Assembly (NCBI GenBank): GCA_946611605.1
Contig: CAMODU010000003.1
Span: 1 to 51,438 of the forward strand
Origin: an uncultured bacterium
GTDB taxonomy: Bacteria; Bacillota_I; Bacilli_A; RF39; UBA660
Reading direction: 5' to 3'
Length of the DNA: 51,438 nt
Part shown: positions 1 through 51,438 of the stretch, piece by piece
Layout of the letters: each line of letters opens with the position of its first letter
How positions within the stretch are numbered: the stretch's first letter is position 1
Translations under genes and position numbers: made by a program
The notes under the pieces: model-generated
What the model was told of the DNA's origin: nothing
What the model saw: only the letters and a program-made list of their open reading frames with translations
The model's database searches: none

Positions 1-304
1 ATGGTAACATAGATTGATATGCAGATATTAAGGTACATATATATTTATCTTTTATATATTTACCTAATTCTAATAATTCTTTATTTAGTTTTAAATCTTT
101 AGTAACAATAGATATTATATCTTTTGTCTCACCTTCATATGTATCAAATATATCTAATACAATACCATTTATTATGCTATTACCAAATGGTATTTTAACT
201 TTCATACCTACATCTAATTCGTCTTTAATAGAAGATGGAATATGATAAGTAAATGTATGATCTAATGATTTAACTTTATGTTGTATTAATATATTTGCAT
301 ACAT
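1..304 (-). CDS. priA: Primosomal protein N' (PriA helicase), N-terminal fragment
   Basis: The reading frame starts with ATG at 304 and stays open to the left window edge, so only about 101 residues of a roughly 700-800-aa protein are visible. The translated start (MYANILIQHKV, then SLDHTFTYHIP, VGMKVKIPFGN, INGIVLDI) matches the PriA N-terminal 3'-DNA-binding domain, where the V(P)FG..-GIV pattern is typical. PriA reloads the replicative helicase at stalled forks. A Shine-Dalgarno AGGTGAT sits 5 bases before the ATG. An alternative ATG at 300 is out of frame. The upstream operon ends in a terminator at 336-361, so priA probably has its own promoter in that short gap. The helicase motifs lie outside the window. 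Confidence 0.82.
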   Translation of the reverse strand, partial: MYANILIQHKVKSLDHTFTYHIPSSIKDELDVGMKVKIPFGNSIINGIVLDIFDTYEGETKDIISIVTKDLKLNKELLELGKYIKDKYICTLISAYQSMLP

Positions 305-335
305 AAGTATCACCTATAATTATTATAGCATAAGA

Positions 336-361
336 AAAAGAAGTTATATTTAACTTCTTTT
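336..361 (-). terminator. Rho-independent terminator of the zinc-ribbon membrane-protein operon
   Basis: AAAGAAGTTA (337-346) pairs with TAACTTCTTT (351-360), with one more A-T pair outside, around a 4-base loop. On the minus strand it runs into TTTTTCTT. The TAA stop of the 350-901 gene lies in the loop and stem. Confidence 0.8.
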
Positions 362-901
362 AACTCTTATAAGAGTATCATATAGATATTTAAGATTACT
401 ATCTTCTATATCATCATCGTCATGAGGATATACATATCCAGTTATAATATCTTTAGTATCATTTATTTTAAATACATAGAAATAATATGTTTTATTTTCA
501 TGAGTTATCTTAGCAATAATAATATTATGATCTTCATATTTAACTTCTTTAATACTTGTAACACCATAACTTTCAGATGCGAAGAATTCTCTTAGAAGTT
601 GATAGTCATCATACAAGAAAGATGAATAATCATTATCCTTACTTACTTTTATATCATACATGATATCATCATGTTTGAAATAAAATCTTTCATTATCATC
701 TTCTTCATCAGATTCTTCTTCACCTAAACCAAATTCATCACCAGATTGAAAGCTAAAAGTATAACCTTCATAATCATAGTAATTATATCTAGGAGATGAA
801 TAATAAATACCTATAATTAATAGTAGTAGAAATAATATTAATAGAATAACAAGTGTAAACTTACCTATTTCTACATTTTGAATTCTTTTATATTCCTGCA
901 T
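350..901 (-). CDS. Single-pass membrane protein of unknown function, acidic extracellular domain
   Basis: 183 aa from ATG 901. I do not recognise the family. A hydrophobic helix near residues 14-35 (LVILLILFLLLLIIGIYY) follows a short basic N-terminus, then a Tyr-rich and strongly acidic stretch (EEESDEEDDNE) and a soluble domain with about 90 residues predicted outside. The start is chosen at ATG 901 because GGAG lies 9 bases upstream and the gene then overlaps the previous stop (888-890) by only 14 bases. A longer frame begins at GTG 931 without a Shine-Dalgarno. It is the last gene of an operon with the two zinc-ribbon membrane proteins at 888-4232, which suggests a shared envelope role. 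Confidence 0.7.
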   Translation of the reverse strand: MQEYKRIQNVEIGKFTLVILLILFLLLLIIGIYYSSPRYNYYDYEGYTFSFQSGDEFGLGEEESDEEDDNERFYFKHDDIMYDIKVSKDNDYSSFLYDDYQLLREFFASESYGVTSIKEVKYEDHNIIIAKITHENKTYYFYVFKINDTKDIITGYVYPHDDDDIEDSNLKYLYDTLIRVKRS

Positions 902-2663
902 CTTGAGTTTCTCCATCTTGTGGTTGTACACCTATATAATGTGAAGAGAATACAACACCTAAATTACCAAATTCTTTAATCTTACCTGCTATTGTATTAA
1001 AATCATCAGCAGTCAAGTATTGATAATCTATACTATTACGAGTTATTACATCTATTTTTTGAGGTGTAATATCTTGTATCATTTCAAGGTTTAATTCAAA
1101 GTTATTAGCTATATCATTTTTATATGCAATACCTTTTAAATTATATTTCTTTGTAGTTGTTTGACTCTCTTTAGATGAAGATTTTGAATAAGTAACATTT
1201 AATACTTCTTTATTTTCTAGTTTTAATACAATTTTATAACCAGATCCCTTAGGACTAATAGTTAATAAATGAACTTTATTATCACGAATAATAGGTAAAC
1301 TAATACTAATAAGATTATTCTTAAATGGATCAGTTACGATAGTAATATTTCCATTTATACCTGCTACATTTAATTTTTCAATCTTATCAGACATTGCATC
1401 ATAGAAAGTACTATCATTTCCACCATATAGTTTAACTATTTCTTGATATGCATTCTTATTATCTTTTAAAGAAGATAATATAGATTTATAAATAGCTTTT
1501 ACTTTATCTTCTTTATTTAAACTAATTCTAATTACATTCTTATTATTTTCAAATGTTTGAGTACTTGGTGCATTCTTTAAAGCTTCTTTAACAGCTTTTT
1601 TAAGACCATTTATAATATTCATATAATTAATATCATTTTGAGATATATTATCTATATATCTATCATAATCTTTACTAAATTCTTCTAATCCACCATCATA
1701 TATAGTATTTAATAATTTAAATACAATAAGTTCTTCTGGTTTATCAAATCTAGATTCTATATCATCAAGAACATTTTTAGTATTATTTATATTTGTATAG
1801 AAATATTTAGTATCAAAGTTTTGTAATAATACATATGCTCTTTTACTCTCTAAATATAATTCAGAACTTAATTCTTCATCTATTAATTCACCATTATGAT
1901 TATATTTCTTAACATTAGCTATAACATCTATCTTTTTGTTAGGTAAATCATATCCATATTTACCAGATATATCAAACGATAAGTTTTCATTATTCATAGA
2001 TGATGTATAAGTTAAATTATAATTACCTGAACCATTTTCAATCTTAGAATTATTTAAAGAAGTTGTAAATGAGAATAAACCATCTACTACTTTATCAATT
2101 CTCTTATCAGTAGATTTAAATTGAGTGAAATAGAAGAATCCACCTACACCCATTCCTATTAGAATAATAACAAATAATACTATTATAATAGTTCTTTTTC
2201 TTTTAAGTTTTCTTTCTTCTTCATCTTTATTATGAATAATAGTTGATGCAATTTTCCCACCTGATTTAGTTAAATCTATACTATCAGCTGTAGGATTAGC
2301 ATTAAGGTCTACATTATCCAAATTTAAAGTTGTAGGATCAATATAAGTTGGTTCACTTGCTACGTTAGGTGAAGGTATTGATACATCTTCTCTTTGAGGT
2401 GGTTTAGGCAAATTAGGTTCTGCTGGCACCTCAGTTCTAACTGGAACGCTTGGAGTAACTTCCTCATCCATACTAGGTGGTGATGGAATATTACTAGTTT
2501 GTACAACTTGATCCTTAGGTAACACATAGTTATCTGGAGTATTTGGTAAATCAGTAGTTACTGCTGATTCTACTGGAGTAACTGTAGGTGTTACAGGATT
2601 ATTACAAAATGGACATGTAGTAGATGTATCAGGTATTTCCTGATTACAATTAATACATTTCAT
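888..2663 (-). CDS. Zinc-ribbon, single-pass membrane protein with large extracellular domain
   Basis: 591 aa. The N-terminus carries a rubredoxin-type zinc ribbon (MKCINC at 1-6, then CPFC near 17-20), followed by a long Pro/Thr/Ser/Val-rich disordered linker (about 25-150), a basic patch (KRKR) and one membrane helix at about 157-178. The remaining ~410 residues are predicted outside and are Asn/Lys/Tyr-rich beta-type sequence with no recognised domain. The architecture (cytoplasmic zinc ribbon, membrane helix, external sensor-like part) resembles TcaA/YvbJ-type envelope proteins of Firmicutes, but identity is not established. It is paralogous in layout to the next gene upstream (2679-4232), 15 bases away, with Shine-Dalgarno GGAAG before ATG 2663. 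The stop overlaps the downstream gene. Confidence 0.75.
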   Translation of the reverse strand: MKCINCNQEIPDTSTTCPFCNNPVTPTVTPVESAVTTDLPNTPDNYVLPKDQVVQTSNIPSPPSMDEEVTPSVPVRTEVPAEPNLPKPPQREDVSIPSPNVASEPTYIDPTTLNLDNVDLNANPTADSIDLTKSGGKIASTIIHNKDEEERKLKRKRTIIIVLFVIILIGMGVGGFFYFTQFKSTDKRIDKVVDGLFSFTTSLNNSKIENGSGNYNLTYTSSMNNENLSFDISGKYGYDLPNKKIDVIANVKKYNHNGELIDEELSSELYLESKRAYVLLQNFDTKYFYTNINNTKNVLDDIESRFDKPEELIVFKLLNTIYDGGLEEFSKDYDRYIDNISQNDINYMNIINGLKKAVKEALKNAPSTQTFENNKNVIRISLNKEDKVKAIYKSILSSLKDNKNAYQEIVKLYGGNDSTFYDAMSDKIEKLNVAGINGNITIVTDPFKNNLISISLPIIRDNKVHLLTISPKGSGYKIVLKLENKEVLNVTYSKSSSKESQTTTKKYNLKGIAYKNDIANNFELNLEMIQDITPQKIDVITRNSIDYQYLTADDFNTIAGKIKEFGNLGVVFSSHYIGVQPQDGETQDAGI

Positions 2664-2678
2664 ATTAACACTTCCTTT

Positions 2679-4232
2679 TTATTCAGTTGTTGTTGTATTA
2701 TTTTCTGGTACTTGTACTAATTCTTTAGGACATGTAATAACACGATTTTCATATGTACATTGACAAGTATCGCCTTCAGTACATACACATGATAAATTAG
2801 TATCACATTTAGATTTAAATATAGTTTTTAAATCATCTATCCAATCTATTCTATCAGTATAAACTTTTACATTACTCTTAATTGTATTAATTTCTTCATT
2901 TGTAAAATCTCTTATACTCTTAACATTTTCAAATTCTTTAGCTTTAACTACAGGATTAATATCCTTAGTTAATTCTATATTAATAGTAATAATATCATCA
3001 TTATTTTTAATATCTATATTATATGTTCTTGTTAACACTTCATTCATAGTAGTATCAATTCTATTAATATTAACTGATGTTATTGTTTGGCCATCTTTAA
3101 CATATGAATAAGATAATTTATTCTTATCTAAATCAAATGTATAAATACCATCATCATCTTGAGTTCTATCAAATTCAACACGATATACATCTTTACCTTT
3201 ATAATAAAGATTAATATATGTAACTTTACCATTATCAACACTGAATTGATGTTCATATGTAGTTCTATAACTATTTAATAAATTTTCTACATCTCCCATC
3301 TTCTTACCAATTACCTTAGCGTATTCAGTAGTAAAATTACTATCATCTGCAAGTTCAGTAAAGAATAGATTAACAAATTTTCTCTTAGTTATATAATCTA
3401 ATTTTAACACTTTCTTTTTAACATCAAATGATTTACCCATAGTATTTATATTTACTTTCTTTTCTTCAGTAAATGTCATGTTTTTAAGTGCATAGTTAGT
3501 TGCATCTCTTATACCATCTACTAATGAATTTAAATCATATTGTTTAGATGTTAAGAATCCTGTTTCATCTTCATATGGTAATAATATTACATTAGTAAAT
3601 ATATTATTAGATGAGAAATATAATTCATTATTCTTGCCATATAATTCCATTCCAAGAGTTTGATCACCAACTATAACTCCACCATTTTCTTTTTCAGGAT
3701 CTTTCAAATCAGCTGTTATATCAATTAACTTCTTAGATAAGTCATATTGGTATTTACCTCTAAACTCTTTAGTCTTTTCATTATTGATAGTATATACAAG
3801 TTTATATGAACCAGAATTCTTAGCATCTGATGATGTAAAGTTATCTGATATATATTCATATACTTTATCAACAACACCTGTATAGTATTTATATGAATCA
3901 ATTGTTGGTTCTTTAAACATATTTAAAATAACAAATAATATAACAAAGAATACCAATACACCTATTATAGGTATTAATATTTTCTTTCTTTGTTTAGGTT
4001 CTTGAAAATATGTTTTTAATGTATTATGTTCTTCATCAAATGAAGTATTTTGATTTAAATCTCCAAAGTTTAATTCATCATTATTAGATGTAGATTGGAA
4101 AGATGTATTAATAGTTGCTAAAGAATCTTCTGTACTTGCTACTTCTTCTGTATCATGTTTTATAGCAGTATAACAAAATGGACATACTTGCGAAGTTACA
4201 GGGATTTCTTTACCGCATGTACTACATTTCAT
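2679..4232 (-). CDS. Zinc-ribbon, single-pass membrane protein with Cys-rich C-terminal tail
   Basis: 517 aa, first gene of the operon. Zinc ribbon at the N-terminus (MKCSTC, then CPFC at about 17-20), short acidic linker, basic KQRKK, membrane helix at about 82-106, then ~400 external residues. It shares its plan and the phrase 'DLSKKLIDITADLK/DLPNKKIDVIANVK' with the gene at 888-2663, so the two are probably ancient paralogues. It differs in a C-terminal tail (about 476-501) with six cysteines in CxC spacing (CVC, CQC), ending in a Thr run. Because the tail is predicted extracellular it could form disulfides or bind metal. Shine-Dalgarno GGAGAG before ATG 4232; promoter at 4258-4286. Confidence 0.75.
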   Translation of the reverse strand: MKCSTCGKEIPVTSQVCPFCYTAIKHDTEEVASTEDSLATINTSFQSTSNNDELNFGDLNQNTSFDEEHNTLKTYFQEPKQRKKILIPIIGVLVFFVILFVILNMFKEPTIDSYKYYTGVVDKVYEYISDNFTSSDAKNSGSYKLVYTINNEKTKEFRGKYQYDLSKKLIDITADLKDPEKENGGVIVGDQTLGMELYGKNNELYFSSNNIFTNVILLPYEDETGFLTSKQYDLNSLVDGIRDATNYALKNMTFTEEKKVNINTMGKSFDVKKKVLKLDYITKRKFVNLFFTELADDSNFTTEYAKVIGKKMGDVENLLNSYRTTYEHQFSVDNGKVTYINLYYKGKDVYRVEFDRTQDDDGIYTFDLDKNKLSYSYVKDGQTITSVNINRIDTTMNEVLTRTYNIDIKNNDDIITINIELTKDINPVVKAKEFENVKSIRDFTNEEINTIKSNVKVYTDRIDWIDDLKTIFKSKCDTNLSCVCTEGDTCQCTYENRVITCPKELVQVPENNTTTTE

Positions 4233-4246
4233 AGATCACACTCTCC

Positions 4247-4270
4247 TATCATATATAAGTATATATGATA
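4247..4270. repeat. Perfect 10-bp inverted repeat over the zinc-ribbon operon promoter
   Basis: TATCATATAT (4247-4256) and ATATATGATA (4261-4270) are exact reverse complements around AAGT. The repeat covers the -10 box (4258-4263) of the leftward operon and its leader, so it could be an operator or a 5'-UTR hairpin. AT-rich sequence makes chance occurrence possible. Confidence 0.55.
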
Positions 4271-4286
4271 AGAAGAAAAAACTCAA
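4258..4286 (-). promoter_or_regulatory. Sigma-A-type promoter of the zinc-ribbon operon
   Basis: On the minus strand TTGAGT (4281-4286) and TATACT (4258-4263) are separated by 17 bases, 26 bases before ATG 4232. Confidence 0.65.
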
Positions 4287-4316
4287 TAATATAATGGCAA
4301 AATGAATATTTATCAA

Positions 4317-4345
4317 TTGACTATTACGAACGTTTGTATTATATT
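4317..4345 (+). promoter_or_regulatory. Promoter of the Y-family polymerase operon
   Basis: TTGACT (4317-4322), a 17-base spacer, then TATATT (4340-4345), 16 bases before ATG 4362. The spacer contains a LexA-like box. Confidence 0.7.
4327..4340 (+). promoter_or_regulatory. Putative LexA (SOS) box
   Basis: CGAACGTTTGTATT sits in the -35/-10 spacer. Against the Bacillus consensus CGAACRNRYGTTYC it keeps the CGAAC half and GT of the other half, missing three positions. Placement inside the promoter of an SOS-type polymerase supports it; the degenerate right half is against it. Confidence 0.45.
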
Positions 4346-4361
4346 AATATTGGTGATAGAA

Positions 4362-5621
4362 ATGGATAGAATTAATAGATCAATTATCTGTATTGATTTA
4401 AAATCTTTCTTTGCTTCATGTGAATGTGTAGTAAGAAATTTAGATCCATTTACTACTCCACTTGTGGTAGCAGATCCTTCTCAAAAAGGAGCTTTAACAT
4501 TAGCTATTACACCTTATTTAAAAGCAAAAGGTATTAAATCTAGAGGTAGAGTCTATGAAATACCTGAAGAGTTAAATATCATTAAAATACCCCCTCATAT
4601 GAGGTTATATCAAAAGATGAGTAAAGATGTTATTAATACTTATTTAGAATTTGTATCTATAGATGATATTCATATATATTCTATAGATGAATGTTTCTTA
4701 GATGTAACTAATTATTTAAAGATGTATAAAATGAATGCATATGAATTAGCTAAAGTAATAATTAAGAAAGTATATGATAATACTAAATTAACTGTTACAG
4801 CTGGAATAGGACCTAATATGTTATTAGCTAAGGTTGCTATGGATATAGAAGCTAAACATGTTAAAGATAATATCGCTATTTGGACATATGATGATATAAA
4901 AACTAAATTATGGGCTATTACTCCACTTTCTAAGATGTGGGGAATTGGAATAAATATGGAAAAACATTTAAATGATTTAGGTTTATATTCTGTAGGAGAT
5001 ATAGCTAAATATGATATTAATAAACTAATTAAAAGATTTGGTGTTATGGGCGAAGAACTTTGGTATCATGCAAATGGTATAGATAATACATTAGTTAAAG
5101 ATGCTAATAAAGATGATGCTAAAGAAAAATCATTTTCTAGAAGCCAAGTATTATTTCAAGACTACTATGGATATAATATACCTATTATCTTATATGAAAC
5201 ATGTAATATCTTAGCAAGAACTTTAAGAAATAATAAAGTGAGAACTTCATTAATAGGATTAGGTATTAAATATAATAAACATATAGGTGGAGGTTTTTAT
5301 CATTCTATGAAAATAGATGATAAACTCGATAATGAAAATAAAATATATGACTATGTTATGTATATGTTTGATAGATATTATAAAAATAATTATCCAATTA
5401 GAATGATAAATATATCTGTAGGTAAATTATCATTCAATAATGAATATCAAATAAATATATTTGAAGATTTTGATAAATTAAAAGAGGAAAAGAATATGGA
5501 TATAGCTATAGATCAAATAAAAGATAGATTTGGTCCTAATTCATTATTAAAAGGTTCTTCTTTACTATCAGATTCAACTATAAGAGAAAGAAATGGTAAG
5601 ATTGGAGGTCATAGAGCATGA
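4362..5621 (+). CDS. Y-family DNA polymerase, UvrX/YqjW/UmuC type
   Basis: 419 aa translesion polymerase acting at damaged template. Catalytic motifs are intact: CIDLKSFFASCE with Asp12 near the start and YSIDE with Asp109 and Glu110. The CIDLKSFFASCE form, with Cys-Glu after the Phe pair, is the UvrX/YqjW branch rather than DinB. A helix-hairpin-helix thumb (TPLSKMWGIG...LNDLGLYSVGDIAKYD) and little-finger region follow. The frame is open 60 bases further upstream, but ATG 4362 is preferred: it has GGTGAT 4 bases upstream and begins directly with the conserved SIICIDLKSFF. The stop overlaps the YolD-like gene by ATGA, so the two are translationally coupled. A LexA-like box in the promoter suggests SOS induction. 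Confidence 0.9.
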   Translation: MDRINRSIICIDLKSFFASCECVVRNLDPFTTPLVVADPSQKGALTLAITPYLKAKGIKSRGRVYEIPEELNIIKIPPHMRLYQKMSKDVINTYLEFVSIDDIHIYSIDECFLDVTNYLKMYKMNAYELAKVIIKKVYDNTKLTVTAGIGPNMLLAKVAMDIEAKHVKDNIAIWTYDDIKTKLWAITPLSKMWGIGINMEKHLNDLGLYSVGDIAKYDINKLIKRFGVMGEELWYHANGIDNTLVKDANKDDAKEKSFSRSQVLFQDYYGYNIPIILYETCNILARTLRNNKVRTSLIGLGIKYNKHIGGGFYHSMKIDDKLDNENKIYDYVMYMFDRYYKNNYPIRMINISVGKLSFNNEYQINIFEDFDKLKEEKNMDIAIDQIKDRFGPNSLLKGSSLLSDSTIRERNGKIGGHRA

Positions 5622-5908
5622 GTTGGGCTCCTTTTAATTCAGTTATAAATAATCATGATATTATGAATGATATTAAAGAAAAAGAAGCATATATTAATAG
5701 ACCTTTATATACAGATGAGCAATTAGAAGAATTAGAATACAAAATCATTAATGCTTACACTTCTCAAGATATTATTAATATATATTATTATCATAATCAT
5801 TCATGTATATGTATAAAAGGTATTATAAACAAAATTGATTCAGTATATAAAAGAATTAATATAAATAATACACATATTAATTTCTTTGATATTATAGAAA
5901 TTAAATAG
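5618..5908 (+). CDS. YolD-like protein
   Basis: 96 aa. The pattern WAPFNSV near the N-terminus, LTDEQLEELE-like helix (PLYTDEQLEELEYKI) and C-terminal beta elements (IKGIINKIDS...ININNTHINFFDIIEI) fit the YolD-like family (PF08863), small proteins that in Bacillus are encoded beside UvrX/YqjW polymerases and are thought to work like UmuD or as polymerase accessory factors. The four-base ATGA overlap with the polymerase stop is the same coupling. Function is assigned from neighbourhood and family; the biochemistry is not known. Confidence 0.8.
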   Translation: MSWAPFNSVINNHDIMNDIKEKEAYINRPLYTDEQLEELEYKIINAYTSQDIINIYYYHNHSCICIKGIINKIDSVYKRININNTHINFFDIIEIK

Positions 5909-5931
5909 GAAGGCATCCCCTTCTTATTTTT
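5907..5931 (+). terminator. Terminator of the polymerase-yolD operon
   Basis: AGGAAGG (5907-5913) pairs with CCTTCTT (5919-5925, one G-T pair) around CATCC, followed by ATTTTTA. The stem starts at the last base pair of the TAG stop. Confidence 0.7.
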
Positions 5932-5942
5932 ATGCACAAAAA

Positions 5943-5961
5943 AACTAACAATCTGTTAGTT
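5943..5961 (-). terminator. Terminator downstream of tRNA-Ala
   Basis: AACTAACA (5943-5950) and TGTTAGTT (5954-5961) form a perfect 8-bp stem with a 3-base loop; on the minus strand it is followed by seven T. Confidence 0.8.
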
Positions 5962-5973
5962 CGAATATATATA

Positions 5974-6000
5974 AACTTATTATTCTAGAAATAATAAGTT
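5974..6000 (-). terminator. Second hairpin between tRNA-Ala and its terminator
   Basis: AACTTATTATT (5974-5984) and AATAATAAGTT (5990-6000) give an exact 11-bp stem around CTAGA, 9 bases past the tRNA 3' end. The following minus-strand sequence is TATATATATTC, with no T run, so it may be a processing or stability hairpin rather than a terminator. Confidence 0.5.
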
Positions 6001-6009
6001 GTTGTTAAA

Positions 6010-6086
6010 TGGTGGAGAATAAGGGACTCGAACCCTTGACCCCCTGCGTGCAGGGCAGGTGCTCTAGCCAACTGAGCTAATTCCCC
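6010..6086 (-). tRNA. tRNA-Ala (anticodon TGC)
   Basis: 77 nt including encoded CCA. Acceptor stem GGGGAAT/ATTCTCC contains the alanine identity pair G3-U70; discriminator is A. The anticodon stem CCTGC/GCAGG carries loop CCTGCAC, giving anticodon TGC. D arm GCTC/GAGC and T arm AAGGG/CCCTT with TTCGAGT loop are complete. It stands alone with its own promoter and terminator. Confidence 0.97.
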
Positions 6087-6098
6087 AGGACAAGAATA

Positions 6099-6127
6099 AT
6101 TGTAGCAAATTATAATATATAAGTCAA
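6099..6127 (-). promoter_or_regulatory. Promoter of tRNA-Ala
   Basis: On the minus strand TTGACT (6122-6127) and TACAAT (6099-6104) are spaced by 17 bases, 12 bases before the mature tRNA 5' end. Confidence 0.75.
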
Positions 6128-6135
6128 GAAAATAA

Positions 6136-6163
6136 AAAAGGAAATAATCATTTATTTCCTTTT
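6136..6163 (-). terminator. Terminator of the giant surface-protein gene
   Basis: AAAAGGAAATAA (6136-6147) and TTATTTCCTTTT (6152-6163) form an uninterrupted 12-bp stem with loop TCAT, six bases after the stop codon, followed on the minus strand by TATTTTC. Confidence 0.8.
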
Positions 6164-6169
6164 ATTATA

Positions 6170-9100
6170 TTATTCAGCTACAGTAGTAGTTTCAGTAGTT
6201 GTAGTTTCTTTAGTAGTTGTTGTACTAGTTGTTGTTGTAGAAGTAGATGTAGTTGTAGTTGGTTCTTCAACTTCTTCTTCTTCTCCATATCTAGTTATAG
6301 TATATGAACTTGAAGATATAACATCACCTATTTCATCAACTACTCTAGCAATAACTGTACAATTCTTATCAACATTTATAGATTTAGTATATTCAATCCA
6401 TGTATTACCAAAGTCTAATGAGTATTCATTTTTATATCCTTCTTTATAAGTTATATCAAATTTACTATTAGCCTTATCAAATAATATATTAGGTAAGTAA
6501 GATTTGATGAAATCAACACCCTTACCAAGTACACTATTAGCTCTAGAACCTAAAGTTCCGTTATTAAATGCACCTAAATCTTGAGAAATAACATCTCTTA
6601 AATCATAGTATTGGTTATTTCTAATAGATCCGATATTAACTGTACCGTTACCACCGTTACCACCGTATCTAGCTCCACTACCACCAGAACCACCATTAAC
6701 ATTTGTAGTTCCTAAGTATTGATTATATGCTGAGTCAGTATCAATGCCTGAAATTTTATCAACATTGATTTCTTTGAAGAATATATTAATAGAACCAGCT
6801 CCAGATCCGGCTCCACCGGAACCACCATAACCGGCACCGTTACCACCATTTTTACCTCTAGAAGTGATATTACCATTATTAGTATATTTATTTGAATATA
6901 TGATTAATAATCCACCAGTACCATTTTGACCTAAATTACATCTATAATTACATGTTGATGGGTTACCGGCTCCACCACCAACAGCGTGTTCGTCATTATA
7001 CCAACCTTGGCCATAACCTCCAGCGCCACCAACAGACGATCCGTTTGGAACACCAAATTCAGTGTTTCCTCCACCTCCGGCACCACCAGAGTAGCTTGTT
7101 GCAGCTCCACCAGCACTTGCGACACCATCTTTCATGTTATAGAATCCTCCGGATCCACCACCAGCTAACGCACGTTTAGCAGCAGTATTACCAGCGTTTC
7201 CGTCACGACCTCTAGAGCCACTTGTTGTAGCAGTTGCTCCTGCACCACCAACAGCAGGAATCATTTCATAATCATTTGTAGATGCATTTTTCCATAAATA
7301 TACATTTTGACCATATGCATATGCACCATGAGAATTATCAATAGTACCGTTGTTAATTAATTCACCAGTAACGTATAACATAAATCCTTTTGGCCCACCA
7401 TAAGTTGTGTTAAAAGTTGGCCCAACTGTAACGCCTTGTTCAATAGTATAATTACCATTTACTTTTACAATTACCATACGTTTAGCCATTTGATATTCTT
7501 CAGTTCCAGAAGCTGCATCGTCAAGCGAACCATATTGTGTATTTTGAGTAATTGTTTGATTACCATTTAATACAATTAAGTGAACTGGGTAATCTACAGT
7601 TGTAGTACCATTATTTACTCTAAAATTGAATAATCCGGTTCTTAAATCATCAGCTTCTAATATTTTAAATATACTTTCACCAACTCTGTTATTATAATTA
7701 GCTTCATTTAATTTATCTTCAGCAAATTGTAGTAAATCAACGTATTGATTCTTAACAATAGCACCAATATTAACTGTACCAGCACCACCATTACCTCCAC
7801 CAGAAGATCCGCCTGAACCACCAGAACCACCATAAGTATAATTAGTTCCTAATTGGTTCTTGTAAATTAAAGCAGCTGTCGGACCAATATCTAATACATT
7901 ATCAATTTCCTTGAAGAATATATTGATTGATCCACCACCAGAACCAGCACCACCAGCACCAGAACCAGCACCGTTACCACCGTTATATCCTCTAGCAGAT
8001 ACAGTACCTTTATTTGTGAAATAATTTGCGTATATTACTAGCATTCCGCCAGTGCCATTTTGGCCTAAATTACATCTATAATTACATGTTGAAGGATTAC
8101 CAGCTCCACCACCAACGGCTTGTCCCCAGTCATACCAACCTTGGCCATAACCACCGGCACCACCAACAGATGATCCATCTGGAACACCGAATTCGGTGTT
8201 TCCACCACCTCCGGCACCACCAGAGTAACTTGTAGCGGAACCACCATTACTAGCAACACCAGATTTGTAATTATTAAATCCTCCGGCACCACCGCCGCCT
8301 AATGAACGTTTGGATACAGTAGAACCAGCTTTACCATTGCTACCTCTATTTCTACTTGTAACTTTTGGACCACCAGCTCCACCAACAGCAGGAATATATT
8401 CGTAATCACTTGTTTTGCTATTCTTCCATAGATATACGTCTTGACCAGGAGAATATGCTCCGTGTGAATTATCTATAGTACCATTATTAGTTAATCTGCC
8501 AGTAACATATAATATAAATCCTTTTGGCCCACCATATGCAGAATATATAGGTCCTACAGTAACGCCAGAATTAACTGTATAGTCACCATTTACTCTAACA
8601 ATAACCATATTCTTAGCATATGCAGAAGCTGTTCCTATATCTTTATTATCACCGTATTGTGTATTTTCAGTTATAGTTTGATCACCGTTTTTTACAATTA
8701 AGTGAACAGGATATGTTTCTTGTTTAACTTTAAATATATATTGTCCTTCAGTCAAATTAGAATTATCTTGTACAATTCCAAGAATTGAATCTCCTGATAC
8801 AACTCTAACAAGTGATAGGAATTCTATTTCATAAACCTTCAATTCAGTACTTCCGGCAACAATTTCAATTTTTGTTACACCGGCGTCAAGAGTGATATTT
8901 GTATCACTGCTAAGAGTTACTTCACTAGTCTTAGTACCATTTAATCCATATATATAAACTTTTGCTTCACCTTGAGATGATGATCTAACTAGTATTTGTT
9001 TATATGTGCCATCATCTTCAACGTCTAATCTCTTTCTATTATTAGCCGGAATAGAATCATACGTTTCATTATTATGATCATAAGCAGGATTTAGTAATGC

Positions 9101-12100
9101 ATCACTTGGGATAGAAATATATTTAGATACTTCTCTTACTAATCCTGTTTCAGGATTTCTTGATCTTGCATACACAGTTGCGCTATCAACATATACTTCT
9201 TTAGTATATGTAGCATAATTACCATTACCTACTTTAACTTCATTGATAATATCATCTCTTGTATTATCGTAAGCGACTGTAACATAATTATCTAATCTTA
9301 TTTCTTTTTTAGTTATTAAACCATATTTATTAGCTGATGTAATAACTGGTTCACTGAAGATATTTAAATCCAAATTATAAATATTTTCAGATACTATAGT
9401 TGTATTACCAGCTGTATCTATACCTTTAGCATAAATAGTTATAGAACCGTTTTGATTAGCTAAATTATATACTTCTAACGATTTAACAAAGAAGTTGCCA
9501 TCATAATTCTTATAATTATTTTGGTTACCTATGCTATATTGCTTAGTAGATGCATCGCCAAAGTCAATTGATACTTCTACTTCAGCCTTAGTTTCCTTAG
9601 TTAATATATTAATAATAACATCAGGAGCATTTAAATCTACATTAGTAACATCTACTACTTCAAATACAATATTACCTGCTTTATCTTTAGCATAGAATGT
9701 ATATTTATCATTTTCATTTACAGTTACAACTGAATTATTAGGTATAAATGACGCATCGTCAAATTTAGATTCATCATATTCACCTTTAATCCATCTAACT
9801 TGATCTATAGCTAAATTATCTTTACCAGATACTTTTAATTGTACTTGTCTCTTAGGAGATGTTAAATCTCCAGTTACACTTATAGTAGGATCTACTGAAT
9901 CTATATTAGTAACAGTTTTAGTTGCTACTTCAGAACCATATTCAGTTCTTGTAAATCCTCTTGCATATATAATTGTATTGTTATCAGTTATCTTAATAGG
10001 TCCAGTGTAATCTAACCAATTAGTTGAAGTTCCATCTGATGAAACTAACATATATTGTTTTCTAATTAGAGTTGGTCCATAACTAATAGTTACATTTATC
10101 TCTTTAGATGGCTCTTCTGTATCAAAGATTATAGAAGGAGCTTGAGGTCTAACATTATTCCATCTAATGAACAAGTTATCTATTTCAAGATATAATGGTC
10201 TTTCTAATTGATAATAATGGTCAGTAAAGATATATTCAGTACCATCATCATCTATTATCTTAATACCTTGAGATAAGTCTAATTTACCGTTATATTCAGG
10301 TTTAATTAATACTATACCTATACCATTATAAGTCTTCCATGTACCATCTACTTGCCATTTATATTCTCTTGTATTTTCAACAGATGTATTAGGATAATTA
10401 GGTTTAATTAAATAATACATATCTTTTTCTAATACAGTATATTGAGGTTCAGGTACTATATTACCTATAGATAACATAGATGTAGCTTTATAACCTAAAA
10501 CATTTTCATTATAAGCTTCAATTATACAATTATCAGTTACAATAAATGGAGCTACATAATCAATCCATTCACCACCATCAATACGATATAATTTTTCTGA
10601 AGCATTTTCATCATATGTAATAGATACTTGTACTTGATAAGAAACATCTTCAGTATCAGCTTTAATAATTGGTCTTGCTATACCTAATGTTAAGTAATCT
10701 ACCATGTATTCAGCAGATCCTTCTCCATTAGATGAAGAACAATATGCTATTATAGTTGCATTTCTATCTAATACAAATGGTCCATTATAATCATTCCATG
10801 TTTTACCATCAATAGTATACTTCTTAATAGTAGCTTTAGAATCATAGTTAATTGTTACAGTTACTTTATTAGCTAAACCATCTACTTTATCTTTTGATGG
10901 ATCAGCTACTATTGATACATTTAATTTTTCCTTCTTAACAGGAGGAGTTTTAGTAGTAATAGTTAATCTATCATAACCATATCCATAACTATTAGATGCT
11001 CTTGCATATATAGTAACAGATTTATCTACTTCAAATGGTTCAGTATATTTTTCAAATACTATATTATTAAATGAGTATTCTAATGTATTTGCATCATGGC
11101 CTGATGCAGTTATAGTTACAGTTACTTTATCATTATTACCATATAAATAATCACTAGGAGATGCTGTAATACCTACATAAGGAACATTTTTAGCCTTAAT
11201 AAAGCTTACTCTATACTTAGTAGTTCTAGATACCATTCCATCTTCATCTCTAATGTAATATGCACTTATTGTTTCGTTTTTAGTTACATCAAATGAACCT
11301 GAATATTCTTTCCAAGCTCCACCATCTTCTGAATAATATATAGTTCCAGGATCAGCAGTAGTAATAGAAATAGTTGTATATTCTATTCCTTGAGTTGTAG
11401 GACTTGCAGTTATAACTGGCCCTTCAAGATAATAATCAGGATATGGAGGTAATGGAATACCACCAGGATTTCCTGGATTACCTGGAGTTGGAGGTGGTGT
11501 TGGAGTTCCTGGGTTACCAGGTCCTTCAGGTCCAGTAGGTCCTCCTGGATTACCAGGTCCTATAGGTCCACCATTAACAGGATCATAATAAACACTTATA
11601 TAAGCAGAATCATAGTTAGTTAATACCTTAGTTGATACATAATCACCTAAGTTATTATAAATATCTTGATTTTTCTTAACTCTTGCATCTATTAAAGTAT
11701 TTGGATCAACTTCGAATTCTCCTTCATAAGTCATCCAATTACCGCCGTTAATACGATATTCTTTAACAGTAGCATCTTTATCATATACAATCTTAACTTT
11801 AGTTGTTTGACCATCATATAAAGTCCATTTTTCAGGTTCAATATCAACTAAAGTTTTACCTTTAGGTGCAATAATATATGTTTCGCCATCAATATCATAT
11901 CTAATATATATGTTTTGAATATCTTCAACTTTAACTAGAATTGGTCCAACATAATCTTGCCAATCAGTTCCATCATATCCAGTTCTAATACCATCGACAC
12001 CATCTAATCTCCATTGCCAATTGTAAGAACCTTCTGGATAGTATAAGTTGTAATATAACCAACCATCTTGTAATTCATCATTACCTTCAGGTACTTCTAC

Positions 12101-13282
12101 TTTAATATCTTTAGTAACTACCGCTTCTTTATCATGAGATGATGTAGCAGTACATATAATAGTATGTTCACCTATAGGTATTAATTCAGTAGATGTATAT
12201 TCATCATCACCAATAACACACGAATAACCACCTGTATCATTACCAAAGTCTACCCAAGTAGGTAAATCATATTTATCGCCAAATTTAAAGATTGCAGGTA
12301 CACCTTCTAAGCTTATCTTAGGAATATCCCACTTATTATCTTCTTTTAATTTATCTTTATCTTTATTAGGAGAATCAGGATTATCTGGATTTTCTGGATT
12401 TTCTGGATTTTCTGGATCATCAGATATATCTTCTACACCTTCAACGGCTTGAGGAAGTGTTTTTACTTTAATTTTAACAACTACTTCGTTTCCAGCTTCA
12501 TCTATAACCTTAACATATACAGTATAAACACTATTAGGATTTAAGTTATCAAATAAATGATTATCTCCATCATTTACATAATTCTTGCCATCCAAAGAAT
12601 AGTAATACTTAATATCTGTTTCAGCATCACTTGCATCTACTTTTACTCTAAAATATGTAGAATTTAATTCAGTAATCTTAACTTTTCTAATTACTGGATT
12701 ATTATTATCAATATAAACATCTACCTTAGCAGGTTTAGATACATTATTCTTTTCATCTACACCTCTTACAAATACATATTGATGCCCATTATCATATACT
12801 TCTACGTTTTTAGTATAAGTATCTTTCCAATTACAATTCTTAGTATTATTTTCAGTAGTAATACAATAATTGTAATGAGTTATCTTATTTTTACTTACAG
12901 AATCTTTAGTTACTTTAACTATAGCTGTTTTTCTATAAGTTTGTCCTTCTTCTATAATTGGTTCTACCATTAATTCAGGAGGAGTAATACCATTTTTACC
13001 TAAATCACTAAAAGTAGATATACCACTTAATAAAAGAATAAGTAAAAATACAGGTAATAAACATAGTAATATACCATTAGATTGGTATAATACTACCTTC
13101 TCATTTTTCTTAATAGTATCTCCGTATTTTGGTTCTGTCTTAACGACAACTCCACGCTTTTTAAATGAAAATACACCACGAATATCATCATCGTAGTCAA
13201 TCATATTATCTTCAAGTATTTCTTTCGCCTTATCGATTTTTATCCCCGTCAAATCTGGCATTTTTAATCCGTTCTTTTTCAT
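6170..13282 (-). CDS. Giant 2370-aa surface protein: PASTA, TM, Ig/chitobiase-like repeats, collagen-like and Gly-rich domains
   Basis: Likely an N-in/C-out adhesin-like protein. Residues about 7-69 read as one PASTA domain (MPDLTGIKIDKAKEIL...VVVKTEPKYGDTIKKNEKVVLYQS), then a membrane helix at 71-92, so the PASTA domain would be cytoplasmic, which is unusual. Outside follow Ig/FN3-like domains (DEAGNEV near 265), a Pro/Glu linker (near 290), many chitobiase-type repeats of the form 'Y.IDG.W..Y.GPF.V..N.TI.AY', and a collagen-like GPxG/GNPG stretch (about 568-613). Two ~375-aa repeats (about 1520-1890 and 1895-2265) each contain TNNGTIDNSHGAY and a Gly-rich half with CNYRC. A last chitobiase-like repeat and a Thr-rich tail (about 2342-2370) end the protein. 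There is no LPXTG motif. Flanked by its own promoter and terminator. Confidence 0.85.
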   Translation of the reverse strand: MKKNGLKMPDLTGIKIDKAKEILEDNMIDYDDDIRGVFSFKKRGVVVKTEPKYGDTIKKNEKVVLYQSNGILLCLLPVFLLILLLSGISTFSDLGKNGITPPELMVEPIIEEGQTYRKTAIVKVTKDSVSKNKITHYNYCITTENNTKNCNWKDTYTKNVEVYDNGHQYVFVRGVDEKNNVSKPAKVDVYIDNNNPVIRKVKITELNSTYFRVKVDASDAETDIKYYYSLDGKNYVNDGDNHLFDNLNPNSVYTVYVKVIDEAGNEVVVKIKVKTLPQAVEGVEDISDDPENPENPENPDNPDSPNKDKDKLKEDNKWDIPKISLEGVPAIFKFGDKYDLPTWVDFGNDTGGYSCVIGDDEYTSTELIPIGEHTIICTATSSHDKEAVVTKDIKVEVPEGNDELQDGWLYYNLYYPEGSYNWQWRLDGVDGIRTGYDGTDWQDYVGPILVKVEDIQNIYIRYDIDGETYIIAPKGKTLVDIEPEKWTLYDGQTTKVKIVYDKDATVKEYRINGGNWMTYEGEFEVDPNTLIDARVKKNQDIYNNLGDYVSTKVLTNYDSAYISVYYDPVNGGPIGPGNPGGPTGPEGPGNPGTPTPPPTPGNPGNPGGIPLPPYPDYYLEGPVITASPTTQGIEYTTISITTADPGTIYYSEDGGAWKEYSGSFDVTKNETISAYYIRDEDGMVSRTTKYRVSFIKAKNVPYVGITASPSDYLYGNNDKVTVTITASGHDANTLEYSFNNIVFEKYTEPFEVDKSVTIYARASNSYGYGYDRLTITTKTPPVKKEKLNVSIVADPSKDKVDGLANKVTVTINYDSKATIKKYTIDGKTWNDYNGPFVLDRNATIIAYCSSSNGEGSAEYMVDYLTLGIARPIIKADTEDVSYQVQVSITYDENASEKLYRIDGGEWIDYVAPFIVTDNCIIEAYNENVLGYKATSMLSIGNIVPEPQYTVLEKDMYYLIKPNYPNTSVENTREYKWQVDGTWKTYNGIGIVLIKPEYNGKLDLSQGIKIIDDDGTEYIFTDHYYQLERPLYLEIDNLFIRWNNVRPQAPSIIFDTEEPSKEINVTISYGPTLIRKQYMLVSSDGTSTNWLDYTGPIKITDNNTIIYARGFTRTEYGSEVATKTVTNIDSVDPTISVTGDLTSPKRQVQLKVSGKDNLAIDQVRWIKGEYDESKFDDASFIPNNSVVTVNENDKYTFYAKDKAGNIVFEVVDVTNVDLNAPDVIINILTKETKAEVEVSIDFGDASTKQYSIGNQNNYKNYDGNFFVKSLEVYNLANQNGSITIYAKGIDTAGNTTIVSENIYNLDLNIFSEPVITSANKYGLITKKEIRLDNYVTVAYDNTRDDIINEVKVGNGNYATYTKEVYVDSATVYARSRNPETGLVREVSKYISIPSDALLNPAYDHNNETYDSIPANNRKRLDVEDDGTYKQILVRSSSQGEAKVYIYGLNGTKTSEVTLSSDTNITLDAGVTKIEIVAGSTELKVYEIEFLSLVRVVSGDSILGIVQDNSNLTEGQYIFKVKQETYPVHLIVKNGDQTITENTQYGDNKDIGTASAYAKNMVIVRVNGDYTVNSGVTVGPIYSAYGGPKGFILYVTGRLTNNGTIDNSHGAYSPGQDVYLWKNSKTSDYEYIPAVGGAGGPKVTSRNRGSNGKAGSTVSKRSLGGGGAGGFNNYKSGVASNGGSATSYSGGAGGGGNTEFGVPDGSSVGGAGGYGQGWYDWGQAVGGGAGNPSTCNYRCNLGQNGTGGMLVIYANYFTNKGTVSARGYNGGNGAGSGAGGAGSGGGSINIFFKEIDNVLDIGPTAALIYKNQLGTNYTYGGSGGSGGSSGGGNGGAGTVNIGAIVKNQYVDLLQFAEDKLNEANYNNRVGESIFKILEADDLRTGLFNFRVNNGTTTVDYPVHLIVLNGNQTITQNTQYGSLDDAASGTEEYQMAKRMVIVKVNGNYTIEQGVTVGPTFNTTYGGPKGFMLYVTGELINNGTIDNSHGAYAYGQNVYLWKNASTNDYEMIPAVGGAGATATTSGSRGRDGNAGNTAAKRALAGGGSGGFYNMKDGVASAGGAATSYSGGAGGGGNTEFGVPNGSSVGGAGGYGQGWYNDEHAVGGGAGNPSTCNYRCNLGQNGTGGLLIIYSNKYTNNGNITSRGKNGGNGAGYGGSGGAGSGAGSINIFFKEINVDKISGIDTDSAYNQYLGTTNVNGGSGGSGARYGGNGGNGTVNIGSIRNNQYYDLRDVISQDLGAFNNGTLGSRANSVLGKGVDFIKSYLPNILFDKANSKFDITYKEGYKNEYSLDFGNTWIEYTKSINVDKNCTVIARVVDEIGDVISSSSYTITRYGEEEEVEEPTTTTSTSTTTTSTTTTKETTTTETTTVAE
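6600..8720 (-). repeat. In-frame tandem duplication inside the giant surface-protein gene
   Basis: The segment around 6630-7595 and that around 7765-8720 encode the same Gly-rich module. Identity is high even at DNA level: 29 consecutive bases are identical at 6930-6958 and 8064-8092, an offset of 1134 bases (378 codons). This region is also visibly richer in G+C than its surroundings because of Gly codons. Confidence 0.8.
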
Positions 13283-13301
13283 TTCCTCACCTTATAATAT
13301 C

Positions 13302-13330
13302 ATTATAAAACTAGTATATTTTACTTACAA
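13302..13330 (-). promoter_or_regulatory. Promoter of the giant surface-protein gene
   Basis: Minus strand TTGTAA (13325-13330) and perfect TATAAT (13302-13307) with a 17-base spacer, 19 bases before ATG 13282; Shine-Dalgarno AGGTGAGG follows. An imperfect inverted repeat (13336-13362) with GACATGTC at its centre lies just upstream. Confidence 0.65.
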
Positions 13331-13402
13331 TATTTCTTGACATTGGACATGTCTTTGACAAGATAATAAAGTGATTTTAAATAAAATAGATTACAAAATA
13401 AA

Positions 13403-13423
13403 AGATGTGTATAAAACACATCT
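13403..13423 (-). terminator. Terminator after rseP (end of ftsEX-cdsA-rseP operon)
   Basis: AGATGTGT (13403-13410) and ACACATCT (13416-13423) form an 8-bp stem; minus-strand continuation is TTTATTTTG. The rseP stop codon overlaps the stem. Confidence 0.7.
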
Positions 13424-14786
13424 AATGTATTAACTTAAATATATCATTATATAGAACATATAACATTAATAACATAAGTAGAATAAATCCTACCAAATGG
13501 AATGCTGCTTCCACTTTCTCGTTTACCCTCTTACCTGTTATATATTCAATTAAAACAAATACTATATGTCCACCATCTACAGCAGGAATTGGCAATAAAT
13601 TCATTACAGCCAAATTTAATGATAAATAAGCTGTTAGATATACTAAATTAGCAAATCCTACTTTAGCAACTGAATCAACTACAGTATACATACCAACAGG
13701 TCCAGATAATGAGTTAATTGATACTTTACCAGTAAATAATGATACAACTATTAAGATCATTGTTCTAAATAAAGTAACAAATCTCTTACATGCATAACTA
13801 AACGCTGTCTTCAATCCATATTTAACAGTTGAATCACCATATACACCTATTATCTTAGTCTTTTCATAATCACTCTTCTTTAAATTATGATCACTAATTA
13901 TCTTTTCTTCAGTATTAGTATCATCTATATAATAGATATTACCATCTTTATCTTGAATAGCATCTTTAGGTGTTATTTTAACTGTTTCTTGTTTTCCATC
14001 TTTTCTTTCAACTACATAAGTATATTCATTTGAATCTGTTTTTAAAATATTAACAACAGCTAAATAAGACCAAGTATCAATCTTATGATTATTTACTTTT
14101 AATATCTTATCTCCAGCTACAATACCAGCTTGTTGAGCAGGAGAACCATTTTCTACTTTAGCTACTATATTATTTTGATCAGATACACCTGTAAAACCAA
14201 CTGCAAATAATAATATAAATGCTGTAACGAAATTCATGAATACTCCAGCAAATAATATTATTAATCTTTGCCATTTAGGTTTATAGCATAGCATCTTATC
14301 TTTACCTATTTTATCATCGTCATCATAAGATTCACCAGCTATAGAATTATATCCACCTATTGGGAACGCTCTTAATGAATATAATGTAGGATCATTCTTT
14401 CTTCTAAATGAGAATACTAAAGGTCCCATACCTATAGCAAATTCATATACATGTACACCAAATTTCTTAGCAGCAATAAAATGTCCTAATTCATGTACAA
14501 ATATTAAAATAGATAACATTAATAATAATACAGTTATATTAAATATTACAGTATGAGGAAAGAATACTAATATTACAATAACTGCTATAATAATACCTAT
14601 TAATTCTATTAAAGAAGTTATATTATTCTTTTCTCTTAATTGATCTTCTTTTTCTTCTTTATTAACTTTTACTTCTTCAACTACTTCTACTTTTTTAGCA
14701 TTTTTTTTAGCTGTAGTAGTTTTCTTAGTTGTTGTAGTTTTTTTAGTTACTTTTTTCTTATTCTCGTCTTGCTTCTTAGTTGCCAT
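13422..14786 (-). CDS. rseP: RIP site-2 metalloprotease RseP/RasP
   Basis: 454 aa intramembrane zinc protease that cleaves membrane anchors such as anti-sigma factors and remnant signal peptides. The zinc motif HELGH is at 98-102, a PDZ domain lies around 200-260, and the third zinc ligand region reads NLLPIPAVDGGH near 410. An odd N-terminal extension precedes the usual first helix: a cytosolic Lys/Thr-rich tail (1-50) and an extra hydrophobic helix (about 58-76). Together they account for much of the extra length over a typical ~420-aa homologue. Shine-Dalgarno AGGAGG before ATG 14786. It directly follows cdsA by 11 bases, the classical cdsA-rseP order. Confidence 0.93.
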   Translation of the reverse strand: MATKKQDENKKKVTKKTTTTKKTTTAKKNAKKVEVVEEVKVNKEEKEDQLREKNNITSLIELIGIIIAVIVILVFFPHTVIFNITVLLLMLSILIFVHELGHFIAAKKFGVHVYEFAIGMGPLVFSFRRKNDPTLYSLRAFPIGGYNSIAGESYDDDDKIGKDKMLCYKPKWQRLIILFAGVFMNFVTAFILLFAVGFTGVSDQNNIVAKVENGSPAQQAGIVAGDKILKVNNHKIDTWSYLAVVNILKTDSNEYTYVVERKDGKQETVKITPKDAIQDKDGNIYYIDDTNTEEKIISDHNLKKSDYEKTKIIGVYGDSTVKYGLKTAFSYACKRFVTLFRTMILIVVSLFTGKVSINSLSGPVGMYTVVDSVAKVGFANLVYLTAYLSLNLAVMNLLPIPAVDGGHIVFVLIEYITGKRVNEKVEAAFHLVGFILLMLLMLYVLYNDIFKLIH

Positions 14787-14798
14787 ATAAACACCCTC

Positions 14799-15587
14799 CT
14801 AAAAATATCTTAATAATATAATAAATAATATTACAATAAATGTTAAAGAATCGATTCGATCACATATTCCTCCATGTCCTGGAATAATATTTGAGAAATC
14901 TTTAACATTATTCTCTCTTTTAATTAAACTAAAGAATAAATCACCCAATTGACCTACTACACTCAATAATATAGTAAATATTAATATTACAATAGGATTT
15001 GTAACAGTAAACATATTAATATAATAAATATATCCAACTACAGTACCTACTATAGTACCAATTATGGCACCTTCTATAGTTTTATTAGGACTTATCTTAG
15101 TTAACTTATGTTTACCAAAGAAACGACCTCCTAAATAAGCAAATACATCTGTACCTACAGCAATTAATACTAACCATAAGAATAACCATTTATTTAAATG
15201 GAATATATTTACATAGAAGTTAGCTATTAATCCTGCAAATATAGTTACAAATGCAAGTTTTAATGAAATTTTAGCCCCGTATTTATTATTATATAAAAAT
15301 ATACTTAATAATAATAAAGATATAATTGTTATAGCTATTAAAGAATAATCTACGCCTAAATATAAAGATTCTTTTAAATTACTATAAGCAATCAAAGGAA
15401 CAAATACTAATGAAACTATTTTAACAAATAAAGGAATTTCCTTTAATTCTTTATCAACAGTAATTAATTCTAGTAAAGCAAGTAGACCTACTACATTAGC
15501 AAGTAAATCAAATGCAATACCACCAAATATAAAACATGGTACAACTATTAATGTAATAATTGCTCCACCTATAATTCTTTTCCTCAT
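14799..15587 (-). CDS. cdsA: Phosphatidate cytidylyltransferase CdsA
   Basis: 262 aa integral membrane enzyme that makes CDP-diacylglycerol from phosphatidate and CTP, the entry point to phosphatidylglycerol synthesis. Multiple membrane helices run through the protein. The C-terminal CDP-alcohol signature is clear: SPNKTIEGAIIG, then GDLFFSLIKRENNVKDFSNIIPGHGGICDRIDSL in two neighbouring blocks with the conserved Lys-Asp, Pro-Gly-His-Gly-Gly and Asp-Arg-Asp residues. Start ATG 15587 with AGAGGTGA upstream. It lies between the M23 hydrolase and rseP in one operon. Confidence 0.95.
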   Translation of the reverse strand: MRKRIIGGAIITLIVVPCFIFGGIAFDLLANVVGLLALLELITVDKELKEIPLFVKIVSLVFVPLIAYSNLKESLYLGVDYSLIAITIISLLLLSIFLYNNKYGAKISLKLAFVTIFAGLIANFYVNIFHLNKWLFLWLVLIAVGTDVFAYLGGRFFGKHKLTKISPNKTIEGAIIGTIVGTVVGYIYYINMFTVTNPIVILIFTILLSVVGQLGDLFFSLIKRENNVKDFSNIIPGHGGICDRIDSLTFIVILFIILLRYF

Positions 15588-15597
15588 GATGTCACCT

Positions 15598-16791
15598 CTA
15601 ATATCTAGAATACCACCATACGCCCATCTTAGGTAGTCCTATTGTTGTTCTTGCATCAACTAAATGTGATTTCCAAGATGTATATGTAGTATAATCTGAT
15701 CCATACCAACCTGTACCTAATCCTAAGTGTAAGTGTGCACCTGTAGAACATGTTTCCCATCCTCTAGTACCAGATCCACCACCTACCGTACCAACTACAG
15801 TATTAGTATAAACTGTTTGATATAATGAAACATTTATATTAAGTAAATGCATATAACATGCAGTATATTTCTTACCATTTACATAAGAACAAACATATAC
15901 TTGGTTACCACCACATGATGCTTTTCTAATTATTTTACATACAGTACCAGATGCAATAGCATATACAGGAGTTCCTTCTGAATTACCACCTATATCTGTA
16001 CCAGAATGCCCTTCAGATCTACCAGTAATTGGACTTATACGATATCCAAAATAAGATGTAATTTTACCTTTAACTAAAGGTTTAGTCCAACCAATATTGT
16101 TAGTTGAATTAACTCTAGCTTGACAGGCACTTAATTCTTCTGAATCTTTACATCCCAAATTAACCATATAGTTTAAGAATCCTTCAGCATCTTTAATATC
16201 ACTTTGTATATCATTAGCATATCTATCATATTTAGATATATCATCATATAATGATTCTATTTCACTATTTAAACTAGATATTTGATTATTTAATTCAGCT
16301 TCTCTATTAGTAATATAAACTTTTAATTCTTCATTCTTTTTAATTTTATCTTTATATGAATCTATTTTATCATTCATATAAGACATAACTTGTTCCATAA
16401 TAGCATATCTGTATACTAAATCTTCATATGATGTAGCTTCAAATACATACTCTAAGTATACATTATCACCTGATGCTACTTGATACGCTTCCATAACATT
16501 AGTTAATTCTTTTTTACCTTCTTCTATCTCTTTAGTTAATCTTTCAGACTCATTTTCTGCTTCAGTTAACTTTTGTTGGTTAGTATTAATTTCACTTTCT
16601 TTATTTTTAATACTTTGTTCATCAGTTTTTATATTATTCTGAGCATTTTTCTTTTTATTTTGCTGAGCCTGATAATTAGCTTTCAAAGTTGCTATTTCTT
16701 TTCTTTTTTGTGCTATAGTTTCAGCTTTAGCATCAAAAGGGATAACTAAGATAAATAAGAATATAATTATAATAAATAATTTATTCTTCAT
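15598..16791 (-). CDS. Secreted coiled-coil M23 peptidase (EnvC/PcsB-like murein hydrolase)
   Basis: 397 aa. A signal peptide (1-23, ending AKA) is followed by a long charged coiled coil (about 24-235, KAN.QAQQNKKKNAQNNI... and later NREAELNNQISSLNSEIE) and a C-terminal LytM/M23 domain with intact zinc residues: HSGTD (about His262, Asp266) and HLH (about 353-355). Coiled coil plus LytM directly after ftsEX is the layout of the EnvC/PcsB-type partners that FtsEX regulates across the membrane at division. Unlike E. coli EnvC, the catalytic residues are present, so it may cut peptidoglycan itself. Its ATG overlaps the ftsX stop by one base (TAATG), with AAGGAGG 14 bases upstream. Confidence 0.88.
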   Translation of the reverse strand: MKNKLFIIIIFLFILVIPFDAKAETIAQKRKEIATLKANYQAQQNKKKNAQNNIKTDEQSIKNKESEINTNQQKLTEAENESERLTKEIEEGKKELTNVMEAYQVASGDNVYLEYVFEATSYEDLVYRYAIMEQVMSYMNDKIDSYKDKIKKNEELKVYITNREAELNNQISSLNSEIESLYDDISKYDRYANDIQSDIKDAEGFLNYMVNLGCKDSEELSACQARVNSTNNIGWTKPLVKGKITSYFGYRISPITGRSEGHSGTDIGGNSEGTPVYAIASGTVCKIIRKASCGGNQVYVCSYVNGKKYTACYMHLLNINVSLYQTVYTNTVVGTVGGGSGTRGWETCSTGAHLHLGLGTGWYGSDYTTYTSWKSHLVDARTTIGLPKMGVWWYSRY

Positions 16792-17687
16792 TATATCTTT
16801 AGATACCTCCTTACAGCATTTAATGATCCAACCATACCAACTAGACCACCTACAAGTAATAATACTATTGACGTAGTATATACTATTGTTTCAGGTCTAA
16901 CTAATACAACTAATTCACTAAATAAATTACCACCTACATAATCATATAAGAACATATATCCAAATATTGTTAATATAATTGGAATAATAGAACCTATAAT
17001 ACCAAGTATTAAACCTTCAACTAGGAATGGTAGTTTAATAACAGTATTAGAAGTACCAACAAGTCTCATAATACTTATTTCTTGTCTTCTTGAGAATATT
17101 GTTATCTTAATAGTATTACTTATTAAGAACCATGTAACAAATATTAATGCAATTACAGTTATTACACATGCATTTCTAATTACTTCTAACATTGAAACTA
17201 ATTTACTTGCAAGTGATTCACCATATTTAACTTGAGATACATGATCATATCCTTTTACTTCATTTGCAGTATCACCAATCTTTTTAACATCTTTTACTTT
17301 AAATGTGAAAGTAGATTGTAATGGATTTTCATCTAATGTATTTAATACATTCTTTAAATCTTCATTTGCACTTAACTGTTCTTTTAAATCATCTTGAGAT
17401 TTATATTCTAATGATGATTCTAATACATTATCATTATAAAGAATATGTTCTTTTAATGCTTCAACATCTTCTTTTTCTGTACCTCTATCAACAAATACTA
17501 TAACAGTTAAAACATCTTCTATATGTTTAGTTATAGAATTAACATTATAAGTAAATAATATTGCTAAGCCTACTATTATTAAAGTAATAGCTGTAGAAGA
17601 TATAGATGCTAAAGATAAAGAAAAGTTTCTAAATACTGATTTAAAAGCATCATTAAATCCTCTTTTAATAATTCTAATTATCTTCAT
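16791..17687 (-). CDS. ftsX: Cell-division ABC transporter permease FtsX
   Basis: 298 aa. The first membrane helix is at about 24-46, an extracellular loop (about 48-168, KDVKKIGDTANEVKGYDHVSQVKYGE) follows, then three C-terminal helices (about 172-193, 222-246, 262-288) including the FtsX core LISNTIKITIFSRRQEISIMRLVGTSN. FtsEX is not a transporter in the usual sense; it couples ATP hydrolysis to activation of an external peptidoglycan hydrolase. Translationally coupled on both sides: 14-base overlap with ftsE and one-base overlap with the M23 gene. Confidence 0.95.
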   Translation of the reverse strand: MKIIRIIKRGFNDAFKSVFRNFSLSLASISSTAITLIIVGLAILFTYNVNSITKHIEDVLTVIVFVDRGTEKEDVEALKEHILYNDNVLESSLEYKSQDDLKEQLSANEDLKNVLNTLDENPLQSTFTFKVKDVKKIGDTANEVKGYDHVSQVKYGESLASKLVSMLEVIRNACVITVIALIFVTWFLISNTIKITIFSRRQEISIMRLVGTSNTVIKLPFLVEGLILGIIGSIIPIILTIFGYMFLYDYVGGNLFSELVVLVRPETIVYTTSIVLLLVGGLVGMVGSLNAVRRYLKI

Positions 17688-18375
17688 ATTCTATATACTT
17701 TCCTTTCTCTTGATCGGATACTACAACACCACCATGTATGCAGATAACTCTTTTCTTCATTCTATTAACTATTTCTTTATCATGTGTAGACATAACAATA
17801 GTTGAACCCATTTCTCTATTGATTTCTTCAATAACATCCATGATTTCACGAGACATTTTAGGATCTAAGTCTCCTGTAGGTTCATCACAAATAATTAATT
17901 TAGGTTTATTTACTATAGCTCTTGCTATACATACTCTTTGTGCTTGTCCACCAGATAATTGATCAGGATAACTTCTAATCTTATCTTTAAGTCCAACTCT
18001 TTCAATAGCATCCATTACTCTTTCTCTTATTACTTTATCATCAAGCCCATAAGATTCTAATGGATATGCTATATTTTCATATACAGTTAACTTAGGTAAT
18101 AGTTTAAAGTCTTGGAATACTACTCCTACTTTTCTTCTTAATTTATATACGTTATTATTTTTTAGTTTAGAGACATTAACTCCACCAACTAAAACATTAC
18201 CTTTAGTAACTTTTTCTTCTCTATATAATAGTTTATTAAGTGTAGATTTACCTGATCCTGTTTCACCTATTAAGAATACAAATTCACCACGATCTATAGA
18301 TAAATTAACATCTGCTAAAGCAGCTACACCATTACTATATGTTTTAAATACATGATTTAATTCTATAAACGCCAT
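17674..18375 (-). CDS. ftsE: Cell-division ATP-binding protein FtsE
   Basis: 233 aa ABC ATPase. Walker A GETGSGKST at 37-45, Q-loop region VVFQDF, signature LSGGQAQRV, Walker B LIICDEPTGDLD and switch His in STHDKEI are all intact. The DFKLLPKLTVYENIAYPLE segment is characteristic of FtsE. First gene of ftsE-ftsX-M23-cdsA-rseP. Start ATG 18375 with AGGTGAT upstream. An extended -10 (TGTTATAAT) sits about 25 bases before the ATG. Confidence 0.95.
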   Translation of the reverse strand: MAFIELNHVFKTYSNGVAALADVNLSIDRGEFVFLIGETGSGKSTLNKLLYREEKVTKGNVLVGGVNVSKLKNNNVYKLRRKVGVVFQDFKLLPKLTVYENIAYPLESYGLDDKVIRERVMDAIERVGLKDKIRSYPDQLSGGQAQRVCIARAIVNKPKLIICDEPTGDLDPKMSREIMDVIEEINREMGSTIVMSTHDKEIVNRMKKRVICIHGGVVVSDQEKGKYIEYEDN

Positions 18376-18409
18376 TTTATAATCACCTACTATTAAAATT
18401 ATAACATAG

Positions 18410-18459
18410 AATAGATATGTATTCTTCAGTTATCGGGTAAATTATGTAAATAGATATGT
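18410..18459. repeat. Pair of 11-bp direct repeats upstream of ftsE
   Basis: AATAGATATGT occurs at 18410-18420 and 18449-18459, 39 bases apart, on either side of the likely -35 zone of the ftsE promoter. Two copies so close in a 117-base gap could be regulator sites; the low complexity of the region keeps this uncertain. Confidence 0.45.
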
Positions 18460-18485
18460 TAATTACACTTATAAGAAATAAAAAA

Positions 18486-18503
18486 ATGCAGACTACTCTG
18501 CAT
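18486..18503 (-). terminator. Terminator after rmuC
   Basis: ATGCAGA (18486-18492) pairs with TCTGCAT (18497-18503) around CTAC, followed on the minus strand by TTTTTTATTTC. The rmuC TAG stop is inside the hairpin. Confidence 0.8.
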
Positions 18504-19578
18504 CTTCTTTATCATAAGTTAATTCTTTAACATTAGCATCTTGAATAGATTCAAATCTTTTAGTAATCTTCTCAGTTGTTGTATGAATATCCTTAACTTC
18601 ATTTGATACTGTATCAATTGATTTAGATAATTTATCCCATCTATCTTTATATCTAGAGAATTCAATACCAAGTTTATTTAATTCTTGATGAATTACTTGA
18701 GAATATTTATCTCTTTCAATATTTTTAAGAATCATAGCTACAGTAGATAATGTAGACATCAATGTAGTTGGTCCACATATCCATACTTTTCTTTCATATG
18801 CGTATTTTAACAAATCTTCATGATATGCATTTAATTCAGCAAATACTGCTTCTGCTGGTAAGAACATGATAGCTTGATCAGCTGTTTCATCAGGTATTAT
18901 ATATTTATCAGCTATATCATTAATATGTTTCTTAACATCTGTTTCAAATAATTTATAAGCAGCAGTTCTAGTTTCTTTAGATAAATCTTTATTCGTCATT
19001 CTTTCATAATTTTCTAATGGGAACTTAGAATCTATACATATATTTTTTATAGGATCTGCTCCATATATGATTGAATCCGCTATAGCACCATTTGATAATT
19101 TATGTTGTATATCATATATATCTTTTCTTTCTCCAAATACAGAAGTTAATATATAATTTAAATTTACTTCACCAAATGTACCACGTGTCTTCTTATCAGT
19201 TAATACAGATTGTAAATTAACTATATCTTTAGATAAAATATCAATATTCTTTTGAGCTTCATCTATCTTAGTTAATCTTTCTAATACATTATTAAATGTC
19301 CTATTAGTTTTATCAAATGATTCATCTAATCTAAGATTAACTTTATCATTCATTTCATTTAATCTTTTTTCCATCTTAACATTTAATGATTCAAAGTCAT
19401 CTTGTAAACTCTTAGAAAAATCATATTTAAAATCACCTATAGATTTAGTTACATCGGTTTTTATTTCAGATATATTTTTAATTATTTCAATAGATGAATT
19501 ATCTTTCTTTTTAAATAGATTAATAAGTAATAGTATTATACATACTACTAATAGACCAATTATTATATAATCTATCAT
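18493..19578 (-). CDS. rmuC: RmuC family DNA recombination protein
   Basis: 361 aa. N-terminal membrane helix (about 3-22), a coiled-coil region with repeated KxxxxLDESFDKTNR-type heptads (about 40-120) and the RmuC nuclease-like domain: KKTRGTFGEVNLNYIL, DSIIYG, ICIDSKFPLENYE, IMFLPAEAVFAEL. E. coli RmuC limits recombination at inverted repeats. It is coupled to the VTT-protein gene by an ATGA-type overlap (19575-19578), with GGAGG upstream. Confidence 0.92.
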   Translation of the reverse strand: MIDYIIIGLLVVCIILLLINLFKKKDNSSIEIIKNISEIKTDVTKSIGDFKYDFSKSLQDDFESLNVKMEKRLNEMNDKVNLRLDESFDKTNRTFNNVLERLTKIDEAQKNIDILSKDIVNLQSVLTDKKTRGTFGEVNLNYILTSVFGERKDIYDIQHKLSNGAIADSIIYGADPIKNICIDSKFPLENYERMTNKDLSKETRTAAYKLFETDVKKHINDIADKYIIPDETADQAIMFLPAEAVFAELNAYHEDLLKYAYERKVWICGPTTLMSTLSTVAMILKNIERDKYSQVIHQELNKLGIEFSRYKDRWDKLSKSIDTVSNEVKDIHTTTEKITKRFESIQDANVKELTYDKEDAE

Positions 19579-20183
19579 AGTTCCTCCTTATTCTTTACAA
19601 TATAATCACATACTTTACTTAATACATAAGCAATAAATAACATGATTATAACTTTAATAATAATATATGGATTATTAAAACTTTCTAGTAATGATGTACC
19701 AATAGTACCAAAGAAATATATCATAAATGGTTTACCAACCACTAAAGATATTAAATATTTCTTTTTATCTACATTGGCTAGTCCTGCAGCTATATTAAGT
19801 ACAAATGCAGGAGTAAAAGGACATGCCACTAATAAAGTTAAACTAGATAATGATAAATTATCTATATAATTAATAACATGATCTATTTTCTTTTGACTCT
19901 TTTTACCTAGTTTTTTAATAAATTTATTCTCTATAAATTCTCTAATATACTTATTACATAAATTATAAGATACCATACAGCCTAATATAGTAGATAACCA
20001 ACATATAATAAGACCATATTCAGTACCATATGAATAAAATATACCAGTTATAAATACACCTAAAGGCATACATGGAATAATAGATTCAACAAATATAACT
20101 GCACAAGAAATTAAGATACCTAGTATCCCTTGATTAAGTAGAAAATCTTGCATTACATTTGATAAATTTTGTAATAATTCCAT
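19575..20183 (-). CDS. VTT-domain (DedA/TVP38-type) membrane protein
   Basis: 202 aa, five to six membrane segments. The stretch VIFVESIIPCMPLGVFITG near the N-terminus and LLVACPFTPAFVLNIAAG in the middle, with re-entrant Pro motifs, fit the SNARE-associated/VTT fold of DedA and TVP38 proteins, which act as lipid scramblases or transporters (for example undecaprenyl-phosphate recycling). I chose ATG 20183 over GTG 20192, which has no Shine-Dalgarno. Shares an operon with rmuC. Exact substrate cannot be read from sequence. Confidence 0.78.
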   Translation of the reverse strand: MELLQNLSNVMQDFLLNQGILGILISCAVIFVESIIPCMPLGVFITGIFYSYGTEYGLIICWLSTILGCMVSYNLCNKYIREFIENKFIKKLGKKSQKKIDHVINYIDNLSLSSLTLLVACPFTPAFVLNIAAGLANVDKKKYLISLVVGKPFMIYFFGTIGTSLLESFNNPYIIIKVIIMLFIAYVLSKVCDYIVKNKEEL

Positions 20184-20215
20184 AACAATCACAAGAATAA
20201 TTATATCATAAAAAA

Positions 20216-20244
20216 AATAATAAAGACAATTAGTCTTTATTATT
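20216..20244 (-). terminator. Terminator after lepA
   Basis: AATAATAAAGAC (20216-20227) and GTCTTTATTATT (20233-20244) form a 12-bp stem followed on the minus strand by T8. The lepA stop lies inside the stem. Confidence 0.85.
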
Positions 20245-22042
20245 CTTCATTATCAGTTTGAAGTACAGCTAAGAATGCTTCAGGTGGCATTTCTACTCTA
20301 CCTATAGTTTTCATTCTCTTTTTACCTTCTTTTTGTTTTTCAAGAAGTTTCTTTTTACGAGAAATATCTCCACCATAACATTTAGCTAATACATTCTTTC
20401 TCATTTGAGAAATATTATCTCTTGCAATTACATGAGTACCAATACTTGCTTGTAGTGGAACTATAAATAATTGTCTAGGTATTATTTTCTTTAATGATGC
20501 AATAATCTTTTTACCTCTTTCATAAGCAAAGTCTTTATGAACTATCATTGATAATGCATCTACAGGCTCTCCATTAATTAAGATATCCATCTTAACTAAA
20601 TCTTGAGCTTTATATCCACATAATTCATAATCAAATGAAGCATATCCTTTAGTGCTGGATTTTAATCTATCAAAGAAATCATATACTATTTCTGATAAAG
20701 GAATATCATAATGAATATTAACTCTAGATTCATTTATATATTCTATATTCTTATATAATCCTCTTTTATCTTGACATAATTCCATTATAGGTCCAATATA
20801 TTCTGTAGGTACAAATATAGATGTTTCTACAAATGGTTCTTTTATTTCTTTTATTTTTTCTTTAGTTGGCATCTTACTAGGTGAATCTATAATTAATTCT
20901 TCACCATTAGTAGTAGTTACTTCATATATAACAGAAGGACTAGTTGCAATTATATCTAAATCAAATTCTCTTCTTAATCTTTCTTCAATTACATCCATAT
21001 GAAGTAATCCTAAGAAACCACATCTAAATCCAAAACCTAAAGCTTCAGATGTTTCAGGTTCAAATGTTAATGAAGCATCATTTAATTTTAATTTTTCTAA
21101 AGCTTCTTTTAAAGCATTAAACTTATTAGGCTCAATTGGAAATAATCCAGAGAATACCATTGGTTTCATTGGTTTATATCCTGGTAATGGTTCTTTAGCT
21201 TCTGATCTTTTAACAGTTAATGTATCACCTACACGAACTGTATCTATATTCTTAATAGATGCGTCAACCCATCCAACTTCTCCTGGAGTTAATTCATCAA
21301 CATTTTCTTTATTAGGTCTAGATACACCAACAGATACAACATCATATTCAGCACCTGTTTCCATCATCTTAATCCTATCATTTTTCTTAATTGATCCTGA
21401 AAATACTCTAACAGATGCAACAACACCACGATATGAATCAAAGTATGAATCAAATACTAATGCTTTAGTTTCATCTGTATCTGGTTCTTTAGGTGATGGT
21501 ATTACTTCTACTATTTTATCTAATATTTCTTTTACACCTTCACCTGTCTTAGCAGAACATAATACTATATCTTCTTCTTTAAATCCTAATGTAGTAGTTA
21601 ATTCTTTTATTCTTTTAGGCACATCAGCATTAGGTAAATCTATTTTATTAATAACAGGTATAATTGTAAGATCTGAATCTAATGCTAAATAAAAGTTAGC
21701 TAATGTTTGAGCTTCAATACCTTGCGCAGCATCAATTAATAATAATGCACCTTCACATGCAGCAAGTGAACGTGAAACTTCATATGAGAAGTCTACATGC
21801 CCTGGTGTATCTATTAAATGAAATATATATTCCTCGTCTTTATATTTATAATTTAATTTAACTGCATTTAATTTAATAGTAATGCCACGTTCTCTTTCTA
21901 TATCCATATTATCAAGTAATTGATCTTTCATATCATGAGAATCTACATTTCCAGTTAATTCTAATATTCTATCAGCTAATGTAGATTTACCATGGTCTAT
22001 ATGAGCGATTATAGAAAAATTTCTAATATGTTTTAAATCCAT
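20240..22042 (-). CDS. lepA: Elongation factor 4 (LepA), back-translocating GTPase
   Basis: 600 aa, normal family length. GTP-binding motifs [17 protein letters not shown] and NKIDLPNA are intact, followed by domain II, the LepA-specific sequence [25 protein letters not shown], and the basic C-terminal tail ([19 protein letters not shown]). It works on ribosomes, remodelling stalled elongation or assisting assembly. The open frame begins at GTG 22051, but that GTG is part of the AGGTGAT Shine-Dalgarno, so ATG 22042 is used. The extended -10 TGATATAAT is at 22061-22069. Confidence 0.97.
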
Positions 22043-22083
22043 ATTAATCACCTATTTCTAATTATATCAAATATAAAATAAAA

Positions 22084-22099
22084 AGGTACTATTGTACCT
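22084..22099 (-). terminator. Terminator after the 22098-22961 gene
   Basis: AGGTAC (22084-22089) and GTACCT (22094-22099) around TATT; minus-strand continuation TTTTTATTTTA. The stop codon overlaps the stem. Confidence 0.7.
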
Positions 22100-22961
22100 A
22101 ATTATTTACTTGTCTTTTTACTCTTATTGCTTCTAAATGTTCAATTAACTTATCTACTGTTAATTCTTCTTGAGATATAGCATTAATAAATACTACATCA
22201 CCTATTAGTTTATTATCGATCATATCTTCAATTAAATCATATCTTCTCTTACTTACTAAAGATTTAATATGTTTAGCTATTTCTAGATTATTATTTAATA
22301 ATAATGAGTATACTAATTCTCTAAACTTATCATCACCTAAGTTAGAATATAAATCATCATTTATTATTTCACCATCTATTAAAGAACGATTAAGTAACTC
22401 TAATAAACTTTTGAAGTTTGCTTTATATCTTTCTTCAAATAAGATATTGAAGGTATTCCATCCTTCTTTATTATATAGTAATGAATTAATATAACTTCTT
22501 AATTCATAAGGTAAATCTTTATATAAAACATCTAATTGAATACCATTGAAAGATTCATTACCTTTCTTAAGGTTATTATACATTTCATCAATTTTATGCT
22601 CATTCATATATTCTTCTTCAGTCTTATCAACTAAATTATGTTCTTGATCATAATAATCAAAGAATTCTTTATCTTGTTTCTTATCATCTGATAGATTTAA
22701 ATATAACATTAATAAATGAATTAAATCTTTTTCTTCTAAATTAATTATATATTTATTTACAATTTCACATATTTCATAATATTTATGATATTTAGATACC
22801 TCGACAAGGAAGGTATCAATTAATGTTTTATTTTTATTATATTTAGCTAACATATCTTTGCTGTTAATTAGTTTATCTTGTACATCTTTATCTTTTACAA
22901 ATGGTACTAACCCATGATACATAGTATCAAAACGTTTCCCACTAAATAACTTAGAAAACAT
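22098..22961 (-). CDS. Hypothetical helical cytoplasmic protein
   Basis: 287 aa, unrecognised. No signal peptide, membrane helix or Cys motif. It is rich in Leu, Lys, Asp and Asn with long predicted helices, e.g. YNKNKTLIDTFLVEVSKY and RSYINSLLYNKEGWNTF. ATG 22961 has GGAGGGG upstream. It is transcribed alone: a promoter (TTGACT/TATAAT, 22995-23024) lies upstream and a terminator downstream. Confidence 0.65.
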   Translation of the reverse strand: MFSKLFSGKRFDTMYHGLVPFVKDKDVQDKLINSKDMLAKYNKNKTLIDTFLVEVSKYHKYYEICEIVNKYIINLEEKDLIHLLMLYLNLSDDKKQDKEFFDYYDQEHNLVDKTEEEYMNEHKIDEMYNNLKKGNESFNGIQLDVLYKDLPYELRSYINSLLYNKEGWNTFNILFEERYKANFKSLLELLNRSLIDGEIINDDLYSNLGDDKFRELVYSLLLNNNLEIAKHIKSLVSKRRYDLIEDMIDNKLIGDVVFINAISQEELTVDKLIEHLEAIRVKRQVNN

Positions 22962-22994
22962 ATTAACCCCTCCTTCTTTTATTCACAAGTGCTT

Positions 22995-23043
22995 ATTATA
23001 TTATATATACATATAAAAAGTCAAAGATTATTTATCCTTGACT
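22995..23043 (-). promoter_or_regulatory. Overlapping terminator (kinase-fold gene) and promoter (22098-22961 gene)
   Basis: An imperfect 10-bp hairpin, AGTCAAAGAT (23019-23028) with ATCCTTGACT (23034-23043), ends the kinase-fold transcript. Its last bases read TTGACT on the minus strand (23019-23024), an 18-base spacer from TATAAT (22995-23000). So the -35 box of one gene is made from the terminator stem of the previous one. Confidence 0.55.
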
Positions 23044-23954
23044 GCATTATAAACGTTCTTTTTAGCTCTATAATATTGTTCATCTGTTATACTATCTAAC
23101 TCTTCATATGGTAATTCATTATCTGCATTAGATACTATTTTAATAAAGTAATCTATTAATTCATGATGAATACCTATACTTTCTAGATAATACATATATT
23201 CATAATACTCATCTAATTTCAGATTATTAATATTATATCCATATAAGAAATTTAATACCATTATTATATAACAGTATATATCAGTATCTCTTGATGGTAC
23301 TATATAACCAAATTCAGCCCTATAATTATATTTATCATTTTCATCATACATTCCATAGTTTTTAGAGTATATTTCATATTTATTATCTACATAATTTAAT
23401 AATGCCATAGGTGATAATACTTTAGATGGAAATGGCTTATTATCAGCTATCTTACATGAATCTAAATCTATTACCTTAATATCTTTAGTTTCTTTATCAA
23501 TAATTATATTAGCATCATGTAAATCATTAATATATATTGAATCTAATGGACTATTAATTCTAATCTTATCTAATTGATCTAATAGTTTACTTACTTCTTT
23601 TAAATAATGTATTTTACTCTCTAAAGGAACTGTATTATCTTTTAAATATACTGATAAAACAGGGCCTTCAACTAATTCCATAGCAAAACCTTCAATACTA
23701 CCTTGTACTGAACATAAATAATCTGGAATAACAAAAGATTCAGGTAAATACTCCCTAAATGTATCCAATAATTCTAATGTATATAACTTATTAGCAAATG
23801 TAGGACCAGATAATCTATGTAAATTCTTAAATACCTTTAACTTATTTCTTAAGTTAGCAATTAATAGTTTTGCTTCAGTATTAATAATAGATGAATCTAA
23901 TTCTAGATCAATTAAATTGTTATACTTTTTCTTTGACATATTAACTATTTCCAT
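23028..23954 (-). CDS. Protein-kinase-fold (aminoglycoside/choline-kinase-like) protein
   Basis: 308 aa. The C-lobe is recognisable: NDLHDANIIID (catalytic Asp144, Asn149) matches the HGDLHPGN-type catalytic loop, and VIDLDSC (163-165, DLD in place of DFG) supplies the metal-binding Asp. A hinge-like GFAMELVEG is near 89-97, and a Lys in KLKVFKN (about 40) could be the beta-3 Lys. No Gly-rich loop is visible in the short N-lobe. Substrate unknown; small-molecule kinases and bacterial Ser/Thr kinases both remain possible. ATG 23954 has AGAGGA 7 bases upstream and an excellent promoter at 23981-24009. Confidence 0.65.
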   Translation of the reverse strand: MEIVNMSKKKYNNLIDLELDSSIINTEAKLLIANLRNKLKVFKNLHRLSGPTFANKLYTLELLDTFREYLPESFVIPDYLCSVQGSIEGFAMELVEGPVLSVYLKDNTVPLESKIHYLKEVSKLLDQLDKIRINSPLDSIYINDLHDANIIIDKETKDIKVIDLDSCKIADNKPFPSKVLSPMALLNYVDNKYEIYSKNYGMYDENDKYNYRAEFGYIVPSRDTDIYCYIIMVLNFLYGYNINNLKLDEYYEYMYYLESIGIHHELIDYFIKIVSNADNELPYEELDSITDEQYYRAKKNVYNAVKDK

Positions 23955-23980
23955 ACAAATTTCCTCTTTAAATACGTTAT

Positions 23981-24009
23981 ATTATAGTAAAATATGCTTA
24001 TTTATGCAA
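23981..24009 (-). promoter_or_regulatory. Promoter of the kinase-fold gene
   Basis: Minus strand TTGCAT (24004-24009), 17-base spacer, TATAAT (23981-23986). Confidence 0.65.
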
Positions 24010-24023
24010 ATTTTAGAGAATAA

Positions 24024-24049
24024 AAAAGATATGTTATTACATATCTTTT
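24024..24049 (-). terminator. Terminator of nrdD-dut
   Basis: AAAAGATATG (24024-24033) and CATATCTTTT (24040-24049) around TTATTA, then TTATTC on the minus strand; the dut stop overlaps its edge. Confidence 0.8.
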
Positions 24050-24503
24050 ACTTATTTGTAGAACCAAATCCACCTAATCTTTCACCTTCAGCTTTATCAT
24101 CATCAGTAATTAGGTATTTAGCAAATACACCTTGACCTATAGCATCACCTTTTTTGATTTCAATATCTTCATCTTTAATATTAAAGAATGCAAACATGAT
24201 ATGTCCATCATTATCAGGATTACCATAGTAATCTTTATCAATAACACCAACAGAATTAGCTAGTATTAAACCTTTTTTCTTAGGATTAGAACTTCTATTA
24301 TATAAATATAATACTTCATCATCTTCCATGTAAGCTTTAATACCTGTAGGTATTAATGTAGGTGCATCACCTTTTTTAAAACTAGGTACTACTACATCCT
24401 CAGCTGCTTCTATATCGTATCCAGCAGAATATTTAGTTTTTCTTATTGGTAGATTAATACCTTTATCTTCAAAACCAGCTGCTACTTCAAAACCTCTTGC
24501 CAT
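24048..24503 (-). CDS. dut: dUTP diphosphatase (trimeric dUTPase)
   Basis: 151 aa. Hydrolyses dUTP to dUMP and pyrophosphate, keeping uracil out of DNA and feeding dTMP synthesis. The motifs of trimeric dUTPases are in order: AGYDIEA (motif 1), NRSS (motif 2), NSVGVIDKDYYG (motif 3), GDAIGQGVF (motif 4) and RLGGFGSTNK (motif 5, the C-terminal P-loop-like tail). The frame runs 21 bases further upstream, but ATG 24503 has AGGAGG 7 bases before it, overlapping the nrdD stop. Directly follows nrdD, coupling dNTP synthesis and clean-up. Confidence 0.95.
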   Translation of the reverse strand: MARGFEVAAGFEDKGINLPIRKTKYSAGYDIEAAEDVVVPSFKKGDAPTLIPTGIKAYMEDDEVLYLYNRSSNPKKKGLILANSVGVIDKDYYGNPDNDGHIMFAFFNIKDEDIEIKKGDAIGQGVFAKYLITDDDKAEGERLGGFGSTNK

Positions 24504-24514
24504 CTTATAACCTC

Positions 24515-26671
24515 CTATCGACAACCACAGTCTTCTATATTATCTAAATGAACAACTCGTTCTTTGATTTCCTTAGTTTTACCTTCATTCCACCAATGTT
24601 CACCTAAATAACCACATGTTCTTCTTGTAACATTTAATCTATTTCTATCTTTATTACCACAGTTAGGACATTCCCATTCATTATCATCATTGATAATTAT
24701 TTCACCATCAAATCCACATACTTGACAATAATCACTCTTAGTATTAAATTCAGCATACTGAACATTTTCATAAATATACTTAACTACTTCTTCTAATGCT
24801 TTTAAGTTCTTTTGCATGTTACCTACTTCAATATATGAAATAGCTCCACCTGTAGATAACTTTTGTAATTCTGTTTCGAATTCTAACTTCTTAAATGCAT
24901 CTATATGTTCTCTTACATCTATATGATAAGAATTAGTATAATATCCTTTATCAGTTATATCTTTAATCTTACCAAATCTTTCTTTATCAATCTTAGCAAA
25001 TCTATAACATAAACTTTCAGCAGGAGTACCATATAATGCAAATCCTAATCCTGTTTCTTTTTTCCATTCAGCACATTTATCTTTCATATGTTGCATTACT
25101 TTAGTTGCAAATGGTAATCCTACTTCAGGATCAGTATGAGATACACCTTTCATTAATTTAGTTAATTCATATAAGCCAATATAACCTAATGACAATGTAG
25201 AATATCCACCCATTAGATATTTATCTATTTTTTCACCTTTATCTAATCTTGCTATAGCACCATATTGCCAATGTATAGGAGATATATCAGAAGTAACACC
25301 AAGTAAAGCATGATGTCTACACATTAATGCTTCTCTACATATATCTAATCTTTCATCAAATAACTCCCAGAACTTATCTTCATCACCATCAGCAATTATA
25401 CCTATTTGAGGTAAGTTAATTGATACAACACCTTGATTAAATCTACCTTCAAATTTATAATTACCATTTTCATCTTTCCATGGAGATAAGAATGATCTAC
25501 ATCCCATTGGTGAGAATACATTACCTTCATAATTTTCTCTCATCTTCTTAGCTGAGATGTAATCAGGGTACATTCTCTTAGCTGAGCATTTAACTGCTAA
25601 ATGAGTTAAATAATCATATTTACCACCTGATAAGTTATTATTCTCATCAAGTACATATACAAGTTTAGGGAATGCTGGTGTTACATATACACCTACTTCA
25701 TTCTTTATACCTAACAATCTTTGATTTAATATTTCTTCAATTATCATAGCATTTTCTTCTATATAAGGGTCTCCATCTCTTAAATATAAGAATAATGTTA
25801 CGAATGGAGCTTGCCCATTTGTAGTCATTAAAGTATTAATTTGATATTGAATAGTTTGAACACCAGCAGAAAGTTCCTTCTTTAATTCTTCCATTACTAA
25901 TGCTTCTAACTTTTCTTTATCTATATCTTTTCCTAATACTTTCTTAATTCTTTTTTCTATCTTTTCTTTAGATTTTCTTAAATATTTACCTAAATGTCTA
26001 ATATCAACTGATTGACCACCATATTGATTTGATGCTACAGTTGCTATTATTTGAGAAGTAACTATACAAGCAACTTGAAAGCTTTTAGGAGATTCAATCA
26101 TCTTACCATTCATGACAGTTCCATTGTCTAACATATCTTGAATGTTTATTAAACAACAATTAAATATAGGTTGAATAAAGTAATCCATATCATGGAAATG
26201 TAATAAACCATCTTCATGAGCTTTAACTATCTTTTCAGGTAATAATACTCTCTTAGTTAAATCACGAGACACTTCACCTGCAATATAATCTCTTTCAGTT
26301 GAAGCCATACGAGTATTTTTATTAGAGTTTTCATCTCTTAATTCTTTATTTTCATCTCTTATTAAAGATAATATAGATTCATCTGTAGTATTACTCTTTC
26401 TAACTAATGCTCTATTGTATCTATATACAATATAACATTTAGCTAATTCATAATGCTTCATTTCCATTAATTTTTGTTCAATGATATCTTGAATATCTTC
26501 AACAAGAATTCTTTTCTTATTTAAACTTTCTATATATTTAATTATTTTTTTAATTTCTGAATCAGTAGCTCTTTCATCTTCAGCTACCTCATTATTAGCC
26601 TTACCAATAGCTACTTTGATCTTTTCAGTATCATAGTCGACAATATGACCATCTCTCTTAATTACTTTCAT
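24515..26671 (-). CDS. nrdD: Anaerobic ribonucleoside-triphosphate reductase NrdD
   Basis: 718 aa class III reductase making dNTPs without oxygen through a glycyl radical. An ATP-cone domain (about 1-90, MKVIKRDGHIVDYDTEKI) leads the catalytic barrel. The C-terminus has the zinc knot CQVC...CPNC and the glycyl-radical loop RRTCGYLG. ATG 26671 is preferred over TTG 26692 because GGAGAGG lies just before it. The NrdG activase needed to install the radical is not adjacent and not in the window. Divergent from a Crp/Fnr regulator, with a shared palindrome at 26725-26740. This gene marks an anaerobic or facultative lifestyle. Confidence 0.96.
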   Translation of the reverse strand: MKVIKRDGHIVDYDTEKIKVAIGKANNEVAEDERATDSEIKKIIKYIESLNKKRILVEDIQDIIEQKLMEMKHYELAKCYIVYRYNRALVRKSNTTDESILSLIRDENKELRDENSNKNTRMASTERDYIAGEVSRDLTKRVLLPEKIVKAHEDGLLHFHDMDYFIQPIFNCCLINIQDMLDNGTVMNGKMIESPKSFQVACIVTSQIIATVASNQYGGQSVDIRHLGKYLRKSKEKIEKRIKKVLGKDIDKEKLEALVMEELKKELSAGVQTIQYQINTLMTTNGQAPFVTLFLYLRDGDPYIEENAMIIEEILNQRLLGIKNEVGVYVTPAFPKLVYVLDENNNLSGGKYDYLTHLAVKCSAKRMYPDYISAKKMRENYEGNVFSPMGCRSFLSPWKDENGNYKFEGRFNQGVVSINLPQIGIIADGDEDKFWELFDERLDICREALMCRHHALLGVTSDISPIHWQYGAIARLDKGEKIDKYLMGGYSTLSLGYIGLYELTKLMKGVSHTDPEVGLPFATKVMQHMKDKCAEWKKETGLGFALYGTPAESLCYRFAKIDKERFGKIKDITDKGYYTNSYHIDVREHIDAFKKLEFETELQKLSTGGAISYIEVGNMQKNLKALEEVVKYIYENVQYAEFNTKSDYCQVCGFDGEIIINDDNEWECPNCGNKDRNRLNVTRRTCGYLGEHWWNEGKTKEIKERVVHLDNIEDCGCR

Positions 26672-26724
26672 ATAAATTACCTCTCCGTCCAATATAAATA
26701 TATCATATTTATAGAAAAATAAAA

Positions 26725-26740
26725 TGTTGCTTTTGCAACA
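26725..26740. promoter_or_regulatory. Palindromic operator between nrdD and the Crp/Fnr-family gene
   Basis: TGTTGC-TTTT-GCAACA is an exact 6-bp inverted repeat with the TGttg-N6-caACA geometry of Crp/Fnr-family sites. It overlaps the -35 element TTGCAA (26733-26738) of the rightward promoter (TAAAAT at 26755-26760). It sits between divergent genes, so it is not a terminator. Autoregulation and control of nrdD are inferred. Confidence 0.6.
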
Positions 26741-26783
26741 ATATTTTTATAAAATAAAATAGATAGATTTGAGGTGATAAAGA

Positions 26784-27416
26784 ATGTACGATTTTATGGT
26801 ATTTGATGGCATAGAAGAAACCGATGTCAAAAAATTGTTAACTGAATTTAATGCATTAACTTTACACTATAAAAAAGAAGCAACAATACTTTCTAATGTA
26901 TCTAATACTTCTTCATTCTTTATTATCCAATCAGGTAAAGCTAATATTATAAGATATAATTTCAATGGTACTAAAACAATAATGGAAAGAATGGATAAAG
27001 GTGATATTTTTGGATCATTCTCGGGAACAATTGACGATGACTTATATGTTATAGCTGATACAGATACAGACGTTATAGTATTTGAATATAATAAATTAAT
27101 TCAAAGATCAGGAAAGAATATTGATGCACATAATAAATTAATAGATAATGTATTAAATAAGATAGCTGATAAATTAACTTCCTATAATGAACGTATAGAA
27201 GTATTAACAGAAAAAACTATAAGAGATAAATTATTAAAGTTCTTTGGTTATTTATCTAAAAAACAAATAACTAAAGCAATAGTTATTCCTTATACTTTAT
27301 CTGATTTAGCTGACTATCTAGCTGTTGATAGATCAGCGATGATGAGAGAAATTAAAAACTTAAATGATGATGGTTTAATTGAATCTAAAGGAAGATATAT
27401 AAATCTTAAGTATTAA
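26784..27416 (+). CDS. Crp/Fnr-family transcriptional regulator
   Basis: 210 aa. An N-terminal cyclic-nucleotide-type beta-barrel (about 15-120: FFIIQSGKANIIRYNFNG...MDKGDIFGSFSG) is joined by the dimer helix to a Crp-type winged helix (about 150-205: LSDLADYLAVDRSAMMREIKNLNDDGLIESKGRYINL). There are no cysteines, so it does not carry the FNR iron-sulfur cluster, and the Arg/Ser cAMP-binding signature is not evident; the effector is unknown. GAGGTGAT precedes ATG 26784. Its position divergent from nrdD suggests control of anaerobic dNTP synthesis, possibly with redox or nitrosative input. Confidence 0.88.
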   Translation: MYDFMVFDGIEETDVKKLLTEFNALTLHYKKEATILSNVSNTSSFFIIQSGKANIIRYNFNGTKTIMERMDKGDIFGSFSGTIDDDLYVIADTDTDVIVFEYNKLIQRSGKNIDAHNKLIDNVLNKIADKLTSYNERIEVLTEKTIRDKLLKFFGYLSKKQITKAIVIPYTLSDLADYLAVDRSAMMREIKNLNDDGLIESKGRYINLKY

Positions 27417-27417
27417 A

Positions 27418-27441
27418 AAAAGATATCAAATGATATCTTTT
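27418..27441. terminator. Bidirectional terminator
   Basis: AAAAGATATCA (27418-27428) and TGATATCTTTT (27431-27441) form a stem shared by the rightward regulator gene and the leftward exported-protein gene, with A/T tracts on both sides. Confidence 0.8.
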
Positions 27442-28672
27442 ATTTTTGTAATATAATAACTGGGCGAACACCAAGCATTAAAGAATATCTAGCAGCATAA
27501 CCATTATCACCATATTGATGTGACGAAATTACTACCCACATCAAATCAATAGCACGAAGATTACCAGTATAATATGATGTATTAGATACCCAATCTTCTC
27601 CAACGCATGCACTTCCAGAACCATTACATCCTAATTCACTCATTTCTTCATAAGTTAATAATCTACCACTTGTAATGACACCTTGTCTATTTAAATATGA
27701 TACATAATTTTCAACATATCTAGCTATATTAGCTACATAATCACCATCAGTAATCTTATTAGTATAAATATATGGGTATACTAAATTATCATCATTATCA
27801 TAATATTGATTATTTTTAAAAATATATCCACCATATTCATCATATATTTTACTATTCTCACTATCTAAATAGTATTGACCATTTGTATTAAATGGTACAG
27901 CACCAGGATAAACATTATTAACCTTTGTAGATTCATCACTATTCCATCCAATAGCTAAGCTATTTTGTATTCCTTCTGTACCAGGTTGAAGATTTTCTCC
28001 TACATTCAAATTATACTTAGCAAATAATTTAACATGATCTGCATCTTCTTGTCCTATTACATAAAATTCTTCATCAGCTATTTTTACTACTGAACCTACT
28101 GTATCTAAATCACCTGATATTATTTGATAATTAGGAGTATAAACACCTTCTTCAGTTCTCTCAACAGCACTAGGAACTAGTGTTAATGTGAATTCTATTT
28201 GAACTTCCTTTAATAATGGTTTTGTTAATGTTATTGTTATTGATCCATTTTTTGATGTCTTGGCTGGTAATGATGTAGTATGATCACTTGTTGTAGGATC
28301 AAATCCTGTAAATGAAATAGTATAGTAATCAGAGTAGTCTACTCCATCTACTGTGTTAACAGCATTAAACTCTACATTAACATTTGCATCATATTGAGAC
28401 GAATTATTATATACTGTATAGTCTAATGTTGAACTATTTCCCACAAATGATAACTTTTTAGTAACATATGTTATTTCTTTATTATTTGATGGATTTATTG
28501 TTGCTGTTGATCCTTCTTCTGTTATTGCTGAAGTAAAATAAACATCAAAGTCATTTTGATTACTTCCTACAACAGTATTTCCATTTATTATTAGATTTGT
28601 TGCTACTGCTGCAAATCCAACAGCAAGTATTAATATTAATCCAACTATTCCGTGTTTAGTCATTTTTTTCAT
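27440..28672 (-). CDS. Exported surface protein with GVRPVI-type C-terminal domain
   Basis: 410 aa. The N-terminus MKKMTKHGIVGLILILAVGFAAVATNL is a signal or anchor helix. The next block (NTVVGSNQNDFDVYFTSA...) resembles the N-terminal beta domain of TasA/camelysin-like and other SipW-type secreted proteins, about residues 30-185 of alternating beta strands. The C-terminal part (about 190-410) contains a Cys pair in LGCNGSGSACVGE and ends in SLMLGVRPVIIL, a pattern I associate with DUF6273-like surface domains in gut Firmicutes. Start ATG 28672 with AGGTGAT upstream. It is monocistronic. Function likely surface or matrix structure; not certain. Confidence 0.65.
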   Translation of the reverse strand: MKKMTKHGIVGLILILAVGFAAVATNLIINGNTVVGSNQNDFDVYFTSAITEEGSTATINPSNNKEITYVTKKLSFVGNSSTLDYTVYNNSSQYDANVNVEFNAVNTVDGVDYSDYYTISFTGFDPTTSDHTTSLPAKTSKNGSITITLTKPLLKEVQIEFTLTLVPSAVERTEEGVYTPNYQIISGDLDTVGSVVKIADEEFYVIGQEDADHVKLFAKYNLNVGENLQPGTEGIQNSLAIGWNSDESTKVNNVYPGAVPFNTNGQYYLDSENSKIYDEYGGYIFKNNQYYDNDDNLVYPYIYTNKITDGDYVANIARYVENYVSYLNRQGVITSGRLLTYEEMSELGCNGSGSACVGEDWVSNTSYYTGNLRAIDLMWVVISSHQYGDNGYAARYSLMLGVRPVIILQK

Positions 28673-28746
28673 ATTATCACCTACTATAATTATATATTAT
28701 ATTAATAGATAAATATATCGATTACTCATATGTTTACATATAAAAA

Positions 28747-28768
28747 GGAAGAAGCATTATACTTCTCC
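28747..28768 (-). terminator. Terminator at the end of the heat-shock operon
   Basis: GGAAGAAG (28747-28754) pairs with CTTCTCC (28762-28768) with one bulge, then TTTTTATATG on the minus strand. The stop codon at 28757 lies in the loop. Confidence 0.55.
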
Positions 28769-28981
28769 CCAATCTAACTTTTTAAAGTTATTTTGAATAG
28801 ATCTTATATTTAATCTTTCTTCTATAGTTAATTCTTTAATCTTAATATCATTAATGATTAATTCATTATTAACAATATCTACTTCTACATCATCAGTATC
28901 TTTTACTTTTAACTTAGATAATGTGTTCTTAGGTAATTCTATAGAATATTTATCTTTAATAGCTTTTATAGTCGCTTTCAA
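28757..28981 (-). CDS. AbrB/MazE-type DNA-binding (antitoxin-like) protein
   Basis: 74 aa. The first ~45 residues (ATIKAIKDKYSIELPKNTLSKLKVKDTDDVEVDIVNNELIIN) fit the SpoVT-AbrB swapped-hairpin fold; the tail ends LDWGEV, similar to the toxin-binding tails of MazE-like antitoxins. No toxin gene is next to it: it is the last cistron after dnaJ (12-base gap). It uses a TTG start at 28981 with a strong AAGGAGG 7 bases upstream and no ATG alternative. It could be an orphan antitoxin or a small regulator that now responds to heat shock. Confidence 0.68.
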   Translation of the reverse strand: MKATIKAIKDKYSIELPKNTLSKLKVKDTDDVEVDIVNNELIINDIKIKELTIEERLNIRSIQNNFKKLDWGEV

Positions 28982-28993
28982 TATAATTCCTCC

Positions 28994-30121
28994 TTAATTT
29001 GTATATTTATTATATACTTTAAATACATTATCAGAATCTAGTTTAGTACTATCTAATTCTTTTAATAGTTCTTTTTGTTTTCTATCTAATTTAGTAGGTA
29101 TGATGATTGATGCTATACCAATAGTATCACCTTTTCTACCAGTTTTTTCATCATCTACACCTTTGCCTCTAAATTTAAATTTATCACCATTTTGAGTACC
29201 AGATGGAATATCAGCAATTATAGTACCTTGAATTGTAGGTATTTCTTTCTTACATCCAAGAATAGCTTCTGTAATAGTTAAAGGTATTTTAACATATACA
29301 TCTCTTCCATCTCTTTGATATATTTCGTGTTCTTTAACTCTAAAGTTAATATAAATATCTCCTCTAGGTCCATCAAATAAACCTGCATTACCTTTACCTG
29401 GCATACGCATAGTATCTCCATCTTCTACACCACGAGGAACTCTTAATTTAATAGTCCTTTTATGTTTAACAACACCGTCTCCACCACAGTTAGTACATTT
29501 ATTAGTAAATTCTCTACCTGTACCACTACAGTTTGGACAAGGTGATTCAGATTGGAATATTCCAAATAATGATTGTCTTTGTTCTACAACTCTACCTGAT
29601 CCACCGCATGTCGAACAAATTTTTTCTCCTGTTCCTCCATGTCCATTACAAGTATCACATGCATCAATTATATTAATATCAAATGATTTTTCAGTACCAT
29701 ATACAGCATCTTCAAAATCTAATATGATATTAACTTCCATATCAGAACCTCTAGTTTGTCTTCTACCACCTCTAGAAGATCTTCCACCAAATCCTGATCC
29801 AAATCCACCACCAAATACTTGTGATAATATTTCATCAAGACCCATATCTGAGAAATCGAATCCTTGGAATCCTCCACCAAATCCACCTGCACCTGATCCA
29901 TCAAATGCACCAGATCCAAATTGGTCATATGTTTTTCTCTTTTGTTCATCAGATAATACTTGATAAGCTTCACTTATTTCTTTAAATTTAGCTTCATCAC
30001 CAGTTTCTTTATTATCTGGATGATATTTCTTAGCAAGTTTTCTAAATGCTGATTTAATATCAGCAGTAGATGCTGATTTGTCTACACCAAGAGTTTCATA
30101 ATAATCTTTATTACTTGCCAT
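28994..30121 (-). CDS. dnaJ: Co-chaperone DnaJ (Hsp40)
   Basis: 375 aa type I J-protein that delivers unfolded clients to DnaK and stimulates its ATPase. J domain 1-70 with HPD (KKYHPDNKE), a Gly/Phe-rich linker (about 76-125), a zinc-binding domain with four CxxCxGxG repeats (CDTCNGHG, CSTCGGSG, CPNCSGTG, CTNCGGDG) and the C-terminal peptide-binding domains. Its ATG overlaps the end of pepF by 11 bases. Part of the HrcA-controlled operon. Confidence 0.97.
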   Translation of the reverse strand: MASNKDYYETLGVDKSASTADIKSAFRKLAKKYHPDNKETGDEAKFKEISEAYQVLSDEQKRKTYDQFGSGAFDGSGAGGFGGGFQGFDFSDMGLDEILSQVFGGGFGSGFGGRSSRGGRRQTRGSDMEVNIILDFEDAVYGTEKSFDINIIDACDTCNGHGGTGEKICSTCGGSGRVVEQRQSLFGIFQSESPCPNCSGTGREFTNKCTNCGGDGVVKHKRTIKLRVPRGVEDGDTMRMPGKGNAGLFDGPRGDIYINFRVKEHEIYQRDGRDVYVKIPLTITEAILGCKKEIPTIQGTIIADIPSGTQNGDKFKFRGKGVDDEKTGRKGDTIGIASIIIPTKLDRKQKELLKELDSTKLDSDNVFKVYNKYTN

Positions 30122-31916
30122 CTACTTCACCTTCTTTATTTAATTCAATGAATTTATCTAACATTGAATCAAAATAATTAATAGCTTTAATATACACATC
30201 CTTATCAGTTATATCAATACCTAATGTATTAAATATTTCTATATTATCTTTATCAGCACCTGTTGATAAGAATTTAATATAATTATCTAACATCTCTTTA
30301 TTACCATTTAATATTTCACTTGCTACATATGAAGCAACTGAAATACATATAGAATATGCATATAAATAATAATTCATATAATAATGACTTCTTGAAGTCC
30401 ATGAAAGACCATAATATTTGTCTTTATTAACTACATCTCCATAGTATTTATCAATAGATTTCTTAGTTAAATCTACCATATAATCTTTTGTAATAGTATT
30501 ACCTTCATTAACATAATTATAGAAGTCTTGTTCCATCTTGCCTTCTCTTACTGCACCAAATAAGTTAGATACTATTACATCAAGTATATTTTCTATACCT
30601 TTAAGTTTTTCTTTATTATTTTTTCCATTTATTGCTAAATAAGATGATAATAAACATTCATTAGTTAAAGACGCTACTTCACTTACTAATGATGATACAT
30701 TTCTATATTGTATTGGATTATTTTCACATACATATTGATGATGTACGTTATGACCACCTTCATGAGCAATAGTAGATACAGAAGATAAGTCATAGTTATA
30801 ACTCATTAATATGCGTGAATCAAAATCTAAACCAGATATAGAATATCCTCCAGAACATTTTCCAGGATATTGAGCATAATCTATATAATGATTATCAAAT
30901 ATTTTTTTAAAGTGATTATAATAATCTTCTCCTAATGGTTTAATAGCATTTAAACATAATTCTTGTGCTTCTTCAATACTATATTCTTTATCTAATTTAA
31001 CCATTTCTAGATTCAAATCACACATATCTAATACATCTAAATTCTTTGTATCTTTTAATAATTTAAAATATTTTTGTAATTTATCAAGATTATCTTCAAC
31101 AACAGATACTAATGTAGTATATACTTCATTAGGCATCTTATTATCAAATAACTTAGCGTCCCATGCATCTTTATAATTATGTAACTTAGAATTTGTTATA
31201 TTAGTTTTAACAAAACTATTTAATAAAGTAGCATTCATGACAGCATACTGATCAATTACTTTATTATATTTTTCTCTTACATCTTGTCTTATTGATTTAT
31301 CTTCGTTTTTTAATAATCTTCTAAGATTAGTTTGAGTAATCTTTTCTTCTTCACCATCTATAATTATAGTTCCATAGTCGTGTAAAGAATTTAATAATGT
31401 TTGAGATGCATTTTCATAATTAGGAGATGCAATACATAAATCATTTATAATTATTTCTTTATCTGATGGCAATATATGTTCTTTAGCTCTATAGATATTA
31501 TCTAAGCATTTCTTAAACTCTAATAAGTTAGAATCATCAAATAATTTATCATATTCTTCTTTAGATAATTCCAATAATTCAGGATTAAAGAAAGATATTG
31601 CATTTAAATACTTACCTTCTAATTCTTCAATTTTAGATAATCTATCCATATTTACTGAATTACCTAATTCTTGATCATTTATAACATATGCATATATTGA
31701 TAATCTAAATAATAATGCACATGTATTATTATCCAAATTTAAGAATTCATATAACTTACTAGTATCTTTAGTACATCCTACATATTTAGACAATTCATCT
31801 ATCTTAATAACTAAGTCTTTAAATTTATTATCATATTCTTCTAAACTTGGACAAATATCAGTTAAATCCCATTTATATTTATCAGGTACTTCATTTCTTG
31901 AATTATATTTTTGCAT
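30111..31916 (-). CDS. pepF: Oligoendopeptidase F (M3 metallopeptidase)
   Basis: 601 aa cytosolic zinc peptidase that degrades short peptides. The M3 motif HEGGHNVHH (IAHEGGHNVHHQYV) near residue 390 gives two zinc His and the catalytic Glu; the following DEs-type region and the C-terminal ...YYGLSWTSRSHYYMNYYLYAYSI are typical of PepF. It is inserted between dnaK and dnaJ, unusual for the canonical heat-shock operon, and overlaps dnaJ by 11 bases. A hairpin (31946-31969) in front of it may attenuate transcription coming from dnaK. Confidence 0.92.
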   Translation of the reverse strand: MQKYNSRNEVPDKYKWDLTDICPSLEEYDNKFKDLVIKIDELSKYVGCTKDTSKLYEFLNLDNNTCALLFRLSIYAYVINDQELGNSVNMDRLSKIEELEGKYLNAISFFNPELLELSKEEYDKLFDDSNLLEFKKCLDNIYRAKEHILPSDKEIIINDLCIASPNYENASQTLLNSLHDYGTIIIDGEEEKITQTNLRRLLKNEDKSIRQDVREKYNKVIDQYAVMNATLLNSFVKTNITNSKLHNYKDAWDAKLFDNKMPNEVYTTLVSVVEDNLDKLQKYFKLLKDTKNLDVLDMCDLNLEMVKLDKEYSIEEAQELCLNAIKPLGEDYYNHFKKIFDNHYIDYAQYPGKCSGGYSISGLDFDSRILMSYNYDLSSVSTIAHEGGHNVHHQYVCENNPIQYRNVSSLVSEVASLTNECLLSSYLAINGKNNKEKLKGIENILDVIVSNLFGAVREGKMEQDFYNYVNEGNTITKDYMVDLTKKSIDKYYGDVVNKDKYYGLSWTSRSHYYMNYYLYAYSICISVASYVASEILNGNKEMLDNYIKFLSTGADKDNIEIFNTLGIDITDKDVYIKAINYFDSMLDKFIELNKEGEVDGK

Positions 31917-31945
31917 CTATTAACATCCCTTCATATATAGTTATA

Positions 31946-31969
31946 AAAGTTCTAGTTTCCTAGAACTTT
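31946..31969 (-). terminator. Attenuator-like hairpin between dnaK and pepF
   Basis: AAAGTTCTAG (31946-31955) and CTAGAACTTT (31960-31969) form a 10-bp stem, then only TTATAA on the minus strand. The weak T run suggests partial termination or mRNA stabilisation, leaving pepF and dnaJ at lower level than dnaK. Confidence 0.55.
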
Positions 31970-31974
31970 ATAAA

Positions 31975-33801
31975 CTACTTCTTGTCTACGAATTCTGCTT
32001 CTTGAGCTTCATCAGATGATGAATCATTAGTTGTTGTTTCATTATTAGCATTCGCATTAGCTCCTGCTTCTTGATATACACGTCCAGCTAATTCCATAGC
32101 TTTATCTTGTAATTCTTTAGTCTTTTCTTTTAATTTATCAATATCTACTTTTTCAGCTTCTAATTCATCTTTAACAGCTTTAATCTTATCTTCGATATCT
32201 TTCTTTTCATCATCTTTTACTTTGTCTCCTAGGTCTCTTATAGCACCTTCAGCAGCAAAGATTGATTGTTCTGCATCATTCTTAGCATCAGCTATTTCTT
32301 TTCTCTTTTCATCTTCTTCTTTATTAGCTTCTGCTTCTTTCATCATCTTATCGATTTCTTCATCAGATAAGTTAGTATTATTAGTAATTGTAATCTTTTG
32401 TTCTTTATTTGTACCTAAATCTTTAGCAGTAACATTAACGATACCATTTGCATCAATATCAAATGTAACTTCAATTTGAGGTACACCACGTCTTGCTGGT
32501 GGAATATCTGTTAATTGGAATCTTCCTAATGTCTTGTTATCAGCAGCCATTGGTCTTTCACCTTGTAATACATGTACATCAACAGCTGGTTGATTATCTT
32601 CAGCAGTTGAGAATACTTGTGAATGTTTATGTGGAATTGGTGTATTTCTTTCAATTAACTTAGTCATTACACCACCAAGTGTTTCAATACCTAATGATAA
32701 TGGAGTTACATCAACTAGTACTAAGTCATTAACTTCACCAGTTAATACACCACCTTGAATAGCAGCACCCATAGCAACTACTTCATCAGGGTTAACAGAC
32801 TTGTTAGGTTCTTTTCCTAATTCCTTCTTAACTAATTCTTGAATATATGGGATTCTTGTAGATCCACCAACAAGAACTACTTGATCAATATCAGATGTTT
32901 TTAATTTTGCATCTTTTAACGCTTGTCTTACTTGATTTAATGTAGAATCAAATAAATCTTTATTTAAATCTTCAAATTTAGCTTTTGATAATTCAGTTTC
33001 GAAGTTAACAGGAGCTCCATCAACTTGTCCAATGAATGGTAAACTAATAGTTGTAGATGATGCTTGAGATAATGCTTTCTTAGCCTTTTCAGCTTCATCT
33101 TTAATTCTTTGCATTGCAGTTGTATCATTCTTAACATCTGCATTAGTTTCTTTCTTAATTTCTTCAACTATCCAATCAGATACTCTCTTATCGAAGTCAT
33201 CTCCACCTAATTTATTATTACCAGCAGTAGATTTAACTTCAAATACACCATCACCTAATTCAAGGATAGATACATCGAATGTTCCACCACCTAAATCATA
33301 TACTAAAATAGTTTGAGATTTATCTTGTTTATCTAAACCATATGCAAGTGATGCTGCAGTTGGTTCATTTACAATTCTATCAACTTCTAATCCTGCAATC
33401 TTACCTGCATTTTTAGTAGCTTGTCTTTGAGCATCATTGAAATATGCTGGAACAGTAATAACTGCTTTAGTGACAGTTTCACCTAAATAAGCTTCAGCAT
33501 CCTTCTTAATTTTACCTAAGATCATAGCTGAGATTTCTTCTGGTGTATATTCTTTACCATTAGCTTTAACTTTTTCACCAGATCCCATTAATCTTTTAAT
33601 AGATGCTATTGTATTATCAGCATTTGTAATAGCTTGTCTTTTTGCTTGAGCACCTACAAGGATTTCATCTCCTTTAAATGCTACAACAGATGGAGTTGTT
33701 CTTTCTCCTTCAGCATTAGCTATAACTACAGGAGAACCTCCTTCTAATACTGAACAACATGAGTTAGTTGTTCCTAAATCTATACCAATTATTTTTGCCA
33801 T
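31975..33801 (-). CDS. dnaK: Chaperone DnaK (Hsp70)
   Basis: 608 aa, normal length. ATPase motifs: [36 protein letters not shown]. The substrate domain starts after the linker [18 protein letters not shown], and the acidic Asn/Glu-rich tail ends in EFVDKK. It folds and disaggregates proteins with DnaJ and GrpE. Start ATG 33801 with AAGGAAG upstream, 17 bases after grpE. No separate promoter seen. Confidence 0.98.
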
Positions 33802-33818
33802 ATATATTACTTCCTTTC

Positions 33819-34352
33819 TTATTCTGATACTTTAACCATGGCAGGTCTAAGTAACTTATCTTTATAAATATATCCTTTTTGTAATACTTCTAATACCATA
33901 TTACTATTTACACCATCTTGCTTTTCAGTAGCAACAGCTTGGTGTATAGCTGGATCAAATTCTACATCTTTTTGATCAATTACTTTAACTTGTTTATTAT
34001 CTAATACTTCAACAAGTTTCTTATATATCATTTTAAAACCATCTAAGAATACTTTATTATCTTCATTTTCCATAGATAAAGCTCTTTCAAAGTTATCTAT
34101 TATAGGTAATAAAGATTTAATTAACTCCTCACCTTCATATTTTAATAGCTTTTGAATATCTTCTTCTCTATGTCTTTGAATGTTTTGAAGTTCAGCATTT
34201 AATCTAAGAACTTTTTCTTGTTCGTTAGCAATAGCTTCTTCTAATAATTTATTCTTTTCTTCTAATAGTTTTTCTTTCTTATTTTCTTTTTTATGATGTT
34301 TTTCTTCCTTAACAACTTCTTGTTGTTCTTCTTGTTTTACTTTTTCTTCCAT
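33819..34352 (-). CDS. grpE: Nucleotide exchange factor GrpE
   Basis: 177 aa. A charged disordered head, a long coiled-coil helix ([34 protein letters not shown]) and the beta-wing with FDPAIHQAV and [25 protein letters not shown] are diagnostic. It drives ADP release from DnaK. Between hrcA (9 bases) and dnaK (17 bases); AGGTGA upstream of ATG 34352. Confidence 0.97.
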
Positions 34353-34361
34353 TTACTTCAC

Positions 34362-35372
34362 CTATTTATCTAAATATTGTTTAAGGAAATTTAATAAACT
34401 AACAACTTTATCATATTCCATTCTTTTAGGGCCTATGATTGCTAAAGTTCCTTCTTCATTTCCTACATGATAATGAGTCTTGATAATAGTTACATCTTTA
34501 TCAAATTCTGTTTCATCACCAATATAAACATTAATACCATCATCATCAGTTCTAATCTTTTGAACTAATTCATTATTTTCTAATTTAGATACCATTTCTT
34601 TTATCTTATTTGTATCATCATATTCTTTATAATCTAACAAATTAGTTTTACCTTTAAATACCACATCTGCATTGTCTACAGCAAAATCTCTAAATGCTGA
34701 TGAGAAGAAATTACATACTTCTTCATATCTATTAATAACTTCTTTAATCATTGGTTTAATATCTAACTCTAATCTTTCATTTACTTTATCAATTGGAGTT
34801 CCTATTAAAGCTTTATTAATGATTTCTGATGCTTGTATTAATTCTTTAAGATCTATATCCTCTTCTACATTTACTTGTTTATTTTCTACATCACCTTGAT
34901 TAGTTACAAGTACAGCAACAACTTTTTTATAACCATTTTCATTAGGACTTGAATCTAATGGAATAATACTTATTTGTTTTAATGTCGCATTCTTAGATGA
35001 ATCACCTATAACAACAGATGTATAATGAGTAATATCACTTATTATTTCCATACACTTATTAATAGCATCAGATACAACTAAACTATTATTATTTAATATA
35101 GTTTGTAGTTTTAATACTTCTTCACCATTCATTTCTTTAGGCTTCATTAAATTATCTACATAGTATTTATAACCCATCTCAGAAGGTATTCTACCACTTG
35201 ATGTATGTTCTTTTTCTATATAACCAAGTTTCTCTAATTCAGCCATATCATTACGTATAGTTGCACTTGATACACCAAACTTATCCATTAAGGATTTAGA
35301 ACTAACTGGTTTAAAATTAGATATGTAATTTTCAACTATGTCTTTTAATATCTCAGTTTGTCTAGAATTCAT
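34362..35372 (-). CDS. hrcA: Heat-inducible transcription repressor HrcA
   Basis: 336 aa. N-terminal winged helix (about 1-75: LKDIVENYISNFKPVSSKSLMDKFGVSSATIRNDMAELEKLGYIEKEHTSSGRIP) and the HrcA dimer/regulatory domain ending in LAIIGPKRMEYDKVVSLLNFL. It represses chaperone genes by binding CIRCE until GroEL becomes limiting. ATG 35372 is used, with GGGAG 7 bases upstream; the frame extends to GTG 35390 inside the CIRCE arm. First gene of the operon, with two CIRCE-like elements over its promoter. Confidence 0.97.
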   Translation of the reverse strand: MNSRQTEILKDIVENYISNFKPVSSKSLMDKFGVSSATIRNDMAELEKLGYIEKEHTSSGRIPSEMGYKYYVDNLMKPKEMNGEEVLKLQTILNNNSLVVSDAINKCMEIISDITHYTSVVIGDSSKNATLKQISIIPLDSSPNENGYKKVVAVLVTNQGDVENKQVNVEEDIDLKELIQASEIINKALIGTPIDKVNERLELDIKPMIKEVINRYEEVCNFFSSAFRDFAVDNADVVFKGKTNLLDYKEYDDTNKIKEMVSKLENNELVQKIRTDDDGINVYIGDETEFDKDVTIIKTHYHVGNEEGTLAIIGPKRMEYDKVVSLLNFLKQYLDK

Positions 35373-35383
35373 ATCATCACTCC

Positions 35384-35410
35384 CTGGCACTCCTTTTCCA
35401 TCAGTGCTAA
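35384..35410 (-). promoter_or_regulatory. CIRCE element 1 (HrcA operator), hrcA leader
   Basis: Minus strand TTAGCACTG, 9 bases, GAGTGCCAG. Against TTAGCACTC-N9-GAGTGCTAA the arms match 8/9 and 7/9. It lies between the -10 box and the start codon. Confidence 0.85.
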
Positions 35411-35414
35411 TAAT

Positions 35415-35443
35415 AATATAAAACTAAAATTAGCACTTGTCAA
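35415..35443 (-). promoter_or_regulatory. Promoter of the hrcA-grpE-dnaK-pepF-dnaJ operon
   Basis: Minus strand perfect TTGACA (35438-35443), 17-base spacer, TATATT (35415-35420). The -35 is inside CIRCE element 2 and CIRCE element 1 lies just downstream of the -10. Confidence 0.85.
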
Positions 35444-35456
35444 TAGGTATTGCTAA
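35430..35456 (-). promoter_or_regulatory. CIRCE element 2 (HrcA operator), upstream of hrcA
   Basis: Plus strand TTAGCACTT, 9 bases, TATTGCTAA; arms match the consensus 8/9 and 7/9. It covers the -35 box of the hrcA promoter. Confidence 0.75.
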
Positions 35457-35483
35457 TTTATATAAAAATATGTAAATAAAAAA

Positions 35484-35504
35484 GAGAAACTTTTTAAGTT
35501 TCTC
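35484..35504 (-). terminator. Terminator after the DUF1292 gene
   Basis: GAGAAACTT (35484-35492) and AAGTTTCTC (35496-35504) around TTT, then TTTTTTATTT on the minus strand. The stop codon is in the hairpin. Confidence 0.85.
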
Positions 35505-35787
35505 CTTCTTGTACCATATCATCATATTCACCAGATATAATCTTTTCAGATATTTTATCTTTAAATAATTGTACTAAATAGTCATATTCTTCTTTAACAT
35601 TAACATCTTTAAGATATTCACCATCTTCAGCATTAATTGCTTCATAGATTATATATTCATTTGTTGGAGTTTCATCTTCTAGTACTCTAACAGCATATAC
35701 AAATCTTCTTGAATTCATTTCAACTTCTTCAAGTAATAAATAATCCTTTTGATTCTCTAATGTTACAATATTTCCTAACTCTATCAT
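35494..35787 (-). CDS. DUF1292 family protein
   Basis: 97 aa small acidic cytosolic protein. The pattern of an N-terminal beta-sheet (IVTLENQKDYLLLEEVEMNSRRFVYAVRVLEDE) and the end ...NVKEEYDYLVQLFKDKI fits DUF1292/YrzB-like proteins of Firmicutes, whose function is unknown. It lies 9 bases after the 1170-aa gene, so the two are co-transcribed; AGGAGG upstream of ATG 35787. Confidence 0.75.
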   Translation of the reverse strand: MIELGNIVTLENQKDYLLLEEVEMNSRRFVYAVRVLEDETPTNEYIIYEAINAEDGEYLKDVNVKEEYDYLVQLFKDKISEKIISGEYDDMVQEGET

Positions 35788-35796
35788 ATTAACCTC

Positions 35797-38700
35797 CTAT
35801 TTTACTCTTTGTGATGTATATCTATCCCATGCAGCTTCAAAATCTTCTTCTTTATATTGAGGATTAGCTTGCATTAATACTAATAAATCATCATATGGAC
35901 ACATTAATTGTTCCCCAAATTCAGATATAATTTGTTGAATTACATCTTCTGGATCTTTCTTCATAGCAGGAATTGTTATTTCCATACCAGAAGTAGTATT
36001 TCTATTAGTTATGTATCCATTTATGTTTTCAAATCCCTCAGGTAAGATAATTGATTCAGGTGATTCAGTATGAATATAGAATCCTCTTACATCTTCATTA
36101 TTATCTTCAATGATATCTTTTGCAATACCAGGATTTAATTCAATCAATTTTTGTTTGAATGATTCATATGTGTAATTAGTATCGACATCATCTATTTGTT
36201 TTTGTAAACCTGCAATAACACTTTGAAGATCTTCTTTAGTCATTTCTTCTTCATCTTCTTGTTCTTCAGGTTCTTCTACATATGAACTATCATCTAGCCA
36301 TTCATGACTTCCAACAGATTCAAACTTAGTTATATCTTTAACTAATTCATATTCTGCATTTTCTTTTTCAGTATTCATGTAGAAGTTTTCTACATCTTTC
36401 TTTTTATTATAAATAAATGCATTTTCTAAGTTATCTACTGTAACTTGAGGAATATCATGTCTCTTAGCATTAAACTTTTCATCTAACGCTTCTTGGAACC
36501 ATCCTTTAGCTTGATCATCTAATTGTAATCCATCTTGAGTTCTAGCTTCAATTTTTTCATCACCAAAGAATAATTTAATATTATAATCAGAGGCTAATCT
36601 CTTTAATTTATGTTTAGTAGCAGCTCTTCTTATATTATCGAAGTTATATGATAATACGAATCCTGCTCCAACTATACCAGATAATATAGCTGATTTAGCA
36701 TCATTTCTTACATTATTTAATAATAATGATGCAGCACCAAATAATCCAACTGTACCTAATGTCCAACCAATATTAGCAGGTTTTCTAGAAGATACAACTT
36801 TATATGATTGTGCTTCTTCTTGTTCTTCAAGTTCTTCTTCAACTACTTCTTCTTGTACTGGAGTAACCTTATCAGAAACATCTTCACCATAGATCATATC
36901 TATTCCTTCTGGTTTTTCATATGATTCTGCTTCTTTATTATCATTTTCTAAAGAATTTCCATATATCATATCAATACCTTCAGGTTTTTCATATGGTTCA
37001 GTTTCTTTATTATCACTTTCTAATGATTCACCATATATTAAATCAACATCTTCTCTTCCAGAAGTTTCTTTAACAACATCTGATTTAGGTTCATTTGTTA
37101 AATCTTCACCATAAATCATATCTAACTCAGGTGCTTCATCAGCTTGAGTTGCTTTTCTAGTTAACTCTTCATCAATACTTTTCTTATATGGATTATATTG
37201 ATCTAAATTAATTTCATCCTTTTGTTCAATACCAATTGGTAATTTAGGAGGAAGTATTAAATCATCAGTTTTAGTTTCTACTAATGATTCATCTACTTCT
37301 TTAGCACTCTTTTCTTCATCTAATATTTTATTTGCTTCTTCAGTAATATCACTTATAGTTTCTTCAACAATTTCATCAGGTGTCTTTTGAACTTCTACTT
37401 CAGGTTCTTCAACATCTATAACTGTTGCAGGTCTACTATCTATTACTTTTAATCTATTAGATAAATCAGTATATTCTTCAATTAACTTATCATCTTCATG
37501 TGTTTCTAATCCATTTTCTTGATGTGTTCTAAAACTCATTTCAGATTCTAATTCATTCATACGAGATACTATTTCATCTCTAGATAGATCAGTAGTAACT
37601 TCTCTATCTTGATTATTTTCTTCATCTAGATTTCTTAATCTATCTTTAATATCTCTATATTCTTCTAGTAATGTATCATCTTCATGTGTTTCTAGTCCAT
37701 TTTCTTGATGTGTTCTATAAGCCATCTCTGATTCAATTTCTCTTAATCTATCTTCTAAATCAGATTTATTATAACTAGCATATTTATCTAATGTCTTAGT
37801 TAATACTTTTTCATCAGTTGTAGTTTGTACAGCATCTTGAACTGGAGCATTAACTTGGGCATTATTTTTCTTAATTATATCTTTAAATAATTTATATACA
37901 TTAGTACCAAAATCTTTAATAGGCATTACATATTCTTCACCATCAAGTACAACTTCAACGTTAGAAGCCATTATTTCATAATAATCTCTATCTTCTAAGT
38001 TTTCAGTTACACTATCAATAAATCCATGTAATAAATCATTCAAATCATCTTTAGTAACATCATATAAATCAAATTTATATTCATCATCTACTGATTTACT
38101 CTTATCTTTATCTTCAGTATAGTTAGCATATTTCTTTCTTAATTCTTCATCAATAATAGATAATAATGGAGTTATTGAAGTAGATACTTCATTTCCATTT
38201 CTTTCTAACTCAACTGATACAACAATATCACCTTTAACAGGTTTTTCATTAAATAACTTACCAGTTATTTCATTAATTCTCTTTAATTTACTTTCAAAGA
38301 ATGATAAGAAACTTTCATGTACTTCTAATTCTTTTTCAGCTTCAACTTTATAATTAGCTTGATTATTTTCTTCATAATAATCAATATCATTAGATAAGCT
38401 ATCTACTTCATTTAATGAATGATTATATAACCATCTAAGATCAGTTACTGCAGATCTTACTCTATCAAAATAATCTTTAATCTTTTCTTTAGTATATTCT
38501 ACTTTACCTTCATAGAATTCATTAGTTTCTTCTATTGGAGTAGCCTTAGCATTAGTAAAGTCATATCTAGCATAATAATCAGTTAAGAATGCTTGATAAT
38601 CTTCATTAGATTCATAAGGTCCTTGAAGTCTAGGTTTTCTAACATTAGTATTAGCAAAGTATTCAATTGGTTCTAAATAATCATGTTCATCATTATTAGA

Positions 38701-39309
38701 TTCAACTAAAGGAACTTCATCTAACATCTTCTTAGCTTCTTCAATTTCTTCATCACTCATACCAGTATAGTTATATTCAATAACTTCTTCTTTAGCAGGT
38801 GATTTATCAATCTTAAATTGATTTAAAGCTTTAGCAAATATATTTAATTCATTTATAGAATCTTTTCTTACTTTCTTTACTTCTTCTTCTTTTAAATCAC
38901 CATTTAATACACGATTACCAACATGAGCAACCATTTCATCAAAATCTTTATTTAATTTAATAATTTTAATTCTATATTCTTTATATTGATCTACATACTT
39001 ACATCTTTTAGCACGAGCTTCAAGCTTACCAACTACTTCTTCTCTTTTTGCTTCTATTTCATCAACAGTTGCTTCTAACGATAAATCATAGTCAGTTAGT
39101 AGTTTATCATATTTAGAATAGTTATCTTGTTTAAGAACAAATTCTTGAAGACTTCTAAATAAATCTTTGAATTCTTCATTATGTCTTAAATCACCATCAA
39201 AATTTACTAAAATGTCTAATGATTCTAGTAATTCTTCTTTTCTTTCATCAGTAATATTATCTATTCTATTAATAATATTCTTTAAGCTTTCTATTGTTGT
39301 TTCATTCAT
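35797..39309 (-). CDS. Large acidic repeat protein with two adjacent membrane segments, unknown function
   Basis: 1170 aa, unrecognised. The N-terminal two-thirds are charged and helical. Two copies of a ~62-residue unit (about 507-623) share the identical motif THQENGLETHED. Four copies of a short (D/I)D(M/L)IYG(E/N)(D/S)L unit follow (about 727-808). A hydrophobic pair, WTLGTVGLFGAASLL and AILSGIVGAGFVLSY, lies near 845-886, then a basic and acidic C-terminal domain. Start set at ATG 39309 because GTG 39321 is inside the AAGGTGGAG Shine-Dalgarno. An extended -10 (TGTTAGAAT) is upstream at about 39354-39361. A cytoskeletal or envelope scaffold is possible but not shown. Confidence 0.7.
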   Translation of the reverse strand: MNETTIESLKNIINRIDNITDERKEELLESLDILVNFDGDLRHNEEFKDLFRSLQEFVLKQDNYSKYDKLLTDYDLSLEATVDEIEAKREEVVGKLEARAKRCKYVDQYKEYRIKIIKLNKDFDEMVAHVGNRVLNGDLKEEEVKKVRKDSINELNIFAKALNQFKIDKSPAKEEVIEYNYTGMSDEEIEEAKKMLDEVPLVESNNDEHDYLEPIEYFANTNVRKPRLQGPYESNEDYQAFLTDYYARYDFTNAKATPIEETNEFYEGKVEYTKEKIKDYFDRVRSAVTDLRWLYNHSLNEVDSLSNDIDYYEENNQANYKVEAEKELEVHESFLSFFESKLKRINEITGKLFNEKPVKGDIVVSVELERNGNEVSTSITPLLSIIDEELRKKYANYTEDKDKSKSVDDEYKFDLYDVTKDDLNDLLHGFIDSVTENLEDRDYYEIMASNVEVVLDGEEYVMPIKDFGTNVYKLFKDIIKKNNAQVNAPVQDAVQTTTDEKVLTKTLDKYASYNKSDLEDRLREIESEMAYRTHQENGLETHEDDTLLEEYRDIKDRLRNLDEENNQDREVTTDLSRDEIVSRMNELESEMSFRTHQENGLETHEDDKLIEEYTDLSNRLKVIDSRPATVIDVEEPEVEVQKTPDEIVEETISDITEEANKILDEEKSAKEVDESLVETKTDDLILPPKLPIGIEQKDEINLDQYNPYKKSIDEELTRKATQADEAPELDMIYGEDLTNEPKSDVVKETSGREDVDLIYGESLESDNKETEPYEKPEGIDMIYGNSLENDNKEAESYEKPEGIDMIYGEDVSDKVTPVQEEVVEEELEEQEEAQSYKVVSSRKPANIGWTLGTVGLFGAASLLLNNVRNDAKSAILSGIVGAGFVLSYNFDNIRRAATKHKLKRLASDYNIKLFFGDEKIEARTQDGLQLDDQAKGWFQEALDEKFNAKRHDIPQVTVDNLENAFIYNKKKDVENFYMNTEKENAEYELVKDITKFESVGSHEWLDDSSYVEEPEEQEDEEEMTKEDLQSVIAGLQKQIDDVDTNYTYESFKQKLIELNPGIAKDIIEDNNEDVRGFYIHTESPESIILPEGFENINGYITNRNTTSGMEITIPAMKKDPEDVIQQIISEFGEQLMCPYDDLLVLMQANPQYKEEDFEAAWDRYTSQRVK

Positions 39310-39420
39310 GTAAATCTCCACCTTTTTATACTTATTATAATAATAAGCAAACTATTCTAACATACACATTAATTTTAACATAAAAACAAGTTGTTTGTAT
39401 ATACATTTTTATAAGAAAAA

Positions 39421-39448
39421 AGCATTAAATATTTTCCAATTTAACGCT
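39421..39448 (-). terminator. Terminator after smc
   Basis: AGCATTAAAT (39421-39430) and ATTTAACGCT (39439-39448) pair with one A-C mismatch, then TTTTTTCTTA on the minus strand. The smc stop is inside. Confidence 0.65.
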
Positions 39449-42367
39449 TACTAATTTAGATACACCAGATTCTTGCATAGTTATACCATATAAGTTGTTA
39501 ACATATTCCATTGTTCTCTTCTTATGTGTAATAACTATAAACTGAGTATAATCTTCATAATTCTTTAAATATGTACAGAATGTATCTACATTGTTTTCAT
39601 CTAATGCAGCCTCTACTTCATCTAATATAACAAATGGTATCTTACGTATATTTAATATACTAAATAATAAAGCAATAGCTGTTAATGTATTTTCACCACC
39701 AGATAATGTATTAATTGATTTCAAATGTTTACCTGGAGGACATGCAGTTATTTCTACACCTGTATTTAAATAATCATTAGGATCTGTTAATGAAAGACTA
39801 GCACTTCCACCTTTAAATAGTTGTTTAAAGACTTTACCGAATTCTTCATTAACTCTATCAAATGTTTCTTTAAATCTTACTTTCATTGTTTCATCTAAGT
39901 CTGTTATAACTTGCATTAAATCATTAATAGCATTTTCTAAATCATTCTTTTGATCAGTTAAGAAAGTATATCTTTCATTAATTCTATTATATTCATCAAT
40001 AGAACCGACATTAACATCTCCTAAGTCTTTTATATTACGTCTTAAATGATTTACTTTAGATCTTGCTACATCTTCATCTAAATCAAGTATATAATCATTC
40101 TTAGCTTTATCATAAGTAATTTGATATTCTTCAGACAATCTATTAAGTAAGTTATCTAATTTAATATCCATCTTACCTATTTCTACTTCTAAGTCTTTAA
40201 TTTCATTTAATTTCTTATTATATTCTGAATTTATCTTTCTATTTTGAATTTCTAATTCTTCAATAGATTGAGATAAATCATTCTTATCATTCTTTAACTT
40301 AGATAACTTATCATTAGTTAAATCTTTATTAGTTGATACTGTTAAGTATTCTTCATTTAACTTATCTAATTCTTTATCAGATGAATCATTTTTAATATTA
40401 TCTATACCTTTTAATTCATCTTGTATCTTAGATAATCTATCATTTAAATCATTAAGTTCAGACATCTTAACAGATAATAACGTATTACTAACTGTATAAG
40501 CTTCTTTTTGTTTAAACAAATTAGCTTCTAATATAGTTATATCCTTATCTAATTCATTTATATTTTCTTCTATATTCTTAGATTGATTAATATTGCTTTG
40601 TAAATCTCTATTTAAATTATCTAATTCATATTTAATATTAATTAATCCACTTGTTTGTTTCTTAAATCCACCAGATAATGAACCTCCTGTATGAGATATA
40701 TCACCATCTAATGTAATTATTCTAAACTTATAATCTAATTTCTTACCTAGTTTATTCATAGTATCAAGATTATTAACTACTAAAGTATTACCTAATTGAT
40801 TTTCTACTATATCTTGATATAGTGGATCAAATGTAACTAAATCTGATGCCACACCTATAAAACCTGCGATTTCCTTTGCATCTTTTATAACATCATCAGT
40901 TAACTTTCTTGATTTAATAATACTAATTGGAAAGAATGTTGCTCTTCCTAATTTGTTATCTTTTAAATATTCAATAGCTTTAGTAGCTGCTTTTTCTGTA
41001 TCTACTACTATAACATTTTGATTAGCACCTAAAGCAGTTTCAATAGCATTTGCATATTTTTCATCTGTATCAATTAATTTAATCAATACATCATGTATAC
41101 CTGTTAATCTAGGGTTATTAATAACAGATTTAACAGCATATGGTATTTTAGAATCATTTTCTAATGATTCATTCAATACTTCTATTTTATTCTTTATATT
41201 TATTTCATCTTTATTACGTTTATTTAATTCATCTATTAAAGTATTCTTTCTTAAAGATAAATCATTAAATTCATTAGTTAATTTATCAACATTATCTTTA
41301 TTATCACTTACTTCTTTAGTAACTTCTTTAATACTATTTTCTAATATAATTATATTCTTTTTATAATTTAATTCATCATCTTTTAAACTAATCTTATTAT
41401 TTTCAAGTTTTTGATCTTCTACTTCATATTTTTTTCTTTCTTGAAGTAATTGTTTCTTAGTTTCAAGAGAATACAATTCTTCTGATAATTTAATTAAATC
41501 ATTAGAAACTTTACTAATTTCTTCATCTAATTTAATTTGTTTAGCTTTTAAAGCTTCTAGTTTAGAATTATCAACTGAATTAGAATTATCCATATTAAGT
41601 ATTTCTTCATTACTCTTTTCTAATAATTCTTTCTTTTCTTGATATGAATCATTTATCTTCTTTATATCAGATGCAAGTAAGGCAATTTCAATGTCTTTTA
41701 ATTCATTCTTATATTCCAAATATTTAGTTGCTATTTCAGCTTGTTCTCTTAAAGGATCTAAAGAGATTTCTAATTCATCAATTACTAATGTAACTTTATC
41801 TAAGTTATTATTAGTATTATCAAGTTTTCTCATTGTTTCTTCTTTTCTCTTTTTATATTTTAATACACCAGCAGCTTCTTCTATTATTACTCTTCTATCT
41901 GATGATTTACCTTTTAATACATCTTGTATTTTACCTTGAGAAATAATTGAGAAAGAATCAGGATTAGATCCTGAATCAATAAATAAATCAGTTATATCTT
42001 TTTTCCTTACCTTAGTATTATTAATGAAATATTCATTTTCACCTGTTTTATATACTTCTCTTTTTATTTCAACTTCTTCATATGGAGTTGATAAATAATG
42101 ATCTTTATTATCAAATGTTAAAGAAACCCACGCATGAGTTTGTTTTTCACGCGAAGATGAACCCATGAAAATAACATCAGACATTGAATCGCCTGATCTT
42201 ATTTCTTTTAAAGATGATTCACCTAATACCCAACGAACAGCATCTACAACATTAGACTTACCTGATCCATTAGGTCCAACAATACCAGTTATACCATCTT
42301 TAACTTGTATTTCAATTGTATCAGCAAATGATTTAAAACCATGTGCTTTTATACTTAATAATTTCAT
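39425..42367 (-). CDS. smc: Chromosome segregation ATPase SMC, short-armed
   Basis: 980 aa, about 200 residues shorter than a typical bacterial SMC (~1180). Head motifs are intact: Walker A GPNGSGKSNVVDAVRWVLGE at 32-51, signature LSGGENTLTAIALLF, Walker B FVILDEVEAALD. The hinge domain (about 410-570: GIHDVL...GRATFFPI...GDISHTGGSLSGG) is complete, so the loss is in the coiled-coil arms. It condenses and organises the chromosome with ScpA/ScpB, which are not in this window. Follows rnc by 12 bases, as in Bacillus rncS-smc. Confidence 0.95.
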   Translation of the reverse strand: MKLLSIKAHGFKSFADTIEIQVKDGITGIVGPNGSGKSNVVDAVRWVLGESSLKEIRSGDSMSDVIFMGSSSREKQTHAWVSLTFDNKDHYLSTPYEEVEIKREVYKTGENEYFINNTKVRKKDITDLFIDSGSNPDSFSIISQGKIQDVLKGKSSDRRVIIEEAAGVLKYKKRKEETMRKLDNTNNNLDKVTLVIDELEISLDPLREQAEIATKYLEYKNELKDIEIALLASDIKKINDSYQEKKELLEKSNEEILNMDNSNSVDNSKLEALKAKQIKLDEEISKVSNDLIKLSEELYSLETKKQLLQERKKYEVEDQKLENNKISLKDDELNYKKNIIILENSIKEVTKEVSDNKDNVDKLTNEFNDLSLRKNTLIDELNKRNKDEINIKNKIEVLNESLENDSKIPYAVKSVINNPRLTGIHDVLIKLIDTDEKYANAIETALGANQNVIVVDTEKAATKAIEYLKDNKLGRATFFPISIIKSRKLTDDVIKDAKEIAGFIGVASDLVTFDPLYQDIVENQLGNTLVVNNLDTMNKLGKKLDYKFRIITLDGDISHTGGSLSGGFKKQTSGLINIKYELDNLNRDLQSNINQSKNIEENINELDKDITILEANLFKQKEAYTVSNTLLSVKMSELNDLNDRLSKIQDELKGIDNIKNDSSDKELDKLNEEYLTVSTNKDLTNDKLSKLKNDKNDLSQSIEELEIQNRKINSEYNKKLNEIKDLEVEIGKMDIKLDNLLNRLSEEYQITYDKAKNDYILDLDEDVARSKVNHLRRNIKDLGDVNVGSIDEYNRINERYTFLTDQKNDLENAINDLMQVITDLDETMKVRFKETFDRVNEEFGKVFKQLFKGGSASLSLTDPNDYLNTGVEITACPPGKHLKSINTLSGGENTLTAIALLFSILNIRKIPFVILDEVEAALDENNVDTFCTYLKNYEDYTQFIVITHKKRTMEYVNNLYGITMQESGVSKLVSVKLENI

Positions 42368-42379
42368 GTTATCAATCCT

Positions 42380-43021
42380 TTAAGCCATCTTACTTATTGC
42401 ATCTTTAGCAGCATTTTGTTCTGCTTCTTTCTTTGAATGTCCTTTTCCATGACCTAATACTAGATTATCTACAATACAATCTATTTCAAATGTCTTATCA
42501 TTTTGAGGACCTTCTTCATTAGTAACAACATATTCTAAAGTCTTTTGTTGAGCTTGTAATACTTCTTGTAAATATGTTTTATAATCTTCTATAAATTTAT
42601 GATTACTTTCTACATAAGGTGTGATAATACTTAATACATATTTCTTAGCTACTGAATAACCATGTTCTAAGAATACTACAGCTAGAACAGATTCAAAACA
42701 ATCTGCTACTATTGATTGAGTATCTTCTTTAACTCCATTTCCTACTCTTATATGTTTATCTAATCCTATTTCTTTAGAATATTCATATAAAGCTTCTTCA
42801 CATACATATGATGCTCTAGTCTTAGTCATCTTTCCTTCATCACCTTTATAATAAAGATAGAAGTATTCAGATGTAGCTAACTCTAGTACAGCATCTCCTA
42901 AGAATTCTAATCTTTCATAAGATTCACAGTTATTCTCATTTGCATATGATGAATGAGTTAATGCTGTCAATAATAATTCATTATTCTTTATAACTATTCC
43001 CCTAGTCTCTAAGAAATCCAT
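42380..43021 (-). CDS. rnc: Ribonuclease III
   Basis: 213 aa. Cuts double-stranded RNA, including rRNA precursors. Endonuclease signature ERLEFLGDAVLELATSEYFY near residues 36-55 with the second catalytic cluster DCFESVLAVVFLEHGY near 110; the dsRNA-binding domain occupies the C-terminus (YKTYLQEVLQAQQ...GHSKKEAEQNAAKDAI). The frame extends to GTG 43030, which is part of the AGGTGAT Shine-Dalgarno, so ATG 43021 is used. A TAGATA/TATAAT pair (17-base spacer, 43039-43067) is a possible promoter. Confidence 0.97.
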   Translation of the reverse strand: MDFLETRGIVIKNNELLLTALTHSSYANENNCESYERLEFLGDAVLELATSEYFYLYYKGDEGKMTKTRASYVCEEALYEYSKEIGLDKHIRVGNGVKEDTQSIVADCFESVLAVVFLEHGYSVAKKYVLSIITPYVESNHKFIEDYKTYLQEVLQAQQKTLEYVVTNEEGPQNDKTFEIDCIVDNLVLGHGKGHSKKEAEQNAAKDAISKMA

Positions 43022-43074
43022 AATTATCACCTTAACTAATTATACATAAAATAACTACTTTTATCTAGATATAA

Positions 43075-43103
43075 TTTACAATATGCTTAAAAATTGGTAT
43101 ATT
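43075..43103 (+). promoter_or_regulatory. Promoter of the ZnuA-like/DHH operon
   Basis: TTTACA (43075-43080), 17-base spacer, TATATT (43098-43103), 27 bases before ATG 43131 and divergent from rnc. Confidence 0.55.
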
Positions 43104-43130
43104 TTAAATAGATTAAAAAGGAATGATTAT

Positions 43131-43985
43131 ATGAAAAAATATATATTATTAGTATTAACTTTAGTTTCAACTTTTGTTTTAACAGGATGTATTAAAAGAG
43201 ATAAGATGGATAATATAAACATTATTACAACTGCTTATCCTATTACATATCTAACTGAAAAGATATATGGAGATAACTCTACTATATTATCTATATATCC
43301 TAATGGTATAGATATATCTAACTACGAAATAACTGATAAACAAATAAAAGAATATGCTAAAGCTAATTTATTTATCTATAATGGATTAGATGCAAATGAA
43401 AAGAAATTAGCAACTAGATTAATTAATGAAAATAAGAATATTAAACTAATTGATGCCACTCAAGGATTAAAAGTTAATTCATCTATTGAAGAGCTATGGA
43501 TATCCCCTGCTAATTATTTAATGATTGCACAAAATATAAAAGAACATCTATCAGATTTTATTACTTCTACAGTACTTAAGAATAATGTAGAAAAACAATA
43601 TGAAAAGATTAAGTTAACTATTTCATTATATGATGCTAACTTTAAGATTATTGCAGAAAATGCTGCATATAAAGATATAATAATAAATAAGAATTCATTA
43701 TCATTCTTATCAAGATACGGATTTAATATAATTACATTAGATGAATCTGAAAATAAATATAAATCTAATTTAACTAGAGCTAAAGATAATTTATCTGCAG
43801 GATCAAATAATATGATATTTGCAATAGATGGCAATGTTAATGATGATATTAAAGCAATCAATACTACTATAGTAAATGTACGTAGTATGAATAACTTATC
43901 TTTAGAAGATGTTAAAGAAAAGAATACATATGAAACTATGATGAATGAATTTATTGAACAACTTAGAACCGAGGCGTATTCATAA
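43131..43985 (+). CDS. ZnuA/AdcA-fold lipoprotein lacking its metal ligands
   Basis: 284 aa. The signal peptide ends in a lipobox (LTGC, Cys20), so it is membrane-anchored outside. The fold of cluster 9 metal-binding proteins is recognisable: ITTAYPITYLTEKIYGDNSTILSIYPNG, ANLFIYNGLDANE and SPANYLMIAQNI. But the zinc His are gone: GxDPHxY is GIDISNY, DPHxWLSP reads EELWISP, and the later His before YLxxxYG is replaced (NKNSLSFLSRYG). Only one His remains in the mature protein, outside these sites. No ABC permease or ATPase is nearby. ATG 43131 has AAAGGA upstream. Coupled by TAATG to the DHH gene. Confidence 0.75.
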   Translation: MKKYILLVLTLVSTFVLTGCIKRDKMDNINIITTAYPITYLTEKIYGDNSTILSIYPNGIDISNYEITDKQIKEYAKANLFIYNGLDANEKKLATRLINENKNIKLIDATQGLKVNSSIEELWISPANYLMIAQNIKEHLSDFITSTVLKNNVEKQYEKIKLTISLYDANFKIIAENAAYKDIIINKNSLSFLSRYGFNIITLDESENKYKSNLTRAKDNLSAGSNNMIFAIDGNVNDDIKAINTTIVNVRSMNNLSLEDVKEKNTYETMMNEFIEQLRTEAYS

Positions 43986-44899
43986 TGAAAGATTTATTAA
44001 TATCTCATGTAGATTTAGATGGAGTATCTCCTAATGTTTTAATGAACTTAACTGGAAGAAAGTTTGATTATAAGAACATAGAAATCATGGATATAGATAA
44101 AACATTCGATGAATTATTTAAGAAAGATTTATCTAAATATGAAAATATTTATATATGTGATTTAACATTAACAGAACATGCACATGATTTAATTAAGAAT
44201 AGTAATTTAAATAATATTAAAGTATTTGATCATCATGTATCACACTACTTCGCTAAAGATTATGATTATACAGATATAAGAGTTGATATAGATGGTAAAA
44301 AAACATGTGGAACTGAATTATTCTATTTATATTTAAAAGACAAGTATAAAGAATTAAACCATAATGATATAAAAGAATATGTAGAACTAGTAAGACAATT
44401 AGATACATATACATTTATAGATGAAGAATCTGCACAAAACTTAAATAGTCTACATGATATATTAGGTCATAAAGAATTTGTACAAACAATATCTAAAAGA
44501 TTAAAGAAGAATAAAAAACATTTTGAATTTACTCAATTTGAAAAAAGATTATTCAAAATTGAAAGAAATAAAATTAATAGATACTTATTACAAAAAGATT
44601 CAGAAATGAAAGTATATACAATCCATAATAAAAAATGTGGTGTTGTATTTCAAGAAAATAATAAATCTGAAACAGGTAATTACTTATCTACTAAACATCC
44701 TGAATTAGATTTAATAGTATTAATAGATGCATCATCTAGAGTTAGTTATAGAACTACTAAAGAAGATGTGGATTTAAATGAATTTGCATCATTATTTGGT
44801 GGAGGCGGACATAAAAAAGCAGCTGGATCAAGATTTTCAGATGATGATAGAAAACAAATAGTAGAAAGATATTTTAAAGAAATAAAAATAGAGGAATAA
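43985..44899 (+). CDS. DHH/DHHA1 family phosphoesterase
   Basis: 304 aa cytosolic manganese phosphoesterase. DHH motifs in order: HVDLDGV near 8-14, CDLT near 58-61, DHHVSHY near 81-87; the DHHA1 C-terminal domain ends in FGGGGHKKAAGSRF. Related enzymes (NrnA, oligoribonuclease, DHH cyclic-dinucleotide hydrolases) cut short RNAs or signalling dinucleotides. Which substrate applies is not readable here. Its ATG overlaps the ZnuA-like stop by one base, so translation is coupled to a lipoprotein gene. Confidence 0.88.
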   Translation: MKDLLISHVDLDGVSPNVLMNLTGRKFDYKNIEIMDIDKTFDELFKKDLSKYENIYICDLTLTEHAHDLIKNSNLNNIKVFDHHVSHYFAKDYDYTDIRVDIDGKKTCGTELFYLYLKDKYKELNHNDIKEYVELVRQLDTYTFIDEESAQNLNSLHDILGHKEFVQTISKRLKKNKKHFEFTQFEKRLFKIERNKINRYLLQKDSEMKVYTIHNKKCGVVFQENNKSETGNYLSTKHPELDLIVLIDASSRVSYRTTKEDVDLNEFASLFGGGGHKKAAGSRFSDDDRKQIVERYFKEIKIEE

Positions 44900-44911
44900 T
44901 TCCTCTATTTT
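44885..44911. terminator. Bidirectional terminator with both stop codons inside
   Basis: AAAATAGAGGAA (44885-44896) and TTCCTCTATTTT (44900-44911) form a perfect 12-bp stem with a 3-base loop. The plus-strand TAA (44897-44899) and the minus-strand TAG (44905-44907) are both within the hairpin. Transcripts from both sides end here. Confidence 0.9.
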
Positions 44912-45483
44912 ATTTTTCTCAACATATCTACATTATTCATCTTTTCATGATATGCTCTATGATATCCTATTACTTTATGATGTGATTGAAAATCAGTAGA
45001 TTCTAATGCATAATCTAGTACTTTATCTCCATCTTTTGAAATATCAAATAGATTGATATAATCAGCTACACTATTATATTTAGATATTAATTCTAATCTT
45101 TTACCTAATACTTCTAAACTGTATTTACTTCCATGTAAGAATCTTTTAATAACATTTAAATTACTATAATCAGTTAAAGAAGAACCTAGTCTATCCATAA
45201 CTGGATCTAAGTTATAGTAATAATAATGTTCTAAATAATATAAAATATCATATATCATCAGATAATTAACTGGAAATAATATTCCATTTTTACGACAATT
45301 ACGTATTTCTCTCATAATAGTATTAGATAAGTAAGTTGATGCTGGATCTAGTCTATCAAAAGTATCAAAAGTTTTACCTGATTCAACTATTGTAGTTCTT
45401 AGTTCTTCATCATGCACACTAAATCTATTTAATTCATCTAATACATTATTTTTAGTTGCAGAATCTAAATCTATTTTATCCAT
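44905..45483 (-). CDS. Hypothetical helical protein
   Basis: 192 aa, unrecognised. No signal, membrane segment or Cys. Predominantly helical with a Tyr-rich stretch (YYLEHYYYYN) near 88-97 and several Asp-Leu-Asp segments. ATG 45483 is preceded by GAGGAAT. Monocistronic: terminator downstream, tRNA-Ser and its promoter upstream on the other strand. Confidence 0.62.
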   Translation of the reverse strand: MDKIDLDSATKNNVLDELNRFSVHDEELRTTIVESGKTFDTFDRLDPASTYLSNTIMREIRNCRKNGILFPVNYLMIYDILYYLEHYYYYNLDPVMDRLGSSLTDYSNLNVIKRFLHGSKYSLEVLGKRLELISKYNSVADYINLFDISKDGDKVLDYALESTDFQSHHKVIGYHRAYHEKMNNVDMLRKIK

Positions 45484-45545
45484 ATAAATTCCTCACAATT
45501 CGTTAATTATTATATATAATATATGTAAGATTAGCAAATTATAAA

Positions 45546-45574
45546 TTGACTAAGAATTATAACTTAGGTATAAT
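45546..45574 (+). promoter_or_regulatory. Promoter of tRNA-Ser
   Basis: TTGACT (45546-45551), 17-base spacer, perfect TATAAT (45569-45574), 12 bases before the tRNA 5' end. Confidence 0.85.
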
Positions 45575-45586
45575 TATAAATGTTAT

Positions 45587-45679
45587 GCAGCAGTACTCAA
45601 GTGGTCGAAGAGGGATCCCTGCTAAGGATTTAGGCGGGCGAATGTTCGCGCGGAGGTTCAAATCCTCTCTGCTGCGCCA
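45587..45679 (+). tRNA. tRNA-Ser (anticodon GCT)
   Basis: 93 nt with encoded CCA. Acceptor stem GCAGCAG/CTGCTGC, discriminator G as usual for serine. The anticodon stem GATCC/GGATT carries loop CTGCTAA, anticodon GCT, reading AGC/AGU. The long variable arm (class II) and T loop TTCAAAT are present. Confidence 0.96.
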
Positions 45680-45688
45680 TTTAAAAAT

Positions 45689-45716
45689 AAAAGAAGATGA
45701 TTATTCATCTTCTTTT
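45689..45716. terminator. Bidirectional terminator between tRNA-Ser and the Cys-rich gene
   Basis: AAAAGAAGATGA (45689-45700) and TCATCTTCTTTT (45705-45716) form a 12-bp stem with loop TTAT, followed by TTTC on the plus strand and TATTTTTAA on the minus strand. The Cys-rich gene's stop lies in the loop. Confidence 0.85.
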
Positions 45717-45895
45717 TCATTTTCATTACAATTACAATTTTCACATGTACAAGTTTCTTCATCACAAGTACATTCTTTACCTTCTTCACAACCACATTGG
45801 CATGTTTCTTCAGTACATGTACACTCTTTACCTTCTTGGCATCCACATGTACAATCTTCTTTGCAATTACACTTCTTCTTAACTTCTTCTTGCAT
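45701..45895 (-). CDS. Metallothionein-like 64-aa Cys-rich protein
   Basis: 64 aa with 16 cysteines (25%), no aromatic residue and no His. All cysteines lie in CxC or CxCxC clusters: 9/11, 15/17/19, 25/27, 32/34/36, 42/44, 49/51, 54/56. Residues 15-31 and 32-48 are a 17-residue tandem repeat of the form C(T/Q)CGC(Q/E)EGKECTC(T/D)EET. It is highly acidic (Glu/Asp), cytosolic, with no signal peptide. Composition fits a metal-thiolate protein. ATG 45895 has AGGAGG 5 bases upstream, only 9 bases after htpG, so it shares htpG's CIRCE-controlled promoter. Similarity to a known metallothionein family is not claimed; function is inferred from composition. Confidence 0.72.
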   Translation of the reverse strand: MQEEVKKKCNCKEDCTCGCQEGKECTCTEETCQCGCEEGKECTCDEETCTCENCNCNENEKEDE

Positions 45896-45904
45896 ATTAG
45901 CCTC

Positions 45905-47773
45905 CTATTTACTTAATTCTTCACATATTAAATTAGTAATTTCAGTTGGATTATCTATAGGTAATCCTTCAATTAATCTTGCTTGTGCATATAATACTTT
46001 AGATATATTTATTATATCATCTTTCTTTTTATCTTTCTCTAATTTGATTAATTTATCTGCTATTGGATGATTCTTATTAATCTCAAGAACCTTCTTAGCA
46101 TTTAATGTTTCATCAGTAGGCATTGCATTGATGATTTTTTCCATTTCAATAGTTACATCACCAGTTGATGATAAACTAACAGGATGTTTAGATAATTTAT
46201 TAGTAAATTTAACATCAGATAAATCTGTTATTGATGTTTTAATTACATCTAATAATTTCTTATTATCTTCATTAAACTTCTTTAATTCATCTTTTTCTTC
46301 ATCAGTAGAAAGGTCAGTTTCTTCTTTTTGAATATTAATTAATTCTTTACCATCGTATTTTTGTAATACTTGCATTACAAATTCATCTAAATAATTATCA
46401 CAGTAAAGTATTTCAATATCTTTATCTTTATAATTATCTACTACAGGTAAATTATCAATCTTATCTATAGATTCACCACATACATAATAAATTTTATCTT
46501 TACTTCTTTCACTTATTTCTTTTAAAGTTACTAACTTCTTATCTTTAGATGATGTGAATAATAATAAATCCTTTAATTTATCTTTATCCATACCAAAGTT
46601 GTTATAACATCCGAATTTAATATTCATACCAAATTCTTTAAAGAATTCTTCATACTTTTCTCTATTATCATTTAATAAAGATTCTAATTCTTTAGTAATC
46701 TTAGTATCTAATGATTTAGCTATAGTTTGTAATACATTATCTTGTTGTAGAGTTTCTCTTGATATATTTAATGATAAATCTTCAGAGTCTACTATACCTT
46801 TAATAAATGAATAATAATCAGGAACTAATTCCTTACATTTATCCATAATTAATACACCATTAGAATATAATTGTAATCCCTTTTCATATTCTTTAGTATA
46901 GTAATCATATGGAGCTTTAGATGGAATAAATATTAATGATCTATAATTAACTTTACCTTCTACATTAGATTTAATATGCATGATAGGTTCATTATAATCA
47001 ACAAACTTATCCATATAATATGAATTATATTCAGAATCATCTACATTAGTTTTCTTCCATATAGGAACCATACTATTTAATGTTTCTTCTACTACTTTAT
47101 CTTCATATTCATCTTTAGTTCCTTGTTTAGGTACACTCTTGTTAATATCCATCTTAATAGGATATGTAATATAATCAGAATATTTCTTTATTAATTCTTG
47201 TATCTTATGTGTATGTAAGTATTCAGAATATTTAACATCTTCTGTATCTTCTTTTAAAGTAATAATAATATCAGTTCCAACTGTATCTTTATTAGTTTCA
47301 TTAATAGTATAACCATCTATACCAGATGATTCCCATACATATGCATCTTTTTCACCATATCCTTTAGATATAACTTTAATATTAGATGCTACCATGAAAG
47401 CTGAATAAAAACCTACACCAAATTTACCAATTATATCTATATCTTCTTTATGTTCATTTTCAGCTTTAAATACTTCAGATCCTGATTTAGCTATAGTACC
47501 TAAATTGTTTTCTAATTCATCTTTAGTCATACCTATACCATTATCAGATATAGTTATTGTTTTATTATCTTCATCTACATATATTTTAATAAATAAATCT
47601 TCTTTATTAACTTTAATCTTTCTATCAGTTAAAGAATTATAATATAACTTATCTAATGCATCAGATGAGTTACTTATTAATTCTCTTAAGAATATATCTT
47701 TATTTGTATATATAGAATTAATCATTAAGTCCATTAGTTTTTTAGACTCAGTTTTAAATTGCTTTTTAGCCAT
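45905..47773 (-). CDS. htpG: Chaperone HtpG (Hsp90)
   Basis: 622 aa. The GHKL ATPase motifs are intact: LRELISNSSDALDK, DNGIGMTKDEL, GTIAKSG, IGKFGVGFYSAF. Middle-domain landmarks (GIVDSEDLSLNISRETLQQD) and the C-terminal dimer domain are present. Hsp90 holds and remodels client proteins after stress. Behind it follows the 64-aa Cys-rich gene. Promoter and CIRCE lie immediately upstream, so in this organism htpG appears under HrcA control, unlike Bacillus subtilis where htpG is class III and lacks CIRCE. Confidence 0.97.
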   Translation of the reverse strand: MAKKQFKTESKKLMDLMINSIYTNKDIFLRELISNSSDALDKLYYNSLTDRKIKVNKEDLFIKIYVDEDNKTITISDNGIGMTKDELENNLGTIAKSGSEVFKAENEHKEDIDIIGKFGVGFYSAFMVASNIKVISKGYGEKDAYVWESSGIDGYTINETNKDTVGTDIIITLKEDTEDVKYSEYLHTHKIQELIKKYSDYITYPIKMDINKSVPKQGTKDEYEDKVVEETLNSMVPIWKKTNVDDSEYNSYYMDKFVDYNEPIMHIKSNVEGKVNYRSLIFIPSKAPYDYYTKEYEKGLQLYSNGVLIMDKCKELVPDYYSFIKGIVDSEDLSLNISRETLQQDNVLQTIAKSLDTKITKELESLLNDNREKYEEFFKEFGMNIKFGCYNNFGMDKDKLKDLLLFTSSKDKKLVTLKEISERSKDKIYYVCGESIDKIDNLPVVDNYKDKDIEILYCDNYLDEFVMQVLQKYDGKELINIQKEETDLSTDEEKDELKKFNEDNKKLLDVIKTSITDLSDVKFTNKLSKHPVSLSSTGDVTIEMEKIINAMPTDETLNAKKVLEINKNHPIADKLIKLEKDKKKDDIINISKVLYAQARLIEGLPIDNPTEITNLICEELSK

Positions 47774-47796
47774 TCTAACACTTCCTTACAATTAAT

Positions 47797-47825
47797 GTTA
47801 TAGCACTTATAATTAGCACTGTCAA
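47797..47825 (-). promoter_or_regulatory. Promoter of htpG-Cys-rich operon
   Basis: Minus strand perfect TTGACA (47820-47825), 17-base spacer, TATAAC (47797-47802), 23 bases before ATG 47773. The -35 is embedded in the CIRCE element. Confidence 0.85.
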
Positions 47826-47839
47826 TATATAAGTGCTAA
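47813..47839 (-). promoter_or_regulatory. CIRCE element upstream of htpG
   Basis: Plus strand TTAGCACTG, 9 bases, AAGTGCTAA; each arm matches the consensus at 8 of 9 positions. An extra half-site TAGCACTT (47801-47808) lies over the -10 region. Confidence 0.9.
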
Positions 47840-47856
47840 TTATACATAAAAAGAAA

Positions 47857-47876
47857 AAAGCATATACTTATGCTTT
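47857..47876 (-). terminator. Terminator after the CAP-domain lipoprotein gene
   Basis: AAAGCATA (47857-47864) and TATGCTTT (47869-47876) around TACT, followed by TTTCTTTTTA on the minus strand. Confidence 0.75.
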
Positions 47877-48488
47877 AAATTCTTGTGCGTAATAGAAAGT
47901 ATTACCAGTTGGTGCAACTCCTATTCCTACATACTTTAAATCAGGATTCATTATATTATGTTCATGTGTAGGAGAATTCATAAATGCTTTCATAGCTCTT
48001 TCTACATCGTTGAAACCATATGAAATATTTTCTGCTGCTCTATTATATTTAATTCCTAATTCCTTATATACAGTAGACCATTTACTTCCATCAGGTCTAG
48101 TATGTTCAAATACACCTGTTCTTGCCATCTCAGCAGCTCTTACACTTGCAGCTAATGATAATTCATAACTATATTCTAAATCACTTAATCCTTTTTCTCT
48201 TCTATATCTATTAATAACACTTATCATTTCATTTATAGTATTAATATATGTATTAATATTATTCTTAGCTATACTTAAATCATCATTAGTAGAAACGCTT
48301 GTTGTTGTAGTTCTTTTAACTGTAGTTGTTAAAGTACTAGTAGTTGTTTTAGTTGTTGTTGTATTACCTTGATTTACATATGCTAAAGGAGTAATACTAT
48401 TTTCATATGTATTACTATCTTTTTTAATACCACATCCAACTATTATTAATAAAGATAATAATAGTATTCCTATCTTCTTACCAACCAT
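47868..48488 (-). CDS. CAP/SCP-domain lipoprotein
   Basis: 206 aa. A signal peptide with lipobox (IIVGC, Cys19) anchors it outside. A Thr-rich linker (about 42-68) is followed by a CAP domain (about 75-206): LAASVRAAEMARTGVFEHTRPDGSKW, AAENISYGFN, SPTHEHNIMNPDLKYVGIGV. The domain His (FEHTRP, THEHN) and Glu are present. CAP proteins of Firmicutes are secreted, often of uncertain function (YkwD-like). Monocistronic; ATG 48488 with AAGGGGA upstream, promoter at 48515-48543. Confidence 0.9.
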   Translation of the reverse strand: MVGKKIGILLLSLLIIVGCGIKKDSNTYENSITPLAYVNQGNTTTTKTTTSTLTTTVKRTTTTSVSTNDDLSIAKNNINTYINTINEMISVINRYRREKGLSDLEYSYELSLAASVRAAEMARTGVFEHTRPDGSKWSTVYKELGIKYNRAAENISYGFNDVERAMKAFMNSPTHEHNIMNPDLKYVGIGVAPTGNTFYYAQEFKA

Positions 48489-48514
48489 ATATATTCCCCT
48501 TTTGTTAAGTACAT

Positions 48515-48543
48515 ATTATATATTAATATGAATTTTTAGTCAA
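48515..48543 (-). promoter_or_regulatory. Promoter of the CAP lipoprotein gene
   Basis: Minus strand TTGACT (48538-48543), 17-base spacer, TATAAT (48515-48520). TTGACT begins inside the poly-T tail of the upstream gene's terminator. Confidence 0.75.
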
Positions 48544-48550
48544 AAAAAAT

Positions 48551-48572
48551 AAGCATGTATAAATACATGCTT
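48551..48572 (-). terminator. Terminator after the thioredoxin-like lipoprotein gene
   Basis: AAGCATGTA (48551-48559) and TACATGCTT (48564-48572) around TAAA; minus strand continues ATTTTTTTT. Confidence 0.8.
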
Positions 48573-48580
48573 TGTGTCTA

Positions 48581-49270
48581 TTAATTATTGAAAAATTCGT
48601 TAAACTTATCTTCTTGATCTTTTAATACTTCATCAGATAATTCATCAAATGCACCTTCAAGTTTATCAGATCTCATAGATACATATTTAACTGCTTTACC
48701 ATCTTTAAAGAAGAATACATCACCACCATATAATCTCTTTTCACCTATATTATATGTAGTATCATCTTTAGTAATAGTATAATCTTGTGCAAAATCATTT
48801 ACATATTCAAGTATTTCCATATATGCAGGATTACCTTCTCTTGTTAATTTAAATGATATTTCTTTATTACTATCATCTAATTCATATAAATCTCTTAATA
48901 TTTCATTATGGTCATCATCCCAGAAATCTATATAATAAATATCTTGAATTTTTCTTTTAATAGATACATTAGTAAATTTTTCTAATCCTGATCTGCACCA
49001 TGGACATAAAGGATCTCCTATGTATACATAGAATGTTTCTTTATTATGTATCTTATCTAAGATATCAGTATCAGTAGTTTTAATAAATGGATTTTGATCA
49101 GATATATTTAATGTTCTATATATCTTATCTCCCTTAGCAGGTTTACCATTTAATGCTTCATATTCATTCTTGAAATCTATTGCACTTTGCCTAGCTTCTT
49201 TCTTAGTACATCCTGTAATAGTAAATAATCCTAACATAATTAATAACACAAGTAATAACTTTCTTTTCAC
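48581..49270 (-). CDS. Thioredoxin-fold lipoprotein with CPWC active site
   Basis: 229 aa from GTG 49270. A signal peptide with lipobox (LFTITGC) anchors it outside. The thioredoxin-like domain carries GDPLCPWCRSGLEKF, a CPWC redox pair, followed by DVFFFKDGKAVKY, the usual beta-strand after a cis-Pro. Likely a thiol-disulfide exchanger at the cell surface in an organism whose other exported proteins also contain cysteines. The frame continues upstream to ATG 49288, but AGGAGG lies between that ATG and the GTG, so GTG is the start; translation then begins with the usual basic MKRKLLLVLL. Confidence 0.82.
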   Translation of the reverse strand: MKRKLLLVLLIMLGLFTITGCTKKEARQSAIDFKNEYEALNGKPAKGDKIYRTLNISDQNPFIKTTDTDILDKIHNKETFYVYIGDPLCPWCRSGLEKFTNVSIKRKIQDIYYIDFWDDDHNEILRDLYELDDSNKEISFKLTREGNPAYMEILEYVNDFAQDYTITKDDTTYNIGEKRLYGGDVFFFKDGKAVKYVSMRSDKLEGAFDELSDEVLKDQEDKFNEFFNN

Positions 49271-49315
49271 AATTTCCCTCCTCGTCATTACAAGTTTATT
49301 ATATATAATAAAAAC

Positions 49316-49339
49316 AACTAATAAAATAAATTACTAGTT
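49316..49339 (-). terminator. Likely terminator after the XRE-family gene
   Basis: AACTAATAA (49316-49324) and TTACTAGTT (49331-49339) form a 9-bp stem (one G-T pair) followed by GTTTTTATT on the minus strand, 25 bases after the stop. Confidence 0.5.
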
Positions 49340-49367
49340 GAATTAACTAAACTATAGGTTGAGTTAA
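49336..49367. repeat. 11-bp direct repeat, two helical turns apart
   Basis: GTTGAATTAAC (49336-49346) and GTTGAGTTAAC (49357-49367) are 10/11 identical and start 21 bases apart. They lie at and just past the stop of the XRE gene, upstream of the thioredoxin lipoprotein promoter region. Confidence 0.45.
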
Positions 49368-50038
49368 CATTCATCATCTAAATGCAAAGGTATATCATAT
49401 GATGTAGTCTTATTACCTTCCTTAGCTTCTATAGATAATTTTAATGTATCACCTTTATATAATTTACATGATTGCTCATAATGGTCTGCTTTAATTTTTA
49501 TTTCTTTTAAATAATCTTCTAACTTAATATCATTCTTAGTATCACATTCATATATTACTTTATCATTTTCATATAATTTACAAGTAAGACTATCATATTT
49601 ATTAACATCATCACCACCACAGTAATTAATGTTAGAAATATATATAGAAGAATTATTCTTATCATATGCAACACTTCCTGTAACATTAAAAGCATCACAT
49701 GTAGTTGTTAATGTTTTAAATTTAAATGATTTATTACTATTAATACAATATACAAATATTTCAAATATTAATAATAGTAATATAGGTATTATAAATAACC
49801 ATTTATAATTCTTTTTCTTCTTATTAACAATATGATTACCATCTAAGAAATCATTTACATCTAAATTATAATCATTACATATTTCTTTTATTAATGATAT
49901 ATCAGGAAGATTAGTTCCATTTTCCCATTTAGACACAGCTTGATATGTTACACCATATTTATCAGCTAAATCTTTTTGAGTTAAACCATTCTTCTTTCTT
50001 AAATCTTTAATTAGGTTACCTACTTTTCTAGGATCCAT
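49364..50038 (-). CDS. Membrane-tethered XRE-family transcriptional regulator
   Basis: 224 aa. HTH_3/XRE domain at about 4-60 (LIKDLRKKNGLTQKDLADKYGVTYQAVSKWENG), basic KKKK, one membrane helix at about 78-98, then an external domain (about 100-224) with seven cysteines. The layout (cytoplasmic HTH, membrane helix, Cys-rich outside) suggests a one-component sensor for an envelope signal; effector and targets are unknown. ATG 50038 is used because GTG 50047 is part of the AGGTGG Shine-Dalgarno. TATAAT lies at 50053-50058. Confidence 0.85.
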   Translation of the reverse strand: MDPRKVGNLIKDLRKKNGLTQKDLADKYGVTYQAVSKWENGTNLPDISLIKEICNDYNLDVNDFLDGNHIVNKKKKNYKWLFIIPILLLLIFEIFVYCINSNKSFKFKTLTTTCDAFNVTGSVAYDKNNSSIYISNINYCGGDDVNKYDSLTCKLYENDKVIYECDTKNDIKLEDYLKEIKIKADHYEQSCKLYKGDTLKLSIEAKEGNKTTSYDIPLHLDDEC

Positions 50039-50069
50039 ATTAACCACCTATTAATATTATACAAAAAGA

Positions 50070-50093
50070 AAGAAACAAAATAAATTGTTTCTT
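50070..50093 (-). terminator. Terminator after the 50092-50622 gene
   Basis: AAGAAACAA (50070-50078) and TTGTTTCTT (50085-50093) form a 9-bp stem; minus strand continues TCTTTTTG. Confidence 0.7.
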
Positions 50094-50622
50094 ACTTATT
50101 AAATATTTTTAATTTAGGTAATTCTATTTCTTTATCTTCTTTATAACCAGTTATTTTCTTTAATGATCTAATTTCTTGAACTAATATATATAAATTAGTT
50201 CCTTCTATAAATGATAAAGATGAAATAAATGCAAATAGTAATAATGATGATAATAATAATATATAGTTACCCATGAATAATGATCCTAATACACATGCAA
50301 ATGATAAACATAACATAAGTATACTTGCAAGTAATACAAATAATCTTACATTAGATTCATTTTCATATGCATCTATCTTTCTTGCTATTTCAACTTTAGA
50401 TCTAACAATTACTTGGTCTAATCTTTTTATATTGTTTTGATTATTTTCAACTATTCTAGTTCTACCTATATTAGATTTAACTTCAATATGATTTTCATCT
50501 TGTATACAATATGAAACAACATATTTATCAATCTTATGATTATAATAATCATTCTTTTTGTTAATCATATCTTGATATAAATCTTCAACAGTAGAAAATA
50601 ATTTACGTTTAAACAATTCCAT
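50092..50622 (-). CDS. Two-helix membrane protein of unknown function
   Basis: 176 aa from ATG 50622 (GGGGTG 7 bases upstream; the longer frame to 50679 has an implausible hydrophobic prefix). The N-terminal half is soluble and charged (MELFKRKLFSTVEDLYQDMINKK), with a helix ending in RSKVEIARKIDAYENESN. Two membrane segments follow at about 92-110 and 116-138, then a basic tail (KLKIFNK). The family is not recognised. It lies between the XRE gene and the 90-aa membrane protein, each separated by a terminator. Confidence 0.6.
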   Translation of the reverse strand: MELFKRKLFSTVEDLYQDMINKKNDYYNHKIDKYVVSYCIQDENHIEVKSNIGRTRIVENNQNNIKRLDQVIVRSKVEIARKIDAYENESNVRLFVLLASILMLCLSFACVLGSLFMGNYILLLSSLLLFAFISSLSFIEGTNLYILVQEIRSLKKITGYKEDKEIELPKLKIFNK

Positions 50623-50666
50623 ACCAATACACCCCTTGAAATTAGGTGTTATTATACAACAAAAAA

Positions 50667-50691
50667 GGATTATGTGCAAATTACATAACCC
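50667..50691 (-). terminator. Terminator of nusB-membrane protein operon
   Basis: GGATTATGT (50667-50675) and ACATAACCC (50683-50691) pair with one mismatch around GCAAATT; minus strand continues TTTTTTG. The stop codon is in the hairpin. Confidence 0.7.
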
Positions 50692-50953
50692 TTGAAATAT
50701 ATAACATATAAGCTGTAAATATAGCTGATATTAAGGAACCAATTATACATAATATATAACCTAATTTTATTTGTTTCTTTACCTCATAGTAAGTAACAGA
50801 TAAACACATACCTAATATACCAAATACTATACCAAATAATCCTAATGGACTAACTGCTATAGATACAATACCTAAAGCAATAGATAATCCATTATAAACT
50901 ACTAAATCTTTTTCGGATAAGTTATATTTGTTATCGGTCTTCTTTTCTCTCAT
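50681..50953 (-). CDS. Small multi-pass membrane protein (DUF4190-like)
   Basis: 90 aa. A polar N-terminus is followed by two or three hydrophobic segments: LSIALGIVSIAVSPLGLFGIVFGILGMCLS (about 22-52) and LGYILCIIGSLISAIFTAYMLYI (about 64-86). The pattern of Gly-rich helices with a short KKQIK turn resembles DUF4190-type proteins. Co-transcribed with nusB (11-base gap), with GAGGGAA upstream of ATG 50953. Confidence 0.6.
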   Translation of the reverse strand: MREKKTDNKYNLSEKDLVVYNGLSIALGIVSIAVSPLGLFGIVFGILGMCLSVTYYEVKKQIKLGYILCIIGSLISAIFTAYMLYISRVM

Positions 50954-50964
50954 ATAATTCCCTC

Positions 50965-51360
50965 TTATTCATTTACTAATTTATCTAATACAGCATTAAT
51001 CATTTTACGTACATTATCATCAGAATACTTCTTAGCTAATTCAATAGCTTCATTAATAACTACTAAATCAGGTGTATCCATATATTTTAATTCATATATT
51101 GCCATTCTTAATATAGATCTACCCATAGAATCTAATCTATCAATAGTCCAATCATTTAAATATGAATTAGCTAATTTATCAATATCATTCATATATGTTG
51201 TTGTACCATATACCATATCTTTAACAAATTCATTATCAATATCTAAATTTTCATGTATAACATCATCTATATTATATTCTATTTTATTCTTAGCATATAA
51301 TTCTATTTGATATAAAATAGTCATAACTTTTTCTCTTAATTCAGATCTTGTTATCGCCAT
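50965..51360 (-). CDS. nusB: Transcription antitermination factor NusB
   Basis: 131 aa RNA-binding factor that, with NusE, supports antitermination of rRNA operons. Helical NusB fold with the hallmarks LREKVMTILYQIELY, NDWTIDRLDSMGRSILRMAIYELKYM and VVINEAIELAKKYSDDNVRKMINAVLDKL. ATG 51360 is chosen over GTG 51369, which has no Shine-Dalgarno. A TAGATA/TATAAT pair (51384-51412) with a 17-base spacer may be its promoter. Confidence 0.95.
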   Translation of the reverse strand: MAITRSELREKVMTILYQIELYAKNKIEYNIDDVIHENLDIDNEFVKDMVYGTTTYMNDIDKLANSYLNDWTIDRLDSMGRSILRMAIYELKYMDTPDLVVINEAIELAKKYSDDNVRKMINAVLDKLVNE

Positions 51361-51395
51361 ATTTCTCACTCATTTCATATAAGATTATAACATAA

Positions 51396-51438
51396 TTATT
51401 TCTTAGTATCTATTATTTTAGTATTAGATATATAATCT
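51396..51438 (-). CDS. Possible 3' end of the gene upstream of nusB
   Basis: A reading frame of 13 codons enters from the right edge and ends in TAA at 51396-51398. In many Firmicutes the gene before nusB encodes an Asp23-like protein, but 13 residues are too few to judge. Confidence 0.25.
   Translation of the reverse strand, partial: DYISNTKIIDTKK

Follow-up and report, generated by a model that had tools for sequence, protein, structure and literature searches.

The window analysed here (the whole stretch of 51,438 nucleotides, which is contig 3 of an approximately 1.0-Mb genome that is 93% complete) contains, on its reverse strand, the gene for the chaperone Hsp90 and, directly behind it, a small gene for a Cys-rich protein. 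The former, htpG (45905..47773(-)), encodes 622 aa, scores 627 bits against NCBIfam PRK05218.1 and matches Pfam HSP90; the latter (45701..45895(-)), identified by reading the open reading frames (ORFs), encodes a metallothionein-like protein of 64 aa with 16 Cys, for which homologues were found. Upstream of htpG a promoter, TTGACA-17-TATAAC, can be read in the sequence (47797..47825(-)), and it is overlapped by a CIRCE element, the operator of HrcA, with two mismatches (47813..47839). Judged by the presence of CIRCE at a unit's promoter, the htpG unit thus belongs to the HrcA/CIRCE regulon. The same window contains an hrcA-grpE-dnaK-pepF-like-dnaJ operon, within which hrcA (34362..35390(-)), on the strength of its position and its homology to the hrcA of relatives' grpE operons, presumably encodes the CIRCE repressor, and within which grpE (33819..34352(-); PF01025, 151 bits) specifies an N-terminal tail that, unlike the tails of many relatives, lacks Cys. 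CIRCE-like sites lie upstream of this operon as well (one at 35430..35456), and in all the window contains three such sites, as compared with 0.02 expected.

The 64-aa protein is 25% Cys, arranged, as the original prediction had it, in seven CxC/CxCxC clusters, and contains no Phe, Trp, Tyr or His. In other words, it has the composition by which metallothioneins are recognized, namely, small size, a Cys content of about 20% or more, the presence of CxC motifs and a scarcity or absence of aromatic residues. The 17-residue tandem repeat that had likewise been predicted is real: CTCGCQEGKECTCTEET and CQCGCEEGKECTCDEET are identical at 14 of 17 residues and at 40 of 51 bases. The gene follows htpG, as had been noted, after a gap of only 9 bp and has its own strong AGGAGG ribosome-binding site (45901..45906(-)), which overlaps the TAG stop codon of htpG. 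The two genes share one frame and are parted by this single TAG (TAG GAG GCT AAT ATG; 45896-45907), so that a fusion would result if one stop were lost. (At two loci in other genomes, L030 and L117, the corresponding stop is missing, and an upstream gene--ArsR at the latter and, presumably, DeoC-like at the former--runs into the Cys-rich sequence, with the Shine-Dalgarno sequence and ATG kept.) A terminator-like hairpin followed by T-rich sequence (45689..45716(-)) overlaps the Cys-rich ORF at its 3' end; a tRNA gene (45587-45676) lies beyond it on the opposite strand, convergent with the Cys-rich gene, and the two genes could share the hairpin that separates them.

Because the gap is so short and a terminator-like site occurs only after the Cys-rich ORF, this arrangement of sequence signals makes co-transcription with htpG likely. 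No internal promoter stands out ahead of the ORF (the region has 37 promoter-like sites, as compared with 44.7 expected), though weak ones are possible; this agrees with the earlier claim that the CIRCE-controlled htpG promoter is the only one to be seen. The accompanying claim, that the gene falls under the CIRCE/HrcA heat-shock system, is supported by the CIRCE element and is strengthened by the GrpE fusions in CIRCE-led operons described below.

A module shared among uncultured gut bacteria

Relatives of the Cys-rich ORF define a compact module with the sharp consensus KKCxC-x3-C-x-CGC-x2-GKECTC, whose hosts are uncultured bacteria of gut and rumen, and which is absent from curated libraries. 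A profile built from 12 relatives (A1), when searched against one-genome-per-species data, matched 70 loci, mostly within metagenome-assembled genomes (MAGs) from ruminant and other guts and spanning several phyla: the hosts are Bacilli, Clostridia, Alphaproteobacteria (several of them labelled Rickettsiales), Verrucomicrobia/Akkermansia, Bacteroidales and Gastranaerophilales. At E ≤ 1e-4 the matching genomes number 25 of the 385 in the window's order; a second profile (A2), searched against a phylum-wide sample, matched 2 of 392, each belonging to the window's family. The module loci contain 706 ORFs that are 100 aa or longer; 32 of these are CxC-rich, and all 32 bear the module. Standalone copies range from about 33 to 136 aa. 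A phage or plasmid origin was considered and rejected, since searches of phage records, of PLSDB plasmids and of IMG/VR gave no match.

Conservation among these relatives extends to 11-12 invariant positions, non-Cys residues among them, and 19-aa cores that are identical across Bacilli, Akkermansia and Cryptobacteroides (Bacteroidales) differ synonymously at 12-14 of their 19 codons. Hence selection appears to act on the protein sequence of the module, including its spacers, and the ORF behind htpG is not a chance reading frame.

Within the window's genus the module occurs in 10 of 11 genomes (none was detected in G009) and in several different contexts. Three genomes (G001, G002 and G008) have it on GrpE, and their GrpEs group together on the GrpE tree; G002 has, in addition to the tail, a copy linked to a CsoR-type gene, while G001 and G008 have the tail only. 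Seven genomes have a separate or ArsR-joined module gene, and none of these has a GrpE-borne copy. This distribution, which comprises few independent events, is suggestive of a one-to-one swap between GrpE tail and standalone gene.

Gene order behind htpG

Among the 33 htpG loci that were read, the window's included, the module lies immediately behind htpG in the window only. In two congeners it lies one or two genes further on: in G005 htpG is followed by a transglutaminase-like gene (a DUF553 match close to the family's cut-off) and then by the module; in G007 it is followed by a gene for a 3656-aa protein (L328:1516-12486), the transglutaminase-like gene and the module. G004 may match the G007 arrangement, which in this genome is split by a contig end. 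In G001, G002 and G003 the transglutaminase-like gene accompanies htpG, but the module is missing from that place. Thus the pairing of htpG with the module is a local arrangement, and a conserved htpG-metallothionein operon, which the original prediction had envisaged, is ruled out as a general rule by these 33 loci. One of the grounds on which that prediction was, by its own account, to be refuted was that homologues should not adjoin htpG elsewhere, and most of them indeed sit elsewhere.

The module on GrpE

The connection with chaperones nonetheless extends beyond the htpG pair, inasmuch as the module forms the N-terminal tail of GrpE in both Bacilli and Clostridia, the latter branching separately on the GrpE tree. 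A set of 141 distinct GrpEs was compared, almost all of them drawn from a sample of the window's order plus its genus: the N-terminal tail contains at least four Cys in 43 and at least six in 24, with a maximum of 25; Cys makes up 6.3% of tail residues versus 0.57% of core residues. In many of these tails CxC motifs abound while the exact core motif is missing, so that shared descent with the module is not implied for all of them. The state of the tail changes 16-24 times on the GrpE tree, a rough count, as the resolution of this tree is poor, with 56 of its 151 inner branches open. A few tails are rich in His instead, such as one with 24 His in 82 residues. (Such tails, which are possible alternative metal-binding tails, occur within the same order at L175 of G012, with 24 His, and at L171 of G038, with 18 His plus 5 Cys.)

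Twelve loci encoding a module-tailed GrpE (two of which represent the same contig twice) were scanned for CIRCE. Upstream of hrcA a CIRCE with 1-4 mismatches was found in all of them except L023, where the contig ends inside hrcA; by chance about 0.2 such sites would be expected per 51 kb.

Fusions and metal-related neighbours

The module has also been joined to the C-terminus of histidyl-tRNA synthetase, to an FKBP-type isomerase that carries a His/Cys tail (by our reading SlyD-like), and to peroxiredoxin, ferredoxin, MIP channel, YlbF-like and SIMPL proteins. A CxC module is inserted inside what we take to be a methylmalonyl-CoA-mutase-like protein of a Prevotellaceae MAG (L087:5062-7059) and inside a presumably RNase E/G-like protein of an alphaproteobacterial MAG (L072:5401-7944). 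(The synthetase tail consists of one to several module copies in several Bacilli MAGs, at L040, L058, L066 and L068.) In the congener G003 an ArsR-type repressor continues without interruption into the module, where a Shine-Dalgarno sequence and an ATG persist in frame; the upstream gene at L030 does the same.

The commonest neighbour of standalone copies is a CsoR-family repressor (PF02583), which adjoins the module at 10 loci in Bacillota, alphaproteobacterial and Gastranaerophilales MAGs, and which, like any other metal-sensor gene, was not seen at the window's own locus. The one such neighbour tested, that of G002, finds its best alignments among Cu-CsoR structures and retains Tyr, Cys-His-Cys and Glu where these are described for Cu(I) sensors (PMC4235346). 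The same source cautions that the metal cannot be predicted from the Cys/His pattern by itself, and in the alphaproteobacterial neighbours the Tyr is absent. Cation-efflux genes adjoin the module at two loci. Together with the FKBP-type His/Cys tail, these neighbours and the CsoR- and ArsR-type repressors support the metallothionein-like character originally attributed to the protein.

Relation to known families and systems

The protein reaches the cut-off of no Pfam or NCBIfam family and has no related chain that could be found in the PDB; on these grounds membership in a known metallothionein family was rejected. Its score against Metallothio_5 (PF02067) is 13.9 bits (E = 0.06), below the gathering cut-off of 25 bits, and 17 of 32 standalone relatives match that family at E ≤ 1 (the best at 5.7e-4), a weak similarity in Cys spacing that carries no evidence of common descent. 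Neither the window protein nor 31 relatives match a curated bacterial metallothionein model of the SmtA/BmtA type in Pfam or NCBIfam at E ≤ 1, and the 64-aa protein has no Pfam match to the Hsp33 chaperone domain. A metallothionein devoid of metal would not be expected to adopt a predictable fold.

By size, Cys content and gene context, it may be likened to the mycobacterial copper metallothionein MymT, a very small Cys-rich protein controlled by the CsoR paralogue RicR (PMC10470581), inasmuch as a CsoR-family repressor adjoins the gene in 10 relatives; the window copy, however, adjoins htpG and CIRCE instead. The small, Cys-rich SmtA/BmtA proteins of cyanobacteria and Pseudomonas offer a second parallel, since smtA is controlled by SmtB (PMC7387436) and an ArsR-family repressor is joined to the module in one congener (G003); yet the window protein differs in matching no bacterial metallothionein model, in lacking His, in its all-CxC repeat architecture and in its modular fusions. 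The HrcA/CIRCE regulon of Bacillota is recognizable in that CIRCE overlaps the htpG promoter and also precedes those hrcA-grpE-dnaK operons in which GrpE is fused to the module; the difference is the Cys-rich, metallothionein-like member or GrpE tail. Nothing describing such a member, a metallothionein with GrpE or HtpG, or a GrpE with a Cys-rich N-terminus was found in the open-access literature searched, the coverage of which is incomplete. Thus the kind of protein is known, and what is new is the consensus, the modular spread and the attachment to heat-shock genes.

Interpretation

The explanation favoured here, with a probability of roughly 0.6, is that the Cys-rich ORF, placed last in an htpG unit under CIRCE/HrcA control, encodes a soft-metal, metallothionein-like buffer, which is made under folding stress and whose module has repeatedly been re-housed. 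Such a protein would hold soft metals through clusters of thiolates, with Cu(I) and/or Zn(II) as the best guesses. Protein-folding stress (heat, for example) would derepress the HrcA-controlled genes and, because the Cys-rich ORF would be the last gene of such a unit, would cause this protein to be made; the cell might then benefit from the buffering of thiophilic metal that either causes misfolding or is freed by it. The same module would have been re-housed as standalone genes (often by a CsoR-type repressor), as N-terminal tails of GrpE and as additions to other proteins. The biological logic of pairing a metal buffer with chaperones comes from anaerobically grown E. coli, in which copper toxicity is largely protein aggregation, dnaK, dnaJ and htpG are induced, and DnaKJE protects (PMC9040851). 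With this result fits the argument, made testable by the GrpE attachment and the htpG position, that in anaerobes soft-metal and folding stress are handled by one regulon. Counting against the favoured explanation are that no family cut-off is reached, that the window locus has no metal sensor and that the htpG linkage, at 1 of 33 loci, may be incidental.

On this last point, the protein could be a metallothionein-like buffer whose position lacks meaning, a small, mobile module gene having landed behind htpG (or an intervening gene having been lost) so that its heat control is functionless. This is rather unlikely, though it accords with direct adjacency in the window genome only, with the genes that intervene in G005 and G007, with the several contexts within the genus and with metal repressors, not heat-shock genes, being the commonest neighbours of standalone copies elsewhere. 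The independent attachment to GrpE within CIRCE-led operons of Bacilli and Clostridia argues, however, that the heat-shock tie is more than one accident, and in at least three congeners the module stays within an htpG-led block.

A different role for the same thiols is improbable: rather than buffering metal, they might scavenge oxidants or switch on oxidation, as zinc-redox chaperones do. CxC motifs can form disulfides, the module is fused to peroxiredoxin and ferredoxin, and the CsoR family includes the persulfide sensor CstR (PMC4235346, PMC5016687). Yet in Bacilli the repressor neighbours have Cu-type residues, CDF transporters occur among the neighbours, His-rich tails replace Cys-rich ones both on GrpE and on an FKBP protein, and the hosts, being represented by gut and rumen MAGs, are presumably anaerobes. 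Metallothioneins can also donate zinc, and the position beside the folding machinery would suit a zinc or copper store or donor for neighbours (supplying, for example, zinc to DnaJ) in place of a detoxifying buffer; this is very improbable, the fusion partners (histidyl-tRNA synthetase, aquaporin, SIMPL, mutase) being too varied for one metal client and no transfer partner having been identified.

The favoured explanation, a stress-induced soft-metal buffer, admits an extension that is offered tentatively, as conceivable but doubtful. Metal buffering may have been built repeatedly into the Hsp70/Hsp90 machinery of small-genome gut bacteria, as GrpE tails and as the htpG-unit gene. Chaperones under HrcA control would then capture thiophilic metal where clients misfold, or the metal state would tune GrpE-driven DnaK cycling.

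Apart from these forms, alphaproteobacterial versions of the module (L067, L080, L083, L088, L089 and L091) have apparent membrane anchors and conserved synteny, their neighbours being genes that we take to be sugar-kinase-like and chromate-transporter-like.
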